Positions 1-64,000 of a DNA stretch of 64,000 nucleotides are shown one piece after another (within the stretch, counting starts at the first letter, position 1; each line of letters starts with the position of its first letter). Under the pieces are notes generated by a model. That model ran no database searches. It saw nothing but the letters and a program-made list of their open reading frames with translations, and was not told where the DNA came from. Made by a program: the position numbers and the translations under genes. Origin of the DNA: Burkholderiales bacterium 67-32 (GTDB lineage Bacteria; Pseudomonadota; Gammaproteobacteria; Burkholderiales; Burkholderiaceae_B); contig MKUP01000010.1 of NCBI GenBank assembly GCA_001898625.1, positions 1 to 64,000 on the forward strand, read 5' to 3'.

Positions 1-822
1 GGATACTTGAGCCAGTCGGTCCTGCCATTGCGGGAACAACTCGCTGGCGAGCGCGCGCATCGTGTCGAGCGCGGCAGGGGCGACTCTGCCGGGCGGCTGG
101 CGGTGCTCGACCCGATGCACCGGCAGGCCGCGCGTTGCGGCACGTGGATACGCTTCTATGGCCGGCACGTCGGTGGCGAGCACGCGGATGCCGGCGCTGT
201 CCTGGAACAGGTCGCGCAGGGCCTGCTGGATCAGCCGTGCGTTGGCGGACACCGGGTGGACGCGGTTGATGAGCAAGTGCAGCGGCGGCGGTTCGATACC
301 CAGGTGCCGGTACGGCGCAATGTCTTCGAGCAACTGCATGGTGCCGCGCCGCAGCTCGCGTGCCGCGAGGATTTCCGGCGTGACGGGCGACAGCGCGAGA
401 TCGGAGGCGAGCACCGCCATCTCCAGCAGCACGGAACGCGCGCCCTGGGTGTCGATCAGCACCAGGTCGTAGAGGGGAGCAAGTGCTGGCAGCAGATGCC
501 GCAACCGCAGGCGGCCATCCGGCGCATGCAGCAACAACGTGTTCAGCTCGCCCCGGTGGTCGTTGGACAGCACCAGGTCCAGGCCCGCGATGATCGTGCG
601 GGACACGAGCTGGCCAAGGTCGCGCTCGTTGAAGGCCAACAGCTCATAGATGCCGCCCGGCGCGCGCTGGGTCAGTTCGTAGTAGGAGGACAAGGTGGGC
701 TGCACGTCGAGATCGAGCAGCAGCACGCGCAGGCCCGCGTCCGCGGCGAGCCCGCCCAGGTTGGCGGCCGTCGTGGTCTTGCCGACGCCGCCCTTCGTTG
801 AAATGATGGACACGACCTGCAT
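1..822 (-). CDS. ParA/Soj family ATPase (3' end cut by the window edge)
   Basis: The protein begins MQVVSIISTKGGVGKTTTAA, with the deviant Walker A motif KGGVGKTT at residues 10-17, and soon after has LLLDLDVQPTLSSYY, the usual ParA motif. The frame stays open for 274 codons to the left edge, so the C-terminus is missing; full-length relatives are about 290 residues. In islands of the ICEclc/PAGI-2 type a parA/soj gene sits at the end away from the integrase and is thought to help maintain the element. The ATG at 822 is preceded by GGAGAG. An alpA-like gene lies 42 bases upstream on the same strand and is probably co-transcribed. The family is certain; the partition role is inferred. Confidence 0.9.
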   Translation of the reverse strand, partial: MQVVSIISTKGGVGKTTTAANLGGLAADAGLRVLLLDLDVQPTLSSYYELTQRAPGGIYELLAFNERDLGQLVSRTIIAGLDLVLSNDHRGELNTLLLHAPDGRLRLRHLLPALAPLYDLVLIDTQGARSVLLEMAVLASDLALSPVTPEILAARELRRGTMQLLEDIAPYRHLGIEPPPLHLLINRVHPVSANARLIQQALRDLFQDSAGIRVLATDVPAIEAYPRAATRGLPVHRVEHRQPPGRVAPAALDTMRALASELFPQWQDRLAQVS

Positions 823-864
823 GGCGCTCTCCGGCTGGGAATGGGAAGTCCGCGGGAGAGCGGG

Positions 865-1077
865 TCAGGTCCGGTGGTTGAGGCGCTCGGCGATCCACTG
901 GTCGATTTCGATCGAATCCCAGCCGACAGCGCGCACGCCCAGGCGCAGCGCCTGAGGGAACTGGCGCTTCTTCATCAGGTTGTAGATGTGGGCGCGTTTG
1001 AAGCCGGACTTCGCTTCGACTTCATCGAGCCGCAGGATGCGGCGCTCGTTCGGCGGGAGTACAGGGGTCTGCGACAT
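865..1077 (-). CDS. alpA: AlpA-family transcriptional regulator
   Basis: This 70-residue protein has the excisionase/AlpA winged-helix pattern: RILRLDEVEAKSGFKRAHIYN followed by a basic MKKRQFPQAL segment and GWDSIEIDQWI. The ATG at 1077 is chosen over an upstream GTG at 1086 because AGGAG lies eight bases before it. AlpA-like proteins are small DNA-binding regulators that control integrase or excision genes in cryptic prophages and islands, and here it would regulate the element's maintenance or transfer genes. It lies directly upstream of parA on the same strand. Confidence 0.87.
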   Translation of the reverse strand: MSQTPVLPPNERRILRLDEVEAKSGFKRAHIYNLMKKRQFPQALRLGVRAVGWDSIEIDQWIAERLNHRT

Positions 1078-1195
1078 GGCGGTCACTCCTGAACGCTCGG
1101 TGGCGTTTGTTGGCGTGACCTCTATTCAATAGACCTGGCTGCGGAAAGACATTGCAAATGCAATCTCCGCGATTGCACATACAAGCTGGATAACC

Positions 1196-1942
1196 TCATG
1201 CGCTTGCGCTACGAACGTACCTCTTAGCGTTGGCGAACTTTCCGTTTAAGGTGCGCTCAGTGATGCCCATGGTGCCGCCGTAGTGGGCGACCAATGCAGA
1301 GACAAGGGCCTCCTGCGTTTTGAAGCTGGAATAGGGCACGCCTGAAGGCGACTGGCTCAGCATCAGCGTCAACATCCCTCCAATGATGTTGAGATAGGTC
1401 GTTTCCGCCCGTTCGCTGATCTCGCATTGCTTGGATGCCAACAGCACCGAGGATTGCTTGAGTAGCGTGTCGTGCTGCTCCTGCAGTTCTCGCATCTCAC
1501 GTCGGGCTTGTTCAAGCGCGGCCTGAAGGGCCAGCCGCTCCACGAGGATCGCCTGTCCTGTTTCCATGGTGATGAAAGGATGCGCCATGCGTTCGCCACG
1601 GCTGAACAGAAATCCTGGCCGGTGCTCGGGATAGTGGGTGCGCATCCAGCGTTTTAGATCGACATGGCGAACAGTCAGATCCAGAGAATTGAGCAGCTTC
1701 GGATCATTGAGCGTGATCCCGTTCTTGCCGTAGGGCAGCTCTCCGTTGAGGATGCCGTCATAGATACGTTCCGAGTGCAGCCGGCACTCATTCCATCGAG
1801 GGCAGTTCAGCGACCGAGGCAGGACACGCGGTGACGCGATCGTGGCCAGGATCATCGGGAGATACCGCAGCAACCCAGCCCATCGGATGGCCGCCTCGAT
1901 GGGACGATAGAACACCTTTGATGTTGAAATGTCCTTGTGCAT
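1196..1942 (-). CDS. Hypothetical island protein with central coiled coil
   Basis: I do not recognise a named family. The 248-residue product has a weakly hydrophobic start (AAIRWAGLLRYLPMILATIA) and a charged helical stretch near residues 130-160 (QAALEQARREMRELQEQHD) that should form a coiled coil. The C-terminal part, including GITERTLNGKFANAKRY, could be a helical DNA-binding or oligomerisation segment. The ATG at 1942 has AAAGGAG eight bases upstream; longer in-frame extensions lack such a site. It sits upstream of alpA and parA on the same strand, separated from alpA by 118 bases. A regulatory or maintenance role in the island is only a guess. Confidence 0.7.
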   Translation of the reverse strand: MHKDISTSKVFYRPIEAAIRWAGLLRYLPMILATIASPRVLPRSLNCPRWNECRLHSERIYDGILNGELPYGKNGITLNDPKLLNSLDLTVRHVDLKRWMRTHYPEHRPGFLFSRGERMAHPFITMETGQAILVERLALQAALEQARREMRELQEQHDTLLKQSSVLLASKQCEISERAETTYLNIIGGMLTLMLSQSPSGVPYSSFKTQEALVSALVAHYGGTMGITERTLNGKFANAKRYVRSASA

Positions 1943-2392
1943 GTCTTCGTCTCCTTTCGGGTGCGCTACATCACCGGCTCCTTTCTTGCCCAAGGGCTGT
2001 TGTGTCGTTATGGCCTGCGACGGACGCTTGAGGCGATGCCCTAAGCGAAGGCGGAGGAGGCCATTGGCGTCCGCCGCAGGTGGCCTTGTCTTGCTTGATA
2101 TGCAAGAATCGATCAGTTGCCGGCCCATCGAGCGATGAGGACGCAAGCTCGATATTGGCGCTCACGGTACCAGCGTCATAGGTGGCGCAAAGCCCATCAA
2201 GACCGATTTGGTATGGTCTGATATCCAGACGGTTCAAGACCAGCGAGTTGAAGCGTTCGACGCCCCTACGTCCAGTTGGTGACTGGAAATCAGCGGTTAG
2301 TGATGCATCGCTCCACATGCTGATATATCGACAAAGTATCTGCCGCAGTACCAGTGACCCTGCCAGGTTGCCCCAGCACATAGGAGACGGAG
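1943..2392. other. Divergent intergenic region between the island hypothetical and DUF305
   Basis: These 450 bases separate two divergent genes and should carry both promoters. Open frames run through on both strands but none has a ribosome binding site, family resemblance or normal codon pattern. I see no clear operator, RNA gene or insertion sequence; the stretch may be decayed coding DNA. Confidence 0.4.
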
Positions 2393-2893
2393 ATGGCTGA
2401 ACATTCCCATGAACATCAACATCACACATCCGGTCAGATGGGTAAGCACGGCCGACCATACGCCAAGTTCTGGGTGAACATGGTGTTGGGCCTCGTCGTC
2501 ATGTACTTCGTAATGTTCAGCATGATCGACGGCGCCAGGGACTTCAGAAACAATCTCAACATGCTCTACATGGCGGTCACTATGTGGGCGCCAATGGGCA
2601 TCTTCATGCTAGCGACAATGCCCGGCATGTTTCCAAACCGGCGGCTCAATCTCGTGCTGTACGGCTTGTTTGCCGTTCTCACACTCGGTTCTTTTGCCGC
2701 GACCCGTGCTCAAACCGGAATCGGCGATCGACAGTTCATCGCGTCTATGGTCCCGCACCATTCGGGAGCGATCCTCATGTGCCGCGAGGCGCAGCTCTCA
2801 GATCCGGAACTCGTCAACCTATGCCAAGCGATTTCCGATGGCCAGCGCGCGGAGATCGAGCAGATGAACCGGATTGCTGCACGCCTTCGTTGA
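2393..2893 (+). CDS. DUF305-family membrane protein, probable metal-related island cargo
   Basis: The 166-residue protein opens with a His-rich cytoplasmic tail (HSHEHQHHTSGQMGKHG). Three likely membrane helices follow: residues about 27-47 (NMVLGLVVMYFVMF), 60-80 (MAVTMWAPMGIFMLATM) and 87-105. The C-terminal part carries the DUF305 signature MVPHHSGAILMCREA. DUF305 domains are four-helix, His/Met-rich modules found in proteins tied to copper or silver handling, and this membrane-anchored form often occurs in heavy-metal islands. GGAG lies close upstream of the ATG. No metal pump or cus/sil gene is visible nearby, so metal binding is inferred from family and composition. Confidence 0.85.
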   Translation: MAEHSHEHQHHTSGQMGKHGRPYAKFWVNMVLGLVVMYFVMFSMIDGARDFRNNLNMLYMAVTMWAPMGIFMLATMPGMFPNRRLNLVLYGLFAVLTLGSFAATRAQTGIGDRQFIASMVPHHSGAILMCREAQLSDPELVNLCQAISDGQRAEIEQMNRIAARLR

Positions 2894-3150
2894 GGCTGGC
2901 TGCCACTACACTGGCGCCGCGTTGCGCTCCGGCGAAGTTAGCCGCAGCGATGTAAAGATGAGTACTTGCGGTGTTCCGATGCCGGCGGTTGTGTCCTACA
3001 GCCGTCCAGGTGCCAGGCAGTCCACGCGACACCACCCCGCGCTGCCTGCGGAGCGAGCGCAAGTCATGATCGTCGCAAGTTGGAGTTCGATAGCGAACCC
3101 GCTCAGCAGCTGGACGCATCAGGCGTAACGACGGGTGGATGGATCATCCT

Positions 3151-3175
3151 TGGACGCTGGTGGAAGTGGTTGGAT
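3151..3175 (-). repeat. 25-base TGGAC repeat, copy 1 (inverse orientation)
   Basis: Read on the plus strand this copy starts TGGACGCTGGTGGAAG. It matches the reverse complement of the copy at 3307-3331 at 19 of 25 positions. It lies 106 bases inside the element from the att core. Repeats near an integration site can be arm-type integrase sites or debris from earlier insertions. Confidence 0.5.
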
Positions 3176-3280
3176 GAACTTTGTTGCCGAGGGCGAAAAA
3201 CAAGGCTATAATTGAGTTCTTCGCTGATCACCACAGTGGAGAAAGTGATTGGGAAACAGAGACTTAGCGCTCTAGTGCAT

Positions 3281-3298
3281 GACTCGTTTCCCGCTCCA
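3281..3298 (+). other. Putative att core: duplicated 3' end of a tRNA-Gly gene
   Basis: The sequence GACTCGTTTCCCGCTCCA matches the last 18 bases of the E. coli tRNA-Gly(GCC) gene (GTCTCGTTTCCCGCTCCA, from memory) at 17 positions, including discriminator and CCA. No tRNA body precedes it. A lone tRNA 3' end beside island genes is the expected product of integration by a tyrosine integrase that targets tRNA-Gly. Confidence 0.7.
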
Positions 3299-3306
3299 GG
3301 AATTTT

Positions 3307-3331
3307 GTCCATGGACATCCACCAACGTCCA
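3307..3331 (+). repeat. 25-base TGGAC repeat, copy 2
   Basis: This copy lies eight bases downstream of the att core and directly before a hairpin. On the reverse strand it reads TGGACGTTGGTGGATGTC and on. Copy 3 just past the hairpin shares the blocks GGAC, GTGGATGTC and TGGAC at the same spacing. Confidence 0.6.
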
Positions 3332-3340
3332 TAGATGATT

Positions 3341-3377
3341 AAAAAAGGCCGAAAACTTCGTGTTTCGGCCTTTTTTT
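3341..3377. terminator. Bidirectional Rho-independent terminator
   Basis: A 14-base-pair stem built from AAAAAAGGCCGAAA and its complement encloses an eight-base loop and ends in a T run. The A run on the other side makes it work in both directions. It probably belonged to the original tRNA-Gly transcript and now insulates the island from the AbiE genes. Confidence 0.85.
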
Positions 3378-3378
3378 C

Positions 3379-3403
3379 GTCCAGCGACATCCACTGGTGT
3401 CCG
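3379..3403 (+). repeat. 25-base TGGAC repeat, copy 3
   Basis: A direct repeat of copy 2 on the far side of the hairpin, ending TCCACTGGTGTCCG. The repeat-hairpin-repeat arrangement recurs about 2 kb downstream, after the AbiE genes. Confidence 0.6.
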
Positions 3404-3610
3404 CCTACAGCCACGCGATTCAAGGCCGTTTTTGAGTCCATTTTTTGAGCCGCACTCGCAATTATTGCGAACTCAGCGAAACGCTGAAGAGCGGCTTCGC
3501 CGGGCTCGATTCGGCGAGGTGGATTCAATGTTCACGTCAGTCTTGCTGGAGAGTTTGGCAGGAAATAGGTGCCCTCGTATCACTCTTAAGTGTGAGGTGA
3601 AGAGCACGTT

Positions 3611-3637
3611 GTTAGATTTTTGATTAAAATATCTAAC
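3611..3637. promoter_or_regulatory. Inverted repeat upstream of abiEi, likely autoregulatory operator
   Basis: GTTAGAT and ATCTAAC form a perfect 7-base inverted repeat separated by 13 AT-rich bases, 19 bases before the abiEi start codon. AbiEi antitoxins repress their own promoters by binding inverted repeats, so this is the natural operator candidate. The binding itself is inferred. Confidence 0.55.
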
Positions 3638-3656
3638 ATTCAAGAGCAATCCAGCC

Positions 3657-4268
3657 ATGAGCACCTCCCAAGCCATCCGTGAACGCATCGCTTCGCAACC
3701 CTCAGGCGAGCCCTTCACCCCCGCATCGTTTGCGGGGCTGGGTTCGCGCGCGGCCATCGATCAGACCCTGATGCGGCTGGCCAAGGCGGGCAGCATCGAG
3801 CGCATCGGTCATGGCTTGTATCTCGTGCCTAAGACCGGACGGTTCGGCATCAAATCGATGCCCGCGCCCGAACAGGTCGCGCGGACTGTGGCCGAGGCGG
3901 AAGGGGCGACGATCGAGATCCATGGGGCGGAAGCCGCGCGGCGCCTGGGCCTGTCCACGCAGGTGCCGGTACAGGTGGTTTTTCAGACCACAGGATCCTC
4001 CCACCAGATCCGGCTGGGCAAACTGGTCGTCCGACTGCAGCACGTGGCGCCGCGCAAGCTGGCGCTGGCGGGCCGGCCAGCAGGGCAGGCGCTATCAGCT
4101 CTGTGGTACCTGGGGCGAAGCCAGGTCACGCCACACACGTTCAAGCAGATCGCCAAGAAACTGCCTGCAGCCGAGTTCGAGGCGCTGAGCAGGGCCAAGG
4201 CGTCGATGCCGGCCTGGATGGTGGAAGCCCTGGCCTGCTACGAGCGAGGCGAACTGGCCCATGCGTGA
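3657..4268 (+). CDS. abiEi: AbiEi-type antitoxin (DUF6088 family)
   Basis: The 203-residue protein has an N-terminal winged-helix region (residues about 1-65: SQAIRERIASQPSGEPFTPA and GSIERIGHGLYLVP). The rest has the fold typical of AbiEi-like antitoxins, with IEIHGAEAARRLGLSTQVPV in the middle. It is the antitoxin of a type IV system: it represses the operon and counteracts, without direct binding, the nucleotidyltransferase toxin encoded next. The genes overlap by eight bases (ATGCGTGA), indicating translational coupling. The inverted repeat at 3611-3637 is the likely operator. The unit could serve phage defence by abortive infection or stabilise the adjacent element. Confidence 0.88.
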   Translation: MSTSQAIRERIASQPSGEPFTPASFAGLGSRAAIDQTLMRLAKAGSIERIGHGLYLVPKTGRFGIKSMPAPEQVARTVAEAEGATIEIHGAEAARRLGLSTQVPVQVVFQTTGSSHQIRLGKLVVRLQHVAPRKLALAGRPAGQALSALWYLGRSQVTPHTFKQIAKKLPAAEFEALSRAKASMPAWMVEALACYERGELAHA

Positions 4269-5277
4269 ATCCACGCAGCACTACTTCGATTTGTCCCTGG
4301 CCGAGCAGGCCGAGCTGCTGCATGGCCTGGCACCGGTGCTGGGCCGCCGCGCCGAAATCCTGGAAAAAGACATCTGGCTGTGCCAGACGCTGGGCATCCT
4401 GTTCGCGCTACCGCATCGCAAGCCGATGGCGTTCAAGGGGGGGACATCGCTGTCCAAGGTCTATCAGGCCATCGAACGCTTTTCCGAGGACATCGACGTC
4501 ACCATCGACTACCGGAGTCTGGCGACCGATGTACCTGATCTCGTGGGCCTTTCCAACACCCAGCGCAAAAAACTGTCTGATGCGCTCAAGGTGGCTTTGG
4601 CGAAACACGTCACCGAGGAGCTAGTACCGGCACTTCGAGATGCGCTGGCGCAAGCACTCCCCGCGCATGAGTTCGCTCTCGAGGTCAGCGACGATGCAGA
4701 GAAGCTCTGGCTGTACTACCCCAGCGCGGTAGAGAACACAGACGCTTATCTGCGACCGAGCGTGCTGATCGAGTTCGGTGGACGCAATGCCACGCTGCCG
4801 CAGGACTCCGTGACGATCGTGCCGGATGTGGCTGCGCACGTGCCAGGGCTGGTGTTCCCGAGTGCCCAGGTGGCGGTGCTGTCGCCGATGCGCACATTCT
4901 GGGAGAAAGCCACGCTGATCCATGTCGAGTGCCATCGTCCTGACCTGCGCGTCGGCGCCGAGCGGCTATCGCGGCATTGGTACGACCTGGCACTTCTGGC
5001 CGATCACGAAGTGGGGCGCAAGGCGCTGGTCGATACCGATCTGCTGCGCGATGTGCTGCACATCAAGGAGACCTTCTACCGCAGCGGGTTCAGCCATTAC
5101 GAGCAGTGCCAGGCGGGTGGCCTGCGGCTGATTCCCGATGCCGTGCTGCTCCGTGCGCTGCAACAGGACTACCAGTCCATGCTGGACGCCCAGATGTTCT
5201 ACGGCGAGACAATGAGTTTTGATCACATGGTCGCGCGTCTGACCGCATTGGAGAGGGAAATCAATCGCCAAGGATGA
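4261..5277 (+). CDS. abiEii: AbiEii/AbiGii-type nucleotidyltransferase toxin
   Basis: The 338-residue protein shows the nucleotidyltransferase core: FKGGTSLSK at residues 58-66, followed by RFSEDIDVTI, in which Asp77 and Asp79 would bind metal. Related toxins (AbiEii, MenT) modify RNA by transferring nucleotides; MenT enzymes act on tRNA 3' ends. The length matches the family and the active-site motifs are intact, so the toxin is probably functional. It overlaps the antitoxin gene by eight bases. The exact target here is unknown. Confidence 0.9.
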   Translation: MRESTQHYFDLSLAEQAELLHGLAPVLGRRAEILEKDIWLCQTLGILFALPHRKPMAFKGGTSLSKVYQAIERFSEDIDVTIDYRSLATDVPDLVGLSNTQRKKLSDALKVALAKHVTEELVPALRDALAQALPAHEFALEVSDDAEKLWLYYPSAVENTDAYLRPSVLIEFGGRNATLPQDSVTIVPDVAAHVPGLVFPSAQVAVLSPMRTFWEKATLIHVECHRPDLRVGAERLSRHWYDLALLADHEVGRKALVDTDLLRDVLHIKETFYRSGFSHYEQCQAGGLRLIPDAVLLRALQQDYQSMLDAQMFYGETMSFDHMVARLTALEREINRQG

Positions 5278-5301
5278 ACCGTCGCCCGCGGCAGAGAGAT
5301 A

Positions 5302-5371
5302 GATTTCCACTGGCGTCTGTAAGTCGTTGAAAAGGAGCGTCGGCTCCTTTTCATTCCAGCGAAATCCCCAG
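5302..5371. repeat. Second repeat-hairpin-repeat cassette, with terminator at 5329-5352
   Basis: Bases 5302-5319 match part of copy 3 at 14 of 18 positions, and 5354-5371 match its other part at 14 of 18. Between them GAAAAGGAG and CTCCTTTTC form a nine-pair hairpin with a six-base loop and a T run, a terminator for abiEii. This repeats the layout seen at 3307-3403, so the AbiE genes are bracketed by two related boundary structures. No second tRNA-Gly end is visible here. Confidence 0.55.
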
Positions 5372-5473
5372 TATGAAGACAGGCCCGCGGGGCCGTTTTC
5401 TTGGGCGCGGCATGCTTGCCGTCGTTACCGCGCCAGCAGGTCAACGTAGGCTTGAATACATCAGGGGCTCGGG

Positions 5474-5701
5474 CCGTAGTTCACCCAGCTGCTTGCCCGC
5501 ACCACGTGCACTATCGAGCAACAGCCCGTGTGCATCGCACAGCAGGCGCACGCTGATGGGCAGCCCCTTCGGGTCGCGCAATTGGCCCTGGACCAGGCGG
5601 AATGCGCGCAGGTAGTTGCTCACCTCGGCTACGTCGTCGGTGTTGCTGACTTTGAAACCAGCTTCCTCGTCGAACAGGTCGGTCAGCGTGGCTTTCGAAC
5701 C
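5474..5701 (-). pseudogene. Remnant of a Fic-family protein gene (N-terminal domain only)
   Basis: On the minus strand the translation contains KATLTDLFDEEAG, NTDDVAEVSNYLRAF and GLPISVRLLCDAHGLLLD, then GAGKQLGEL. This is the N-terminal domain of Fic/DOC AMP-transferases, in which GTQATLTDLFDEEA and LPISVRLLCEAH are typical. The catalytic HPFxxGNGR segment is absent and the frame ends soon after GEL. The upstream part of the frame (positions above 5701) has no Fic resemblance and probably results from a junction. It marks a decayed insertion zone beside the AbiE module. Confidence 0.75.
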
Positions 5702-5842
5702 GTGGTTCGCATGACTGGCTGACGGGAGCCTCGCTCGTTTACGAAAAATATACGGCGCCCCCCGGTTTTTGAACGAAGAATTTACACGCCTTTCGGAATA
5801 CTGATGGCCGGTCATGTCGATCATCCCTTTCAAGTGGAAAAC

Positions 5843-6550
5843 ATGCGGCTCATCCCTATTCTTTCCCGCGGCAGCCTTGCCGTGCTGGGTTCCGCGGCCT
5901 TGCTGGCCGCCGCGTCGGGCGAGGCTCGCGCGCAGTTGTCGGGCAGCGCGGCCCTGACCTCAGACTATGTTTGGCGAGGGTCGTCGCAAACGCGGGAACG
6001 TCCCGCCGTGCAGGCGGGCGTACGATATGCCCACGAGTCGGGGCTGTATGCCTCGGTGTGGGGATCGACCGTGAAATTCAAGCCCGACAACGGCGCCTAT
6101 GCGGAATTCGATCTTGCCGCCGGCTGGGCGGGAAAGCTCGCGCCGGACTGGGCGCTCGATGCCTATTTCCTGCGCTACCAGTATCCCTCGACGCAAGGCC
6201 ATCCGAACTGGAACGAAGTCAACTTGGCCGTGACCTGGCGCGATCGCTACTGGCTGGCCGTGGGGCATTCGAACAATGCCATGGCCAGCCGCACGACGGG
6301 CACGTATGCGTTGCTGGGGGCGCGCCATCCCCTGGGCGAGGCGTGGCGTGTCGAAGCCACGCTGGCCCGCTATTTCCTGGACGACGCGTATGCCGACAGC
6401 TACACCCACGCTTCGGTCGGGGCGGTGTGGGCGTTCAAACCTCCCTTCGAGTTGCGGCTGACCCTGCATGGCACCGATGCGGCTGCTCGGCGGCTGTTTC
6501 CGGGCATGGCGGGCACGCGTGGCGAGATCGCGCTGCAAGCCGCGTTCTAG
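5843..6550 (+). CDS. TorF-family putative porin
   Basis: The 235-residue protein starts with a clear signal peptide (MRLIPILSRGSLAVLGSAAL, cleavage after EARA). Its mature start, QLSGSAALTSDYVWRGSSQT, is the hallmark of the TorF-type outer-membrane family (TIGR02001). The rest alternates short aromatic strands and ends in LQAAF, with the C-terminal Phe expected of a beta-barrel. The ATG at 5843 is chosen over the one at 5804 because it places the signal peptide at the N-terminus. The substrate is unknown. The stop codon lies two bases before the poly-G region. Confidence 0.83.
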   Translation: MRLIPILSRGSLAVLGSAALLAAASGEARAQLSGSAALTSDYVWRGSSQTRERPAVQAGVRYAHESGLYASVWGSTVKFKPDNGAYAEFDLAAGWAGKLAPDWALDAYFLRYQYPSTQGHPNWNEVNLAVTWRDRYWLAVGHSNNAMASRTTGTYALLGARHPLGEAWRVEATLARYFLDDAYADSYTHASVGAVWAFKPPFELRLTLHGTDAAARRLFPGMAGTRGEIALQAAF

Positions 6551-6552
6551 GC

Positions 6553-6579
6553 GGGGGGGGGGGGGGGGGGGGGGGGGGG
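6553..6579 (+). repeat. Homopolymeric tract of 27 G residues
   Basis: Twenty-seven consecutive G residues begin three bases after the torF stop and end 146 bases before the tpsB start codon. Tracts this long mutate by slipped-strand mispairing. A plausible promoter (TTGAAG at 6605-6610, 17 bases, TACCAT at 6628-6633) starts 25 bases after the tract. A change in tract length would therefore alter the distance and helical phase between any upstream activator site and the promoter, as known for the poly-C tracts of Bordetella fim promoters. The exact count may be affected by sequencing error. Confidence 0.9.
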
Positions 6580-6604
6580 CGGTACGGTGCGCGTGGGTGG
6601 GGTT

Positions 6605-6662
6605 TTGAAGGGATTTGAAATAAGGGTTACCATGATTCGATGGTTATACCCCGCTGGTATAA
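6605..6662 (+). promoter_or_regulatory. Candidate promoter and inverted repeat upstream of tpsB
   Basis: TTGAAG (6605-6610) and TACCAT (6628-6633) are spaced by 17 bases and resemble a sigma-70 promoter. Just downstream TTATACC (6644-6650) and GGTATAA (6656-6662) form a perfect inverted repeat with a five-base loop, a possible operator. Assignment is by pattern only. Confidence 0.35.
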
Positions 6663-6725
6663 AACACCAATTCTTTTCGAGCCGGCGGTGGTCACGCGCA
6701 GACCTCACGGAGCGTCTCGGAAGCA

Positions 6726-8393
6726 ATGCATACCCATCCCCGCTGTCTTGTCGCCGTGCTGCCGCTGGCAGCTACCCTTTCCGCCATTTTGCTGGCCAGT
6801 CCGGCCAGCGCCCAGCGGGTGCCCGACGCGGGCCGGACCTTGCAAGAGTTGCGGCCGAGCCTGCCGCAGCCGATCGCTCCTCCCGCTTTCAAGCTCGATG
6901 TGCCGGCGGTCGAATCCGTTCCCCCCGGCGGGCCGCAGGTTGCCATTGCGTCCATTGCCATCGACGGCAATACCGCGGTTCCGTCCGAGCAACTCCAGGC
7001 GCTGGTGGCCGATGCTCTCGGGCATCGCCACGATCTGGCCGGCCTCAAGGCCCTGGCCGATCGCATCACTGACTATTACCGTCGCGCTGGCTACCCTTTC
7101 GCCCGCGCGCTCATTCCTGCCCAGACGCTCGACCGGGGCGTCTTGCGCATCCAGGTGCTCGAAGGCCGCTACGGCCGGGTCGCGGCCTCCGGCGAGTTGG
7201 CGGGCCAGGCCCAGCCCTGGCTGTCGGCCTTGAAGCCGGGTCAGGTCATCGGGGGCCGCGATCTCGAACGCAGCATCCACCTGCTGTCCGACCTGCCCGG
7301 CTTGGTGGTCGATCCTGTCATGGGACCTGGCTCGGCCGTGGGCGAAGGCGACCTCGAGGTTGGCGTGCGCATGGCCCGGAAATGGGGCGGCCGGGCCAGC
7401 ATCGACAACTACGGCAACCGCTATACCGGCGCCGGCCGCGCCGGTCTGGGCCTGTGGGGCAACAGCCTGTTCACCTTCGGCGACCGCGCGACCGTCGACG
7501 CCTTGCTCACCACTGAAACCATGTGGTTGGGTGCCCTCGGCTACGAAGCCCCGTTGGGCGCCAGCGGCTTGCGCGCGGAGGCACGTTTCGCCCACACCCG
7601 CTACGAGCTGGGTAAGGAGTTCTCGTCGCTCGATGCCTACGGGAGAGCCGACATCGCCTCGGCCGGGCTGTCGTATCCGCTGTGGCGGGCGGCCTGGGGC
7701 GGGGTCACGGCCGGGCTGCTCTACCAGCACAAGGAACTGAGGGACAACATGGACGCGGCCGACAGCCGCACCAAGGCCTCCAGCGACAGCATGCCGTTCA
7801 GCCTGCGCTTCGACGTGCGTGACACTCTGGCCGGAGTGGGGGGGCTGACCTACGGGCAACTGAGCTGGACGCCGGGCAAGCTGCATCTGGGTCCGACGCT
7901 GACGGCGGCGGACCAGGCGACGGCGCGCGCCAATGGTTCCTTCCATAAACTGAATCTGGATGTGGTCCGCCTGCAGCAATTGCCGGCGAATCTCAATCTA
8001 TACGCGCGCTTCGCGGCGCAGTGGGCGAACAAGAACCTGCATTCGTCCGAAAGCTTCGGGCTGGGGGGGCAGGGCGGGGTGCGGGCGTATCCGTTGGGCG
8101 AGGGCTATGGCGATGCGGGGTGGCTGTTGCAGACCGAACTGCGCTACCCGATCGGCAACGTCACGCCTTACGGTTTTTTCGATATCGGCCGGGTGAAGAT
8201 CAACCAGGATCCGTGGGCGCCGGGCGACAATAACCGGACGCTGTCGGGCGTGGGCTTTGGCGTGCGGGTGTCGGTACAGACCGAGTGGCTGCTGGACGTG
8301 AGCCTGGCCTGGCGCACGCAGGGGGGCAAGCCGCAGTCGGATACGCATGACGCGCAGCCGCTGGCATGGGCCAGCCTGGCTTATCGTTTTTGA
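6726..8393 (+). CDS. Two-partner secretion transporter, TpsB/FhaC family
   Basis: The 555-residue protein has a signal peptide ending ASPASAQ near residue 29 and a proline-rich linker. Periplasmic POTRA domains follow over roughly residues 75-240, including IASIAIDGNTAVPSEQLQAL and YYRRAGYPFARALIP. An outer-membrane beta-barrel then ends in SLAYRF with the terminal Phe. Members bind the N-terminal TPS domain of their partner in the periplasm and thread it through the outer membrane. The size matches FhaC and ShlB (about 550-585 residues). The partner tpsA begins 60 bases downstream, so the two form an operon. Expression may depend on the upstream poly-G tract. Confidence 0.93.
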   Translation: MHTHPRCLVAVLPLAATLSAILLASPASAQRVPDAGRTLQELRPSLPQPIAPPAFKLDVPAVESVPPGGPQVAIASIAIDGNTAVPSEQLQALVADALGHRHDLAGLKALADRITDYYRRAGYPFARALIPAQTLDRGVLRIQVLEGRYGRVAASGELAGQAQPWLSALKPGQVIGGRDLERSIHLLSDLPGLVVDPVMGPGSAVGEGDLEVGVRMARKWGGRASIDNYGNRYTGAGRAGLGLWGNSLFTFGDRATVDALLTTETMWLGALGYEAPLGASGLRAEARFAHTRYELGKEFSSLDAYGRADIASAGLSYPLWRAAWGGVTAGLLYQHKELRDNMDAADSRTKASSDSMPFSLRFDVRDTLAGVGGLTYGQLSWTPGKLHLGPTLTAADQATARANGSFHKLNLDVVRLQQLPANLNLYARFAAQWANKNLHSSESFGLGGQGGVRAYPLGEGYGDAGWLLQTELRYPIGNVTPYGFFDIGRVKINQDPWAPGDNNRTLSGVGFGVRVSVQTEWLLDVSLAWRTQGGKPQSDTHDAQPLAWASLAYRF

Positions 8394-8453
8394 CCCGGGC
8401 CGGCAGGCCATCCCTCAAGAAAACCCGCATACGCACGAGTTCGAGAGAGACAT

Positions 8454-11400
8454 ATGAAGCGCGCAAGCCTGAACACTACGTATCGCCTGGTCTGGAGCGA
8501 GGTCCGAGGGGCCTGGGTGGCGGTATCGGAGATCGAGAGATCGCACGGCAAGCGCGGCGGGCAGCGGCTGCGCCGGCTGGCCGAGGTTGGTTTGATGGCG
8601 GGGCTCCTGGCCGCAGGGGCTGCGCCGTCATGGGCGGGCCCCCTGCCCACGGGTGGGCAGGTTACCTCGGGCGCGGGCGTCATCCACCAGAGCGGCCCTG
8701 ACATGACCATTACCCAGTCCAGCGGCAAGCTGGGGATAGACTGGGCGAGTTTCTCCATCGGCCAGGGCAATTCAGTCCGGTTCGTCCAGCCGAACGCAAG
8801 CTCGGTGGCCGTCAACCGCGTCATAGGTAGCGACGTCAGTTCGATCCAGGGGGCGCTCAAGGCCAACGGGCAGGTCTTCCTGTCCAACCCCAACGGGGTC
8901 GTGTTCAGTCCTACCGCGCAGGTGGACGTGGGTGGGTTGGTGGCCACCACGCACGCCATTACCGAGAAAGATGGCAAGTACGTGCTGCAAGGCCGCAGCG
9001 GGGCCGGCGTCGTCAACGCGGGCGCGATCCGCGCTGCGGACGGCGGCACGGTGGCGCTGGTGGCGGCGCGCGTGGTCAACCAGGGCAGTATCGAGGCCAG
9101 GAAAGGCAACGTGCTGTTGGGCGCGGGCAGCAAGGTCACGCTGGACCTGGGCGGGCCGGTGAAGATCAAGGTGGACGAAGGCGCGATCGACGCGTTGGTC
9201 GGGCAGGGCGGCGCGATCCGTGCCGACGGTGGACAGGTGTACATGACGGCAGCCTCGGCCGACGCGTTGACGTCCACGGTCATCAATCACACGGGCGTGA
9301 CGGAAGCCAGAACCCTGTCCACGGGCGAGGATGGCAAGATCGTGCTCCTGGGCGGCATGGAAAAGGACCGCATCGTGGTTGCCGGCACGCTTGACGCCAG
9401 CGCGCCCGCCCAGGGCGACGGTGGTTTCATCGAAACCAGCGCGGCGCGGGTGCATGTCGCCGACGACGTCCGCGTGACCACCCAGGCGGCTGGTGGCAAG
9501 AACGGCACCTGGTTGATCGATCCGGTGGACTTCACCATCGCGGCCAGCGGTGGCGACATGACGGGAGCCGCGCTCGGCGCTCAGTTGGGCCGCGGCAACG
9601 TCACGATCGAATCCAGTGCCGGCGCCGCCACCGGTAGCGGCAACCTCAACGTCAACGACACGGTTGACTGGAGCGCCAACACGCTCACGCTTACCGCCGC
9701 CAACAACGTCAACATCAACGCGACGCTGACCGCCAGCGGCACCGCCGGCCTGGCGCTGAATCCGGCCACCGCCAATGGCTCCGACGCGGCCGTTGCCGCG
9801 GGCGCCGTGAACGTCATGCCAGGCCTGGGCCGGGTGGATTTCACCGGCACCGGCAATAGCCTGAGCATCAACGGCACGCCCTACACCATCGTTACCAGCT
9901 TGGCCCAGTTGCAGGGCATCGGCGGCGACCTGGGCGGCCATTACGCCCTGGGCGGCGATATTGACGCCACGGCCACGGCCGGCTGGAACCCGGACGGCAG
10001 CGGCGGCTTCGCCGGCTTCAACCCTATCGGAACGGCGGGCAGAGGCCTTGGCTTCTCGGGGGTCTTCGATGGCCTGGGCCACACCATCGACGGACTGACC
10101 ATCAATCGCCCAGATGCCGAGAACGTGGGTTTGTTCGGTTATCTCGTTGACGACAGCATCGTCCGCAACGTGGGCCTGCGAGGTGGTTCGACGCATGGCG
10201 GCAACTATACGGGCGCCCTGGTGGGATTCGTCGACGACGGCCTGGTATCCCATGCCTACTCGACCGGCAGCGTAGGGGGCCGGGACAATGTTGGCGGGCT
10301 GATCGGTTACCTCAATGGCAAAGCGGACCACGTGTATGCCACCGGCGATGTCGAGGGCAGCGGCAGCGTCGGCGGATTGCTTGGATATGGCATGAACACG
10401 AGCCTCCGGTACGCCTACGCGAGCGGCAACGTCCGCGGCCGCATTGCCGGTGGACTGGTGGGGGCCGTCGATTCGTTCTCACTCTGGTACAGCTACGCGA
10501 CCGGCGATGTCACCGGAACCTCTTCGGCTGGCGGTCTGGTGGGTGAATATAACCACGGCACCATGTGGTATTCCTATGCCACCAGCAAAGTGACGGGCGG
10601 GACGACCGGTGGCCTGATCGGGGACAGCAACTACGTCACGGTTATCCGCAGCTATTGGGACATGGACAGCACCGGCCAGGCGCAGGCCTGCGGCGGCTGG
10701 GGCGCCGCAGTCTGCTCCAGCGCAGCCGGCGCCGAACCGATTGGCCTGCGCACGGCGGATGCCTTCCGCCAGGACAGCTACGGGTTCTTCAACTTCGGCA
10801 ACGACTGGTACATGGTGGAGGGTGCAACCCGTCCCTTCCTGCGGTTCGAGTACGCCACCTCCATCGGCAACGCCCACCAGTTGCAACTGGTCAACATCGA
10901 TCCCTCGGCCAGCTATACGCTGGCTCACGACATCGATATGTCCGTGGCTGACGGTTCGCGCGCATCGGGTATGTGGAGCAGCCAGGGCTTCAGTCCGATC
11001 GGCGCTTATGATCACGACGTCCCTGCCGTCGCCTTTACCGGCCGCTTCGACGGATTGGGCCATGTCATCAGCGGCCTTTCGATCGATCGGACAACAGACT
11101 ACGTCGGCCTGTTCGGCTACGTGGGCAACGGCGGTACCGTGCGTAACCTCGGCTTGACCAATGCGGCTGTCTCCGGCGGCCGCTATACCGGCGGTTTGGT
11201 CGGAGGCAACCAAGGCACGATCGCCAACGTCTATGCGACGGGCGCAGTGAAGGGAGAGGACGACACGGGGGGGCTGGTGGGTGTCAACCAGGGCACGATC
11301 ACCAACGCCTATGCTTCCGGCACGGTGGAAGGCAGCGACAACACCGGCGGCTTGGTGGGCTACAACCTGAACGGCGACATCTCCAACGTCTATGCGACGG

Positions 11401-12362
11401 GGGAAGCGATGAGCGGCGGCACCCGCGGCGGCCTGGTGGGCTGGAACGACGGCACCGTAACCGGCAGCTTCTACGCCACCACCGATGCCAGCGGCAACGC
11501 CATCAACAGCAGCGCGGGAGGGGGCAGTCCAGATGGCATGACCGGCAAGCGGCTCGATGAGTTGCGGCAACTCTCCACGTTCGCCGACGCCGGTTGGAGT
11601 ATTTCCGACCGGGGGGGCGACGGCACCGCCTGGCGCATCTACGAAGGCAGCACCGTGCCCTGGCTGAGAACGTTCCTGACGCCGATCACGGTGACTGTCG
11701 CCGGCGGTGGCAGCAAGGTCTACGATGGCAATACGTCGGCGAGCGGTGCGTATACCCAGTCGAACGCGTCCGCGAGCCTGGACGGCACGGCCGTCTATGT
11801 GCTGGACGGCAAGAATGCGGGCAACCGCACGTTGAATGTGTCCGGCCTGTACTCCGGAGACCAGCGGGGTTACGACATCAGTGTCGTTGGAGGCAGTTAC
11901 CAGGTGACGCCAAAGGCGTTGGACGTTACGGGTTTGGCGGCCGAGGACAAGGTCTACGACGGCACCACCAGGGCCACGTGGGCGGGCGCGGCCTTGTCCG
12001 GCGTGGTGGCGGGCGACGAAGTGACGCTGGACCAGCACGCCGTGACGGCTTCATTCGCCGATGCCGAGGTCGGCGCGGGCAAACCGGTGGCGCTGCAGGG
12101 CGGTTTCGGGCTGGACGGGGCGGATGCTTCGAACTACACGCTGATTCAGCCGACGGCGGGATTGGCGGCGGATATTCTGCCCGCTCCACCGTCGCCAGCC
12201 GAGTTGGATCCGAAAGCCGCCGCGGCGATCACGAACGCACAAAGACTGTGGCCGGATACGCGCGCCGGGATCGCGCCGCGGGCGGTCTCCGCCGGTATCG
12301 AGCAGGGCCGGGAATTCAACGAGGTAGTGACGATCAGAGGCAGCGGGATCCGGTTGCCATGA
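8454..12362 (+). CDS. Two-partner secretion exoprotein (TpsA) with GLUG and YDG repeats
   Basis: This 1302-residue secreted protein starts with an extended signal peptide (LNTTYRLVWSEVRGAWVAVS), and cleavage is likely near PSWA, residue 61. The TPS/haemagglutination domain runs to about residue 300 and contains SNPNGVVF near 144-151. Two blocks of GLUG-type repeats, each with a glycine-rich GGLVG core followed by a YATG step, cover about residues 550-725 and 880-1015. Two YDG/MBG-type repeats (SKVYDGNTSASG, DKVYDGTTRATW) follow at about 1080-1240. Its upstream neighbour would export it. The repeats suggest an adhesin or surface fibre rather than a haemolysin; no toxin domain is visible. Confidence 0.92.
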   Translation: MKRASLNTTYRLVWSEVRGAWVAVSEIERSHGKRGGQRLRRLAEVGLMAGLLAAGAAPSWAGPLPTGGQVTSGAGVIHQSGPDMTITQSSGKLGIDWASFSIGQGNSVRFVQPNASSVAVNRVIGSDVSSIQGALKANGQVFLSNPNGVVFSPTAQVDVGGLVATTHAITEKDGKYVLQGRSGAGVVNAGAIRAADGGTVALVAARVVNQGSIEARKGNVLLGAGSKVTLDLGGPVKIKVDEGAIDALVGQGGAIRADGGQVYMTAASADALTSTVINHTGVTEARTLSTGEDGKIVLLGGMEKDRIVVAGTLDASAPAQGDGGFIETSAARVHVADDVRVTTQAAGGKNGTWLIDPVDFTIAASGGDMTGAALGAQLGRGNVTIESSAGAATGSGNLNVNDTVDWSANTLTLTAANNVNINATLTASGTAGLALNPATANGSDAAVAAGAVNVMPGLGRVDFTGTGNSLSINGTPYTIVTSLAQLQGIGGDLGGHYALGGDIDATATAGWNPDGSGGFAGFNPIGTAGRGLGFSGVFDGLGHTIDGLTINRPDAENVGLFGYLVDDSIVRNVGLRGGSTHGGNYTGALVGFVDDGLVSHAYSTGSVGGRDNVGGLIGYLNGKADHVYATGDVEGSGSVGGLLGYGMNTSLRYAYASGNVRGRIAGGLVGAVDSFSLWYSYATGDVTGTSSAGGLVGEYNHGTMWYSYATSKVTGGTTGGLIGDSNYVTVIRSYWDMDSTGQAQACGGWGAAVCSSAAGAEPIGLRTADAFRQDSYGFFNFGNDWYMVEGATRPFLRFEYATSIGNAHQLQLVNIDPSASYTLAHDIDMSVADGSRASGMWSSQGFSPIGAYDHDVPAVAFTGRFDGLGHVISGLSIDRTTDYVGLFGYVGNGGTVRNLGLTNAAVSGGRYTGGLVGGNQGTIANVYATGAVKGEDDTGGLVGVNQGTITNAYASGTVEGSDNTGGLVGYNLNGDISNVYATGEAMSGGTRGGLVGWNDGTVTGSFYATTDASGNAINSSAGGGSPDGMTGKRLDELRQLSTFADAGWSISDRGGDGTAWRIYEGSTVPWLRTFLTPITVTVAGGGSKVYDGNTSASGAYTQSNASASLDGTAVYVLDGKNAGNRTLNVSGLYSGDQRGYDISVVGGSYQVTPKALDVTGLAAEDKVYDGTTRATWAGAALSGVVAGDEVTLDQHAVTASFADAEVGAGKPVALQGGFGLDGADASNYTLIQPTAGLAADILPAPPSPAELDPKAAAAITNAQRLWPDTRAGIAPRAVSAGIEQGREFNEVVTIRGSGIRLP

Positions 12363-12627
12363 AACGCCGGCAGCTCATCGGCTGTCGAGGATTGCCCCAG
12401 CTTTCAGCCGGGCCGGCAGTTCGGCCCGGTTAGTGGCGCCCAGGCGGTTGCCTCCGCCGCCATCGCCCTGAGTGCCTGCCTGGCCGGGTGCAAGTGAAGG
12501 GTAGGGAAGCGCCTCGCACACAAGCATGGCTTCGTGTAGAATAGCGGGCTCTTTCCAGCAAAAGCCCCTTTGCATGCGAAATCATGCAAAACCCATGGGG
12601 TGGAGAGATGCGAACCCAGTTCGCCAT

Positions 12628-12701
12628 GGCGCGTTAGCAAAGCGGTTATGCACCGGATTGCAAATCCGTTGAGGGCGGTTCGACTCCGCCACGCGCCTCC
12701 A
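12628..12701 (+). tRNA. tRNA-Cys (anticodon GCA)
   Basis: The 74-base gene has acceptor strands GGCGCGT and ACGCGCC, an anticodon stem CGGAT/ATCCG with loop TTGCAAA, a T-arm GGCGG-TTCGACT-CCGCC, and an encoded CCA end after discriminator T. The anticodon GCA decodes cysteine. A TAGAAT box at 12537-12542 may be part of its promoter. Confidence 0.97.
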
Positions 12702-12712
12702 GGTTCACCAGG

Positions 12713-12745
12713 AAATCGCCGTTCCCGTCAGGGGCGGCGATTTTC
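12713..12745 (+). terminator. Rho-independent terminator after tRNA-Cys
   Basis: AAATCGCCG and CGGCGATTT form a nine-pair stem followed by TTTTCTTTTG, starting 12 bases after the tRNA. Confidence 0.8.
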
Positions 12746-12860
12746 TTTTGCGCGTCGCTTTTGCCAACGGAGTGGTGCGATCGTGCGAGAGGGCTCGTTT
12801 TCTTGGGCCTTGAATTTGGGCCTTCAATTCGGATTTTAAGTTAAATGAAAACGTTTATCA

Positions 12861-12882
12861 TTATGATTTGCGTAAATCATAA
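12861..12882. promoter_or_regulatory. 22-base dyad, probable Fur box, before the TonB-dependent receptor
   Basis: TTATGATTT and AAATCATAA are perfect 9-base arms around GCGT. With the overlapping upstream TTATCATTATGAT they resemble the AT-rich repeats recognised by Fur. The site lies 27 bases before the receptor's start codon, where iron-bound Fur would block transcription. Zur or another dyad-binding regulator is the alternative. Confidence 0.55.
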
Positions 12883-12908
12883 CTCATCTTTCCAACCCGA
12901 GAGCCCCG

Positions 12909-15083
12909 TTGCATACCTCCCTCCACCAAGATCGCTTCGCCGATCGCGCCTGCCCCGTACGCCCCCGCCACTCCGTCCTCGTCCTCGCACTGTCCCTGGC
13001 CTTCGCGGCCCAGGCGGCCGCCGCCGATGCACCCGCCAAGGACCAGGACAAGACACCGGAAGCCGCCCAGCAGCTTCCCACCATCTCGGTCACCGCGACC
13101 GGCGAATCCGCCACGCTCCATGACCTGGAGGCGCCGGTCAATGCCGGCGCGCTGGGCAACCTGACGCAGCTCGAGACGCCGTTCTCGACCACCGTGGTCA
13201 CGCGCGGCGACCTGGACGACCGGCCCATCGTGAAGCTGGGAGACCTGTTCGCGACGGACGCTTCGGTGTCGGACAACAGCGGGGCCCATGGCGCCTGGGC
13301 CAGCTACCTGACCGTGCGCGGGCTGCAACTGGACTGGCAGAATGCCTTTCGCATCGACGGCAAGCCGTTTCTGAGCTACGCCACGACGCCGCCCTACGAG
13401 CACTTCGAGCAGGTCGAACTGCTCAAGGGCGCGTCGGGGTTCATGTACGGCTTCGGCTCGCCGGGCGGCGTCGTCAACTATGTGACGAAGCGGCCGACCG
13501 CCCAGCCGGTGCGCAGCGTGAGCCTGGGGTTCTCGTCCGACAACGTTTGGCGCCAGCACGTGGACCTGGGCGGAAGGGTGGGCGAGGACGATCGTTTCGG
13601 CTATCGGCTGAATGCGACGCATGAAGAGGGCGATCTCTACAACGGCGGGTCCCTGAAGCGCAACGCCGTGTCGCTCGCGCTGGACCTGAAGTTGACCGAC
13701 CGCCTGACCTGGGATTTCCAATCGCTTTACCAGAACAAGAAGGTTGTCGGGCAGGAGCCCACGATCAATACGTCCAAGCTGGTCGGGACGGTGCTGCCCC
13801 GGCCCGTGCGCGATAACGACCGGACGCTGGTCGGGGACGGCACGTTCGTGAACAACGAGTTCCAGTTCCATTCGACCGGGCTGACGTACCGGCTCGCGCC
13901 GGACTGGAAGCTCAGCACGACCTACAGCCACAGTTCGACCCGGACCCGCCGCAGCGAGTCGGTGCTGTTCCTGACCGACAGCGGCGGCAACTACGAGGAC
14001 GTCCGGTCGGACTACGCGGAGCGCTATGCCTACGATCAGTGGCAGGCGATGGTGCAGGGCAGTTTCGCGACGGGCGCGCTGGAGCATCAGGTGGTGCTGG
14101 GCACGTCGTGGCAGCAGCAGAAGAACGACTACAGCCTGAACAGCGTGTACCAGTTGATGGGGACGGGTTCGCTCGGGTCGCAGAATGTCATTGCCTACCA
14201 TCCGCAGGGCGGGCTCGATTTGTACCGGGCCGGCGAGATCACGCAGAAGGCGCTGTTCGCCAGTGATACCGTCAAGCTGTCGGATCGCTGGTCGGTGCTG
14301 GCGGGCGTGCGCTACACCAAGTTCAGGCAGGAGGGCTATACGTCGGACGGCGCCACGTCCGCGCTGTATGACAAGAGCAGCGTGACGCCCACGGTGGCGG
14401 TGATGTTCAAGCCCGATGCGCAGACCATGGCCTATGCCAGCTATGTCGAGTCGCTGGAGCAGGGCGCGACGGTGGGTAATGCCTATGCCAACCGTGGCCA
14501 GACGCTGGGACCGCTGACGAGCAAGCAGTACGAGGTCGGCGTCAAGACCGAGCGCAGGGGCTGGGCCGCCACCGCCGCCTTGTTCCGCATCGAGCGCGGA
14601 GCGGAATATGCGAACGCCGGCAACGTGCTGGTGCAGGACGGTCTGTCGGTCTACCAGGGCCTGGAACTGGGCGCCTCGAAAAGAGCGGGGGCCTGGACGG
14701 TGGGCGGCAACCTGATGCTGCTGGATTCGGAGTACCGCAAGGGCTCGGACTACAACGGCAAGCGCGTCGCCGGCGCGCCGCGCTTCGTCGCGGCCGGGCA
14801 GGTGGTCTACCGCGTGCCGCAGGTGCAGGGGCTCAGGTTGCGGGCGGACTTCAAGTACACCGGTAGCACGATGCTGCGTCCGGCCAACGACGTGAAGACC
14901 TCGGGCTATACCATCGTCAACGTGGGCGCCAGCTACGAGACCCGCCTGGGCGGCTACGACACGATCTTCCGCGCGGCCATCACCAATCTGGCCGACAAGC
15001 GCTACTGGGAGTTCCAGTACGCGGACTATGTGAAGCCGGGTTATCCGCGCGCGCTGGCCTTGGGGATGACGCTGAAATTCTGA
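12909..15083 (+). CDS. TonB-dependent siderophore-type receptor
   Basis: The 724-residue protein has a signal region ending FAAQAAAADA near residue 39, then LPTISVTATGE, the usual start of the plug. The plug shows GLQLDWQNAFRIDGKPF and VELLKGASGFMYGFGSPGG, typical of siderophore receptors, and the barrel ends in ALALGMTLKF with the terminal Phe. It would carry a ferric chelate across the outer membrane using TonB energy. The start is TTG at 12909, the only in-frame choice that keeps a full signal sequence; no good ribosome site is seen. No siderophore synthesis or regulator gene is adjacent. The Fur-like dyad upstream supports an iron role. The ligand is unknown. Confidence 0.92.
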   Translation: MHTSLHQDRFADRACPVRPRHSVLVLALSLAFAAQAAAADAPAKDQDKTPEAAQQLPTISVTATGESATLHDLEAPVNAGALGNLTQLETPFSTTVVTRGDLDDRPIVKLGDLFATDASVSDNSGAHGAWASYLTVRGLQLDWQNAFRIDGKPFLSYATTPPYEHFEQVELLKGASGFMYGFGSPGGVVNYVTKRPTAQPVRSVSLGFSSDNVWRQHVDLGGRVGEDDRFGYRLNATHEEGDLYNGGSLKRNAVSLALDLKLTDRLTWDFQSLYQNKKVVGQEPTINTSKLVGTVLPRPVRDNDRTLVGDGTFVNNEFQFHSTGLTYRLAPDWKLSTTYSHSSTRTRRSESVLFLTDSGGNYEDVRSDYAERYAYDQWQAMVQGSFATGALEHQVVLGTSWQQQKNDYSLNSVYQLMGTGSLGSQNVIAYHPQGGLDLYRAGEITQKALFASDTVKLSDRWSVLAGVRYTKFRQEGYTSDGATSALYDKSSVTPTVAVMFKPDAQTMAYASYVESLEQGATVGNAYANRGQTLGPLTSKQYEVGVKTERRGWAATAALFRIERGAEYANAGNVLVQDGLSVYQGLELGASKRAGAWTVGGNLMLLDSEYRKGSDYNGKRVAGAPRFVAAGQVVYRVPQVQGLRLRADFKYTGSTMLRPANDVKTSGYTIVNVGASYETRLGGYDTIFRAAITNLADKRYWEFQYADYVKPGYPRALALGMTLKF

Positions 15084-15263
15084 GTGGGCCGCTTATGCGT
15101 TTTTTGTCGAACAAACGCCGCGACTAATAAGGAAATAGAATATACATAGGAAAAATGCGTCGTTCCTGACGTAGGGCGCTTGCCTCATACTGCGATGTTA
15201 CATTGGCGGCCACCGTGTTCCCGCGCCACTTCCGGGCGGGAGCCAGCCGCCTCGTCTTTTTCT

Positions 15264-16109
15264 ATGAACCAGAATTCCTCTCCTTCCGCATCGCCGCTGA
15301 TCCGGCTCGAAGCGGTCAGCAAGACATTCAAGCTGCCCGACGGGCGGGCATTCGAGGCCGTGAAGTCCGTGTCGCTGGACATGGCCGAAGGGCGCATCTT
15401 CGGCCTGATCGGCAAGAGCGGCGCCGGCAAGTCGACGCTGCTGCGCATGATCAACCTGCTGGAGCGTCCGGACGCTGGCCAGGTGCTGGTGGACGGCCGC
15501 GACCTGACCCGGCTCTCCAAGCGCGAGCTGCGCGAGACCCGGCAGGGCATCGGCATGATCTTCCAGCAGTTCAACCTGTTGCAGAACGCCAGCGTCTACG
15601 AGAACGTGGCCTTTCCGCTGAAGCTGCACGGCAATCGCAGTCGCGCCGAGATCGAGGCTCGCGTCCAGGAGTGCCTGGCCGTGGTGGGCTTGACCGACAA
15701 ACTGCACAGCCATCCCGCGCAGTTGTCCGGCGGGCAGAAGCAGCGCGTGGCGATCGCGCGCGCCCTGGCGCCGCACCCCAAGGTGCTGCTGTGCGACGAG
15801 CCGACGTCGGCGCTGGATACCGAGACCACGCGTTCGGTGCTGGACACGCTGCGCGAGATCAACCAGCGGCTGGGGGTGACGATCGTCATCGTCACCCATG
15901 AACTGCACGTGGTACACGCCTTGTGCGACCACGTCGCGGTGCTCGAGAACGGCCAATTGGTCGAACGTTTCGACGTGGGCGACCAGGCTACGCCGCGCCT
16001 GAGCGCGCTGGGCCGCGAGCTGGCCCAGGAGCAGGTGCGCGAAGACATCCTGAAAGAACACGCCGCCCGCATCGCCCAGGCGGCGGAACCGACTACCCGG
16101 GCCGCCTGA
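15264..16109 (+). CDS. metN: Methionine ABC transporter ATP-binding protein MetN
   Basis: The 281-residue ATPase has Walker A GKSGAGKST (residues about 46-54), Q-loop IFQQFN, signature LSGGQKQR and Walker B VLLCDEPTSALD. It powers uptake of methionine through MetI. It is followed two bases later by metI and then metQ, which fixes the assignment. The ATG at 15264 is chosen because residues before it have no family match. It is shorter than E. coli MetN (343 residues), so the regulatory C2/NIL domain that binds methionine is missing or reduced. Confidence 0.9.
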   Translation: MNQNSSPSASPLIRLEAVSKTFKLPDGRAFEAVKSVSLDMAEGRIFGLIGKSGAGKSTLLRMINLLERPDAGQVLVDGRDLTRLSKRELRETRQGIGMIFQQFNLLQNASVYENVAFPLKLHGNRSRAEIEARVQECLAVVGLTDKLHSHPAQLSGGQKQRVAIARALAPHPKVLLCDEPTSALDTETTRSVLDTLREINQRLGVTIVIVTHELHVVHALCDHVAVLENGQLVERFDVGDQATPRLSALGRELAQEQVREDILKEHAARIAQAAEPTTRAA

Positions 16110-16111
16110 CT

Positions 16112-16774
16112 ATGTCCGACAATATCCTCGCCATTCTTCCCGAACTCTGGGTTGCCATCGGCCAGACCTTCATGATGCTGGGCATCGGCCTGGCCGCCGC
16201 GATCTTGATCGGCGGCCCGCTGGGCGTGCTGCTGTTCCTGCTGGGGCCCGGGCAGTCGCTGGAAAACCGGCCCGCCTATCTGGTGCTGAGCTGGATCGTC
16301 AACACCGTGCGGTCCTTTCCTTTCATCATCCTGCTGGTCGCGCTGGTGCCCATCACGCGTGTGGTGGTGGGGACGTCCATCGGCCCGCTGGCCGCATCGG
16401 TGCCGCTGTCCGTGGCCGCCATTCCGTACTTCGCGCGGCTGGTGGAGCAGAGCATCCGCGAGGTGCCGCGGGGCGTGATCGAAGCCGCGCACGCCATGGG
16501 CGCCTCCGAGCTGCAGATTGTCTGGCGCGTGCTGGTGCGCGAGGCCCGGTCCGGGCTGATCCTGGCGCTGACCGTGCTGGCGGTCAGCTTTCTGTCCTAT
16601 TCGGCCATTGCCGGGGTGGTGGGCGGGGGCGGCATCGGCGACCTGGCCATCCGCTATGGCTACTACCGTTTCCAGACCGACGTCATGCTGCTGACCGTCG
16701 CGCTGCTGATCGTGCTGGTGCAGATCATCCAGTTCGGCGGCAACGCGCTGGCCCACCGGCTGGACAAACGCTGA
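16112..16774 (+). CDS. metI: Methionine ABC transporter permease MetI
   Basis: The 220-residue protein has five or so membrane helices and the binding-protein-dependent permease motif EAAHAMGASELQIVWRV near residues 127-143, which contacts MetN. NTVRSFPFIILL and GGGGIGDLAIRYGYYRF are typical of MetI. It starts two bases after the metN stop codon and 59 bases before metQ, so the three form one operon. Confidence 0.93.
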   Translation: MSDNILAILPELWVAIGQTFMMLGIGLAAAILIGGPLGVLLFLLGPGQSLENRPAYLVLSWIVNTVRSFPFIILLVALVPITRVVVGTSIGPLAASVPLSVAAIPYFARLVEQSIREVPRGVIEAAHAMGASELQIVWRVLVREARSGLILALTVLAVSFLSYSAIAGVVGGGGIGDLAIRYGYYRFQTDVMLLTVALLIVLVQIIQFGGNALAHRLDKR

Positions 16775-16833
16775 TCCTTTCTTTCCGTCGAAGGCACGGC
16801 TGGCCGTGCCGGCATTCATTTCCGGGACTCATC

Positions 16834-17643
16834 ATGACTCTACGCCGCACTTTCATTCTTGGCACCGCCGCCGCCGTCCTGGCCCTGGGCGCTGCCGCCC
16901 ATGCCGCCGATCCCGCCAAGAAGGACCTCGTGTTCGGCGCGACCGCCGGCTACAACTACGACGTGCTCAAGCTCGGCATCGTGCCCCAGCTCGAAAAGCA
17001 GGGCTACAAGGTCAAGCTGGTCGAATTCAACGACTACGTGCAGCCCAACCTGGCCCTGGCGCAAGGCTCGCTGGACGCCAATCTGTTCCAGCATATCGCC
17101 TACCTGAATCGTTTCAAGGCGGACCAGAAGCTGGACCTGGTCGATCTGGTGCAAAGCACGACCGCGCCCATGGGCATTTATTCGAAGTCGCGCAAGAGCC
17201 TGGCCGACGTGAAGGAAGGCGACCGCTTCACGCTGCCCAACGATCCGAGCAATCTGGCGCGCGCCCTGTTGCTGCTGCAGCAGAACCGGGTGATCACAGT
17301 GAAGGCCGACGTGGATCCGCTGCGGGTCACGGAAAAGGACCTTGCCAGCAATCCCAAGAAGGTCAAGCTGCAGCCGGTGGAAGCCGCGCAACTGCCGCGT
17401 ACCGTGGGCGACGTCGAGTTCGCTGTGGTGCCGGGCAATTTCGCCATCGCCTCGGGCCTGAAGCTGACCAGCGCGGTGGCGTTGGAGACGCCGCCCGTGC
17501 AGTTCCAGCAGGTCGTGGCGATCCGCCGCGCCGACCAGGGCAAGCCCTGGGCCAAGGATCTGGCCGCCGCGTTCAAGTCGCCGTTCTTCAAGAGCGTGCT
17601 GGACAAGGACTTCCCGGGCTATGTCCGCCCGGCGGGCTTGTGA
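16834..17643 (+). CDS. metQ: Methionine-binding protein MetQ (NlpA family)
   Basis: The 269-residue substrate-binding protein has the NlpA/MetQ layout: an early LVFGATAGYNYDVLKLGI, then NDYVQPNLALAQGSLDANLFQH, which is diagnostic of the family. Classical MetQ is a lipoprotein, but the leader here (MTLRRTFILGTAAAVLALGA ending AAHAAD) has no lipobox cysteine, so it should be a soluble periplasmic protein. It closes the metNIQ operon. Confidence 0.92.
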   Translation: MTLRRTFILGTAAAVLALGAAAHAADPAKKDLVFGATAGYNYDVLKLGIVPQLEKQGYKVKLVEFNDYVQPNLALAQGSLDANLFQHIAYLNRFKADQKLDLVDLVQSTTAPMGIYSKSRKSLADVKEGDRFTLPNDPSNLARALLLLQQNRVITVKADVDPLRVTEKDLASNPKKVKLQPVEAAQLPRTVGDVEFAVVPGNFAIASGLKLTSAVALETPPVQFQQVVAIRRADQGKPWAKDLAAAFKSPFFKSVLDKDFPGYVRPAGL

Positions 17644-17755
17644 TCGGCGGGCGCTTTCACGTTTTTGGAGTACGACCTTCCGGATATGGCGGTCTGCGGC
17701 GTGGGCGGATAGACTCACGTCGCGGACTTTCGCAATCATGAGAGGTTTTACAACC

Positions 17756-17923
17756 ATGGAATACCACGGCGTGGAGTATCGGCCTATGACGGTATTTCTC
17801 AAGCGTTTGCGCGATCTGGCCTTGCTGGCCGGTTTCTCGTGCGGTTTCATGTGGCTGGTCGCGAAGCTGGGCACCGTGTGTCCCACGGTGCTGGAGCATT
17901 TCGCCATCACGTCCATCTTCTGA
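17756..17923 (+). CDS. Small single-span membrane protein, hypothetical
   Basis: A 55-residue product (MEYHGVEYRPMTVFLKRLRD then LALLAGFSCGFMWLVA) with one likely membrane helix at residues about 20-36. AGAGG lies ten bases before the ATG; another in-frame ATG is at 17738. It sits alone between metQ and the next ABC operon. I know no family for it and the coding call is tentative. Confidence 0.4.
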   Translation: MEYHGVEYRPMTVFLKRLRDLALLAGFSCGFMWLVAKLGTVCPTVLEHFAITSIF

Positions 17924-18060
17924 CCCGGCGCCCCCGTTGCGGGGCGACCGGCTGTCATGATCCGGTCATCGGGCGGACATAGTATTTACACGATCCTACG
18001 GCGCCGTGGCCGGGCTCTTGCGAGCCGGCGAACGGCGGTGTTTCCTGCTCGTGTCCGCCC

Positions 18061-19155
18061 GTGTCCCATTCCGCTTCCCATTCCGCTTCTTCTTCCTCCG
18101 GCGCCGCCATCGATATCGAGGGCCTGGTACAGCGCCTGTCCGGCAATACCATCCTGGACGGTATCGACATCCGGCTCGAACCGGGCAGGGTGCTAGCGCT
18201 GCTGGGGCCGTCCGGCTGCGGCAAGACCACGCTGCTCAAGCTGCTGGCCGGCCTGAGCCGCCCGGTGGCGGGGTGCATCAGGATTGGTGGCGCCACGGTC
18301 GTGGATGACCGGACCTTCGTCCCGCCCGAGCGGCGCGGCCTGGGCATGGTGTTCCAGGACTATGCGCTGTGGCCGCACATGACCGTGGGGGCCAACGTGG
18401 CCTTTCCGCTGGAGGTACGCGGCGTGCCCGGGAGCGAACGGGTGGGGCGGGTGGCGAGCGCGCTCGCCATGGTGGGACTGGCGGGCTACGAAGACCGTTC
18501 GCCAGGCAGCCTGTCGGGCGGCCAGCAGCAGCGCGTCGCGCTGGCGCGGGCGGTGGTGGCGCGGCCCCGGGTGCTGTTGTTCGACGAACCGCTGTCCAAT
18601 CTCGACCGGGACCTGCGCGAGACCCTGTGCGGCGAGATCGGGCTGCTGCTGCGCGAGCTGGGCACCACGGCGGTGTACGTCACCCACGACCACGAGGAAG
18701 CCTTCGCGCTGGCCGACACGGTGGCGGTCATGCGGGCCGGCAAGGTGTGCCAGATCGCGGCCCCCGAACTGCTGGTGAACGAACCAGCCAGTCCCGACGT
18801 GGTGGAGTTCCTGAAACTGGGCGCCCTGCGCAGCGGCGTGCGCACCGAACGCGGCTGGCAACTGGCCGGCGGCCTCGAACTGGTCTGCCCCGTACCCCTG
18901 GCTGGCGGTCCGGCGGGGCCGGGCCATCTTTTCATTCCCCATGCCGCGCTGAAGGCGGGCGAAAGCCACGCCCTTCGTGGTCACGTGGTCGCGCAGCGGT
19001 TCCGCGGCGGGCACTACGCGACGACGGTGCGCGTGGGCAGCGACCACCATGCCTTCGAACTGGCGTGGCTGACCGATCAACGCATGCCCGTCCAGCACCC
19101 GGTGGGACTGGATCTCGACTGGAGCCGGCTGCGCTGGTTTCCGCAGGCGGCGTGA
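18061..19155 (+). CDS. ABC transporter ATP-binding protein, FbpC/iron-type
   Basis: The 364-residue protein has Walker A GPSGCGKTT, the Q-loop VFQDYALWPHMTV, signature LSGGQQQR, Walker B VLLFDEPLSNLD and switch VTHDHEEA. This order with PPERRGLGMVFQDY is characteristic of the FbpC/PotA group. The C-terminal 120 residues form the usual regulatory extension (VEFLKLGALRSGV onward). It starts with GTG after a Ser-rich leader. The binding protein and fused permease follow, so it energises uptake of a ferric or related ligand. Confidence 0.88.
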   Translation: MSHSASHSASSSSGAAIDIEGLVQRLSGNTILDGIDIRLEPGRVLALLGPSGCGKTTLLKLLAGLSRPVAGCIRIGGATVVDDRTFVPPERRGLGMVFQDYALWPHMTVGANVAFPLEVRGVPGSERVGRVASALAMVGLAGYEDRSPGSLSGGQQQRVALARAVVARPRVLLFDEPLSNLDRDLRETLCGEIGLLLRELGTTAVYVTHDHEEAFALADTVAVMRAGKVCQIAAPELLVNEPASPDVVEFLKLGALRSGVRTERGWQLAGGLELVCPVPLAGGPAGPGHLFIPHAALKAGESHALRGHVVAQRFRGGHYATTVRVGSDHHAFELAWLTDQRMPVQHPVGLDLDWSRLRWFPQAA

Positions 19156-19198
19156 CTCTTCCCTCGGCGATATGCCGTTTCTCGACTCAGGAATCTCA

Positions 19199-20164
19199 AT
19201 GATGAAAATCAAGCCTCTGATCGGCGCGCTGGCGTTCGGCGCGATGCTGGCCGCCGGCCAGGCCCAGGCCCTGACGGTCTACACCGCCGGCCCGGCCGGA
19301 CTGATCAAGCGACTGGCCGACGACTTCAAGAAGGAGACCGGCGTGTCGGTCGACGTATTTCAGGCCGATACGGGCAAGGTGATGGCGCGGCTGGAGGCGG
19401 AAGCCTCGAACCCGAAGGCCGACGTGGTGATCTCGGCCTCGTGGGACAGCGCGCTGGATCTGCACAAGCGCGGCTGGCTGCTGTCGTATACGAGCCCCAA
19501 CGCCGCGAAGGTTCCGGCCCAATTCAAGGGGCCGAGCTACGTCGCGCAGGGCCTGTCGGCGCTGGCCATCGCCTGGAACACCAAGAGCGGCACGCCGCGT
19601 CCGGCGGACTGGGCGGATCTGGCCAAGCCCGAGTTCAAGGGGTTGGTCAACATGCCCGATCCGGCCCAGTCGGGCACGGCGCTGGAACTGCTGTCCGGCC
19701 TGCAATCGGCGCGCGGCGCCGATGCGTGGCGCCTGTTCGCCGATCTGAAGCGCAACGACATGGCCATCGCCGGCGCCAATGCGCAGGCCATGAACCCCGT
19801 CCTGCAGGGCGCCAAGGCCGCCGTCTTCGGCGCGGTCGACTACGTCGCGCTGGAGAACCAGGCCAAGGGCGAGAGCATCGAGGTCATCTTCCCCTCGAGC
19901 GGCACGGTGATCGCCGGCCGTCCGATGATGATCCTGAAATCCAGCCGCCACCAGCCGGACGCCAAGCGCTTCATCGATTTCGTGCTGTCCGACGCCGGGC
20001 AGGCGCGGGTGGCCGCGACCTACCTGATTCCGGCCCGCCAGGACGTGCAGGCCAAGCGTCCGGTGATCAAGGACATCAAGGCGTTGCCGATGGAGAACGA
20101 CGATCAGCGCGCCGGCCGCCAGGCGCTGCTGGAGCGCTTCACGACGCTGTTCGGCCGCAAGTGA
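19199..20164 (+). CDS. Periplasmic binding protein of an iron-type ABC transporter
   Basis: The roughly 321-residue protein starts MMKIKPLIGALAFGAMLAAG with cleavage after AQA, then LTVYTAGPAGLIKRLADDF, matching the class II ferric-binding (FbpA/AfuA-like) group. VISASWDSALDLHKRGWL and NMPDPAQSGTA are further family features. Two ATGs in tandem (19199 and 19202) follow AGGA. The usual iron-binding tyrosine pair near the C-terminus is not obvious, so a phosphonate- or polyamine-type ligand remains possible. It lies between the ATPase and the permease in one operon. Confidence 0.87.
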   Translation: MMKIKPLIGALAFGAMLAAGQAQALTVYTAGPAGLIKRLADDFKKETGVSVDVFQADTGKVMARLEAEASNPKADVVISASWDSALDLHKRGWLLSYTSPNAAKVPAQFKGPSYVAQGLSALAIAWNTKSGTPRPADWADLAKPEFKGLVNMPDPAQSGTALELLSGLQSARGADAWRLFADLKRNDMAIAGANAQAMNPVLQGAKAAVFGAVDYVALENQAKGESIEVIFPSSGTVIAGRPMMILKSSRHQPDAKRFIDFVLSDAGQARVAATYLIPARQDVQAKRPVIKDIKALPMENDDQRAGRQALLERFTTLFGRK

Positions 20165-20242
20165 CCGGACCTGGCCGGCGCCCGTGGCGGCGCTGGCCGG
20201 GGCGTGATTCCACATAGCTAGCGAGAGGAAGAGGCGGGCTCC

Positions 20243-21907
20243 ATGCGCGCGAACACGTTGTTGGTGGGTGCCGCGGTGTCCGCCTTGAGTATCCTGGTGG
20301 CCCTCCCGCTGGGCTTCGTCCTGCTGCAGGCCATCTTTCCCGAGCTGGCCCAGGGCTCGCTGGCGCGGCCGTTGGCCCACCTGGCGGGTGTCCTGGCCGA
20401 TCCCAAGCTGGTCGAACTGACGATCAATACGCTGAAGCTGGGCGCCTGCGTGGTGCTGGCCGCCGCGGCCATCGGCATTCCGCTGGGAACGCTGCGCGGC
20501 CTGTTCGATCTGCCCGGGGCCAAGCTCTGGGACGTGCTGATGCTGGTGCCCTTCATGATCCCGCCCTACATCAGTGCGCTGGGCTGGATCATGCTGCTAC
20601 AGCCGCGCGGATATTTGCAGCAACTGCTGGGCATCCATGCCGGGCCGGCGCTGTTCTCGTTCGGCGGCGTGGTGTTCGTGATGACGCTGAACGTGGTGCC
20701 GGTGGTCTATTTCGCCGTCTCCCGCACCATGGCGGCATCAGGCTCCCGCCTGGCGCTGGTGGGGCGGGTGTGCGGCGCGGGCGCCTGGCGCTGCTTCTGG
20801 CGCATCACGCTGCCGCTGGCCCTGCCGGGCATCGCCGCGAGCCTGCTGCTGGTGTTCGCGATGGCGATCGAGGAATACGGCACGCCGGCCGCCCTGGCGG
20901 CCAACGCCGGCTTCTTCGTGCTGGTGACGGGCATCGAGCGGCGTTTCTCCGAATGGCCGATCGATCTGCCCGGCGCGTCGGTGCTGTCCCTGATCCTGGT
21001 CGCGCTGGCGATGCTGGCCTTCGTCTGGCAGCGGCGCATGCTGACCGGCAAGGGCTATGAGACCACCACCGGCAAGCCCGCGCGGGGCGAGACCCTGCCG
21101 CTGGGCGCCTGGCGCTGGCCCGCCGCCGCGTTGTTCGCCGTGGTCGTGGCGGTGGCCACCTTCGCGCCGCTGTTCGCCATTGCCGCGACGGCATTCAGCC
21201 GCACGCTGTCGGGCGGCCTGGCCATCGGCAACTTGTCGCTGACACATTTCCAGGCCATCGCCGCCGGCGGCAGTGAAGCCTCGGGTGCACTGGCCACGAG
21301 CCTGATGCTGGGCGCCGGTGCGGCCATCGTGACCGGACTGACCGGCGTGCTGGTGGCCTACTGCGTGGTCAAGACCCGCACCCGCGGCCGGGCGGTGCTC
21401 GATGCCCTGGCCGTGCTGCCCAATACCATGCCCGGCGTGGTGGTCGGCGTGGGCCTGATCCTGGCCTGGAATCAGGCCTTCTGGCCGGTCACGCCCTACA
21501 ACACCTGGGGCATCCTGCTGCTGGCCTATTGCTGCCTGCTGCTGCCGTATCCGGTACGCTATTGCCATGCCGCGCTGATGCAGATCGGCGACAACCTGGA
21601 GGCCGCCGCCCGGGTGCATGGCGCCGGCACGGTCACGGCGCTGGTTCGCATCCTGCTGCCGCTGCTGGCGCCCAGCCTGGCCGCCGCCATGCTGCTGGTG
21701 TTCGCGGTGGCCTCGCGCGAACTGGTGGCCTCGCTGCTGCTCGCGCCCACGGGCGTGCAGACGGTGTCGCTGTTCATCTGGCGCCAGTTCGAGCAGGGGT
21801 CGGTGGGGCAGGGCATGGCGATGAGCCTGGTCACCGTGGCGCTGACCACGACGGTGATGCTGTTGGCCACCCTGTGGCTGGAGCGGAGGCAGGCGCGCAG
21901 TGTGTAA
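20243..21907 (+). CDS. ABC transporter permease with two fused membrane domains (FbpB-like)
   Basis: The 554-residue protein contains two tandem permease domains, residues about 1-275 and 295-550. Each has an EAA-type coupling loop: GAGAWRCFWRITLPLALPG in the first and EAARVHGAGTVTALVRILLP in the second. Such fused permeases are typical of ferric and some polyamine importers. GAGGAAGAGG precedes the ATG. It completes the ATPase, binding protein, permease operon that starts at 18061. Confidence 0.9.
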   Translation: MRANTLLVGAAVSALSILVALPLGFVLLQAIFPELAQGSLARPLAHLAGVLADPKLVELTINTLKLGACVVLAAAAIGIPLGTLRGLFDLPGAKLWDVLMLVPFMIPPYISALGWIMLLQPRGYLQQLLGIHAGPALFSFGGVVFVMTLNVVPVVYFAVSRTMAASGSRLALVGRVCGAGAWRCFWRITLPLALPGIAASLLLVFAMAIEEYGTPAALAANAGFFVLVTGIERRFSEWPIDLPGASVLSLILVALAMLAFVWQRRMLTGKGYETTTGKPARGETLPLGAWRWPAAALFAVVVAVATFAPLFAIAATAFSRTLSGGLAIGNLSLTHFQAIAAGGSEASGALATSLMLGAGAAIVTGLTGVLVAYCVVKTRTRGRAVLDALAVLPNTMPGVVVGVGLILAWNQAFWPVTPYNTWGILLLAYCCLLLPYPVRYCHAALMQIGDNLEAAARVHGAGTVTALVRILLPLLAPSLAAAMLLVFAVASRELVASLLLAPTGVQTVSLFIWRQFEQGSVGQGMAMSLVTVALTTTVMLLATLWLERRQARSV

Positions 21908-21940
21908 TCAGACCCATGTTTGTGTGTATTTATAAAAATC

Positions 21941-21954
21941 TCTTGTATACAAGA
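21941..21954. promoter_or_regulatory. Perfect 14-base palindrome, operator of the GntR regulator
   Basis: TCTTGTATACAAGA is a perfect palindrome with the TTGTATACAA core common among FadR-subfamily GntR operators. It lies 24 bases before the start codon of the GntR gene that leads the malonate cluster, so autoregulation and malonate-dependent derepression are likely. Confidence 0.75.
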
Positions 21955-21977
21955 AAGGGTTGGGGCAAGATGATTCC

Positions 21978-22661
21978 ATGTCATCCCGCCCCCCATCCTC
22001 CGGCAACGAGAAGAAGCGCTCCGAGACGTTGCGCGAAACCATCGAAGAGCTGATCGCCGTCGGCGAACTGTCGCCGGGCGATCCGCTGGACGAGACCGTG
22101 CTGGCCAATCGTTTCGGCGTGTCGCGCACGCCCATACGCGAGGCCCTGATCCAGCTGGCTTCCGCCGGACTGGTGGAGATGCGGCCCAGGAAGGGCGCGC
22201 TGGTGGCGCAGATCGGGCCCCAGCGCCTGATCGAGATGTTCGACGTGATGGGCGAAATCGAGGCCATGTGCGCGCGGCTGGCCGCGCGGCGCATGACGGC
22301 CGACGACCATCGCCGCCTGCTCGAGGCCCACCGCGCCTGCCAGGCCTCGCGCGACGCCGGCGACGCCAACGCCTATTACTACCTGAACGAAGTTTTCCAT
22401 CGCACCATCTACGGCCTGGGCTGCAACGGTTTCCTGAACGAGGAGGCCATCAAGCTGCATCGCCGGCTGGGGCCGTATCGCCGGCTGCAGTTACGCGTGC
22501 GCGACCGCATCGCCACGTCCTACGACGAGCACGAGGGCATCGTCGAGGCGTTGCTGGCCGGCGATGCCGGCTTGGCCGCGGAGCGCGCGCACGACCACGT
22601 GGTGGTGCAGGGACAGCGTTTCGCCGACCTGATGGCCTCGCTGTCCCGGCAATCGGCCTGA
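21978..22661 (+). CDS. matR: GntR (FadR-subfamily) regulator of the malonate cluster
   Basis: The 227-residue protein has an N-terminal winged helix (residues about 12-75: TLRETIEELIAVGELSPGD, VLANRFGVSRTPIREALIQL) and a helical FCD effector domain with the metal-type residues NEVFHRTIY and HDHVVVQG. The ATG at 21978 gives a normal length. It heads the cluster with malonyl-CoA decarboxylase, a Bug receptor, a crotonase-like enzyme and malonyl-CoA synthetase, matching the position of MatR in known mat operons. The palindrome at 21941-21954 is its likely operator. The gene name is by context. Confidence 0.85.
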   Translation: MSSRPPSSGNEKKRSETLRETIEELIAVGELSPGDPLDETVLANRFGVSRTPIREALIQLASAGLVEMRPRKGALVAQIGPQRLIEMFDVMGEIEAMCARLAARRMTADDHRRLLEAHRACQASRDAGDANAYYYLNEVFHRTIYGLGCNGFLNEEAIKLHRRLGPYRRLQLRVRDRIATSYDEHEGIVEALLAGDAGLAAERAHDHVVVQGQRFADLMASLSRQSA

Positions 22662-22686
22662 GTCTTTCAGAAGGAACACGAGCGAC

Positions 22687-24069
22687 ATGTTGAACAGCGA
22701 ACGCCAAGATGCCGCCGATGCGCGGCCCGCCGCGCCGGCCCCCGATCCGCAGCCGACCCAGTCGCTGCTGGCCCGCTGGAGCAAATGGCTGGGAGGGCGG
22801 CCCCAGGGGGCCGCCGAGCCCGGCCGCGAGGCCGTCGCCTTGTCCACGCGCGAGGCCAACCGCCAGCGCGCCATGCTGCTGCCGTGTTTCCAGGCGCGCC
22901 TGACCGACGTCGCGGCCAATCGCGCCGCGTTGACCTGGCAGGAGGCGTACCGCGCCGCCGACGCCCAGCGCCGTGGCGCCATGCTGGATCTCCTGGCCGA
23001 GGTGGGCGCGTCGTCGGCGGGACCGTCCGAAGCCGGCGGCAAGGAGACGCCTTCCGACCTGCCGCGCGCGCTCTCGCATGCCCGGGTCCGTTTCTTCAAG
23101 CGCCTGAACGCCTTGCCCGACGGCCTCCCCTTCCTGCTGGAGCTGCGCACCGACATGCTGGCCTGGCGCGCGAAGATCCCCGCGCTGCAAGGGCTGGACG
23201 GCGACCTGGAGGGCCTGCTGTCGAACTGGTTCGACGTGGGCCTGCTGGAGATGCGGCGCATCACCTGGGACTCGCCGGCCTCGCTGCTCGAGAAGCTCAT
23301 CATCTATGAAGCGGTGCACGAGATCGCCTCATGGACCGACCTGCGCAACCGCCTGGACTCCGACCGCCGCTGCTACGCGTTCTTCCACCCGCGCATGCCG
23401 AACGAACCGCTGATCTTCGTCGAGGTCGCGTTCTGTGCGGACATGGCCGGCAACGTACAGAGCCTGCTGGACGAGGGCGCGCCCATGGAGAACCTGGACA
23501 AGGCGCGCTGGGCCATCTTCTATTCGATCTCGAACACGCAGCAGGGACTGCGCGGCGTCAGCTTCGGCAACTTCCTGCTCAAGCGCGTGATCGAGGAACT
23601 GAACGGCGAACTGCCCAAGATCAAGCGTTTCGCCACGCTGTCGCCCATACCGGGCTTTTGCGACTGGGTCAGGAAACGCGGCGCCGAGGACCTCGCCGCC
23701 ATCGTCCGCAAGGAGAAGGCCGGCCTGGACGCGGCCACCGGTGCCCAGGTGCTGGCCGCCATCCAGCAGGCGGTGGACGACGAGGCCGCGCCGCCGGCCG
23801 TGCAGGCCGTGGCCATGAGGCTGGCGGCCCGCTACCTGGTGGAGCGCAAGGGCTCGCTGCCGCTGGATTCGGTGGCGCGATTCCACCTGGGCAACGGCGC
23901 CCGCATCGAACGGCTGAACTGGAAGGCGGACACGTCGCGCAAGGGCCGCGCCCAGTCGTGCGGGATGATGGTCAATTACGTGTACGAGCTGGATGCGCTG
24001 GACGACAACCTGGCCAGGCTGGGCGAGGGGAAGCCCGAGACCAGCAGGGGAGTGGCCAGGCTGCTCTGA
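22687..24069 (+). CDS. matA: Malonyl-CoA decarboxylase
   Basis: The 460-residue protein shows landmarks of malonyl-CoA decarboxylase: an N-terminal helical domain, then CYAFFHPRMPNEPLIFVEVA and FATLSPIPGFCDW. The C-terminal part has VARFHLGNGARIERLNWKAD and GMMVNYVYELDAL, where the catalytic and substrate-binding residues lie. It converts malonyl-CoA to acetyl-CoA and CO2. The start is 26 bases after matR. With malonyl-CoA synthetase at the end of the cluster it forms a complete route from malonate to acetyl-CoA. Confidence 0.93.
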   Translation: MLNSERQDAADARPAAPAPDPQPTQSLLARWSKWLGGRPQGAAEPGREAVALSTREANRQRAMLLPCFQARLTDVAANRAALTWQEAYRAADAQRRGAMLDLLAEVGASSAGPSEAGGKETPSDLPRALSHARVRFFKRLNALPDGLPFLLELRTDMLAWRAKIPALQGLDGDLEGLLSNWFDVGLLEMRRITWDSPASLLEKLIIYEAVHEIASWTDLRNRLDSDRRCYAFFHPRMPNEPLIFVEVAFCADMAGNVQSLLDEGAPMENLDKARWAIFYSISNTQQGLRGVSFGNFLLKRVIEELNGELPKIKRFATLSPIPGFCDWVRKRGAEDLAAIVRKEKAGLDAATGAQVLAAIQQAVDDEAAPPAVQAVAMRLAARYLVERKGSLPLDSVARFHLGNGARIERLNWKADTSRKGRAQSCGMMVNYVYELDALDDNLARLGEGKPETSRGVARLL

Positions 24070-24146
24070 CCCGCGCGGGAAAAGAATCAACCAGAACTGG
24101 CAAGAGCCAGCGTGTAGTACCTTCATACCAAGAAAGGAGACGGGAG

Positions 24147-25115
24147 ATGAAACGCAGCATTGCCTTGATCGCCTGCATCGTGGGCGCGGCCGCGGGTGGC
24201 CATGCGGTGGGAGCGGAGGCCTGGCCGTCCAAGGCCGTCACCATCATCGTGCCGTTCCCGGCAGGAGGCGGCACCGACGCCTTCGTCCGGCCGCTGGCAC
24301 AGCAACTGGGGACCCAACTGGGGCACAGCGTGGTGGTGGACAACCGCGGGGGCGCGGGCGGCACCGTCGGGGCGGCCATCGCGGCGCGTGCCCAGCCGGA
24401 CGGCTACACCTTCTTCGTGGGCGGGGCGCATCACGCCATCGCGCCGTCGTTCTACAAGGGCCTGACCTACGACATCGAAAAGGATTTCATCCCCGTCACG
24501 CTGATCGCGCAGCCGCCGCAGATCATCGTCGCGGCGCCCACCGAACCCTTCAGCGACCTGAAGGGGCTGATCGCCCAGGCTCGCAGCCAGCCGGGCAAGC
24601 TCAATTTCGGCTCGGCGGGCAATGGCACTTCCCATCACCTGGCCGGCGAACTGTTCAAGCTCCAGGCGGGCGTGGACATCGCGCACGTTCCGTACACCGG
24701 CGCGGGTCCCATGCTGCTCGCGCTGATGGGCAGCCAGGTTGACCTGGCCTTCGACGGGCTGGGGTCGTCGGCCCAGCACATCCGTGGCGGCAAGATCAAG
24801 CCGCTGGCCGTGGCGGCGTCGCAGCGTTCGTCCGCCTTCCCCGACGTCCCCACCGCGGCCGAGGCCGGCCTGCCGGGCTACGAGGTCTCGACCTGGTATG
24901 CGATGTGGGCTCCCAAAGGCACGCCGCAGCCCATCGTCGAGCGTATGTACGCCGAAGTCCAGAAGGCGCTGGGCACGCCCGAGATCAAGAAGGTGTGGCT
25001 GAGCAACGGTTCTGACGTGCCGCGCTATACCAGCGCCGAGTTCGGCAAGTATCTGCACGAGGAAGTGCAGCGCTGGGCCAAGGTCTCCAAGGACGCGGGC
25101 ATCAAGGCCGATTGA
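24147..25115 (+). CDS. Bug-family (TctC-like) periplasmic receptor in the malonate cluster
   Basis: The 322-residue protein has a signal peptide ending AVGAEA and the Bug hallmarks WPSKAVTIIVPFPAGGGTD, VVVDNRGGAGG and FGSAGNGTSHHLAGELF. Bug receptors bind small carboxylates and normally deliver them to TctAB membrane partners. Its place between malonyl-CoA decarboxylase and synthetase suggests malonate or a related diacid as ligand. No TctA or TctB gene lies in the cluster, so it must share a permease encoded elsewhere. GGAGACGGGAG precedes the ATG at 24147. Confidence 0.92.
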   Translation: MKRSIALIACIVGAAAGGHAVGAEAWPSKAVTIIVPFPAGGGTDAFVRPLAQQLGTQLGHSVVVDNRGGAGGTVGAAIAARAQPDGYTFFVGGAHHAIAPSFYKGLTYDIEKDFIPVTLIAQPPQIIVAAPTEPFSDLKGLIAQARSQPGKLNFGSAGNGTSHHLAGELFKLQAGVDIAHVPYTGAGPMLLALMGSQVDLAFDGLGSSAQHIRGGKIKPLAVAASQRSSAFPDVPTAAEAGLPGYEVSTWYAMWAPKGTPQPIVERMYAEVQKALGTPEIKKVWLSNGSDVPRYTSAEFGKYLHEEVQRWAKVSKDAGIKAD

Positions 25116-25957
25116 TGGACGAGGCCGCGCGCATGGAACCGGCGTCCGCGCCGGGCAGGATCGACATGGCGACCGAGGGCGGTGTGCTGACGCTGACCCT
25201 GGCGCACGCGGGCAAGCTCAATGCGCTGACCGCCGCTATGTGGCGCGCGCTGGCCGCGGCGATGCGGGATGCGGCGGACCAGCCGGGCCTGCGCGCCGTC
25301 GTCATCCGGGGCGCGGGCGGCCATTTCGCGGCCGGGGCCGACATCGGCGAGTTTCCGGTGGAACGGGGTGGCCTCGCGGCGGTGCGCCGTTATCACGAGC
25401 GGATCATCGCGCCGGCGCTGCACGCGATCGACGAATCTCCGCTGCCCACGGTGGCGCTGATACAGGGGGCCTGCGTGGGCGGCGGCCTGGAGATCGCCTG
25501 CTGCTGCGACCTGCGCATCGCCGGCCGCAGCACCCGCGTGGGCGCGCCCATCGCGCGGCTGGGATTTCCCATGGCGCCGGCCGAGCTTGCCGGCCTGCTG
25601 GCCGTGGCCGGCCGCGCGGTGGCGCTGGAACTGCTGCTGGAAGGCCGTATCCTGGACGCCGCCGAGGCGCATGCCAAGGGCCTCCTGACCCGCGTGGTCG
25701 AGGATGCCGAGCTCGAGGCCGAGCTTGGGCGCACCCTGTCCCGCCTTGCCGCCGGCGCGCCGCTGGCGGCCACCCTGAACAAGCACATGGTGCGGCGACT
25801 GCAGCGGCCCGAGCCGCTGGACAAGGCCGAACTGGCGGCATTCTTTTCCTACAGCGACACCAGCGATCATCGCGAAGGCGTGGCGGCGTTCCTCGAAGGG
25901 CGCGCCCCCGTGTTCGGCGGCGACGCTTCACCTTTTCCGACCGAAGAAGATAGATGA
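25115..25957 (+). CDS. Enoyl-CoA hydratase/isomerase (crotonase) family protein
   Basis: The 280-residue protein has the crotonase oxyanion-hole segments GAGGHFAAGADIGEF and ACVGGGLEIACCCDLRIA. The ATG at 25115 overlaps the Bug stop codon (TGATG), and the end overlaps matB by four bases, so it is fully embedded in the operon. The two catalytic glutamates of true hydratases are not conserved clearly: the second region reads LGFPMAPAELAG. It may act on a malonyl- or methylmalonyl-type CoA ester. The reaction is not settled by sequence. Confidence 0.85.
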   Translation: MDEAARMEPASAPGRIDMATEGGVLTLTLAHAGKLNALTAAMWRALAAAMRDAADQPGLRAVVIRGAGGHFAAGADIGEFPVERGGLAAVRRYHERIIAPALHAIDESPLPTVALIQGACVGGGLEIACCCDLRIAGRSTRVGAPIARLGFPMAPAELAGLLAVAGRAVALELLLEGRILDAAEAHAKGLLTRVVEDAELEAELGRTLSRLAAGAPLAATLNKHMVRRLQRPEPLDKAELAAFFSYSDTSDHREGVAAFLEGRAPVFGGDASPFPTEEDR

Positions 25958-27492
25958 AAGACGAGAATCTCTATGCCCTGCTGGCCTCCGGCTTCCCCGC
26001 CGATCGCGACACGGTATGTATCGAGGCGCCGGGCGCGGGCGATTACACCTGGCGCGACGTCGAGACGCAGACGGCGCGCATGGCGAACCTGCTGCGTTCG
26101 CTGGACCTGCCCGAAGGCGCCCGCGTGGCGGTCCATGTCGAGAAATCCCCCGAGGCCTTGCTGCTGTACCTGGCCACCTTGCGCGCGGGCTATGTCTACC
26201 TGCCGTTGAACACCGCCTACCAGGAAGCCGAGATCGATTACTTCCTGGGCGACGCCGAGCCTTCGGTGGTGGTCTGCGCCGGCAAGAACCTGGAGTGGGT
26301 ACAGCGCTGCGCGCAGCGAGCCGGGACGCGCCACGTCTACACGCTGGACGACGATCGCACCGGCACGCTGCTGGATGCCGCCGCCCAGGCCTCGCCCGAG
26401 CATGCCGTGGCCGTGCGCGCCGCGGACGACCTGGCGGCCATCCTGTACACCTCGGGCACGACGGGACGCAGCAAGGGCGCCATGCTGACCCACGGCAACC
26501 TGGCCTCCAACGCCCGCGTGCTGCACGAATACTGGGGCTGGCGCGCCGACGACGTGCTGCTGCACATGCTGCCCATCTTCCACGTGCACGGGCTGTTCGT
26601 GGCCGCGCATGGCGCGCTGCTGGCCGGCGCGAAAATGATCTGGCTGCCCAAGCTGGACGTGGCCGCCGCGCTGCGTCTGCTGCCGCGCTGCACCGTCATG
26701 ATGGGCGTGCCGACCTACTACGTGCGGCTGCTGGCCGAGCCGGCCTTCGGGCGCGAGACCTGCCGCAACATGCGGCTATTCGTGTCCGGGTCGGCGCCGC
26801 TGCTGATGGAGACGTTCAACGCTTTCCGCGAACGTACCGGCCACACCATTCTCGAGCGCTACGGCATGAGCGAGACCGTCATGCTGGTCTCCAATCCCTA
26901 CGACTCCGCCCTGGGCGAACGCCTGGGCGGTACCGTGGGCCAGCCGCTGCCTGGCGTTTCGGCGCGGGTGGTGGACGATGCCGGGGCGGCGTGCCCCCCG
27001 GGCGAAATCGGCAACATCCAGGTCCAGGGCCCCAACGTGTTCAAGGGCTATTGGCGCATGCCCGAAAAGACCAAGGAGGAGTTCACCGCGGACGGCTGGT
27101 TCAAGACCGGCGACGTCGGCCGCTGGGGCGGCGAATCCGGCGGCGCCAAGGTGCCCGACGGCTATCTGTCCATTGTGGGCCGCAGCAAGGACCTCATCAT
27201 CTCGGGCGGCTTCAACGTCTACCCGAAGGAAATCGAGAGCTTCCTGGACGACATGCCGGGGGTGGAGGAAAGTGCCGTCATCGGCGTGCCGCACCCCGAC
27301 TTCGGCGAGGCGGTGATGGCCGTGGTCGTGCCCAAGCCGGGCGCTAGCCTGGACGAGGCCGCCATGATCGCCGAACTCAAGGCCAGGATCGCCAACTTCA
27401 AGGTGCCCAAGCGCATCCACGTGGTGTCCGAACTGCCCCGCAACACCATGGGCAAGGTCCAGAAGAACGTGTTGCGCCAGACCTATGCGTGA
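25954..27492 (+). CDS. matB: Malonyl-CoA synthetase / acyl-CoA ligase
   Basis: The 512-residue AMP-forming ligase has the P-loop ILYTSGTTGRSKGAMLTH (about residues 163-180), the acyl-pocket region ERYGMSETVML, and the C-terminal hinge KTGDVGRW. GRSKDLIISGGFNVYPKEIE and the catalytic lysine in PRNTMGKVQKN follow. The length and motifs fit MatB, which activates malonate with ATP and CoA. It ends the cluster, so malonate would be activated here and decarboxylated by MatA to acetyl-CoA. Confidence 0.9.
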   Translation: MKDENLYALLASGFPADRDTVCIEAPGAGDYTWRDVETQTARMANLLRSLDLPEGARVAVHVEKSPEALLLYLATLRAGYVYLPLNTAYQEAEIDYFLGDAEPSVVVCAGKNLEWVQRCAQRAGTRHVYTLDDDRTGTLLDAAAQASPEHAVAVRAADDLAAILYTSGTTGRSKGAMLTHGNLASNARVLHEYWGWRADDVLLHMLPIFHVHGLFVAAHGALLAGAKMIWLPKLDVAAALRLLPRCTVMMGVPTYYVRLLAEPAFGRETCRNMRLFVSGSAPLLMETFNAFRERTGHTILERYGMSETVMLVSNPYDSALGERLGGTVGQPLPGVSARVVDDAGAACPPGEIGNIQVQGPNVFKGYWRMPEKTKEEFTADGWFKTGDVGRWGGESGGAKVPDGYLSIVGRSKDLIISGGFNVYPKEIESFLDDMPGVEESAVIGVPHPDFGEAVMAVVVPKPGASLDEAAMIAELKARIANFKVPKRIHVVSELPRNTMGKVQKNVLRQTYA

Positions 27493-27546
27493 CCACACCG
27501 GCGCGGGGAAGGGCGCCGGGGGCGCATCGGCTACAATACCGCCCGT

Positions 27547-27879
27547 GCGCCCGTGACGAAACTGGTAGACGTAGCGGACTTCCGTAAGAGTGGAGTGCCC
27601 TGGACGAAAGTCCGGGAGTAGAACCCGTCAAATTCGGCGAACCCCTGGCACGGGAACGCCGAGCCAAGCAGGCGGCCGAAGTTGGCCGCTGGGCGTGTGT
27701 AGAGACTCGACGGCGGGGACCTAAGGCTGGCGCGGCAATCCTGCCGCGCGACGCGATGGTCAAGGCAGAGTCCAGACCCCAAACGGCATTGCCCCGTGCA
27801 ATCCGGCTGCGCGAGCAGTAGCGGGTAAGAAAATCCGCCGCCGCAAGGCGTGCCGGTTCGATTCCGGCCGGGCGCACCA
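27547..27879 (+). tRNA. tRNA-Leu (anticodon UAA), interrupted by a group I intron
   Basis: Exon 1 is 27547-27581 and exon 2 is 27830-27879; joined they make an 85-base tRNA with encoded CCA. The acceptor strands are GCGCCCG and CGGGCGC with discriminator A. The anticodon stem is GCGGA/TCCGC around a seven-base loop CTTAAAA, giving anticodon UAA. The long variable arm CGCC-GCAA-GGCG is typical of leucine tRNA, and the T-arm is GCCGG-TTCGATT-CCGGC. A TACAAT box at 27532-27537 is a plausible -10 element. Splicing is required for function unless another gene supplies this tRNA. Confidence 0.95.
27582..27829 (+). ncRNA. Group I self-splicing intron (IC3-like) in the tRNA-Leu anticodon loop
   Basis: The 248-base insertion lies exactly after U34 of the anticodon, the same site used by cyanobacterial tRNA-Leu(UAA) introns. 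P1 pairs exon ACTT (27578-27581) with GAGT (27588-27591), giving the required U-G wobble at the 5' splice site. P2 is a hairpin with a GAAA tetraloop (27599-27615). P7 pairs GACTC (27704-27708) with GAGTC (27768-27772). P8 pairs GCGCGGCA with TGCCGCGC (27730-27749). The intron ends in G27829. Blocks such as TCAAATTCGGCGAA, AACGCCGAGCCAAGC and GTGTAGAGACT match, from memory, the Azoarcus tRNA-Ile intron. No endonuclease gene fits inside. Confidence 0.93.
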
Positions 27880-27958
27880 TTTCCTCCTTCCCCATCCGGG
27901 CCGCTGCGCGGGTATGCCGCTTGCTAGGTCCCGTCGTCCTCATCCACCGGAGACGACG

Positions 27959-28396
27959 ATGAATCAAGCCAGCATGCGGAGAAATGGCAGGGGGCGATTG
28001 TTCGATCGCTTCGCGACGGCGGTCACCCGCAGCACGGGATCGCCGCCGGCATTCAGCGTGGCATGCGCGGCCATCCTGCTCTGGGCCGCACTCGGGCCTA
28101 TATTCCACTTTTCCGAAACCTGGCAACTGGTGGTCAATACCGGGACCACCATCGTGACCTTCCTGATGGTGTTCGTGATCCAGCGTACCCAGAACAAGGA
28201 CAGCGAGGCGCTGCACCTGAAACTGGACGAGTTGCTGGGGGCGCAGGCAGGCGCCAACAGCAAGCTGGTGGCGATCGAAACGATGGATGAGGACCACCTG
28301 CGCCGGCTGAGCGCGCGCTACCACGCGTTGGCGGAAAGGGTGGCGCGGGAGCGGGCGGGGCCGTCTTCCGGGCCCGGGAATGCAAATCACCGTTAA
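27959..28396 (+). CDS. Low-affinity iron permease family membrane protein
   Basis: The 145-residue protein has two likely membrane helices (residues about 32-50, FSVACAAILLWAALGPIFHF, and 55-75) and the family stretch NTGTTIVTFLMVFVIQRTQN followed by KDSEALHLKLDELL. This is the pattern of the low-affinity iron permease/DUF3309-like group (Pfam PF04120). Transport of iron by bacterial members is unproven. The ATG at 27959 follows CCGGAGACGACG. It lies just after the tRNA-Leu gene and before a diguanylate cyclase, with no obvious operon partner. Confidence 0.8.
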   Translation: MNQASMRRNGRGRLFDRFATAVTRSTGSPPAFSVACAAILLWAALGPIFHFSETWQLVVNTGTTIVTFLMVFVIQRTQNKDSEALHLKLDELLGAQAGANSKLVAIETMDEDHLRRLSARYHALAERVARERAGPSSGPGNANHR

Positions 28397-28466
28397 GACG
28401 CGTACCGCGGGCCACCCAATGGATGTATAGTCCCGGTTAATTTTTGTAACCTGTATCGTTTGGTCC

Positions 28467-30326
28467 ATGCGCTGGCTAACGTTATGGGCCACCTTGGTGG
28501 TCGCGTGTTTCGGCCTGGTATGCGCGGCCGCGCTATACGACACCCGCCAGGATGCCAGGCGAGCGGCCAGGGAAGCCACGGTGAACCTGGGCCGGGTGGT
28601 CGCCGACGGCATCGGCCGCGACATCGAGCTGGTCGACCTCTCTCTGCAATCCATGCTCAATGGCTTGCGGCTCGCCGAAGCCGAAGGCCTGGACCCTTAT
28701 CGCCGTCACCAACTGCTGTTCGGCAGCCTGCCGCAGATGCGCGGCGTGGGGACCATGGTGGTGCTGGACACCGAGGGCCGGATGCTGACCGATTCCAAGT
28801 CGGTGCAGCCGCGCGGGGTGGAGTTTTCGCAGCGCGACTATTTCCGCGTGCACAAGGAAGCTTCCGACGTCGGGTTGTTCGTGAGCCGGCCTTTCTTCTC
28901 GCGGCTGACCAATATGTGGTCCATCGCCATCAGCCGCCGCGTGGCCCGGCCCGACGGCAGCTTCGGCGGTGTGGTGGTCAGCACGCTGCGCATCTCCCAC
29001 CTGGAAAACCAGTTCCGCCAGCTGGACTTGCGCCAGAACGGCTCCATCATGCTGCTGCGCGCCGACGGCTCGGTCATGGCGCGTTTTCCGGCGGTGCAGG
29101 GCCTGCTGGGCAAGCAATTGACCGATCTCGAGCTGTTCAAGCGCTATCCGGTATCGGACACCGGCTCGTACGAGGCCGTCTCGGCAACGGACGGGGTGAT
29201 CCGGCTCTATTCCTTCACGGCAGTCGAGCCCCCGCTGCCGCTGATCGTGCTGGTGGGCATGGCCGACAGCGACATCTATGCGGCCTGGCGCAACAAGGCG
29301 TGGATCATCGCCTTGCTCACGCTGCTGCTGTGCATGGGCACCATGGTGCTGGTGTGGATGCTGCGCCGGGAGTTCGCGCTGCGGCTGGCGGCCGAGCGCA
29401 GCGCGCTGCGCAGCGAGGCCCGGTACCGGGTGCTGGCCGAGAACTCCGCCGACATCATCGCGCTGTGCCGGGCGGACGGCCTCGTCACCTATATCTCGCC
29501 GGCCATCAAGGACGTGCTGGGATGGGTGCCGGGGGACATCGAAGGGCGCAACATCGACGACTTCGTGCGGGCCGACTATGTGCCGCTGTTCTCTGGGGAC
29601 GAGCAGGCCTGGCCGCGCATGCTGACCTTCCCGGCGCGCCACCGCGACTCGTCGTGGAGCTGGCTGGAGGCCAGCGTCAAGCGGCTGCCGCCCGAGATGG
29701 GTGACGAGCGCTGCATCCTGAACATTCGCGACGTCTCGCGCCGCAAGAAGGCCGAGGAAGCCCTGGAGGCCGAGAACGCCCAGTTGTTGGCCATGGCGGC
29801 CACCGACGGCCTGACCAACCTGTCGAACCGCCGCCGCTTCGACGAGGCGCTAGAGCGCGAATGGCGCCGCGCCGCGCGCGAGGAAAGTTCGCTGGCGCTG
29901 CTGCTGATCGATGCCGACCATTTCAAGGCGCTGAACGACCACTACGGCCACCAGCATGGCGATCAGTACCTGCGCACGATCGCCCAGGTGATCCAGGCCA
30001 ACATCCGGCGCCCGGCCGACATGGCGGCGCGCTACGGCGGCGAGGAATTCGCGGTGCTGCTGCCCAAGACGGACATCGATGGCGCCTATCTGATCGCCGA
30101 GAACATCCGCAAGGCCACGCTGGACGCGCGGATTCCCCATCTGAAGAGCGAGCAGGGCGTGATGACGGTCAGCATCGGTGTCGACGCCATGGTGCCGGGC
30201 CACGCCACGGCGGCGGCGCTGCTGGTGCGCCAGGCCGATGCCGCGCTGTACGCCGCCAAGCGGCAGGGGCGCAATCGCACCTGCGTCTACGAACCGCAGC
30301 AGGGGTCGATGTCGCGTTCGGTATGA
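28467..30326 (+). CDS. Membrane sensor diguanylate cyclase (dCACHE-like, PAS, GGDEF)
   Basis: The 619-residue protein has a membrane helix at residues about 5-25, a periplasmic sensor region of about 250 residues (EFSQRDYFRVHKEASDVGLF is typical of dCACHE sensors) and a second helix near 275-297. A PAS domain (RYRVLAENSADIIALCRADG) and a C-terminal GGDEF domain follow. The active site reads RYGGEEFAVLLP near residue 522, intact, and an RxxD inhibition site (RPAD) lies five residues before it. It should make cyclic di-GMP in response to an extracellular small molecule and be product-inhibited. It stands alone. Confidence 0.93.
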   Translation: MRWLTLWATLVVACFGLVCAAALYDTRQDARRAAREATVNLGRVVADGIGRDIELVDLSLQSMLNGLRLAEAEGLDPYRRHQLLFGSLPQMRGVGTMVVLDTEGRMLTDSKSVQPRGVEFSQRDYFRVHKEASDVGLFVSRPFFSRLTNMWSIAISRRVARPDGSFGGVVVSTLRISHLENQFRQLDLRQNGSIMLLRADGSVMARFPAVQGLLGKQLTDLELFKRYPVSDTGSYEAVSATDGVIRLYSFTAVEPPLPLIVLVGMADSDIYAAWRNKAWIIALLTLLLCMGTMVLVWMLRREFALRLAAERSALRSEARYRVLAENSADIIALCRADGLVTYISPAIKDVLGWVPGDIEGRNIDDFVRADYVPLFSGDEQAWPRMLTFPARHRDSSWSWLEASVKRLPPEMGDERCILNIRDVSRRKKAEEALEAENAQLLAMAATDGLTNLSNRRRFDEALEREWRRAAREESSLALLLIDADHFKALNDHYGHQHGDQYLRTIAQVIQANIRRPADMAARYGGEEFAVLLPKTDIDGAYLIAENIRKATLDARIPHLKSEQGVMTVSIGVDAMVPGHATAAALLVRQADAALYAAKRQGRNRTCVYEPQQGSMSRSV

Positions 30327-30432
30327 ACGCCGGACACGGCGCGGCTGCACGCCCCGGGCTTGGGGTACGATAGGGCTTCTCTACAGGTACAGACCGCGCC
30401 AGGCGTTCCCCGGGGCGACAGGCGCATCATCC

Positions 30433-30885
30433 ATGGCATTCAAGGTTTTCGATCTGCAATGCGAGCACGGCCACGTCTTCGAAGGCTGGTTCAGTTCGCA
30501 CTCCGATTTCGACACGCAACGCGAACGCGGCCTGATCAGCTGCCCGCTGTGCGACAGCAAGTCCATCGACAAGAAACTGTCGGCGCCCATGCTGAACGTC
30601 TCCGGCAGCAAGGCCCCGGCCGTTCCCGCCACCCGCGAACCCGGCAACGCCCCCATGTCCCCCGACATGCAGGCCGCCATGCTCAAGCAATTGCGGGAAG
30701 TCCTGCGCCAGACCGAAAACGTCGGCGAACGCTTCGCCACCGAAGCCCGCCGCATCCACCACGGCGACGCCCCCGAACGTCCCATCCGCGGCGTGGCCAC
30801 CCAGCAGGAACGCCAGTCCCTGGCCGAAGAAGGCATAGCCGTAGCCCCCATCCCCGCCCTCTTGGACGACGACCGCCTGCAATAA
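30433..30885 (+). CDS. DUF1178 family protein
   Basis: The 150-residue protein starts MAFKVFDLQCEHGHVFEGWF and has CPLCDSKSIDKKLSAP about 40 residues on, so Cys residues near 10 and 39-42 could hold a zinc ribbon. This is the DUF1178 layout found next to housekeeping genes in beta- and alphaproteobacteria; the function is unknown. It faces efp across a hairpin-rich spacer. Confidence 0.88.
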   Translation: MAFKVFDLQCEHGHVFEGWFSSHSDFDTQRERGLISCPLCDSKSIDKKLSAPMLNVSGSKAPAVPATREPGNAPMSPDMQAAMLKQLREVLRQTENVGERFATEARRIHHGDAPERPIRGVATQQERQSLAEEGIAVAPIPALLDDDRLQ

Positions 30886-30895
30886 GGACGTTGTT

Positions 30896-31070
30896 CGTCC
30901 CGCAAAGCGGGGCGAACCTGCGTCTGCCCTGCGCCAAAAAAAGCGCAAGCCAACCAATAGACGAAACTATGGGGGAAAGGGGGCCATAGGCCCCCAAGAA
31001 AGACGAGGCGAAGTGGATCCGGCTCCGCCGGTCCACTTCGACGCCCCCTGGGGGGCGCGCGTAAGCGCGT
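30896..31070. repeat. Cluster of palindromic hairpins between convergent genes
   Basis: Five hairpins crowd into about 170 bases: GTCCCGC-AAA-GCGGGGC near 30897; GGGGGCC-ATA-GGCCCCC at 30979-30995; a two-part stem GAAGTGGA...TCCACTTC enclosing CCGGC/GCCGG at 31010-31039; CGCCCCC/GGGGGCG at 31042-31057; and a GCGC-GTAA-GCGC hairpin after it, followed by nine G residues. They sit between DUF1178 and efp, which converge, and probably end both transcripts. The mixed hairpins also resemble dispersed REP-type elements. Confidence 0.6.
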
Positions 31071-31081
31071 AGGGGGGGGGC

Positions 31082-31639
31082 TTATTTCACCCTGCTACGG
31101 TACTCGCCCGTACGGGTGTCGATCTCGATCTTGTCGCCGATTTCGCAGAACAGCGGCACCGGCAGTTCGTAGCCGGTGTTCACCTTGGCGGGCTTCATGA
31201 CCTTGCCCGAGGTGTCGCCGCGCACGGCCGGTTCGGTGTAGACGATCTCGCGCACGACGATGGTGGGCATTTCCACCGAGATCGCGCGGCCTTCGTAGAA
31301 GACCACCTCGACGGGCATGCCTTCTTCCAGGTAGTGCAGGGCATCGCCCATGCTCTCGGCTTCGACTTCGTACTGGTTGTACTCGGTGTCCATGAAGACA
31401 TACATGGGGTCGGCGAAGTACGAGTAGGTGCACTCGCGGCGCTCGAGCACCAGGATTTCGAATTTTTCGTCGGCCTTGTAGACAGATTCCGTGCCCGAAC
31501 CGGTCAGCAGGTTCTTGAGCTTCATCTTGACGACGGCGGCGTTGCGGCCGGACTTGTTGTATTCGGCCTTCAGGACGACCAGGGGATCCTTGCCGACCAT
31601 GATGACGTTGCCGACGCGCAATTCCTGAGCGATTTTCAT
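31082..31639 (-). CDS. efp: Translation elongation factor P
   Basis: The 185-residue protein is full length for EF-P. The modified loop reads YNKSGRNAA, with Arg32 at the tip. That is the EarP-type variant: the arginine is rhamnosylated instead of the lysine being beta-lysylated. EF-P binds between the P and E sites and relieves ribosome stalling at polyproline. The modifying enzyme earP lies 131 bases upstream on the same strand, so the target and its modifier are co-located. Confidence 0.97.
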
Positions 31640-31770
31640 GCTGGAGCAACCTTAGGGGAGGGAACGCTAGTGACAGCCGGCTTGTAGCGCCGCGATGTCC
31701 AAAAGACGGCCATATGGCCTGTGCAGCCAATTAGTATAGCTCGGGACGGGGTGCCCCGGCTAGTTCCGCG

Positions 31771-32871
31771 TCAGGCGTCGTTTTCTTGCCGTGCCGCGCA
31801 GAAACCGGCCAGTTGGGTGGCCAGGTCGGGCTGGGCGGCCAGGCTGTCGCTCCAGGCGCGCGCGGCCTCGCGCCAGGGTTCGAACGCCACCGGCGACAAG
31901 GCCTCGGCCAGCAACGGCTGGAAGCGCGCCGCCCCGGCGTCGCCGTTCCAGGCGGTCTGGAGCGCCGACGCGGCTTGCGGGGCGGGGTAGCGCCGCAGCC
32001 AGGCGTGCAGCTTGTCGACATGGGCGGCCTCGGCCTGGGGGTAGATGTGCCAGACCATGGGACGGCCGGCCCACTGGGCGCGGATGAAGGAGTCCTCGCC
32101 CCGGACGAAGTTCAGGTCGGCGCTCCACAGCAGGCGGTCGTAGTCGGCCTGAGGCAGGAAGGGCGCCCGCGCGATGCGCAGGCGGCCACGCACGCCGGCG
32201 GCCAGGTAGGGGGCGACGCCGGGCGGGATGGCCAGCAGCGTGGGCATGTCGCCGTCCGCCAGCACGTCGGCCAGGGCGGAGGCCGGCGCATCGGGATAGC
32301 AGAACAGGGTGACCAGGCGTTCGCCTGCGTAGGGCTCGGGCAGGCCGGCACCGTGCAGGAAGGCGGTCCGGGCGGCCGGGTCGGCCTGGAGGGCATCGCG
32401 TTCGGCCAGCAGGCCGCGCTCGCGCAGCAGCCCGCCGGTCGCCGGCGTGAACCCGGGGAAGAAAAAGTACTTGCGCAGGCCGCCCGGTTGGGGCGAGGGC
32501 AGGGCATGGCAGTTCTCGACCCAGGCCTCGGCGCTCAGGTATTCCAGGTTGACCCAGACGGGTGGGCGCACCCGGTCCCGCATGCGCTGGACGAATTCGG
32601 CGGGCGGGTCGCAGGCGAAGGCCTCGATGACCACGTCGCCCGGTTCCAGCGGCGGCGCCGGCCGCGTCCAGCGGACGATGTCCACGCCGTCGGCGTGCTG
32701 CGCGGCCGCCTTGGGATCGACCCCGGGCGCCAGGCGCGCCATGACGGGCAGATCGTCCACCCACAGGCGCACCCGCCAGCCATGCTCCCGCGCCAGTTGG
32801 CGGGCCAGGCGCCAGCACACGCCTATGTCGCCGTAGTTGTCGATCACGCGGCAGAAGATGTCGGCGCGCAT
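31771..32871 (-). CDS. earP: EF-P arginine rhamnosyltransferase EarP
   Basis: The 366-residue glycosyltransferase has the EarP N-terminal sequence FCRVIDNYGDIGVCWRLARQ, with the aspartates that form the active site, and the C-terminal nucleotide-sugar motif NFVRGEDSFIRAQWAGRPMV. It transfers rhamnose from dTDP-rhamnose to Arg32 of EF-P. The ATG at 32871 is preferred over an upstream TTG because GGGAGG lies ten bases before it. The gene abuts the LysR stop codon and is followed by efp. Confidence 0.95.
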   Translation of the reverse strand: MRADIFCRVIDNYGDIGVCWRLARQLAREHGWRVRLWVDDLPVMARLAPGVDPKAAAQHADGVDIVRWTRPAPPLEPGDVVIEAFACDPPAEFVQRMRDRVRPPVWVNLEYLSAEAWVENCHALPSPQPGGLRKYFFFPGFTPATGGLLRERGLLAERDALQADPAARTAFLHGAGLPEPYAGERLVTLFCYPDAPASALADVLADGDMPTLLAIPPGVAPYLAAGVRGRLRIARAPFLPQADYDRLLWSADLNFVRGEDSFIRAQWAGRPMVWHIYPQAEAAHVDKLHAWLRRYPAPQAASALQTAWNGDAGAARFQPLLAEALSPVAFEPWREAARAWSDSLAAQPDLATQLAGFCAARQENDA

Positions 32872-33800
32872 CAGCGGTTTTCCTCCCAAAGGAGGGCATT
32901 ATCGCCCGTGGCCCGGCCGTCCCCGGGTAGCGTGCGGCGGGCCAGGTCCAGCCAGGCGCGCGCGGCGAACGACAGGTAGCGGCCGCGGCGCCAGGCGAAG
33001 GCCAGGTGCCACCACAGTTGCGGATCCTCCAGCGGGACCACGGCCAGCCGCGAACGGTCCAACTGGCGGCTGAACAGTTCCGGCAGCAGGGCGAGCCCCA
33101 CGCCGGCCGCCACCATGGAGGCGATGAAGTCCCATTGGCTGCTGCGGCCGGCGATCCGTGGCGTGAAGCCGGCCTGGACGCAGGCGGCGTGGACCACCTC
33201 GTTCAGCATGAAGCCCTCGCCGTAGAAGATGAAGGGTTCGGCCGCGAGCTCGTCCAGCCGGACCCGTTCGCGCCCGGCCCAGCCCGAGGAGGCGGGCACG
33301 ATCAGGCGCAGCGGGAAATTGCAGATGGGCAGGATCTCGTACTCGCTTTCGTCCGCCGGCAGCAGCATGGCGCCGATCTCCAGCGTGCCGGATTTCAGTT
33401 CGTCCTCGACCGAGCGCGAACCGCGCTCGAACAGCCGCAGTTCGATCCCCGGATAGTCCTGGTGGAAGCGGGCGAGCAGCGGGGCCAGCAGGTGGTGCGC
33501 CAGCGGCGGAGTCCCGAGGACCAGCTCGCCGCGGGCGGCCTGGCGCACGTCGGACAGTTCGGCCTGCAACTGGGCGTGCAGGGCCAGCAGTTGCCGGCCG
33601 CGTTCCAGCACGATGCGGCCGGTGTCGGTCGGTTCGATGCGCCGGCCGAATTTGCGCAGCACCGGCGCGCCCAGTTCGTCCTCCAGTTGCCGGATCATCT
33701 TGCTGACCGTGGGCTGGGTCACGAACAGCGCCCGCGCTGCCGCTGTGTAGCTCTGGCGCTGGACGACCTCGACGAAGTACCGCAGGGCACGCAAGTCCAT
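32871..33800 (-). CDS. LysR-family regulator divergent from cidAB
   Basis: The 309-residue protein has the N-terminal LysR helix-turn-helix (LRYFVEVVQRQSYTAAARA, TQPTVSKMIRQLEDEL) and a two-lobed effector domain. It is transcribed away from cidA and cidB, the usual layout for a LysR activator of CidA/LrgA-type genes such as CidR. A dyad ATTCCA-ATA-TGGAAT with the T-N11-A form lies just upstream of its start codon. Control of cidAB is inferred from position. Confidence 0.9.
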   Translation of the reverse strand: MDLRALRYFVEVVQRQSYTAAARALFVTQPTVSKMIRQLEDELGAPVLRKFGRRIEPTDTGRIVLERGRQLLALHAQLQAELSDVRQAARGELVLGTPPLAHHLLAPLLARFHQDYPGIELRLFERGSRSVEDELKSGTLEIGAMLLPADESEYEILPICNFPLRLIVPASSGWAGRERVRLDELAAEPFIFYGEGFMLNEVVHAACVQAGFTPRIAGRSSQWDFIASMVAAGVGLALLPELFSRQLDRSRLAVVPLEDPQLWWHLAFAWRRGRYLSFAARAWLDLARRTLPGDGRATGDNALLWEENR

Positions 33801-33803
33801 TGC

Positions 33804-33818
33804 ATTCCAATATGGAAT
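33804..33818. promoter_or_regulatory. LysR-type T-N11-A box
   Basis: ATTCCA and TGGAAT surround ATA, four bases before the LysR start codon. Position and form fit the autoregulatory site of a LysR protein. Confidence 0.55.
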
Positions 33819-33869
33819 TTTATGTATGGATTTTATTCATTTTCTAAATAAAAATATCTTGCCTAGAAT

Positions 33870-33885
33870 TACGGGTATACCCGTA
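33870..33885. promoter_or_regulatory. Perfect 16-base palindrome directly before cidA
   Basis: TACGGGTATACCCGTA is a perfect palindrome that ends eight bases before the cidA ATG, with TAGAAT six bases upstream of it as a possible -10 box. It would overlap the transcription start and the ribosome binding region. It could bind a repressor or fold in the mRNA to hide the translation start. Confidence 0.55.
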
Positions 33886-33893
33886 GGACAACC

Positions 33894-34295
33894 ATGCCGC
33901 ACCGCTTCCTTCCTCCCTTTGCCGTCCGCCTTCTGCAAGTCCTGGCCCTGGTCGCGGTCTGGTGGGCCGCCGATACCGCCGTGCGCTGGACCGGCCTGCC
34001 CATCCCCGGCGGGGTGGTGGGCCTGTTCGCCGTGCTCGCGCTGCTGCTGAGCGGCCGCCTGCCGCTCCACCGCATCGACCAGGGGGCGCACTGGCTGCTG
34101 GCCGACATGCTGGTGTTCTTCATTCCCGCCGTGGTCGCGATGGTGCGCTATCAGGATCTCCTCAGGAATGAAGGGCTGAAGCTGGCGGCGGTCATCGTGC
34201 TGGGCAACGCCTGCGTCATGCTGACCACCGCCGTGACAGTGGAGTGGATCTCCCGGCGGCGCCGTGCCGGCGCACCGGCGAAGGCGGCATCATGA
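33894..34295 (+). CDS. cidA: CidA/LrgA family membrane protein
   Basis: The 133-residue protein has four membrane helices and the family motifs LPIPGGVVGLFAVLALLL and ADMLVFFIPAVVAMV. CidA/LrgA proteins are holin-like and influence murein hydrolase activity, cell lysis and, in some species, pyruvate movement. The end overlaps cidB by four bases (ATGA). A LysR gene is divergent. Confidence 0.9.
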   Translation: MPHRFLPPFAVRLLQVLALVAVWWAADTAVRWTGLPIPGGVVGLFAVLALLLSGRLPLHRIDQGAHWLLADMLVFFIPAVVAMVRYQDLLRNEGLKLAAVIVLGNACVMLTTAVTVEWISRRRRAGAPAKAAS

Positions 34296-34969
34296 TCATC
34301 GTCCTGTGCGTGGTGGCCACGGTCGCCCTGTACTACCTGAACAAGCTGCTCTATGCCCGTTATCCGCGGCTCTGGACACATCCCATCCTGCTGACGCCGA
34401 TCGCGCTGCTGGCCTTGTTGCTGGCCACGGGCATTTCGCTGGACGAGTACGCGGCCGATACGCGCGTGCTGCTGTGGTTCCTGGGCCCGGCCACGGTGGC
34501 GTTCGCGGTGCCGATCTACCAGTACCGGCGCCTGATACGGGAGCTGTGGCCGGCCCTGGCCGTCGGCACGGTGGTGGGCGTGACGGCGGCGGTGGCGAGT
34601 TCGTGGTGGCTGGCACGGGCCTTTCACCTGGCTCCCGAGGTCGCGCACAGCCTGCTGGTGCGCTCGGTATCCACGCCCTTCGCCATGGCCACGGCGGACC
34701 GCGTCGGCGGCAACGCCGACCTGGCGGCGATGTTCGTGGTCTTCACCGGGCTGGCCGGCATGCTGACCGGGGAATTGATCCTGGCCCTGATGCCGCGCCG
34801 CTCCGGGCTGGCCAGCGGCGCGTCCTATGGCGCGGCGGCCCACGCGCTGGGCACGGCCAAGGCGCGCGAGCTGGGCGAGGAAGCGGGTGTGATGGCCAGC
34901 CTGCTGATGATATTCAGCGGCCTGTCCATGGTGCTGCTGGCGCCGGTGCTGGGCGCCTGGCTGGTTTGA
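34292..34969 (+). CDS. cidB: LrgB/CidB family membrane protein
   Basis: The 225-residue protein has about six membrane helices and the LrgB motifs ALAVGTVVGVTAAVASS and SVSTPFAMATADRVGG near residues 128-143, followed by GASYGAAAHALGTAKA. It forms a unit with CidA; the ATG at 34292 overlaps the cidA stop codon. Such pairs are linked to control of autolysis and stationary-phase survival. Confidence 0.91.
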   Translation: MIIVLCVVATVALYYLNKLLYARYPRLWTHPILLTPIALLALLLATGISLDEYAADTRVLLWFLGPATVAFAVPIYQYRRLIRELWPALAVGTVVGVTAAVASSWWLARAFHLAPEVAHSLLVRSVSTPFAMATADRVGGNADLAAMFVVFTGLAGMLTGELILALMPRRSGLASGASYGAAAHALGTAKARELGEEAGVMASLLMIFSGLSMVLLAPVLGAWLV

Positions 34970-35008
34970 GGACGACGGCGCCCTAGCGGGGCGGTGGCGT
35001 CCCGCGCG

Positions 35009-35731
35009 TCAGCGCCGCTGGTACTGCGTGGCGCCGAACAGGTTTTCCTTCGCGGTGGCGTCCTGCGGCTTGCGCTGGTCGGCCAGGACCTGGATGCCGC
35101 GCTGCACGGCCGGGCGGGCGTGGATCTCGTCGAACCAGCGCTTGACGTTGGGGAAGTCCGACAGGTCGACGCCCTGGTTGGCGTGCGAGCGGGTCCAGGG
35201 CCAGGTGGCCATGTCGGCGATGGTGTAGGCGCGGCCCGCCAGGAAGGCCTGGCGGGACAACTGCTTGTCCATGACGCTGTACAGCCGCCGGGCTTCGTTG
35301 GTGTAGCGGTTGGTGGCGTATTCGATGCGCTCGGGCGCATACAGCCGGAAATGGTGGGCCTGGCCGAACATGGGGCCGACGCCGCCCATCTGGAACATCA
35401 GCCATTGCAGCGTGTTGTAGCGTTCGCGGTCGGTCTTGCCCAGGAACTTGCCGGTCTTGCCGGCCAGGTAGACCAGGATGGCGCCGGACTCGAACAGCGA
35501 GATCGGCTTGCCGTCGGGGCCCTCGGGATCGACGATGGCGGGAATCTTGTTGTTGGGGCTGATGGCCAGGAACGCTTCCTTGAACTGGTCGCCGGCCCCG
35601 ATGTTGATGCCCGTCACCTCGTACGGAAGCTTGCACTCCTCGAGCATGATGTGCACTTTGTGGCCATTGGGCGTCGGCCAGGAGTAGACCTGGATGGGCT
35701 GCTGGGCCGGCTTGGCGATCGGGTCGGTCAT
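35009..35731 (-). CDS. Glutathione S-transferase, YghU-like
   Basis: The 240-residue protein has a thioredoxin-fold N-domain (YSWPTPNGHKVHIMLEEC, NNKIPAIVDPEGPDGKP, LFESGAILVYLA) and a helical C-domain with RAYTIADMATWPW. The sequence resembles the Nu-class YghU/YfcG enzymes, which act as disulfide reductases with glutathione. The ATG at 35731 is chosen because GGAG precedes it and residues before it have no family match. It stands alone. Confidence 0.88.
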   Translation of the reverse strand: MTDPIAKPAQQPIQVYSWPTPNGHKVHIMLEECKLPYEVTGINIGAGDQFKEAFLAISPNNKIPAIVDPEGPDGKPISLFESGAILVYLAGKTGKFLGKTDRERYNTLQWLMFQMGGVGPMFGQAHHFRLYAPERIEYATNRYTNEARRLYSVMDKQLSRQAFLAGRAYTIADMATWPWTRSHANQGVDLSDFPNVKRWFDEIHARPAVQRGIQVLADQRKPQDATAKENLFGATQYQRR

Positions 35732-36054
35732 GCGGGACTCCGGAAAGAGGTCGAATTCGATGCGATTATGCGACAAAGACCCTCGCTCGTGGCCCATAGG
35801 CCGCCCTTGTGGAAGGGATACGGGCGGCGATCTTTGACTGTGGCGCACAGCAGCTGCACCGAATGCGGGCTGGGCAGGGGGCCGACAAAGGAAGATAATC
35901 CGTGTTTACCCTTGGCCGGATCCGCCTTCCGGCCGCTGGCCGCCAGCGCGCAACGACCGCTGCGGCGGGACCAGCGACCGGCTTCGTCCGGAGGCGCCGC
36001 GAGGCATCGTGCCCGGCGCCAGGCGCAGGTTTCCTTTGTCTTTCGGCCCATCCC
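35732..36054. other. Intergenic region between the GST and symporter genes
   Basis: This 323-base divergent spacer should hold both promoters. I see no RNA gene, repeat or convincing operator in it. The plus-strand open frame that continues upstream of the symporter ATG has no family match. Confidence 0.4.
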
Positions 36055-37050
36055 ATGACTCGTCCGCGTTTCCTGCCCGATAATTTCACACTCAGCCTGA
36101 TCGTCGTCGTTACCCTTGCCAGCTTCCTGCCATGTTCCGGGCAGACGGCCGTGGTATTCGACTGGATCACCAACATCGCCATCGGCCTGCTGTTCTTCCT
36201 GCATGGCGCCAAGCTGTCGCGCGAGGCCATCGTCGCAGGCGCCACCCATTGGCGGCTGCATCTGCTGATCTTCGCGTTTACCTTCGTCATGTTCCCTGTC
36301 CTGGGGATGGCGTTCAAGCCGCTCCTGGCGCCGCTGGTCACCCCCGACCTCTACCTGGGCATCCTGTTCCTGTGCGCCTTGCCGGCCACGGTGCAATCGG
36401 CCATCGCGCTCACGTCCATCGCGCGCGGCAACATGCCGGCCGCCATCTGCAGCGCCTCGGCCTCCAGCCTGCTGGGCATTTTCCTGACGCCGGTGCTGGT
36501 CAAGCTGATGATGAGCACCGCCGGCGAGGCGGCGTTCTCGTTCGATGCCGTGGGCAAGATCCTGGTGCAACTGCTGCTGCCCTTCGTGGCGGGGCAGGTG
36601 ATGCGTCGCTGGATAGGCGGCTGGGTCGCGCGCCATCGCGCCGTGCTCAAGTACGTGGACCAGGGCTCCATCCTGCTGGTGGTCTACTCGGCCTTCAGCG
36701 AGGCCGTGGTGGGCGGCCTGTGGCACCAGACCTCGACCGCGACGCTGGCCGGCGTGCTGGTGGCCTGCGCGGTGATCCTGGCCGTGGCGCTGCTGGCCAC
36801 GACCTACATCAGCCGCGCGCTGGGATTCTCGAAGGAAGACGAAATCACCATCGTCTTCTGCGGTTCCAAGAAAAGCCTGGCGACGGGCATTCCCATGGCC
36901 AAGGTGCTGCTGTCCAGCAGCGCGGCTGGCGCCATCGTCCTGCCGCTGATGATCTTCCACCAGATGCAGCTGATGGTGTGCGCGGTGCTGGCGCGCCGCT
37001 ACGCCAACCGCCCCGAGGAAGCGCCCGAGGCCAGCCCGCGCGCGGCCTGA
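36055..37050 (+). CDS. Bile acid:sodium symporter family protein (YfeH-like)
   Basis: The 331-residue protein has nine or ten membrane helices and the SBF/YfeH landmarks FLHGAKLSREAIVAGATHWR and LFLCALPATVQSAIALTSIA. A final helix pair follows KKSLATGIPMAKVLL. Bacterial members move organic anions; the substrate is unknown here. The ATG at 36055 matches the family start. Confidence 0.9.
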   Translation: MTRPRFLPDNFTLSLIVVVTLASFLPCSGQTAVVFDWITNIAIGLLFFLHGAKLSREAIVAGATHWRLHLLIFAFTFVMFPVLGMAFKPLLAPLVTPDLYLGILFLCALPATVQSAIALTSIARGNMPAAICSASASSLLGIFLTPVLVKLMMSTAGEAAFSFDAVGKILVQLLLPFVAGQVMRRWIGGWVARHRAVLKYVDQGSILLVVYSAFSEAVVGGLWHQTSTATLAGVLVACAVILAVALLATTYISRALGFSKEDEITIVFCGSKKSLATGIPMAKVLLSSSAAGAIVLPLMIFHQMQLMVCAVLARRYANRPEEAPEASPRAA

Positions 37051-37068
37051 GCGTGTGCCGCGTTCCGC

Positions 37069-38262
37069 TCAGTGGAAATGGGCGGGGCCGGCGTCGGCGT
37101 CCTCGGGGGGCTCGGCGTGCACCATTTCCCCCAGGGGGTTGGGGAAGTAGGGCGCGCCGCAGTCGTCGCAGAATTCCAGCGGCAGCAGGCCCTGCAGCTT
37201 GCGCAGGTCGGTCACGCCCAGCTCCCGCAACTGGTCGGCGATCACGTCCATGGCCGGCATGTCGGGATTGTCGTCGTCGCGGCCGAACATCGGCCAGGCC
37301 GAGCCATAGATGACGTCGTTGCTCTGGCGCTGGGTGAAGCCGATCCGGTATTCCTCGACCTCGGTCTCGCCGCAGGCGGCGATGACGGCGCGCAACTGGT
37401 CGGGCGCAATGCCCAGCGTGGCTTCCAGCCAGGCGACCGAGGCGCGCAGCGACAGCGGCCGCACGCGCCGGTCGGCCTCGCGGTTGTTGACGTAATAGGC
37501 GTCCGGCAGCAGGCATTCGAAGCCGCAGCCGGGCAGCAGGTCGGCGAACAGCGGCGCGGCCTGCGCCTCCCATAGTGCCAGGCAGCTTTCGCGCGTGTGC
37601 TCGGGTTTGCCGGGGTTCTCCTGCCAGCGGAACACCGCCGCGCCGCGCGGCACGGCAACGGCAGCCACCACATAGCGCGTGTCGGCCAGCAGGCTCGCTA
37701 CCTCGGTGTCGGTGTCGGTGGCGGGCATGCGCGGCAGCGTCAGCCCCAGCGCCTGCGAGCCCAGGCGGCTCAGCCATAGCCGGGTGGCGCTGAACGAACG
37801 CGGCATCTGGTCCACGCTGTAGAGCTCCGGGGCCAGGGCCACGCGGGCGTCGGCTGCCAGGATGTGGCCGTGCAACTGGGCCTTCAGCGCATCCAGCAGG
37901 CCGATGCGTATCGGGCCGTAGGGAATGCTGAAGCGGGTCCAGGCCACTACCGGGGCGACCACCAGCAGCACGTCGTGGTCCACGCCGTCCTTCTGCAGCG
38001 TCAGCGATTCCGACAGGGTCTCGGCCTGCTCGACCAGGATCTCGTAGGCGCCGGCGTTGCGCTGGTACAGGACCTCGAGCGCGGCCTCGATGGTCGCATC
38101 CTGGCCGCCATGCATGAGCTTCTCCAGCAGCGTGCCCAGTTCCCCTTCCCAGTAGCGGTCCTCGACCCGGCTGCCCGAGCCGTTGAGCGACAGGGACAGC
38201 GATACGAGTTTTTCGGCATCGCGATTGAGGCGGGACGAGGATGTGCTGCGGGAACGAGGCAT
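37069..38262 (-). CDS. DUF2863 family protein
   Basis: The 397-residue protein begins MPRSRSTSSSRLNRDAEKLV and continues with YWEGELGTLLEKLMHGGQD and RFSIPYGPI. The C-terminus has FCDDCGAPYFPNPLGEMVHA, a CxxC pair that could bind metal. I recognise the betaproteobacterial DUF2863 family by this layout; the function is unknown. It is convergent with the symporter gene. Confidence 0.85.
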   Translation of the reverse strand: MPRSRSTSSSRLNRDAEKLVSLSLSLNGSGSRVEDRYWEGELGTLLEKLMHGGQDATIEAALEVLYQRNAGAYEILVEQAETLSESLTLQKDGVDHDVLLVVAPVVAWTRFSIPYGPIRIGLLDALKAQLHGHILAADARVALAPELYSVDQMPRSFSATRLWLSRLGSQALGLTLPRMPATDTDTEVASLLADTRYVVAAVAVPRGAAVFRWQENPGKPEHTRESCLALWEAQAAPLFADLLPGCGFECLLPDAYYVNNREADRRVRPLSLRASVAWLEATLGIAPDQLRAVIAACGETEVEEYRIGFTQRQSNDVIYGSAWPMFGRDDDNPDMPAMDVIADQLRELGVTDLRKLQGLLPLEFCDDCGAPYFPNPLGEMVHAEPPEDADAGPAHFH

Positions 38263-38305
38263 GGAGGGATCGCGGCTGACGGAATGATTGTTCGAGTCCG
38301 CTAGT

Positions 38306-39217
38306 TTATCTCCCCGGCGCCGGATGGGTGCGCAGGCGCGGCCCCGCGGCCAGCAATTGGCTGGGCACCTCGCGCGCGACCAGGCGCGGCAGGGTGGCCA
38401 CGACTTCCAGCAGCGGGGCCAGCGAGACGCCGGTGTCCACGCCCATGCAGTCGAACATGTGGACGAGTTCCTCGGTGCTGGCGTTGCCGCTGGCGCCCGG
38501 CGCGTAGGGGCAGCCTCCCAGCCCGCCCACGGCGCCGTCGAAGCGCCGCATGCCTACCTGCCAGGCCGCCAGCGCATTGGCCAGCGCCATGCCGCGGGTG
38601 TTGTGCAGATGCAGGGTCAAGGGGGTGGAGGCGGGCAGAAGGGCGGCCAGCGACGCGGCCAGGTCCGCCACCTGCGTGGGGTAGGCCATGCCGGTGGTGT
38701 CGCACAGCGTGATGCCGGCGGCGCCTGCGCTGGCGAACAGCCGGGCCAGCCGCTCGACTTCGGACAGCGCGATGTCGCCTTCGAACGGGCAGCCGAAGGT
38801 GGTGGACAGCGAGACGTTGCCGGGCACGCCGGCCTGTCCGGCGCGCTCGAGCATGGCCAGCAACTGGGACGTGGATTGCTCGCGCGTCATCCGCAGGTTG
38901 GCCTGGTTATGGGTCTCGCTGACCGACATCACCAGGTTGAGCTCGTCGGCGCCGCTGTCCAGCGCGCGCTCCATGCCGCGCAGGTTGGGCACGAGGCAGG
39001 TGTAGACCACGCCGGGCCGGCGGCGGATGCGCTGCATGACGGCCTCGGCGTCGGCCAGCGCGGGAATGGCGCGGGCCGAGGTGAAGCTGGTGACTTCGAT
39101 GCGGGCGAAGCCGCAGCCGGACAGCGCATCGACCAGCGCCACCTTGTCGTCGGTGGCGACGAAGGCCGGCTCGATCTGCAGCCCGTCGCGCGGTCCGACT
39201 TCGTTGATCTCGATCAC
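38306..39217 (-). CDS. mvaB: Hydroxymethylglutaryl-CoA lyase
   Basis: The 303-residue TIM-barrel enzyme has the HMGL start NEVGPRDGLQIEP with the catalytic Arg-Asp, the metal site LHLHNTRGMALAN, and the catalytic cysteine loop GLGGCPYAPGASGNASTE. It cleaves HMG-CoA to acetyl-CoA and acetoacetate. It overlaps the preceding CoA-transferase gene by four bases, so the pair probably activates and cleaves one substrate. Confidence 0.95.
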   Translation of the reverse strand: MIEINEVGPRDGLQIEPAFVATDDKVALVDALSGCGFARIEVTSFTSARAIPALADAEAVMQRIRRRPGVVYTCLVPNLRGMERALDSGADELNLVMSVSETHNQANLRMTREQSTSQLLAMLERAGQAGVPGNVSLSTTFGCPFEGDIALSEVERLARLFASAGAAGITLCDTTGMAYPTQVADLAASLAALLPASTPLTLHLHNTRGMALANALAAWQVGMRRFDGAVGGLGGCPYAPGASGNASTEELVHMFDCMGVDTGVSLAPLLEVVATLPRLVAREVPSQLLAAGPRLRTHPAPGR

Positions 39218-40410
39218 GCGATCACTCCCTTGCCGCGCAGGGTCCGCAATGCCTCGTCGTCCAGGCCCACGCCGCGCAGCACGGCGTCGGTGTGTTCGCC
39301 CAGGGTCGGCGCGCGGTGGCGGATGGCGCCCGGATGCGTGGACAGCTTGGGCACGATGCCGGGCATCTCGACCTTCAGGCCCCTGGCCGAGGTGATTTCC
39401 TGGATCATGTCACGGGCGCGGTAGTGCGGGTCATGGGCGATGTCCCCGGCGTTGTAGATGCGGCCGGCGGGCACGTCGGCCTCGCGCAGCGCCGCCAGCA
39501 CCGCGACGCTGTCCAGCGTGCGGGTCCAGGCGCCGATGGCTTCGTCCAGCTCGGTCGCGCGCTGCGCGCGGCCGTCGTTGCGGGCCAGACCCGGGTCTTC
39601 GGCCAGGTCGTCGCGCCCGATGCGCCGCATCAGGCGCACGAAGATGCCGTCGCCGTTGCCGGCGATCAGCACGTACTCGCCGTCGGCGCAGGGGTAGGCG
39701 TTCGAGGGCGCGATGCCTGGCAGGGCGCCGCCCGCCGGCTGGCGCACGGCGCCGAACACCGAATACTCGGGCAGCAGGCTTTCGCTCAGGTTGAACACAC
39801 TCTCGTACAACGCGGTGTCGATCATCTGCCCCTGGCCGCCGCGCGCGTCGCGGTCGTACAGCGCCAGCAGCACGCCCATCGCGCCGTGCAGGCCGGCGAT
39901 CGTGTCGCCCAGCGACAGCCCCGCGCGCACGGGCGGGCGGCCCGGTTCGCCGGTCAGGTAGCGCAGGCCGGCCATGGCTTCACCTATCGCCGCGAAGCCC
40001 GGTTCGTCGCGCTTGGTGCCAGTCTGGCCATAGCCCGAGACGCGCAGCATGATCAGGCGGGGATTCAGCGCATGCAGGGCTTCCCAGGACAGGCCCCATT
40101 TCTCCATGGCGCCAGGGCGGAAGTTTTCGATCAGCACGTCGGCCTGCTCGGCCAGCTTGCGCACCAGTTCCTGCCCTTCGGGCTGGCGCAGGTCCACGCA
40201 CACCGATTGCTTGCTGCGCGACTGGGCTTCCCACCAGACCGAGGTGCCCTCGTGCAGCATGCGCCACTTGCGCAGCGGGTCGCCCTGGCCGGGAGGTTCG
40301 ATTTTGATGATTTCGGCGCCGAAATCGGCCAGTGTCTTGGCGGCGAACGGGCCGGCGATCAACTGGCCCAGTTCGAGGATGCGGATGCCTTCGAGGATTT
40401 GCCGTGGCAT
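39214..40410 (-). CDS. CaiB/BaiF (family III) CoA-transferase
   Basis: The 398-residue protein has the family III opening LEGIRILELGQLIAGPFAAK and IIKIEPPGQGDPLRKW, then DVLIENFRPGAMEKWGLSW. The catalytic Asp follows in LGDTIAGLHGA. It moves CoA between acids. Its overlap with HMG-CoA lyase suggests 3-hydroxy-3-methylglutarate or a similar 3-hydroxy diacid as substrate. This is inferred from context. Confidence 0.9.
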   Translation of the reverse strand: MPRQILEGIRILELGQLIAGPFAAKTLADFGAEIIKIEPPGQGDPLRKWRMLHEGTSVWWEAQSRSKQSVCVDLRQPEGQELVRKLAEQADVLIENFRPGAMEKWGLSWEALHALNPRLIMLRVSGYGQTGTKRDEPGFAAIGEAMAGLRYLTGEPGRPPVRAGLSLGDTIAGLHGAMGVLLALYDRDARGGQGQMIDTALYESVFNLSESLLPEYSVFGAVRQPAGGALPGIAPSNAYPCADGEYVLIAGNGDGIFVRLMRRIGRDDLAEDPGLARNDGRAQRATELDEAIGAWTRTLDSVAVLAALREADVPAGRIYNAGDIAHDPHYRARDMIQEITSARGLKVEMPGIVPKLSTHPGAIRHRAPTLGEHTDAVLRGVGLDDEALRTLRGKGVIA

Positions 40411-40521
40411 GGGAGGTCTCGTGGGGAAATGGCTTGGCGACAGTGTGGCCCGAAACGCCAGGAGGAGGAAATGGCCGATCGGGCAAGCGGGGTTTGCCGG
40501 AATGCGAAAGCCGGCGGGATG

Positions 40522-41430
40522 TCAGGCCGGCGCGGCGGCGGCCCGCAAGTGCGACACCAGCAGCCGCGCCGGCGCGGTCAGCGCATCGGGCGCACGCACG
40601 CCCAGCAGCAGGCCGCGCCTGGCCCAGCCGTCTTCCAGCGCGATTAGCTTCAGGTTCATGGACTTCGCATGCGGGGCCGCCGCGAGGCGGGGCAGGATCC
40701 CCACACCCATGCCGGTCGAGACCATCCGGCAGATGGCATCGAAGCTGCGCACCTGGATGCGCGGCCGGATGGGCCGGTCCAGCCGGCTGCTTTCCTCCCG
40801 TATCCGGTTGGCGAGCGAGGTCGCGTCCGGCAGGCTGACGTAGTCGTAGTCCAGCGTGTCGCGAAAGGCCACCGCGCGCTGGGACGCCAGCGCGTGCGTG
40901 CGCGGCGCGATCAGCACCAGTTCATCCTCGCGGTAGGGGTAGGTTGTCAGGCCCTCGGCGGGCGTGCGGTCGGCGAATACGCCGACGTCGGCGCGGTTCT
41001 CGTTCACGGCGGCCACGATGTCCGCGCTGTTCTGTTCTTCCAATTCGATGCGGATGCCGGGATGGCCGGCCATGAACCCCGCCAGGTCTTCCGGCAGGAA
41101 CTGCGTGATGGACGAGGTGTTGGCGGCGATGCGGACCTGGCCCACGGCGCCGCTGGCATAGTCGGACATCCGGCCGGCCAGTTGCTCCACGTCCTGCAGG
41201 ATGCGCAGCGCGTGCTGCAGGCAGGCGCGTCCGGCTTCGGTCAGCTCCACGCCGGAGGCCCGCCGGTAGAGCAGGGGCGTGCCGACCGCTTCCTCCAGGT
41301 CGGCGATGCGCCGGCTGGCCGCCCCCACGGCCAGGTTGGCCTGGCGGGCGCCGGCCGAGATGCTGCCGTGGCGCGCGACGGTAGCGAACAGCGACAGCGT
41401 GACCAGATCGAAGCGCGAAAGGTTGACCAA
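40522..41430 (-). CDS. LysR-family regulator
   Basis: About 302 residues, with an N-terminal helix-turn-helix (TLSLFATVARHGSISAGARQ, RRIADLEEAVGTPLL) and an effector domain. The start is uncertain: a TTG at 41430 has GGAG seven bases upstream, and another TTG lies at 41454. No ATG is in frame. It is upstream of the CoA-transferase and HMG-CoA lyase genes on the same strand and may control them. Confidence 0.85.
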   Translation of the reverse strand: MVNLSRFDLVTLSLFATVARHGSISAGARQANLAVGAASRRIADLEEAVGTPLLYRRASGVELTEAGRACLQHALRILQDVEQLAGRMSDYASGAVGQVRIAANTSSITQFLPEDLAGFMAGHPGIRIELEEQNSADIVAAVNENRADVGVFADRTPAEGLTTYPYREDELVLIAPRTHALASQRAVAFRDTLDYDYVSLPDATSLANRIREESSRLDRPIRPRIQVRSFDAICRMVSTGMGVGILPRLAAAPHAKSMNLKLIALEDGWARRGLLLGVRAPDALTAPARLLVSHLRAAAAPA

Positions 41431-41454
41431 GCATGGGCTCCGCAGATGTGGCAA

Positions 41455-41520
41455 GGCCTGCGCCAGTGCCGCGAGGGCACCGGAGGCGCAGGCCTCGGGG
41501 GGCGGCCCCGGAGGGGGCCG
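41455..41520 (-). terminator. Hairpin pair after acnA
   Basis: GGCCTGCGCC (41455-41464) and GGCGCAGGCC (41485-41494) form a ten-pair stem, and GGCCCC/GGGGCC (41504-41519) a second. They follow the acnA stop codon on the minus strand. No T run follows, so termination is likely Rho-assisted or weak. Confidence 0.4.
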
Positions 41521-41527
41521 GCCGGTT

Positions 41528-44230
<2,703 letters not shown>

Positions 44231-44322
44231 GATGGGCTCCGAAGGAAAACCGGTTAAATCTACCACTTATGTTGCGTCGTTGCGATGTAGGGGGCGGATG
44301 ACTTTCTATAAGGGTAGGTCCT

Positions 44323-44347
44323 ATGTCTTATATAAGATATAAGACAT
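44323..44347. promoter_or_regulatory. 25-base dyad upstream of acnA, probable GntR-type operator
   Basis: ATGTCTTATAT and ATATAAGACAT are perfect 11-base arms around AAG. A dyad with TCTTATA/TATAAGA halves is a typical GntR-type operator, and such sites are associated with TCA-cycle genes in betaproteobacteria. No GntR gene is adjacent to acnA. Confidence 0.65.
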
Positions 44348-44460
44348 AAAAATGCAAGTATTGGTTTGGACTGCTGGATGGAGGGTTGGTTCTTGAGACG
44401 GCCTGCTTGCGGCCCCCGGCCGCAAGCAGGCCTGCACCGAGGCTGGCGGAGCGGGGCGGG

Positions 44461-44913
44461 TCATCCGGCTGGTGTTGGGGTGGGGTGGCGCAGATGGATC
44501 AGCGGATAGGGACGGCCCTGGCCGTCCCGCGGGGAGCGGCCGGTGGGGGTGAAGCCCAGGCGTTCGTAGAAGCCCATGGCTTGGGCGTTCTGTTCGTTCA
44601 CGTCGGTGGTCAGGCCGGGGAATCGTTCCAGGGCGTGCCGGACCAGGGCGCGGCCGAGGCCGGATCCGCGGTGGTCGGGGTCGACGAACAGGGCTTCCAT
44701 GTGGCCGTCGTTCAGCAGCATGAAAGCCAGGGCGCGGTCCTGGTCGTCCACGGCTACCCAGAGCGGGGCGCTGGGCAGGAAGGACACGACGTCGCGGTCG
44801 ATGGCCTGGCGGTCTTCCGGCGTCAGGAAGTCGTGGGTGGCGTCCACGGCGCGGCGCCAGATGGCGATGGCGCGGGGGGCGTCTTGGGGAGTGGAGGGGC
44901 GGATCTTGATCAC
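44461..44913 (-). CDS. GNAT N-acetyltransferase, YjaB-like
   Basis: The roughly 150-residue protein follows E. coli YjaB closely: IWRRAVDATHDFL, FLPSAPLWVAVDDQDRALAF, FVDPDHRGSGLGRALVRHAL (acetyl-CoA loop) and TTDVNEQNAQAMGFYERLGF. The GTG at 44913 gives the start MIKIRPS that aligns with YjaB; an ATG seven codons upstream at 44934 is the alternative. The acceptor is unknown. Confidence 0.9.
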   Translation of the reverse strand: MIKIRPSTPQDAPRAIAIWRRAVDATHDFLTPEDRQAIDRDVVSFLPSAPLWVAVDDQDRALAFMLLNDGHMEALFVDPDHRGSGLGRALVRHALERFPGLTTDVNEQNAQAMGFYERLGFTPTGRSPRDGQGRPYPLIHLRHPTPTPAG

Positions 44914-45000
44914 GGGACAGTATAGCCACGGCACGGCCGAGGCCGCTCTCCGCTATGCTTGAGCGTTCGCTTCCACAACAACAATGAAGGGGGGAAGTTC

Positions 45001-45483
45001 ATGAAACGTTTGGGAATGGTGATTCTGGCCGGCGCGCTGGCAGGCTGTGCCACGAATCCTGGGGTGTCCGGGGGCGCGCTGGCGCCTCACCTGGAAAGCT
45101 GCAAGGGGGTGAGCGAGCAGGAGGTCGCTGGCCTGTTCGACCGGTGGAACCGCTCGCTGCAGACTGGCGATCCGCATCAGGTGGTGGCCAACTACGCACC
45201 GGATTCGGTGCTGCTACCCACCATGTCCAACCAGCCGCGCTACAGCGCGCAGGCCAAGGAGGATTACTTCCATCATTTCCTGGAGGATCGTCCGGCGGGC
45301 CGGATCGACGAGCGCCGCATCGCGCTGGGGTGCAATACCGCCGTCGATTCGGGGCTGTACACCTTCACCTTTGCCCGGACGGGGGCCGCGGTCAAGGCTC
45401 GGTATACCTATACCTACCGCTGGGACGGGCGGCAATGGCTGATCACCAGCCATCACTCGTCGGCGATGCCGGAAAGGAAGTAA
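45001..45483 (+). CDS. Lipoprotein with a DUF4440/SnoaL-like domain
   Basis: The 160-residue protein has a lipobox LAGC at residues 13-16, so it should be lipid-anchored. The rest has the SnoaL/NTF2-like pattern [34 protein letters not shown] and [18 protein letters not shown]. This matches the SgcJ/EcaC-type DUF4440 group. The function is unknown. GGGGGGAAG lies before the ATG. It is divergent from the acetyltransferase gene. Confidence 0.85.
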
Positions 45484-45557
45484 GGGGAGCAGGGCGGGGA
45501 GGGCTGCCCGGAACGGGTGTTCTAGAATGGCTTCCATCAAGCCATTGCGAACGATCC

Positions 45558-46592
45558 ATGAGCACTCCCATACGCCTGACGCAGTACAGCCACGGGGCCG
45601 GCTGCGGCTGCAAGATATCGCCCAAGGTCCTGGATGTGATCCTGGCCGGCAGCGGCGCGCAGAATCTCGACCCGCGGTTGTGGGTGGGCAACGCCTCGCG
45701 CGACGACGCGGCGGTCTATGCGCTGGACGACGAGCGCGGCGTCGTGTCGACCACGGATTTCTTCATGCCCATCGTCGACGATCCCTTCGACTTCGGCCGT
45801 ATCGCCGCCACCAACGCCATCAGCGACATCTACGCGATGGGCGGCGATCCGCTGCTGGCCATCGCCATCCTGGGCTGGCCGGTCAACCTGCTGCCGCCCG
45901 AGGTGGCGCGCGAGGTGGTGCGCGGCGGCCGGGCGGCCTGTGACGCGGCGGGCATTCCGCTGGCGGGTGGGCATTCGATCGACGCTCCCGAGCCCATCTT
46001 CGGGCTGGCCGTGACCGGCGTGGTGGACAAGGCCCGGCTCAAGCGCAACGACACCGCCACGGTGGGCTGCAAGCTGTACCTGACGAAGCCGCTGGGCATC
46101 GGCATCCTGACCACGGCCGAGAAGAAGGCCAAGCTGCGCCCCGAAGATGTGAACCTGGCACGGGACTGGATGTGCACGCTGAACCGGCCCGGCAGCCGTT
46201 TCGGCCGGCTGGCCGGGGTCCAGGCCATGACCGACGTTACCGGCTTCGGGCTGCTGGGCCATCTGGTGGAAATGGCCGACGGCAGCGGCGTCAGCGCCCG
46301 CGTCGAGTTCGCCAAGGTGCCGCGCCTGCCCGGCGTTGAGCACTATCTGGCAGAAGGCTGCGTGCCGGGCGGCACCGGCCGCAATTTCGACAGCTACGGC
46401 CAGCGCATCGCCCCGCTGGACCAGGACCGCATCGACCTGTTGTGCGATCCGCAGACCAGCGGCGGCCTGCTGGTGGCGGTCGCGCCGGGGGCCGAGGACG
46501 AGTTCCGGGCGGCCGCCGCCGAATCCGGCTTGGCGCTCGAGCCCATCGGGGAACTGGTCGAGCGGCGCGACTACGCGGTCGAAGTGGTGTGA
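45558..46592 (+). CDS. selD: Selenide, water dikinase SelD
   Basis: The 344-residue enzyme makes selenophosphate from selenide and ATP. The active-site loop [13 protein letters not shown] uses Cys encoded by TGC, not selenocysteine. [19 protein letters not shown] and [15 protein letters not shown] are AIR-synthase-fold motifs. The ATG at 45558 gives the normal length. The stop codon overlaps the selU start, so the two are coupled. Confidence 0.96.
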
Positions 46593-47683
46593 TGCAAGGC
46601 GACATCGACGACTATCGCGAGTTGTTCCTCCAGGGCACGCCCCTGATGGATACGCGCGCGCCCATCGAGTTCCGCAAGGGTGCCTTCCCGGGCGCGGTCA
46701 ACCTGCCGCTGATGACCGACATCGAGCGGCAGAAGGTCGGCACCTGCTACAAGCAGCAGGGCCAGGAGGCCGCGATCGCGCTGGGCCATCAACTGGTCCG
46801 CGGCAAGACCAAGGCCGAACGGATCGAGGCCTGGGCGGCCTTCGCCCGCGCGCATCCCGAGGGCAGCCTGTACTGCTTCCGCGGCGGCCTGCGTTCGCAG
46901 ATCGCCCAGCAGTGGCTTCGGGACGAGGCGGGCATCGCCTATCCGCGCGTGGTGGGTGGCTACAAGGCCATGCGCGGCTTCCTGATGGACACGCTGGAGC
47001 GCGCCGTGGCCGAGTGCGGCTTCGTCGTGCTGGGCGGCATGACGGGCACGGGCAAGACCCATGTGCTGCGGGCGCTGGACCATGCCCTGGACCTGGAAGG
47101 CCATGCCCATCACCGCGGGTCGAGCTTCGGCAAGCATGCCACCGGACAGCCGCCGCAGATCGGCTTCGAGAACGAACTGGCGATCGATGTCCTGAGAAAG
47201 CGCGAGGCCGGCCATGCCCGCTTCGTGCTGGAGGACGAGAGCCACGCGATAGGCAGTTGCAGCGTGCCGCTCAGCTTGTTCCAGGGTATGCAGGAATATC
47301 CGGTGGTCTGGCTGGAAGACAGCCTGGAGAACCGCGTCGAACGGATCCTGCGCGACTACGTGGTCGACCTCTGCGCCGAGTTCGTGGCCATCCATGGCGA
47401 AGAGGCCGGCAGGGACCTGTTCGGCCAGCGCCTGCGCCAAAGCCTGGACAACATCCACAAGCGGCTGGGGGGCGAGCGGCACCAGCGCCTCGCGGCGATC
47501 ATGGATGCAGCCCTGGCCGAGCAGGCGCGCGGCGGAAGCGTCGAACCGCACCGGGCCTGGATCGAGGAGCTGCTGACCGGCTACTACGATCCCATGTACG
47601 TCTACCAGCACAAGCTGAAGGCGGCGCGCATCGTGTTCACGGGCGACCAGCGAGCGGTGCTGGATTATTTGCGGGATCAGTAA
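46592..47683 (+). CDS. selU: tRNA 2-selenouridine synthase (MnmH/SelU)
   Basis: The 363-residue protein has an N-terminal rhodanese domain with the active cysteine in YCFRGGLRS (Cys95) and a P-loop ATPase part with [12 protein letters not shown]. It exchanges sulfur for selenium at the wobble uridine of certain tRNAs, using selenophosphate from SelD. It overlaps selD by one base (TGATG). No selA or selB gene is nearby, so the local selenium pathway is the tRNA-modification branch. Confidence 0.95.
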
Positions 47684-47775
47684 AATTCAAGGGTTTTCCC
47701 TGGTCCAGGCGTGTCGATTTTCGCGTTTCCCGCTCGTCGTAGGCATGTAACCACCCTGACGAAAGGAGATTCACC

Positions 47776-48222
47776 ATGGCTACCGGTACCGTCCGACTCC
47801 ACCGTGTCCTGCGCGCCACCCCCGAGCGGGTCTATCGCGCCTTTGTCGAGGCCGATGCGCTGGCGAAGTGGCTACCGCCGTATGGCTTCACCTGCCAGGT
47901 CCACCACTTCGAAGCGAAGGTGGGCGGGACGTTCAAGATGTCCTTCCGGAACTTCACGACCGGCAACGCGCATTCTTTCGGCGGCGAATACCAGGAACTG
48001 GTCCCGTTCCAGAAGATCCGCTACACCGACAAGTTCGACGATCCCAATCTGCCGGGAGAAATGGCGGTCACGGTCGTGTTGAAGCAGGTGGCCTGCGGTA
48101 CCGATCTGGACATCGTTCAGGCCGGTATTCCCGAGGTCATTCCCACGGAGATGTGCTACCTGGGCTGGCAGGAATCGCTGCTCCAGCTGGCCAAGCTGGT
48201 CGAGCCGGAAATCCCGGATTGA
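47776..48222 (+). CDS. SRPBCC/AHSA1 family protein
   Basis: The 148-residue protein opens VRLHRVLRATPERVYRAFVE and continues KWLPPYGFTCQVHHFEAKVG and FRNFTTGNAHSFGGEYQEL, the AHSA1 (START-like) pattern. ACGAAAGGAG precedes the ATG. It probably binds a hydrophobic ligand; the function is unknown. It is convergent with the serine hydrolase gene. Confidence 0.9.
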   Translation: MATGTVRLHRVLRATPERVYRAFVEADALAKWLPPYGFTCQVHHFEAKVGGTFKMSFRNFTTGNAHSFGGEYQELVPFQKIRYTDKFDDPNLPGEMAVTVVLKQVACGTDLDIVQAGIPEVIPTEMCYLGWQESLLQLAKLVEPEIPD

Positions 48223-48227
48223 GCGGG

Positions 48228-49568
48228 TCAGCGCGTTTTCATCAGGTGCTGCGCCAGCGCGTGGTAGGCCGGTAGCGACGTCGGGTCGTTGGCGGCGTTC
48301 GCCGCCACCGGATGCGAGGCGAAGCGCGCGATCACCATTTCCGCCTTGGGGTCGATATAGATGACCTGTCCGTGCACGCCGCGCGCGGCGAAGGCGCCGT
48401 GCGCGTTGTGCGTGATCCACCACATGTCGCGGTAGGTCCAGCCCGCCAGCAGCGTGTAGCCGGCCTGGGCGAAGTCCGCCGGGTCGCCGCCGCGCCGGAT
48501 GTCGGCCACGGCGGCGGCGGGCAGAATCTGCCGGCCGTTGAAGAAGCCGTTGTTCCGGATCATTTCGCCGAAGCGAGCGAGGTCGCGCAGGCCCGTGTTC
48601 AGGCCACCGCCCGCGAACGGCGTGCCGGTCGAGTCGACCGTCATGTAGGCGTCCTGCTCGGCGCCCAGCCGGCTCCAGATGCGTTCGGACAGCAGTTGCG
48701 CCACCGACTTGCCGCTGGCGCGGGCCAGCACCCAGCCCAGTGCGTCGGTGTTGGCCGTGCGGTAGTGGAAGGCCGCGCCGTGCCTGCCCTCGGGTTTCAC
48801 CGTTTGCAGGAACTCGTAGTAGCTGCGCGGCCCGGTGTAGTCCTTGGGCTTGGGCAGCGGGTTGCCGGCGGCCGCGTGGGCCCAGACCTCGGCATTGGGG
48901 TCGGCGTAGTCCTCGCTGAAGCGGATGCCGGTCGTCATGTCCATGAGCTGGCGCACCGTTGCGTCGCCAAAGGCGGACGAGGCCAGCTCGGGCACGTACT
49001 CGGCCACCTTGCGCGATGGATCCAGCGTGCCTTCGGCCGCGAGCATGGCGGCCAGCGTGCCGATGAAGGACTTGGTCACCGACATCGCGCCGTGCTGGCC
49101 CTGGGGGCCGAGCACGCCGAAATAGCGTTCGTAGACGATGCGTCCCTTGTGCAGCACGACGATGCCGTCGGTGTAGTTGGCCTTCAGCGATGCCTGCCAG
49201 GTCATGGTCCGGCTCGAACCCAGCGGCTGGAAGACCACGCCGTCGATGTCGTCGCGCAAGGCCCGCGGCAGCGGCGTGGGGGCGTCCAGGCCGCGTGAGA
49301 CGTTCACCGTGGGCATCAGTTGCCGGAAGTTCGAGACGCTCCAGCGCATCGCGGGGAAGCGGAAGTAGGAGCCGTCGTCGAAGCGCAGGATGCGGTCCGG
49401 CGGAGGCGGCGAGCCCACCATCCAGCCCAGCCTGGCGGGATCGCTGGCATCGGCGTCGGGGTAGGTGGGGGAGGAGGGGGCCGCCAGGGCGGCGCGGGTT
49501 GCCAGGCAGGGCAGCAGGGCGATCAGGGCGATCAGGGCGAGAAAGCGTGGCCGGCGTGACGTGTCCAT
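48228..49568 (-). CDS. Serine hydrolase of the beta-lactamase/DD-peptidase family, secreted
   Basis: The 446-residue protein has a signal peptide (ALIALIALLPCLATRAALA) and the catalytic SxxK motif SVTK at residues 163-166. YRTANTDALGW is the second motif region, and HGQVIYIDPKAEMVIARF lies near the C-terminus. The layout fits class C-like esterases and 6-aminohexanoate-dimer-hydrolase-type enzymes. The substrate is unknown. Confidence 0.9.
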   Translation of the reverse strand: MDTSRRPRFLALIALIALLPCLATRAALAAPSSPTYPDADASDPARLGWMVGSPPPPDRILRFDDGSYFRFPAMRWSVSNFRQLMPTVNVSRGLDAPTPLPRALRDDIDGVVFQPLGSSRTMTWQASLKANYTDGIVVLHKGRIVYERYFGVLGPQGQHGAMSVTKSFIGTLAAMLAAEGTLDPSRKVAEYVPELASSAFGDATVRQLMDMTTGIRFSEDYADPNAEVWAHAAAGNPLPKPKDYTGPRSYYEFLQTVKPEGRHGAAFHYRTANTDALGWVLARASGKSVAQLLSERIWSRLGAEQDAYMTVDSTGTPFAGGGLNTGLRDLARFGEMIRNNGFFNGRQILPAAAVADIRRGGDPADFAQAGYTLLAGWTYRDMWWITHNAHGAFAARGVHGQVIYIDPKAEMVIARFASHPVAANAANDPTSLPAYHALAQHLMKTR

Positions 49569-49699
49569 GGGACCTCCATTGGGTTCGCTCCGGCCATTGG
49601 CTGAGATTTCTCCGGCTGTTACCGATCAGGCGCCGGAATATCGGTCTCGCCTGCCGAGAGCGTCATCGCACTGTATCAAGATGGCGAGCTCCCTATTCG

Positions 49700-50545
49700 T
49701 CATGCGCGTATCGGCGGAGGGCGGACATCCAGTTCGCGCAGCCGGGCAGCATCGATGCCTTGCGCGATGCGTTGGCCGATGGCTTGGACCATGGCTCGTC
49801 CTTTTTCAGCGGTCGCGAGCTGCGCGTTGCCGACGACGCCGCCCCGGCTTTCGGTCTGCCGGTAGAAATCCTGGGGGTCACGGGGAACGAACCAGGCATT
49901 GCCCTCCAGCCGGGGGTCCAGCGTCAGGTGACCCTGGCGCAGGCCAGGGGCCGGATGGCCCGATGGCGGGTCGGGTGGGGCGCGGCGCATGTTCACCAGA
50001 TGCGGGTAGTAGGCGAGCACCATGGACGTTTCGCTTTCTCCGGCATGTCCCAGCGTGCCGGCGGGGCCTTGCGCGAGTTTGGCGATGTCGTCCCGCGCGA
50101 TCAGGCCGCAGTCGGCCACGGCCGCGAAGGCGCCGGTGTCGCATTGCAGTCTGGCCGCGGCGATTTCCAGCGGCGGGATGTTTGCCTGCCGGTTGCCGTT
50201 GACGAAGACAATGCGCCGGAATCCGTGCCGCACCAGGCATTCGCCAATCTCGACGGCGACTTGGGTCAGCGTGGCCGCGGTCAGGCCTACCGTTCCCGGA
50301 AAGGCCATGTGGCCATACGACCAGCCGAAATGCAGTGGCGGCGCGATGAGGCAGTCCGTCTGCACGGCCGCGGCTTCGCTCGTCTGGATGGCCCAGCCGG
50401 TATCCAGCATCAGCGGCGCGTGCGGGCCGTGTTGTTCGGTCGCGCCTATGGGCACGAGCACCACATCGCTGCGCTGGATGCGGCGCTGGACTTCGTCCCA
50501 TGCCAGTTCATGCAGCCAGTTGCTTTGCCTGTTTGCGTCGTTCAT
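49700..50545 (-). CDS. Creatininase-family amidohydrolase
   Basis: The 281-residue protein has the creatininase metal site GATEQHGPHAPLMLD (Glu37, His39, Asp48). Next come FGWSYGHMAFPGT, VNGNRQANIPPLEIAAA, and HAGESETSMVLAY, in which the Glu completes the site. Members open small cyclic amides or hydrolyse formamides. The ATG at 50545 has GAGGAAAAA upstream and the Bug gene ends ten bases upstream. It belongs to a divergent cluster with a YheO-type regulator, so it probably starts catabolism of a compound bound by the Bug receptor. Confidence 0.88.
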   Translation of the reverse strand: MNDANRQSNWLHELAWDEVQRRIQRSDVVLVPIGATEQHGPHAPLMLDTGWAIQTSEAAAVQTDCLIAPPLHFGWSYGHMAFPGTVGLTAATLTQVAVEIGECLVRHGFRRIVFVNGNRQANIPPLEIAAARLQCDTGAFAAVADCGLIARDDIAKLAQGPAGTLGHAGESETSMVLAYYPHLVNMRRAPPDPPSGHPAPGLRQGHLTLDPRLEGNAWFVPRDPQDFYRQTESRGGVVGNAQLATAEKGRAMVQAIGQRIAQGIDAARLRELDVRPPPIRA

Positions 50546-50555
50546 CGGTTTTTCC

Positions 50556-51515
50556 TCATTCCGCGCGGATGTTGGCGCTGCGCACGACTTGTCCCCACTT
50601 GGCATGGTCGGCCTTGATGGTGGCACGAAAGCTTTCCACGGTTCCGCCTATGGGTTCGAGCGCCTGCCGGTCCAGGCGCTGCTTCATGTCCGGGCTCTGC
50701 AGGGCCTCGTTGATGGTTTTGTTCCAGTAGGCGATCTTGTCCGGACTCATGCCCGCCGGACCGGAAATCCCATACCAATAGTCGTTGTCGTAGGCTGGAA
50801 GGACGTCGCGCATCAACGGTACGTTGGGCATCATCGGATGGGGATGGGCCGATAGCATGGCGATGGGTTTGAGCATGCCGGCCTTGAGCTGGCCCAGCAG
50901 TTCGGGCAGCAGGCCGAAAATCATCGTCGTGTTGCCAGCAAGGATGTCGTTCACGGCGGGTGCGCCGCCGCGGTAGGGTACGTGCAGGATGTCCACACCA
51001 GCTTGGGCCTTGAACAGCTCGCCCGCAAGATGCGGTCCGCCCGCGGATCCCGACGAGGCGAAGGACAGTTTTCCGGGATGTGCCTTCGCGTAGGCAATGA
51101 GCTCCTGTGGCGTGTCGAAAGGGGCTTTCGGGTTGGCCACGAGGATAAAAGGCACGCGCACCACATTGGCGATGGGGGTCAGGTCCTTGTCGGGATCGAT
51201 GGGGAGCTTCATGCCCGGAACCTGCGAGGACACCGCATGCAGGTTGAGAAAGGACACGAGCAGGGTCTGGCCGTCGGGCTCGGCGCGCGCGACCGACTGG
51301 GCCGCGATGAAGCCGCTGGCGCCGCTGCGGTTTTCCACCACGACTGTCTGCCCGACGAGAGGCGTCAATGCCTGGGCCAGGCTTCGTCCAATGATGTCGG
51401 CCGTACCGCCGGGAGCGAACGGAACGACGAGCTTGACGGGACCTGCCGGTGCGTGGCCCCACGCGGGACCCGCCAGGGCTGCGAGCAGAAGGAAGCGAAG
51501 AAGAGGACGAAGCAT
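50556..51515 (-). CDS. Bug-family (TctC-like) periplasmic receptor
   Basis: The 319-residue protein has a short signal peptide ending AWGHA and the Bug hallmarks VKLVVPFAPGGTADIIGRSL, VVVENRSGASG and FASSGSAGGPHLAGELF. It is followed by the creatininase gene on the same strand and is divergent from the regulator gene, so it is probably the receptor for the compound this cluster degrades. No TctAB is present. Confidence 0.92.
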   Translation of the reverse strand: MLRPLLRFLLLAALAGPAWGHAPAGPVKLVVPFAPGGTADIIGRSLAQALTPLVGQTVVVENRSGASGFIAAQSVARAEPDGQTLLVSFLNLHAVSSQVPGMKLPIDPDKDLTPIANVVRVPFILVANPKAPFDTPQELIAYAKAHPGKLSFASSGSAGGPHLAGELFKAQAGVDILHVPYRGGAPAVNDILAGNTTMIFGLLPELLGQLKAGMLKPIAMLSAHPHPMMPNVPLMRDVLPAYDNDYWYGISGPAGMSPDKIAYWNKTINEALQSPDMKQRLDRQALEPIGGTVESFRATIKADHAKWGQVVRSANIRAE

Positions 51516-51603
51516 GCGGGTTGGCTCCTTTGGTTGAGGCGGTCGCGGGGGCGGGCCGTCGGCCTGTGCATGGGGCTGATCGACGTCACGATTTGGACAC
51601 TAT

Positions 51604-51658
51604 ATATAGATATGGATTTTTTGTTAATAAAAATTTTGACAAAAAATATAGATATGGA
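51604..51658. promoter_or_regulatory. Paired 13-base direct repeats in the divergent promoter region
   Basis: ATATAGATATGGA occurs at 51604-51616 and again at 51646-51658, 42 bases apart, which is four helical turns. Both are in the AT-rich spacer between the Bug gene and the regulator gene. Two identical sites on one face of the helix suggest cooperative binding, most simply by the YheO-type regulator. Confidence 0.55.
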
Positions 51659-51673
51659 CACAATGCAAAGGCC

Positions 51674-52303
51674 ATGAAAAAAAGAACACCTGAACAACTT
51701 CGCCTCCTCGATCAGGTCGAGGAAATCGCCCGGGCGCTGGGGGAGACCTTTGCGCCTTTTTGCGAGGTAGTGGTCCACGACCTGCTCGACCCCCAGCATG
51801 CCGTGCTGGCCATTCACAACAATCTGTCGGGTCGCGAAGTCGGGCATCCCGCCACGGAACTCGGATTGGCGCGCATCATGGACCCGGAGTACCCCGCGGT
51901 CCTGGCGAACTATGCGAACCAGTTCGCCGATGGCCGCCTGGCCAAGAGCACGTCGGTAGGCATCAAGGACGCGAACGGGAAATACATCGCCGCGCTGTGC
52001 CTGAACGTCGATCTGACGCTGTTCCAGAGTTTCCAGACCGCGATGGCGCAATTCGTCACCGTCGACCGGAATGCTTCCCCGCAGGAATCGCTGGATCCGA
52101 CCGGGGCCGAACTGATACGGGCGCGCATCGATCAATTCGCCGCGCGCCTGGCGACCTCACCCCGGGCGCTAAAGACAGCCGACCGGCGTGCCTTGCTGCA
52201 GGAACTCAAGGGAGCGGGCCTGTTGGACATGCGCCGCTCCGCGGAGACTATCGCCGCCTACCTCGGGGTATCCCGAGCATCGGTGTATGCCTATGCGAAG
52301 TGA
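51674..52303 (+). CDS. YheO-like PAS/HTH transcriptional regulator
   Basis: The 209-residue protein has a PAS_6 (YheO-like) domain over residues about 10-125 (FAPFCEVVVHDLLDPQHAVL, KSTSVGIKDANGKYIAALC) and a C-terminal HTH (AETIAAYLGVSRASVYAYAK). The ATG at 51674 follows the direct-repeat pair. The end overlaps the cyclodeaminase-like gene by 11 bases. It should regulate both sides of the divergent cluster. Confidence 0.88.
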   Translation: MKKRTPEQLRLLDQVEEIARALGETFAPFCEVVVHDLLDPQHAVLAIHNNLSGREVGHPATELGLARIMDPEYPAVLANYANQFADGRLAKSTSVGIKDANGKYIAALCLNVDLTLFQSFQTAMAQFVTVDRNASPQESLDPTGAELIRARIDQFAARLATSPRALKTADRRALLQELKGAGLLDMRRSAETIAAYLGVSRASVYAYAK

Positions 52304-53264
52304 CGCGAGCCTGTTGTTGATCGATGCGGCGGCGGTCCGGGAGGTGCTTCGGCCACAAGAGGTTCTGGCCGCGGTGCGGGAGAGTTTCTCGCTGCACAGC
52401 CGGGGCGACGGCAGGGGGTTTCCGGTCGTCAGGGAACAACTGCCAACCGGAGGCGTATTCGGCATCAAGTCCGGAGACGTGCCATCGCAAGGCCTCCTGG
52501 GATTCAAGGCGGCTGGATTCTGGCCAGACAATCGCAAATGCGGCGGCGAGCCGCACCAGGCGACGATACTCTTGTTCGACCCTGATACGGGCCGGCCGCT
52601 GTGCATGATCGACGGCAATGCAATCACCACGGCGCGCACCGGCGCGGCAGGCGGGGTGGGGCTCCAGTTGCTGGCCCGGCCGGATAGCCGGCATGTGTGC
52701 GTGTTCGGTTCCGGTGTCCAGGCAAGGGTCCAGTTGGACACGGCGCTGGGTGTCATGCCTGGAATCGTGTCGGTGAGCTATCTTACTGGCGGTGGCGAGC
52801 CCGACTCGGGGTTCGAAGCGCATTTCGCCGCCCGCTGCGAACTGGCGCACGAGGCCGATGCCGATGCTGCGGTCGCTGCTAGCGACATCGTCATTACCGC
52901 GACGCCTGGGTTCGGACCGCTATTTTCGGTAGCTGCTGTGCGGCCGGGAACGCATATCAACTGCGTGGGCACGGATACGCGGGGTAAACGGGAACTGCCG
53001 GACGGACTGCTGGAGACGGCCCGCGTATTTGTCGACGACGCGGGCCAGGCGCAGGCTATAGGAGAATGCCAGTGGACGCCAGCTACGCCGCGCGTGGAGA
53101 TCGGCGACCTGGTGACCGGCAAGGCCGTCGCGGCCCGCCTCGCGCGCGACGTCACGGTTTTCGACATGACAGGATTGGCTCTTCAGGACCTGGCCGTTGC
53201 AAGGCTGGTGCATCGGCAAGTATTGACTCGGGGGCTGGGCACGACCGTCGCCTGGCCCTGGTAA
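52293..53264 (+). CDS. Ornithine cyclodeaminase/iminosuccinate-reductase family protein
   Basis: The 323-residue NAD-binding protein has the family patterns FGIKSGDVPSQGLLGFKAAG, GNAITTARTGAAGGVGLQLL and the Rossmann motif VFGSGVQARVQLD, followed by HINCVGTDTRGKRELP. Members include ornithine cyclodeaminase, EutC of ectoine use and BhcD, the iminosuccinate reductase of the beta-hydroxyaspartate cycle. The start overlaps the regulator gene by 11 bases. A threonine-dehydratase-like gene follows 21 bases later, the pairing seen in eut and bhc clusters. Confidence 0.87.
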   Translation: MRSDASLLLIDAAAVREVLRPQEVLAAVRESFSLHSRGDGRGFPVVREQLPTGGVFGIKSGDVPSQGLLGFKAAGFWPDNRKCGGEPHQATILLFDPDTGRPLCMIDGNAITTARTGAAGGVGLQLLARPDSRHVCVFGSGVQARVQLDTALGVMPGIVSVSYLTGGGEPDSGFEAHFAARCELAHEADADAAVAASDIVITATPGFGPLFSVAAVRPGTHINCVGTDTRGKRELPDGLLETARVFVDDAGQAQAIGECQWTPATPRVEIGDLVTGKAVAARLARDVTVFDMTGLALQDLAVARLVHRQVLTRGLGTTVAWPW

Positions 53265-53285
53265 CCCGCACATCGAGATCGAACC

Positions 53286-54257
53286 ATGAATACCATCACT
53301 CTTCCCACCTACGAAGACGTCCAGGCCGCGGCTCGGCGTATCGAGGGGCATGCGCATAGGACGCCGATCGTGACCTCCCGGACGGTCAACGAAGCATTCG
53401 AGGCCGACGTGTTTTTCAAGTGCGAGAACCTGCAGCGCATGGGCGCTTTCAAGTTCCGCGGGGCGTTCAACGCGCTATCGAAGTTCGACGAGGCGCAGCG
53501 CAAGGCGGGGGTAGTGGCGTTTTCGTCGGGCAACCATGCCCAGGCGATCGCGCTATCGGCCAGGTTGTTGAACATTCCCGCCACGATCGTGATGCCGCTT
53601 GATGCGCCCGAGGCGAAGGTGGCCGCGACCCGAGGCTACGGCGGTCGCGTCGTGACCTACGACCGCTATACCGAGGATCGCGAACAGATCGGCCGGGACC
53701 TTGCCTGCAAACATGGGCTCACGCTGATCCCTCCCTACGATCACGAGGATGTGATCGCCGGGCAGGGTACCGCGGCCAAGGAGTTGTTCGAGGACGTCGG
53801 GGAACTGGATGCCTTGTTCGTGCCGCTGGGCGGCGGGGGGCTGCTGTCGGGGTCGGCGCTGTCAACCCGTGCGCTGGCACCCGGCTGCAAGCTCTATGGG
53901 GTGGAACCGGAGGCAGGCAACGATGGCCAGCGTTCGTTCCGATCAGGCGAGATCGTCCACATCGATACGCCGCAGACGATCGCCGATGGCGCGCAGACCC
54001 AGCATCTGGGCTCGCTGACCTTCCCCATTATCCGGCGCGACGTGGAAGACATCCTGACGGCCAGCGACGAAGCGTTGACGACTTGCATGCGCTTCCTGGC
54101 GGAGCGGATGAAGCTTGTTGTCGAGCCCACGGGCTGCCTGGGGCTTGCCGCGGCCCAAGCCATGAAGTCGCAGTTGCAGGGCAAGCGCATCGGCGTGCTG
54201 ATCAGCGGGGGCAACGTGGATATCGACCGGTTCGGCGCACTCGTACGCAAGACATGA
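53286..54257 (+). CDS. PLP-dependent threonine/hydroxyaspartate dehydratase
   Basis: The 323-residue fold-type II enzyme has the PLP lysine in GAFKFRGAFNAL (Lys56), SSGNHAQAIALSARL, and the phosphate-binding loop LGGGGLLSGSAL. It lacks the C-terminal ACT-type domain of biosynthetic threonine deaminase, so it is of the catabolic or threo-3-hydroxyaspartate ammonia-lyase (BhcB/EutB-like) kind. Beside the cyclodeaminase-like gene, it could form an imine that the other enzyme reduces. The natural substrate is unproven. Confidence 0.87.
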   Translation: MNTITLPTYEDVQAAARRIEGHAHRTPIVTSRTVNEAFEADVFFKCENLQRMGAFKFRGAFNALSKFDEAQRKAGVVAFSSGNHAQAIALSARLLNIPATIVMPLDAPEAKVAATRGYGGRVVTYDRYTEDREQIGRDLACKHGLTLIPPYDHEDVIAGQGTAAKELFEDVGELDALFVPLGGGGLLSGSALSTRALAPGCKLYGVEPEAGNDGQRSFRSGEIVHIDTPQTIADGAQTQHLGSLTFPIIRRDVEDILTASDEALTTCMRFLAERMKLVVEPTGCLGLAAAQAMKSQLQGKRIGVLISGGNVDIDRFGALVRKT

Positions 54258-54349
54258 ACGGGCCGTCCGTCCGGCTCATTGCCGCGGCGCCGGCAGCCTA
54301 AAGCGGCCATCGGCCGCTTTTCCCACTGCCGTCGGGATGGCGCTTTGCC

Positions 54350-55879
54350 TCAATCCTCCGGCCGCAGGTGCGGGAACAGGATCACGTCGCGGATGCTGGG
54401 GCTGTCGGTCAGCAGCATCACCAGACGGTCGATCCCGATGCCGCAGCCGGCCGTCGGAGGCATGCCGTATTCCAGCGCGCGGATGTAGTCCGCGTCGTAG
54501 TACATGGCTTCCTCGTCGCCGGCGTCCTTGGCCTCGACCTGCTTGCGGAACCGGTCGGCCTGGTCCTCGGCGTCGTTCAGCTCCGAGAAACCATTGGCGA
54601 TCTCGCGGCCGACCATGAACAGTTCGAAGCGCTCGGTGATGCCCGGGCGCGTATCCGAGCCACGCGCCAGCGGCGACACTTCCACCGGGTAGTCGATGAT
54701 GTAGGTCGGCTGCCACAGCTTGGCTTCCGCCGTTTCTTCGAATAGCGCCAGTTGCAGCGCGCCCAGGCCGGCGCGGGCCAATGGCGGACCGTCCACATGG
54801 GCGCCCAGCCGCTTGAGTTCCGCGCGCACGAAGGCTTCGTCGTTCAATTGTTCGTCGGTGTAGCCGGGTTCGGCGTACTTGTGGATGGCCTCGGTGATGG
54901 TCAGGCGGTCGAAGGGTTGCGACAGGTCCACTTCGCGGCCCTGGTAGGTCACCTTGGCGCCGCCGGTGGCGTCGACGGCGGCCTGGCGGATGAGCTGTTC
55001 GGTGAAGTCCATCAGCCAGCGGTAGTCGCCGTAGGCCGCGTAGAACTCCATCATGGTGAACTCGGGGTTGTGCCGGGGGCTGACGCCTTCGTTGCGGAAA
55101 TTGCGGTTCAGCTCGAACACGCGCTCGAAGCCGCCCACGATCAGGCGCTTCAGGTAGAGCTCGGGCGCGATGCGCAGGTACATGGGCATGTCCAGCGCAT
55201 TGTGGTGGGTCGTGAAGGGCTTGGCCGCGGCGCCGCCGGGAATGGCGTGCAGCATGGGCGTTTCCACTTCCAGGAAGCCGGCCTCGGTCATCAGGCGGCG
55301 GATGGAGGCGATGGCGCGGCTGCGCGCGACGAAGGTGTTGCGGGTCGACTCGGTCATGACGAGATCGACGTAGCGCTGGCGATAGCGCATCTCCTGGTCG
55401 GAGATGCCGTGGAACTTGTCGGGCAGGGGCCGCAGCGACTTGGTCAGCAGCCGCACTTCGGTGGCCTGGATGGACAGTTCGCCCTTGTTGGTCTTGAAGA
55501 CCTTGCCGCGCACGGCCAGGATGTCGCCGATGTCCCAGTGCTTGAAGGCGTCGTAGGCCTCGTCGCCCACGAGTTCCTTGCTCAGGTAGATCTGGATGCG
55601 GCCGGTCGAGTCCTGCAGGGTGGCGAAGCTGGCCTTGCCCATCACGCGCTTGAGCATCATGCGGCCGGCGATGCTGGCGGGGATGCCGGCGGCTTCCAGC
55701 GTTTCCTTCTCGGTGCCGTCGTGCGCCGCGTGCAGCGCGGCCGCGCGGTCGGCGGGCACGAAGTCGTTGGGGAAGGCCGGCCCGGTTTCGCGCAGGCGGG
55801 CGAGCTTGGCGCGCCGTTCGGCGATGATCTGGTTTTCGTCTTGCGCGGGTTCGTTGGCGGTGGGCCGGTTGTCGGTCAT
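54350..55879 (-). CDS. lysS: Lysyl-tRNA synthetase (class II)
   Basis: The 509-residue enzyme has the OB-fold anticodon domain ([20 protein letters not shown]) and class II motif 2 ([19 protein letters not shown]). Motif 3 follows near the C-terminus ([15 protein letters not shown]). It charges tRNA-Lys. The length is normal. The SDR and prfB genes lie upstream on the same strand; prfB-lysS linkage is common in proteobacteria. Confidence 0.97.
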
Positions 55880-55892
55880 GATGGCTGTCGGT

Positions 55893-56639
55893 TCAGTAAT
55901 GTCGGATGTCGTCGATGTCGGTATGGCCGAAGTCGTCGCGTTCCAGATAGTCGAGGATGCGGGCCGCCACGTCGGCGGGCGCCGCGAGATGGCCGCCTCG
56001 ATGGAGTTCCTTGAAGTCTTCCACGGCGGGGAAGGCGTCGGGCAGGGTGGCGCGGATGCGGGCCTGCATGGGCGTGTCGATCACGCCGGGCGCCAGCGCG
56101 GCGATGCGCAGCCCCGAGGCCTGCTGTTCCAGCTTGACCGTGCGCGTGTACATGTCCAGCGCGGCCTTGGTGGCGCAGTACACGCTCCAGCCCGGCATGG
56201 GATGCTGCCCGGCGCCGGACGAGATGTTCAGCACGCGGCGGTCCGCCCGCGCGGGCGCGGCGGACAGGAAGGCCGCGGTCAGCAGCATGGCGGCGGCCAC
56301 GTTCACGTGTAGCGCATGCGCGATCGATGCGGCGTCCAGCGTCGCGGCCTGGGCGATGGGCTCGACCGTGCCGGCGTTGTTGATCAGCCGATAGCGGGCG
56401 GCGCCCGCCGGCAGGTCGGCGTACAGGCCCCGGGCCACGGCTTCGGTCTGCGCCGGATCGGACAGATCCACCGCGTAGTGCCGGTGCTCGCATCCTTGCT
56501 GGCGCGCATGCTGCGCCAGCAAGGGGTGTTCGCCGCGCGACAGCGTGACCAGCAGTGTGCCCGGCCGGCAGGCGGCCAGGGCCAGCGCGGCCCCCAGGCC
56601 GCGCGAGGCACCGCTCAATATCACGATGGCATCGCTCAT
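55893..56639 (-). CDS. Short-chain dehydrogenase/reductase
   Basis: The 248-residue protein has the Rossmann start [16 protein letters not shown] and the catalytic segment [21 protein letters not shown], with Ser, Tyr and Lys all present. [17 protein letters not shown] follows. The NADP-type glycine pattern and Arg suggest NADPH use. The substrate is unknown. It lies between prfB and lysS on the same strand. Confidence 0.9.
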
Positions 56640-56658
56640 GTCGCGTTTCCGGCGCCGG

Positions 56659-57763
56659 TCAGACGCCCTGTTTCAGGCTGGCTTCGATGAAGGGATCGAG
56701 ATCGCCGTCCAGCACCTTCTGGGTGTTGGAGATTTCGACGTTGGTGCGCAGGTCCTTGATGCGGCTCTGGTCCAGCACGTACGAACGGATCTGGTGGCCC
56801 CAGCCCACGTCGGTCTTGGAGTCTTCCAGCTTCTGCTGTTCGGCCATGCGCTTGCGCATTTCCAGTTCGAACAGCTTGGACTTCAGCATCTGCATCGCCT
56901 CGGCGCGGTTGCGGTGCTGCGAACGGTCGTTCTGGCACTGCACGACGATGCCCGTGGGGATGTGCGTCATCCGCACCGCGGAGTCGGTCTTGTTGATGTG
57001 CTGGCCGCCCGCGCCGGACGCGCGGAAGGTGTCCACGCGGATGTCGGCGGGGTTGACGTCGACCTCGAAGGAGTCGTCGACTTCCGGATACACGAACACG
57101 CTGGCGAACGAGGTATGGCGGCCGCCGGACGAATCGAAGGGGCTCTTGCGCACCAGGCGGTGCACGCCGGTCTCGGTGCGCAGATAGCCGAAGGCGTACT
57201 CGCCCTCGATCTTGATGGTGGCGGACTTGATGCCGGCCACTTCGCCCTCGGATTCTTCCATCAGCTCGGCCTTGAAGCCCTTGCGCTCGGCGTACTTCAG
57301 GTACTGCCGCAGCAGCATGGAGGCCCAGTCCTGCGCCTCGGTGCCGCCGGCGCCGGCCTGGATGTCCAGGAAGCAGTTGAGCGGGTCGGCCGGATTGGCG
57401 AACATGCGGCGGAATTCCAGACCGCCCACTTTTTCCTCGATGCCCGAGGCATCGTCGACGATGGACTCCAGCGTGGCGTCGTCGTTGTCGGCGGCGGCCA
57501 TCTCGAACAGCTCGGTGGTGTCGCGCAGGCCGGTATCGATCTCGTTGATGGTCAGGACGATCGTTTCCAGCGCCTTCTTCTCGCGGCCCAGGTCCTGGGC
57601 GTGCTTGGGGTCGTTCCAGACGTCGGGGTTTTCCAGCTCGGCGTTTACGACTTGCAGGCGTTCATCTTTGACATCGTAGTCAAAGATACCTCCGTAGATC
57701 CTGGGTGCGCGCAGCCAGGTCCTGCAATTGGGCTTCGAGTTGGTTGAGGCGTTCTGCTTCCAT
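56659..57763 (-). CDS. prfB: Peptide chain release factor 2 (programmed +1 frameshift)
   Basis: Frame 1 runs from the ATG at 57763 for 27 codons to an in-frame TGA at 57680-57682; skipping one base at 57682 continues in the frame 56659-57681. The joined product is 367 residues, close to E. coli RF2 (365). The stop-recognition tripeptide SPF is in [11 protein letters not shown] and the catalytic GGQ is in [11 protein letters not shown]. It releases peptides at UGA and UAA and controls its own level through the shift. Confidence 0.96.
57680..57694 (-). promoter_or_regulatory. RF2 programmed frameshift site
   Basis: On the minus strand the site reads CGGAGG TAT CTT TGA. The SD-like CGGAGG lies three bases before the slippery CTT-T and in-frame TGA, the same design as the E. 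coli prfB site. Confidence 0.93.
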
Positions 57764-57842
57764 GCTGAATTCCAGGTGATTTTTCGCGTAACCCGCTATT
57801 TTAACGTAGGCCGGGCGCCGACCGGCGGGGCGTGCGCGAGAT

Positions 57843-59555
57843 TCAGCGTGCCGCGTCCTGGCCGTGCTCGATCACCAGTTGCACGGACACCATGCCGTTC
57901 CAGTTGTTCAGCGCCAGGCGGTAGGCCAGGTCCACGGCGGGCGGCAGGGCGTCGGCATGGCCGAACCAGATCGCATCGAAGCGCTGGCTGCCGCGTTCCA
58001 GCGCGAGCTTCAGGTGTTTCTCGCCAACCACCCGCTGGTTGCGGACGACGAAGGCGTCGACGAATACGGGCGCGGGGAATCCCGATCCCCAGACCTGCTG
58101 GTCCAGCAGGGTGGCGACCTCGGCGTTGGCGTAGTCGGTCTCCAGCGAACCGTCGGTTTCCAGCGCCGGTTCGAAACGGCTGCGGCCTGTCAGTTCGCGT
58201 ACGGCGGCATCGAAGGCCGGCGCGAAGGCGGCGAAATCGGCTTCGTGCAGGGTCAGGCCGGCGGCCATGGCATGGCCGCCGAATTTGCGGATCAGGCTGG
58301 GGTAGCGCTTGGAGACGAGGTCCAGCGCGTCGCGCAGGTGCACGTCGGGCACGGAGCGGCCCGAGCCGCGCAATTCGCCGTCCCCGGCCGGCGCGAAGGC
58401 CAGCGTCGGGCACCAGAAGCGGTCCTTCAGGCGCGATGCCACCAGGCCCACCACGCCCTGGTGCCAAGAGGCGTCGAACACGCACAGGCTGGCGGCCGAG
58501 GCCGCGGGCAGCGCGTCCAGCGAGGCCAGGGCCTGGTCGCGCATGCCGGCCTCGATCTCGCGGCGTTCGCGATTCATGGTGTCGAGTTCGCGCGCCAGCT
58601 TCAGCGCTTCGTCCTCGTCGTCGGTGACCAGGCAGCGTATGCCCAGGCTCATGTCGGCCAGGCGGCCGGCGGCGTTGATGCGCGGACCCAGGGCGAAGCC
58701 CAGGTCGAAGGTGCTGGCCTCGCGGGCCTGGCGGCCGCTGACCGAGAACAGCGCGCGCAGGCCCGGCTGCATGCGCCCGGCGCGTATACGCTTCAGGCCC
58801 TGCGCCACCAGCAGGCGGTTGTTGGCATCCAGCCTGACCACGTCGGCCACGGTGCCCAGGGCCACGAGGTCGGTCAGGGCGTCCAGCCTGGGGCCGCTGT
58901 CGCCGCCGAAGGCGCCGCGCTGGCGCAGTTCGGCGCGCAGCGCCAGCAGCAGGTAGAAGATGACGCCGACCCCGGCCAGGTGTTTGGACGGGAAGCCGCA
59001 GCCGGGCTGGTTGGGGTTGACGATGGCCAGGGCCTCGGGCAGCACGTCGCCGGGCAGGTGGTGGTCGGTGATCACGACCTGCATGCCGGCCTCGTGCGCG
59101 GCCGCCACGCCGTCGAGGCTGGCGATGCCGTTGTCGACGGTGATCAGGATGTCGGGCTTGCCGGTCGGATGGGCGCAGGCCAGGTCGACCACAGCCGGCG
59201 ACAGGCCGTAGCCGGTCTCGAAGCGGTTGGGCACCAGGAAGTCCACCACGGCGCCCATGGCGCGCAGGCCGCGCAGGCCCACGGCGCAGGCGGTGGCGCC
59301 GTCGCAGTCGTAGTCGGCCACGATCAGCAGCCGCTTGCGCGCGGCGATGGCATCGGCCAGCAGCGCGGCGGCGCGGCCGGCGTGGGTCAGCAGCGAGGGG
59401 GCCAGCATGGCCTGCCAGTCGGGCGCCGTTTCCTGCGGCGCGGCCACGCCGCGCGCCGCCCACAGGCGGGCCAGGAGGGGATGGATGCCGGCCAGCTCCA
59501 GGCGGCGCCGGGCCGCCGGATCGGGCTGACGGGTCAGGATTCTTGGGGCAACCAC
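57843..59555 (-). CDS. recJ: Single-stranded-DNA-specific exonuclease RecJ
   Basis: The 570-residue DHH-family nuclease has motifs IVADYDCDGATACAVG and VITDHHLPGD, then DHHA1 residues in RKFGGHAMAAGLTLH. It degrades 5' single strands in recombination and mismatch repair. The GTG at 59555 gives the normal length (E. coli 577). The frame stays open far upstream but that part is antisense to lolC and lolD. The start overlaps the neighbouring mutase-like gene by 22 bases. Confidence 0.95.
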   Translation of the reverse strand: MVAPRILTRQPDPAARRRLELAGIHPLLARLWAARGVAAPQETAPDWQAMLAPSLLTHAGRAAALLADAIAARKRLLIVADYDCDGATACAVGLRGLRAMGAVVDFLVPNRFETGYGLSPAVVDLACAHPTGKPDILITVDNGIASLDGVAAAHEAGMQVVITDHHLPGDVLPEALAIVNPNQPGCGFPSKHLAGVGVIFYLLLALRAELRQRGAFGGDSGPRLDALTDLVALGTVADVVRLDANNRLLVAQGLKRIRAGRMQPGLRALFSVSGRQAREASTFDLGFALGPRINAAGRLADMSLGIRCLVTDDEDEALKLARELDTMNRERREIEAGMRDQALASLDALPAASAASLCVFDASWHQGVVGLVASRLKDRFWCPTLAFAPAGDGELRGSGRSVPDVHLRDALDLVSKRYPSLIRKFGGHAMAAGLTLHEADFAAFAPAFDAAVRELTGRSRFEPALETDGSLETDYANAEVATLLDQQVWGSGFPAPVFVDAFVVRNQRVVGEKHLKLALERGSQRFDAIWFGHADALPPAVDLAYRLALNNWNGMVSVQLVIEHGQDAAR

Positions 59556-60616
59556 CAGCGTTTCCAGTCGTGTCGGGGGGCGGGCAGCCAGCGCAGCAGG
59601 GCGGGCCGCCGTTCCAGGTTCAAGGTGACCAGCCGTTCGCGGGCCGGCAGCACCAGGGTCAATTGTCGCAGGGCGCCGGCGCGCAGGGCCGCGTCGGCCG
59701 GGGCGAACCAGTCGCGGTCCAGCCGCGCGGCGGCGTCCAGCCAGTTGCGCCAGTCGTCGGTGCGCTCGGGCAGGGCCAGGTCGTCCAGCTCCACCAGCGC
59801 GCCGGGCCGGATCGCCGCGGCCGCACCGGCGGGGCGCTGCCAGGGCTGGCCGTCGCGTTCGGCCAGCGCGCGCAGCCAGGGCGCGTTGCCGGCCACCAGC
59901 GAGGGCTGGCCGGCGGGCCAGTCCGGCCGCCATGGCGCGGCGCCGCCGTACAACCACAAGGCGTTGACCGGGACGAGTCCCCGCGCTTCGCGGTCGGCGT
60001 TCACCGGCGTCTCGTGCCAGTGCATCTGGATTTCGTTGACCAGCTTGCGCCAGGGCCGGGACTCGGGCGTGCGCGGCCACCAGGCATCCAGCGCGGCACC
60101 CGTTACGGCGTCCGGTGTGCCGGTGTGCCGGGCGGCGCCGTCGGGCAGCTCCAGAAGCCAGCGGCGCGGACCGATGGCGCGCGCCGCCGCGCCATGCGCG
60201 TCCAGCGCGGGCTGCGCCGCGGCCAGGAGCGCGTCGCTCTCGCCTTGGGTCGTGCCCAGTTCGCCGGAGTCGGTCAGGACCAGGCCGTCGCGGCCGACCT
60301 GCACATGGGCCAGGTCCGCCAGCCAGACGGGGCGATCGGCTGGGGCGCCGTCCACCAGCAAGGGCGCGAGTCCCGCGCCGACCTTGCCGTCCGGCGCCCG
60401 GTAGCCCGCGCGATGCAGCCACCAGTATTCGCGCGACGTGCAGCCCGCCTCGAACGGATCGAAGTCCTGCTGGACGGGCTGCGCGGCGCCCAGCCACGCG
60501 ACCAGCGTGCGCAAGGCGGGCTGGTCCGCGAGCTGCCGCGCCAGTTCGGGCGCGATGGCAGCGTCGGTCAGCAGGCCGGGAAGCAGCAGGGTCAGGGCGG
60601 AGGGCGAGGCGGGCAC
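59534..60616 (-). CDS. Phosphoglycerate-mutase-like / RpfE-type hypothetical protein upstream of recJ
   Basis: About 360 residues from a GTG at 60616. GCTSREYWWLHRAGYRAPDG, ALDAWWPRTPESRPWRKLVN and PVNALWLYGGAAPW are features I associate with the betaproteobacterial protein annotated as a putative phosphoglycerate mutase or RpfE and found next to recJ. I see no complete catalytic site of a true mutase. The end overlaps recJ by 22 bases. It is divergent from lolC. Confidence 0.8.
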   Translation of the reverse strand: MPASPSALTLLLPGLLTDAAIAPELARQLADQPALRTLVAWLGAAQPVQQDFDPFEAGCTSREYWWLHRAGYRAPDGKVGAGLAPLLVDGAPADRPVWLADLAHVQVGRDGLVLTDSGELGTTQGESDALLAAAQPALDAHGAAARAIGPRRWLLELPDGAARHTGTPDAVTGAALDAWWPRTPESRPWRKLVNEIQMHWHETPVNADREARGLVPVNALWLYGGAAPWRPDWPAGQPSLVAGNAPWLRALAERDGQPWQRPAGAAAAIRPGALVELDDLALPERTDDWRNWLDAAARLDRDWFAPADAALRAGALRQLTLVLPARERLVTLNLERRPALLRWLPAPRHDWKRWWLPQES

Positions 60617-60725
60617 GGCGGTCGGATCCGGATGCAGAGGCCCGCGGGCGGCGGGCCGAATGGCCGGTATTGTAGGGGGTGGGGCGGAGGCGGTGCCGGC
60701 CGCCGCCTTCTGCCATAATACGCGC

Positions 60726-61994
60726 GTGCTCAAGATACCCTACGAATTCTGGATAGGCTGGCGCTATACGCGCGCCGGCCGTGGGCGGCGACGCGATCGC
60801 TTCATTTCCTTCATTGCCGCCAGTTCCATGGCGGGCATAGGCCTGGGCGTGGCGGCGCTGATCATCGTGCTGTCGGTCATGAACGGCTTCCAGAAGGAAG
60901 TGCGCGACCGCATGCTGTCGGTGCTGCCGCATATCGAGCTCTACCCGGTGGGCGGCGAGCGCGGCGCGGCGCTCGCTAATTGGCGCGAACTGACGGCGCT
61001 GGCCAAGAAGAATCCCGAAGTGCAGGCGGGGGCGCCCTACGTGGCCGCCCAGGCCATGATCGCCCGCGACCAGGTGCTGCGCGGGGTGCAGGTGCGCGGC
61101 ATCGACCCCGAGGCCGAGCGCGACGTGTCGGACGTGGCCAAGAACATGGTGGCCGGTTCGCTGGACGACTTGAAGCCCGGCAGCTACGGCGTGGTGCTGG
61201 GCCGTGCGCTGGCCCAGGGCCTGGGCGTGGGGCTGGGAGATCCCATCCTGATGCTGGCCCCGCAGGGCTCGGTCACCCCCGCCGGCTTCACGCCCCGCAT
61301 GCGGCAGTTCACCGTGGTGGGCGTGTTCGAGGCCGGCCACTACGAATACGACTCCAGCCTGGCCTTCGTGAACGTGGACGACGCGGCGCGGCTGTTCCGC
61401 GACAGCGGCATAGGCGGGGTGCGGCTGCGCATCGCCGACATGCAGAAGGCGCCGCAGGTGGCGCGCGACCTGGCGCAACTCTTGCCGCCGAACATCGCCG
61501 CCGCCGACTGGTCGCGCAACAACCGCACCTGGTTCGCCGCGGTGCAGACCGAAAAGCGCATGATGTTCCTGATCCTGGCGCTGATCATCGCCGTGGCGGC
61601 CTTCAACCTGCTGTCCTCGCTGGTCATGGCGGTCAACGACAAGCAGGCGGACATCGCCATCCTGCGCACCCTGGGCGCCACGCCGGCCGAGATCGCCCGC
61701 ATCTTCGTGGTGCAGGGGGCGCTGATCGGCGTCATCGGCACGCTGCTGGGGGTGGCGGGCGGCACGCTGATCGCCTACAACATCGACGTCATCGTGCCCG
61801 CCATCGAACATGCGCTGGGCATCCAGTTCCTGCCGCGCGACATCTACCTGATCACCGAGCTGCCGTCCGATCCGCGCCTGTCCGACATCGTCACCATAGG
61901 CGTGACGTCGCTGGTGCTGTCGTTCCTGGCCACCCTGTATCCCAGCTGGCGCGCATCGCGCCTGCAACCGGCGGAGGTGCTGCGCCATGACTGA
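60726..61994 (+). CDS. lolC: Lipoprotein-releasing ABC permease LolC/LolE
   Basis: The 422-residue protein has an N-terminal membrane helix ([20 protein letters not shown]), a large periplasmic domain and three C-terminal helices, including [39 protein letters not shown] is typical of LolCE. It extracts lipoproteins from the inner membrane for LolA. The GTG at 60726 is the family start ([20 protein letters not shown]). lolD overlaps its end by eight bases. Only one permease gene is seen, so it may act as a homodimer (LolF type). Confidence 0.94.
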
Positions 61995-62682
61995 TCGCCG
62001 CGTGGTGCTGGAAGGGCGGGGCATATCCAAGACCTATGCCGAGGGGGACGAACGCGTCACCGTGCTGCGCGGCGTGGACCTGCGCGTGCGCCAGGGTGAA
62101 ATGGTGGCCCTGGTGGGCGCCTCGGGCTCGGGCAAGAGCACGCTGCTGCACGTGCTGGGGCTGCTGGACCAGCCCAGCGCGGGCGAGGTCCTGCTGGACG
62201 GCCAGGCGGCGGCCCGCTTCAACGAGAAGCAGCGCAGCCTGGCGCGCAACCGCAGCCTGGGATTCGTCTACCAGTTCCATCACCTGCTGGCCGAGTTCTC
62301 GGCGCTGGACAACGTCGCGATGCCGCTGATCGTGCGCCGCATGGACCGCGCGCAGGCCCGCCGGGCCGCCGCGGAAATGCTCGAGCAGGTGGGCCTGGGG
62401 CAGCGGGCCACCCACCACCCCGGCCAGTTGTCCGGCGGCGAGCGCCAGCGTGTGGCGCTGGCCCGTGCGCTGGTGACGCGGCCGCTGTGCGTGCTGGCCG
62501 ACGAACCCACCGGCAATCTCGACCGCCATACGGCGCGCGAGGTGTTCGGCCTGCTCAAGCGGCTGAACCAGGAGCTGGACATGGCCTTCGTCATCGTGAC
62601 TCACGATGCCGAGCTGGCGGCGCTGGCCGACCGGCAATTGAAGATGGCCGACGGCCTGCTGGCCGAGGAAGTTTCCGCCTAG
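61987..62682 (+). CDS. lolD: Lipoprotein-releasing ABC ATPase LolD
   Basis: The 231-residue ATPase has Walker [10 protein letters not shown], signature LSGGERQR, Walker [12 protein letters not shown] and [20 protein letters not shown]. This LolD Q-loop region is specific. It energises LolC. It overlaps lolC by eight bases. Confidence 0.95.
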
Positions 62683-62707
62683 CACGGCGAGGCGGTAAAG
62701 TGGATCG

Positions 62708-63517
62708 ATGCTGATCGATACCCATTGCCACCTCGATGCGGCCGAGTTCGGCCGCGACCGTTCGGATGTTGCCCGGCGGGCCTGTGCTGCCGGCGTGGCC
62801 GGCATCGTCATCCCCGCCGTGGCGCGCGACAATTTCTCCACCGTGCGGGACCTGGCCCATGCGCTCCCGGGCGGCGCATACGCGCTGGGCATCCATCCCA
62901 TGTACGTGCGCCACGCCGCCGACCAGGATCTGGACCGCCTGCGCGACGCGGTGGCCCAGGCCATGGGCGATCCGCGTTTCGTCGCGGTGGGCGAGATCGG
63001 CCTGGATTTCTTCGTCGAGGACATCGCCCAGGGCGAGCAGCGCGCGCGCCAGGAACGCTTCTACCACGCCCAGCTCAAGCTGGCGGCCGAGTTCGGCCTG
63101 CCCGTGCTGCTGCACGTGCGCCGTTCGCAGGACGTGTTGTTGAAATACCTGCGGCGTGTGGAGGTTCCGGGCGGCATCGCCCATGCCTTCAACGGCAGCC
63201 GGCAGCAGGCCGACCTGTTCGTCGCACGCGGGTTCGCGCTGGGCCTGGGCGGGGAAATGACCTATGAGCGTTCGCGCAACATCCGCCGGCTGGCGACCGG
63301 GATGGACCTGGCCGCGCTGGTGCTGGAAACCGACGCGCCCGACATCCCGCCCGCCTGGCTGCCGCGCGATGACCGGCGCAACGAGCCCGCGGAACTGCCG
63401 CGCATCGCCGCGGTGCTGGGCGAGCTGCGCGGCCTGCCTGTGGCCGAGATCGCTGCGGCCACGTCGGCCAATGCGCGGCGGGTATTGCCGCGCCTGAGCG
63501 AGGCGCTGGCGGCCTGA
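62708..63517 (+). CDS. tatD: TatD-family metal-dependent hydrolase
   Basis: The 269-residue TIM-barrel protein has the metal ligands in DTHCHLDAAEF, the Glu in VGEIGLDFF, and His in LLHVRRSQD and IAHAFNGSRQQ, and the Asp in LVLETDAPDIPP. TatD proteins are DNases or deoxyribonuclease-like enzymes. It lies 25 bases after lolD and before comEC, a common betaproteobacterial order. Confidence 0.92.
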   Translation: MLIDTHCHLDAAEFGRDRSDVARRACAAGVAGIVIPAVARDNFSTVRDLAHALPGGAYALGIHPMYVRHAADQDLDRLRDAVAQAMGDPRFVAVGEIGLDFFVEDIAQGEQRARQERFYHAQLKLAAEFGLPVLLHVRRSQDVLLKYLRRVEVPGGIAHAFNGSRQQADLFVARGFALGLGGEMTYERSRNIRRLATGMDLAALVLETDAPDIPPAWLPRDDRRNEPAELPRIAAVLGELRGLPVAEIAAATSANARRVLPRLSEALAA

Positions 63518-63614
63518 GCGCCGCCCGGCCGCATCCCGGACAGATTCGTCCCAGCGGGGGCTGCGCGGCAGCCCCGGCATGCCTACCATCCTGGCCTTGG
63601 GCCGGAGGAAGGAC

Positions 63615-64000
63615 ATGCTGCGTTTCGCATTGGTGGCGTTCGTGCTGGGCACGGCGGGGGTGCATGGACTGCCGGCGGTGCCGGCGGCCTGGGTCTCGAT
63701 GCTCGTGGGCGTGGCGGTATCGGGGATGTGTGCCGTGTGGGGACGATTGCTGCAACGCCGCCGGCAGCCTGGCCGCGTGGCCGTCCTGCTCGCGTTCGCG
63801 GCTTGCGCGGCGGGGGCCGGTCTCGCGCTGGCGCGTATCGACCTGCGCTTGCAGGATGGCCTGTCGGCGGAGCAGGAGAATGTGCCCCTGGAACTGGATT
63901 ACCTCGTCACCAGCCTGTCCACGGCGACCGCGTCCGGCCAGCGTTTCGAGGCGACGGTGCTGGACCCGCCGGCCGGCGTGCCTGGCCAGGTGCAACTGTC
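63615..64000 (+). CDS. comEC: ComEC/Rec2 competence protein (N-terminal part, cut by the window edge)
   Basis: The first 128 residues have membrane helices (MLRFALVAFVLGTAGVHGLP, VSMLVGVAVSGMCAV and AVLLAFAACAAGAGLALARI) before a DUF4131-type soluble start (VPLELDYLVTSLST). This matches the N-terminus of ComEC/Rec2, the inner-membrane channel for DNA uptake. Its place after lolCD-tatD is the usual one. GGAGGAAGGAC precedes the ATG. The catalytic part lies beyond the window. Confidence 0.78.
   Translation, partial: MLRFALVAFVLGTAGVHGLPAVPAAWVSMLVGVAVSGMCAVWGRLLQRRRQPGRVAVLLAFAACAAGAGLALARIDLRLQDGLSAEQENVPLELDYLVTSLSTATASGQRFEATVLDPPAGVPGQVQL

Follow-up and report, generated by a model that had tools for sequence, protein, structure and literature searches.

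A small group I intron interrupts the tRNA-Leu(UAA) gene of a Burkholderiales bacterium 3' of U34

In cyanobacterial and plastid tRNA-Leu(UAA) genes, a group I intron lies between U34 and A35, and a tRNA-Leu(UAA) intron was reportedly described in 2002 from a deep-subsurface gammaproteobacterium. For Azoarcus-like introns the subgroup label IC3 is used. Self-splicing is known for the cyanobacterial and plastid tRNA-Leu(UAA) introns from titles cited in PMC3984707, and the cyanobacterial ones are also discussed in PMC5733544. Introns in the tRNAs of alpha- and betaproteobacteria already figure in reviews, and PMC8450103 places the tRNA-Ile2 introns of Acidovorax and Burkholderia outside the design of tRNAscan-SE 2.0.

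The window analysed here, a 64-kb stretch of a Burkholderiales contig, holds at 27547–27879 a tRNA-Leu(UAA) gene into which a group I intron of 248 bases is inserted 3' of U34 (Table 1). Both the host gene and the insertion point between U34 and A35 are those of the cyanobacterial and plastid introns. ARAGORN, when introns are allowed, reports a tRNA-Leu(taa) of 85 bases with an intron of 248 bases and an exon junction between gactt and aaaat, and the exons alone form a complete 85-base tRNA-Leu(UAA). An initial annotation, made from the letters of the window, had given the same coordinates, intron length, insertion 3' of U34 and terminal G, and all of these are borne out by ARAGORN and by the sequence. 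In its default mode over the 64-kb window, ARAGORN called a tRNA-Cys as the one tRNA and missed the split tRNA-Leu. The gene is flanked on one side by an AMP-binding/CoA-ligase-like reading frame (25954–27492, named by eye) and on the other by a 160-aa frame (27914–28396). No phage match was found, and no viral relative of the gene upstream of the split tRNA was confirmed.

Table 1. Coordinates in the window of the exons, the intron and its paired elements
Feature	Coordinates	Strand	Composition	Basis
tRNA-Leu(UAA) 5' exon	27547–27581	+	35 bases, ending in U34	ARAGORN with introns; sequence
Group I intron	27582–27829	+	248 bases, terminal G at 27829	ARAGORN, structure, R2
tRNA-Leu(UAA) 3' exon	27830–27879	+	50 bases, CCA encoded	ARAGORN with introns
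P1	27578–27596	+	exon ACUU 27578–27581 with guide GAGU 27593–27596	drawn structure
P2	27599–27616	+	27599–27605 with 27610–27616, GAAA loop	drawn structure
P3	27624–27717	+	27624–27629 with 27709–27710 and 27714–27717	paired in 41/41
P4	27634–27662	+	27634–27639 with 27657–27662; encloses P5, 27642–27644 with 27652–27654	
P6	27663–27698	+	27663–27665 with 27696–27698; third pair a C-U mismatch in the window	
P6a hairpin		+	27672–27677 with 27684–27689	local pairing read by eye
P7, pseudoknot with P3	27704–27772	+	GACUC 27704–27708 with GAGUC 27768–27772	paired in 41/41
P8	27726–27754	+	27726–27727 with 27753–27754; local 8-pair extension 27730–27737 with 27742–27749	
P9	27776–27826	+	27776–27780 with 27821 and 27823–27826	
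P9a		+	27784–27791 with 27799–27805	drawn structure, coordinates checked
P9b		+	27806–27810 with 27815–27819; closing pair G.U in the window	drawn structure

The Rfam group I model, which the initial annotation had named as a check, does match the intron, but the score of RF00028 (20.3 bits, E 0.03) lies below the gathering score of 50 and is alone not decisive; this curated threshold is the score cut-off of one broad model and not a defining group I trait. A second covariance model, R2, trained on 31 introns of which none came from the family of the window, gives the intron a score of 153.2 bits (E 2.9e-41), and nothing else on either strand of the 64 kb matches up to E 10. R2 also matched all of 27 further loci, which had been picked because they hold such introns. 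The folding energy is only moderately low (z −3.65), and the minimum-energy fold differs from the group I fold.

Conservation of the fold was assessed in an alignment (A1) of 41 same-site tRNA-Leu introns with pairwise identity of at most 88% and lengths of at most 262 bases. A hand-drawn structure from P1 to P9b has 94.7% of its cells paired, compared with a shuffled mean of 77.8%, the drawn structure being somewhat favoured because it was drawn on the same 41 sequences that were used to score it. Its covariation score is 0.452, against 0.133 for shuffled and at most 0.090 for slid versions, and changes on both sides occur in 33 of its 52 pairs. P3, P7 and P8 are 100% paired over the 41 introns, and such two-sided changes with pairing kept throughout are seen in four pairs of P3, three of P7 and both of P8. 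The P7 pair G27704–C27772, which we take to be the guanosine-binding pair, is GC in 41/41 introns, and the terminal intron G is an invariant column. At the 5' splice site, where U34 faces G27593 in the window, the pair is UG in 37/41 introns and CG in the remaining four, which are the tRNA-Leu(CAA) rows.

The P1 with its U-G pair, the GAAA-capped P2, the P7 and the P8 proposed in the initial annotation are all present, and P3, P4, P5, P6, P9, P9a and P9b fit as well. Its P1 needs correction in one respect, as two GAGU strings are neighbours here; the string in Table 1 is the likely guide because GAGU at that place is conserved in relatives. The first extension pair of P1 is C27582–G27592; C-G at this place is the state of the window genus, A-U being the most frequent among the 41 introns. 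An alternative P3, 27625–27627 with 27711–27713, was paired in only 35, 15 and 15 of the 41 and was replaced by the pairing found in 41/41. The P6a pairs of the alignment-drawn structure are not formed in the window. At the level of sequence, the insert is confirmed as a group I intron. No evidence was found for another class of insertion, such as a protein-spliced tRNA intron or the scar of a mobile element, and such a class is scarcely credible, since length, structure and R2 match all fit group I.

The source assembly (6.66 Mb in 34 contigs, 99.08% complete, 3.14% contamination) contains the full split gene once. It gives 46 tRNA matches, ten of which are at least 82 bases long, the length of leucine tRNAs; these read as Tyr, Ser (four), Leu UAG, Leu CAG (two), Leu CAA and Leu GAG. 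An intact tRNA-Leu(UAA) is therefore absent from the long tRNAs of the assembly, and a search of the same genome with an anticodon-loop pattern gave no further UAA tRNA. A second, intact gene would have made the split one a dead copy in the terms of the initial annotation, and none was found in the source genome. Since no intact tRNA-Leu(UAA) was found in this 99%-complete genome, the reading of UUA codons very probably depends on splicing, although a copy missing from the 34-contig assembly is conceivable.

A pattern for an intact tRNA-Leu(UAA) gene matches 155 members of a 200-genome sample of the family and none of the 11 members of the genus. R1, a tRNA-Leu intron model with the window intron in its training, matches 34 of the 45 family genomes in which this pattern is lacking, compared with 35 of the 155 in which it occurs. 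Eleven of the 45 show no R1 match either, so that some genes must escape the pattern and filters. In a neighbouring genus (g4), each of the sampled genomes has an R1 match and none has the intact pattern. The alternative, a dead or dispensable window gene whose intron no longer splices and whose UUA codons are read by another tRNA, could draw on the weak RF00028 match and on the coexistence, elsewhere in the family, of a split tRNA-Leu(CAA) with an intact gene in 2/2 stretches checked. The conserved structure and exons, the lack of another UAA tRNA among the ten long tRNAs and the lack of the intact pattern throughout the genus nevertheless make it very improbable.

In all 11 genomes examined from the genus the full-length gene is present, with U34 before the insertion site shared by all, a terminal G and introns of 244–300 bases. 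Identity of the mature tRNA is 93–100% across the genus, and that of the intron drops further. In nine of ten genus relatives the upstream flank can be aligned as far as the gene or close to it; L132 does not have this flank. In two relatives within the genus (L123 and L124) similarity to the window ends just past the 3' end of the split tRNA, as if DNA had inserted there; no integrase was found downstream in these two relatives among the frames scanned, a single ORF in L181 and two in L182. One locus of the genus (L184, G179:C44) has a second such intron, which by eye follows U33 of a gene resembling tRNA-Ile(CAU), a site that differs from the Azoarcus site.

It is highly likely that the split tRNA-Leu(UAA) gene of the window is functional and essential, and that the insert after U34 is a small group I intron without an endonuclease. 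The support is sequence-based and consists of the exons, the intron, its structure and covariation, the failure to find another such gene in the assembly, and conservation in the genus. In the folded pre-tRNA, the end of the 5' exon would pair with the guide in P1, leaving a U.G pair at the cut, and the P3/P7 pseudoknot would form the site for a free guanosine. This guanosine would attack 3' of U34, and the freed U34 would in turn attack 3' of the last G of the intron (27829), so that U34 is joined to A35 in the mature tRNA-Leu(UAA); the anticodon stem would keep the exons together. Both transesterification steps would presumably proceed as in other group I introns, and we infer that the ribozyme works without protein in the cell. 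As neither default ARAGORN nor the curated Rfam cut-off recovered the gene, standard tRNA finders can overlook the sole tRNA gene for a codon.

Among relatives, the nearest named kin of the window intron are the tRNA-Leu introns of Mycetohabitans and Paraburkholderia, which share gene, site and model with it; identity to Mycetohabitans over the gene is about 69–70%. The window genus differs from these kin in having C-G rather than the commoner A-U as the first P1 extension pair and in its long P8. The Azoarcus-type introns of betaproteobacterial tRNA-Ile(CAU) belong to the same structural family, but they are inserted after position 36 (10/10 settled loci among the matches listed) whereas the window intron is inserted after position 34. 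The alphaproteobacterial tRNA-Arg(CCU) introns are likewise of this structural family, but they too follow position 36 (17 loci among the matches listed) and are placed elsewhere in the tree.

In a tree of 107 intron cores, built without the cyanobacterial introns, the 11 rows of the window genus form one clade (100/99), which groups with tRNA-Leu introns from Mycetohabitans, Paraburkholderia and further genera within the family (34 rows, 96/99), a grouping in which the window genus and 19 family rows meet as long branches, in a run whose bootstrap had not settled. The ten tRNA-Ile(CAU) introns form a separate clade (100/99). When the 19 long-branched family rows are removed, the window genus stays with Mycetohabitans and Paraburkholderia (98/100), and when the window genus is removed, the 19 rows stay there as well (96/92). 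A cyanobacterial-type core was sought in viral contigs and none was found.

The initial annotation had described the intron as looking like the Azoarcus type. The broad family is indeed shared, but the insertion is not in tRNA-Ile(CAU) after position 36, as it is in the Azoarcus type, and the intron joins those of tRNA-Leu in the tree. A jump into tRNA-Leu from the betaproteobacterial tRNA-Ile(CAU) lineage with the Azoarcus site would be consistent with the common family, with the R2 scores of five tRNA-Ile introns (108.7–121.9 bits) and with an AU test that leaves a single clade of the window genus and the ten tRNA-Ile rows unrejected (p 0.211). Forcing that grouping costs 32.9 log-likelihood units, and with the two clades apart in the full tree and the window genus still among tRNA-Leu introns once the long branches are taken out, such a jump is unlikely. 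Descent among tRNA-Leu introns appears to be the better reading, short of proven, and the betaproteobacterial host fits the intron's neighbours in the tree.

The 19 further family loci, which are the best DNA matches to the window and no random draw, have their introns in tRNA-Leu(CAA) in 14 cases and in tRNA-Leu(UAA) in five. In all 14 CAA loci (within L133–L151) the 5' exon ends in C34 with the guide G opposite, and in the tree the CAA rows are one group (97/89) adjoining the UAA rows. Kin introns in tRNA-Leu(CAA) were seen at L133–L144, L146, L148, L152–L155, L179 and L180. Six stretches were inspected for their neighbours, and some of the copies have conjugation or integrase genes in their vicinity. 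TrbI lies beside the split tRNA-Leu(CAA) in L152 and L154, with DUF2274 also in L152, and in L179 and L180 an intact tRNA-Leu(CAA) and a phage-type integrase lie about 5 to 6.6 kb from the split copy; the frames scanned in L153 and L155 showed neither TrbI nor integrase and intact tRNA-Leu(CAA). Two split copies stand some 5 kb from one another in L153, and L178 has a partial tRNA-Leu(CAA) that starts near the anticodon loop.

Because an intact copy is present in both stretches where this was seen (L179 and L180), the split tRNA-Leu(CAA) copies may not need to splice. A tentative and rather doubtful reading is that the intron lineage moved from tRNA-Leu(UAA) into extra CAA copies on integrative elements, exchanging the near-universal U.G for C34-G, and that it may there shield the carried tRNA from integrases, splicing, if it still works, restoring the tRNA. 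On this reading the elements would have their integration site in tRNA-Leu(CAA), and the shielding would come from the intron interrupting the duplicated stretch at its anticodon-loop end. The C34-G copies would offer a natural test of the need of group I introns for U.G at the 5' splice site. Among the titles listed in literature searches, none plainly describes the split tRNA-Leu(CAA) copies or the plasmid-borne intron.

A scan of 84,980 species genomes with a P7-P3-J3/8 core pattern gave at least 117 loci: 80 with a settled site, 21 with an ARAGORN intron call but an unsettled site, and 16 without a call. Boundaries were taken from ARAGORN calls shifted so that the intron ends in G, with an exon end in T preferred, a rule that builds in U.G-like ends wherever several choices exist. 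Among the matches listed, the 80 settled loci comprise tRNA-Leu(UAA) after 34 (39 loci), Arg(CCU) after 36 (17), Ile/Met(CAU) after 36 (10), CAU after 33 (three), Thr(UGU) after 34 (three), Leu(UAA) after 33 (two) and six single-case sites, some of them doubtful. The introns of this family at the site of the window intron come, among the matches listed, from alpha-, beta- and gammaproteobacteria and from some records labelled Acidobacteria, Bacteroidetes and others. The novelty that the initial annotation implied for this combination of site and type does not hold in view of the 39 loci; the window gene is a fresh example of a known intron kind at a known site, and literature searches on the intron and its relatives found no paper describing this particular gene.

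Self-splicing introns in bacterial tRNAs are probably commoner than the few textbook cases imply, because R1 matches 69/200 genomes of the family and 61/276 of the class, proportions that, like those of the scan, depend on a pattern and a model both built on the intron type of the window. Several loci that ARAGORN names Phe, Ser or Stop appear to be tRNA-Leu(UAA) genes called out of register. At L057, L058, L120 and L015 the intron follows U34 of a tRNA-Thr(UGU) or tRNA-Ser(UGA), which is the loop position used in tRNA-Leu(UAA) too, and L015 has an intact tRNA-Leu(UAA) shortly after the intron-bearing tRNA. Pairs of R1 matches about 0.4–0.5 kb apart (G308:C13, G413:C1, G280:C175, G360:C275 and G434:C481) are perhaps neighbouring split tRNAs.

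On the resistance plasmid pCTX-M3 (L003:3001–3294, NC_004464.2) lies a tRNA-Leu(UAA) that is missing from the annotation and is split by a complete group I intron on the scale of 214 bases, which R2 matches at 218.9 bits. In the one record whose neighbours were viewed, this split tRNA lies on the same stretch as aac(3)-IId. Near-identical DNA with at least 80% query coverage was found in 1257 of 72,556 plasmid records and in 624 of 5426 E. coli genomes. In the tree, the pCTX-M3 intron falls among alphaproteobacterial introns (Enterovirga, Camelimonas and Rhodovulum).
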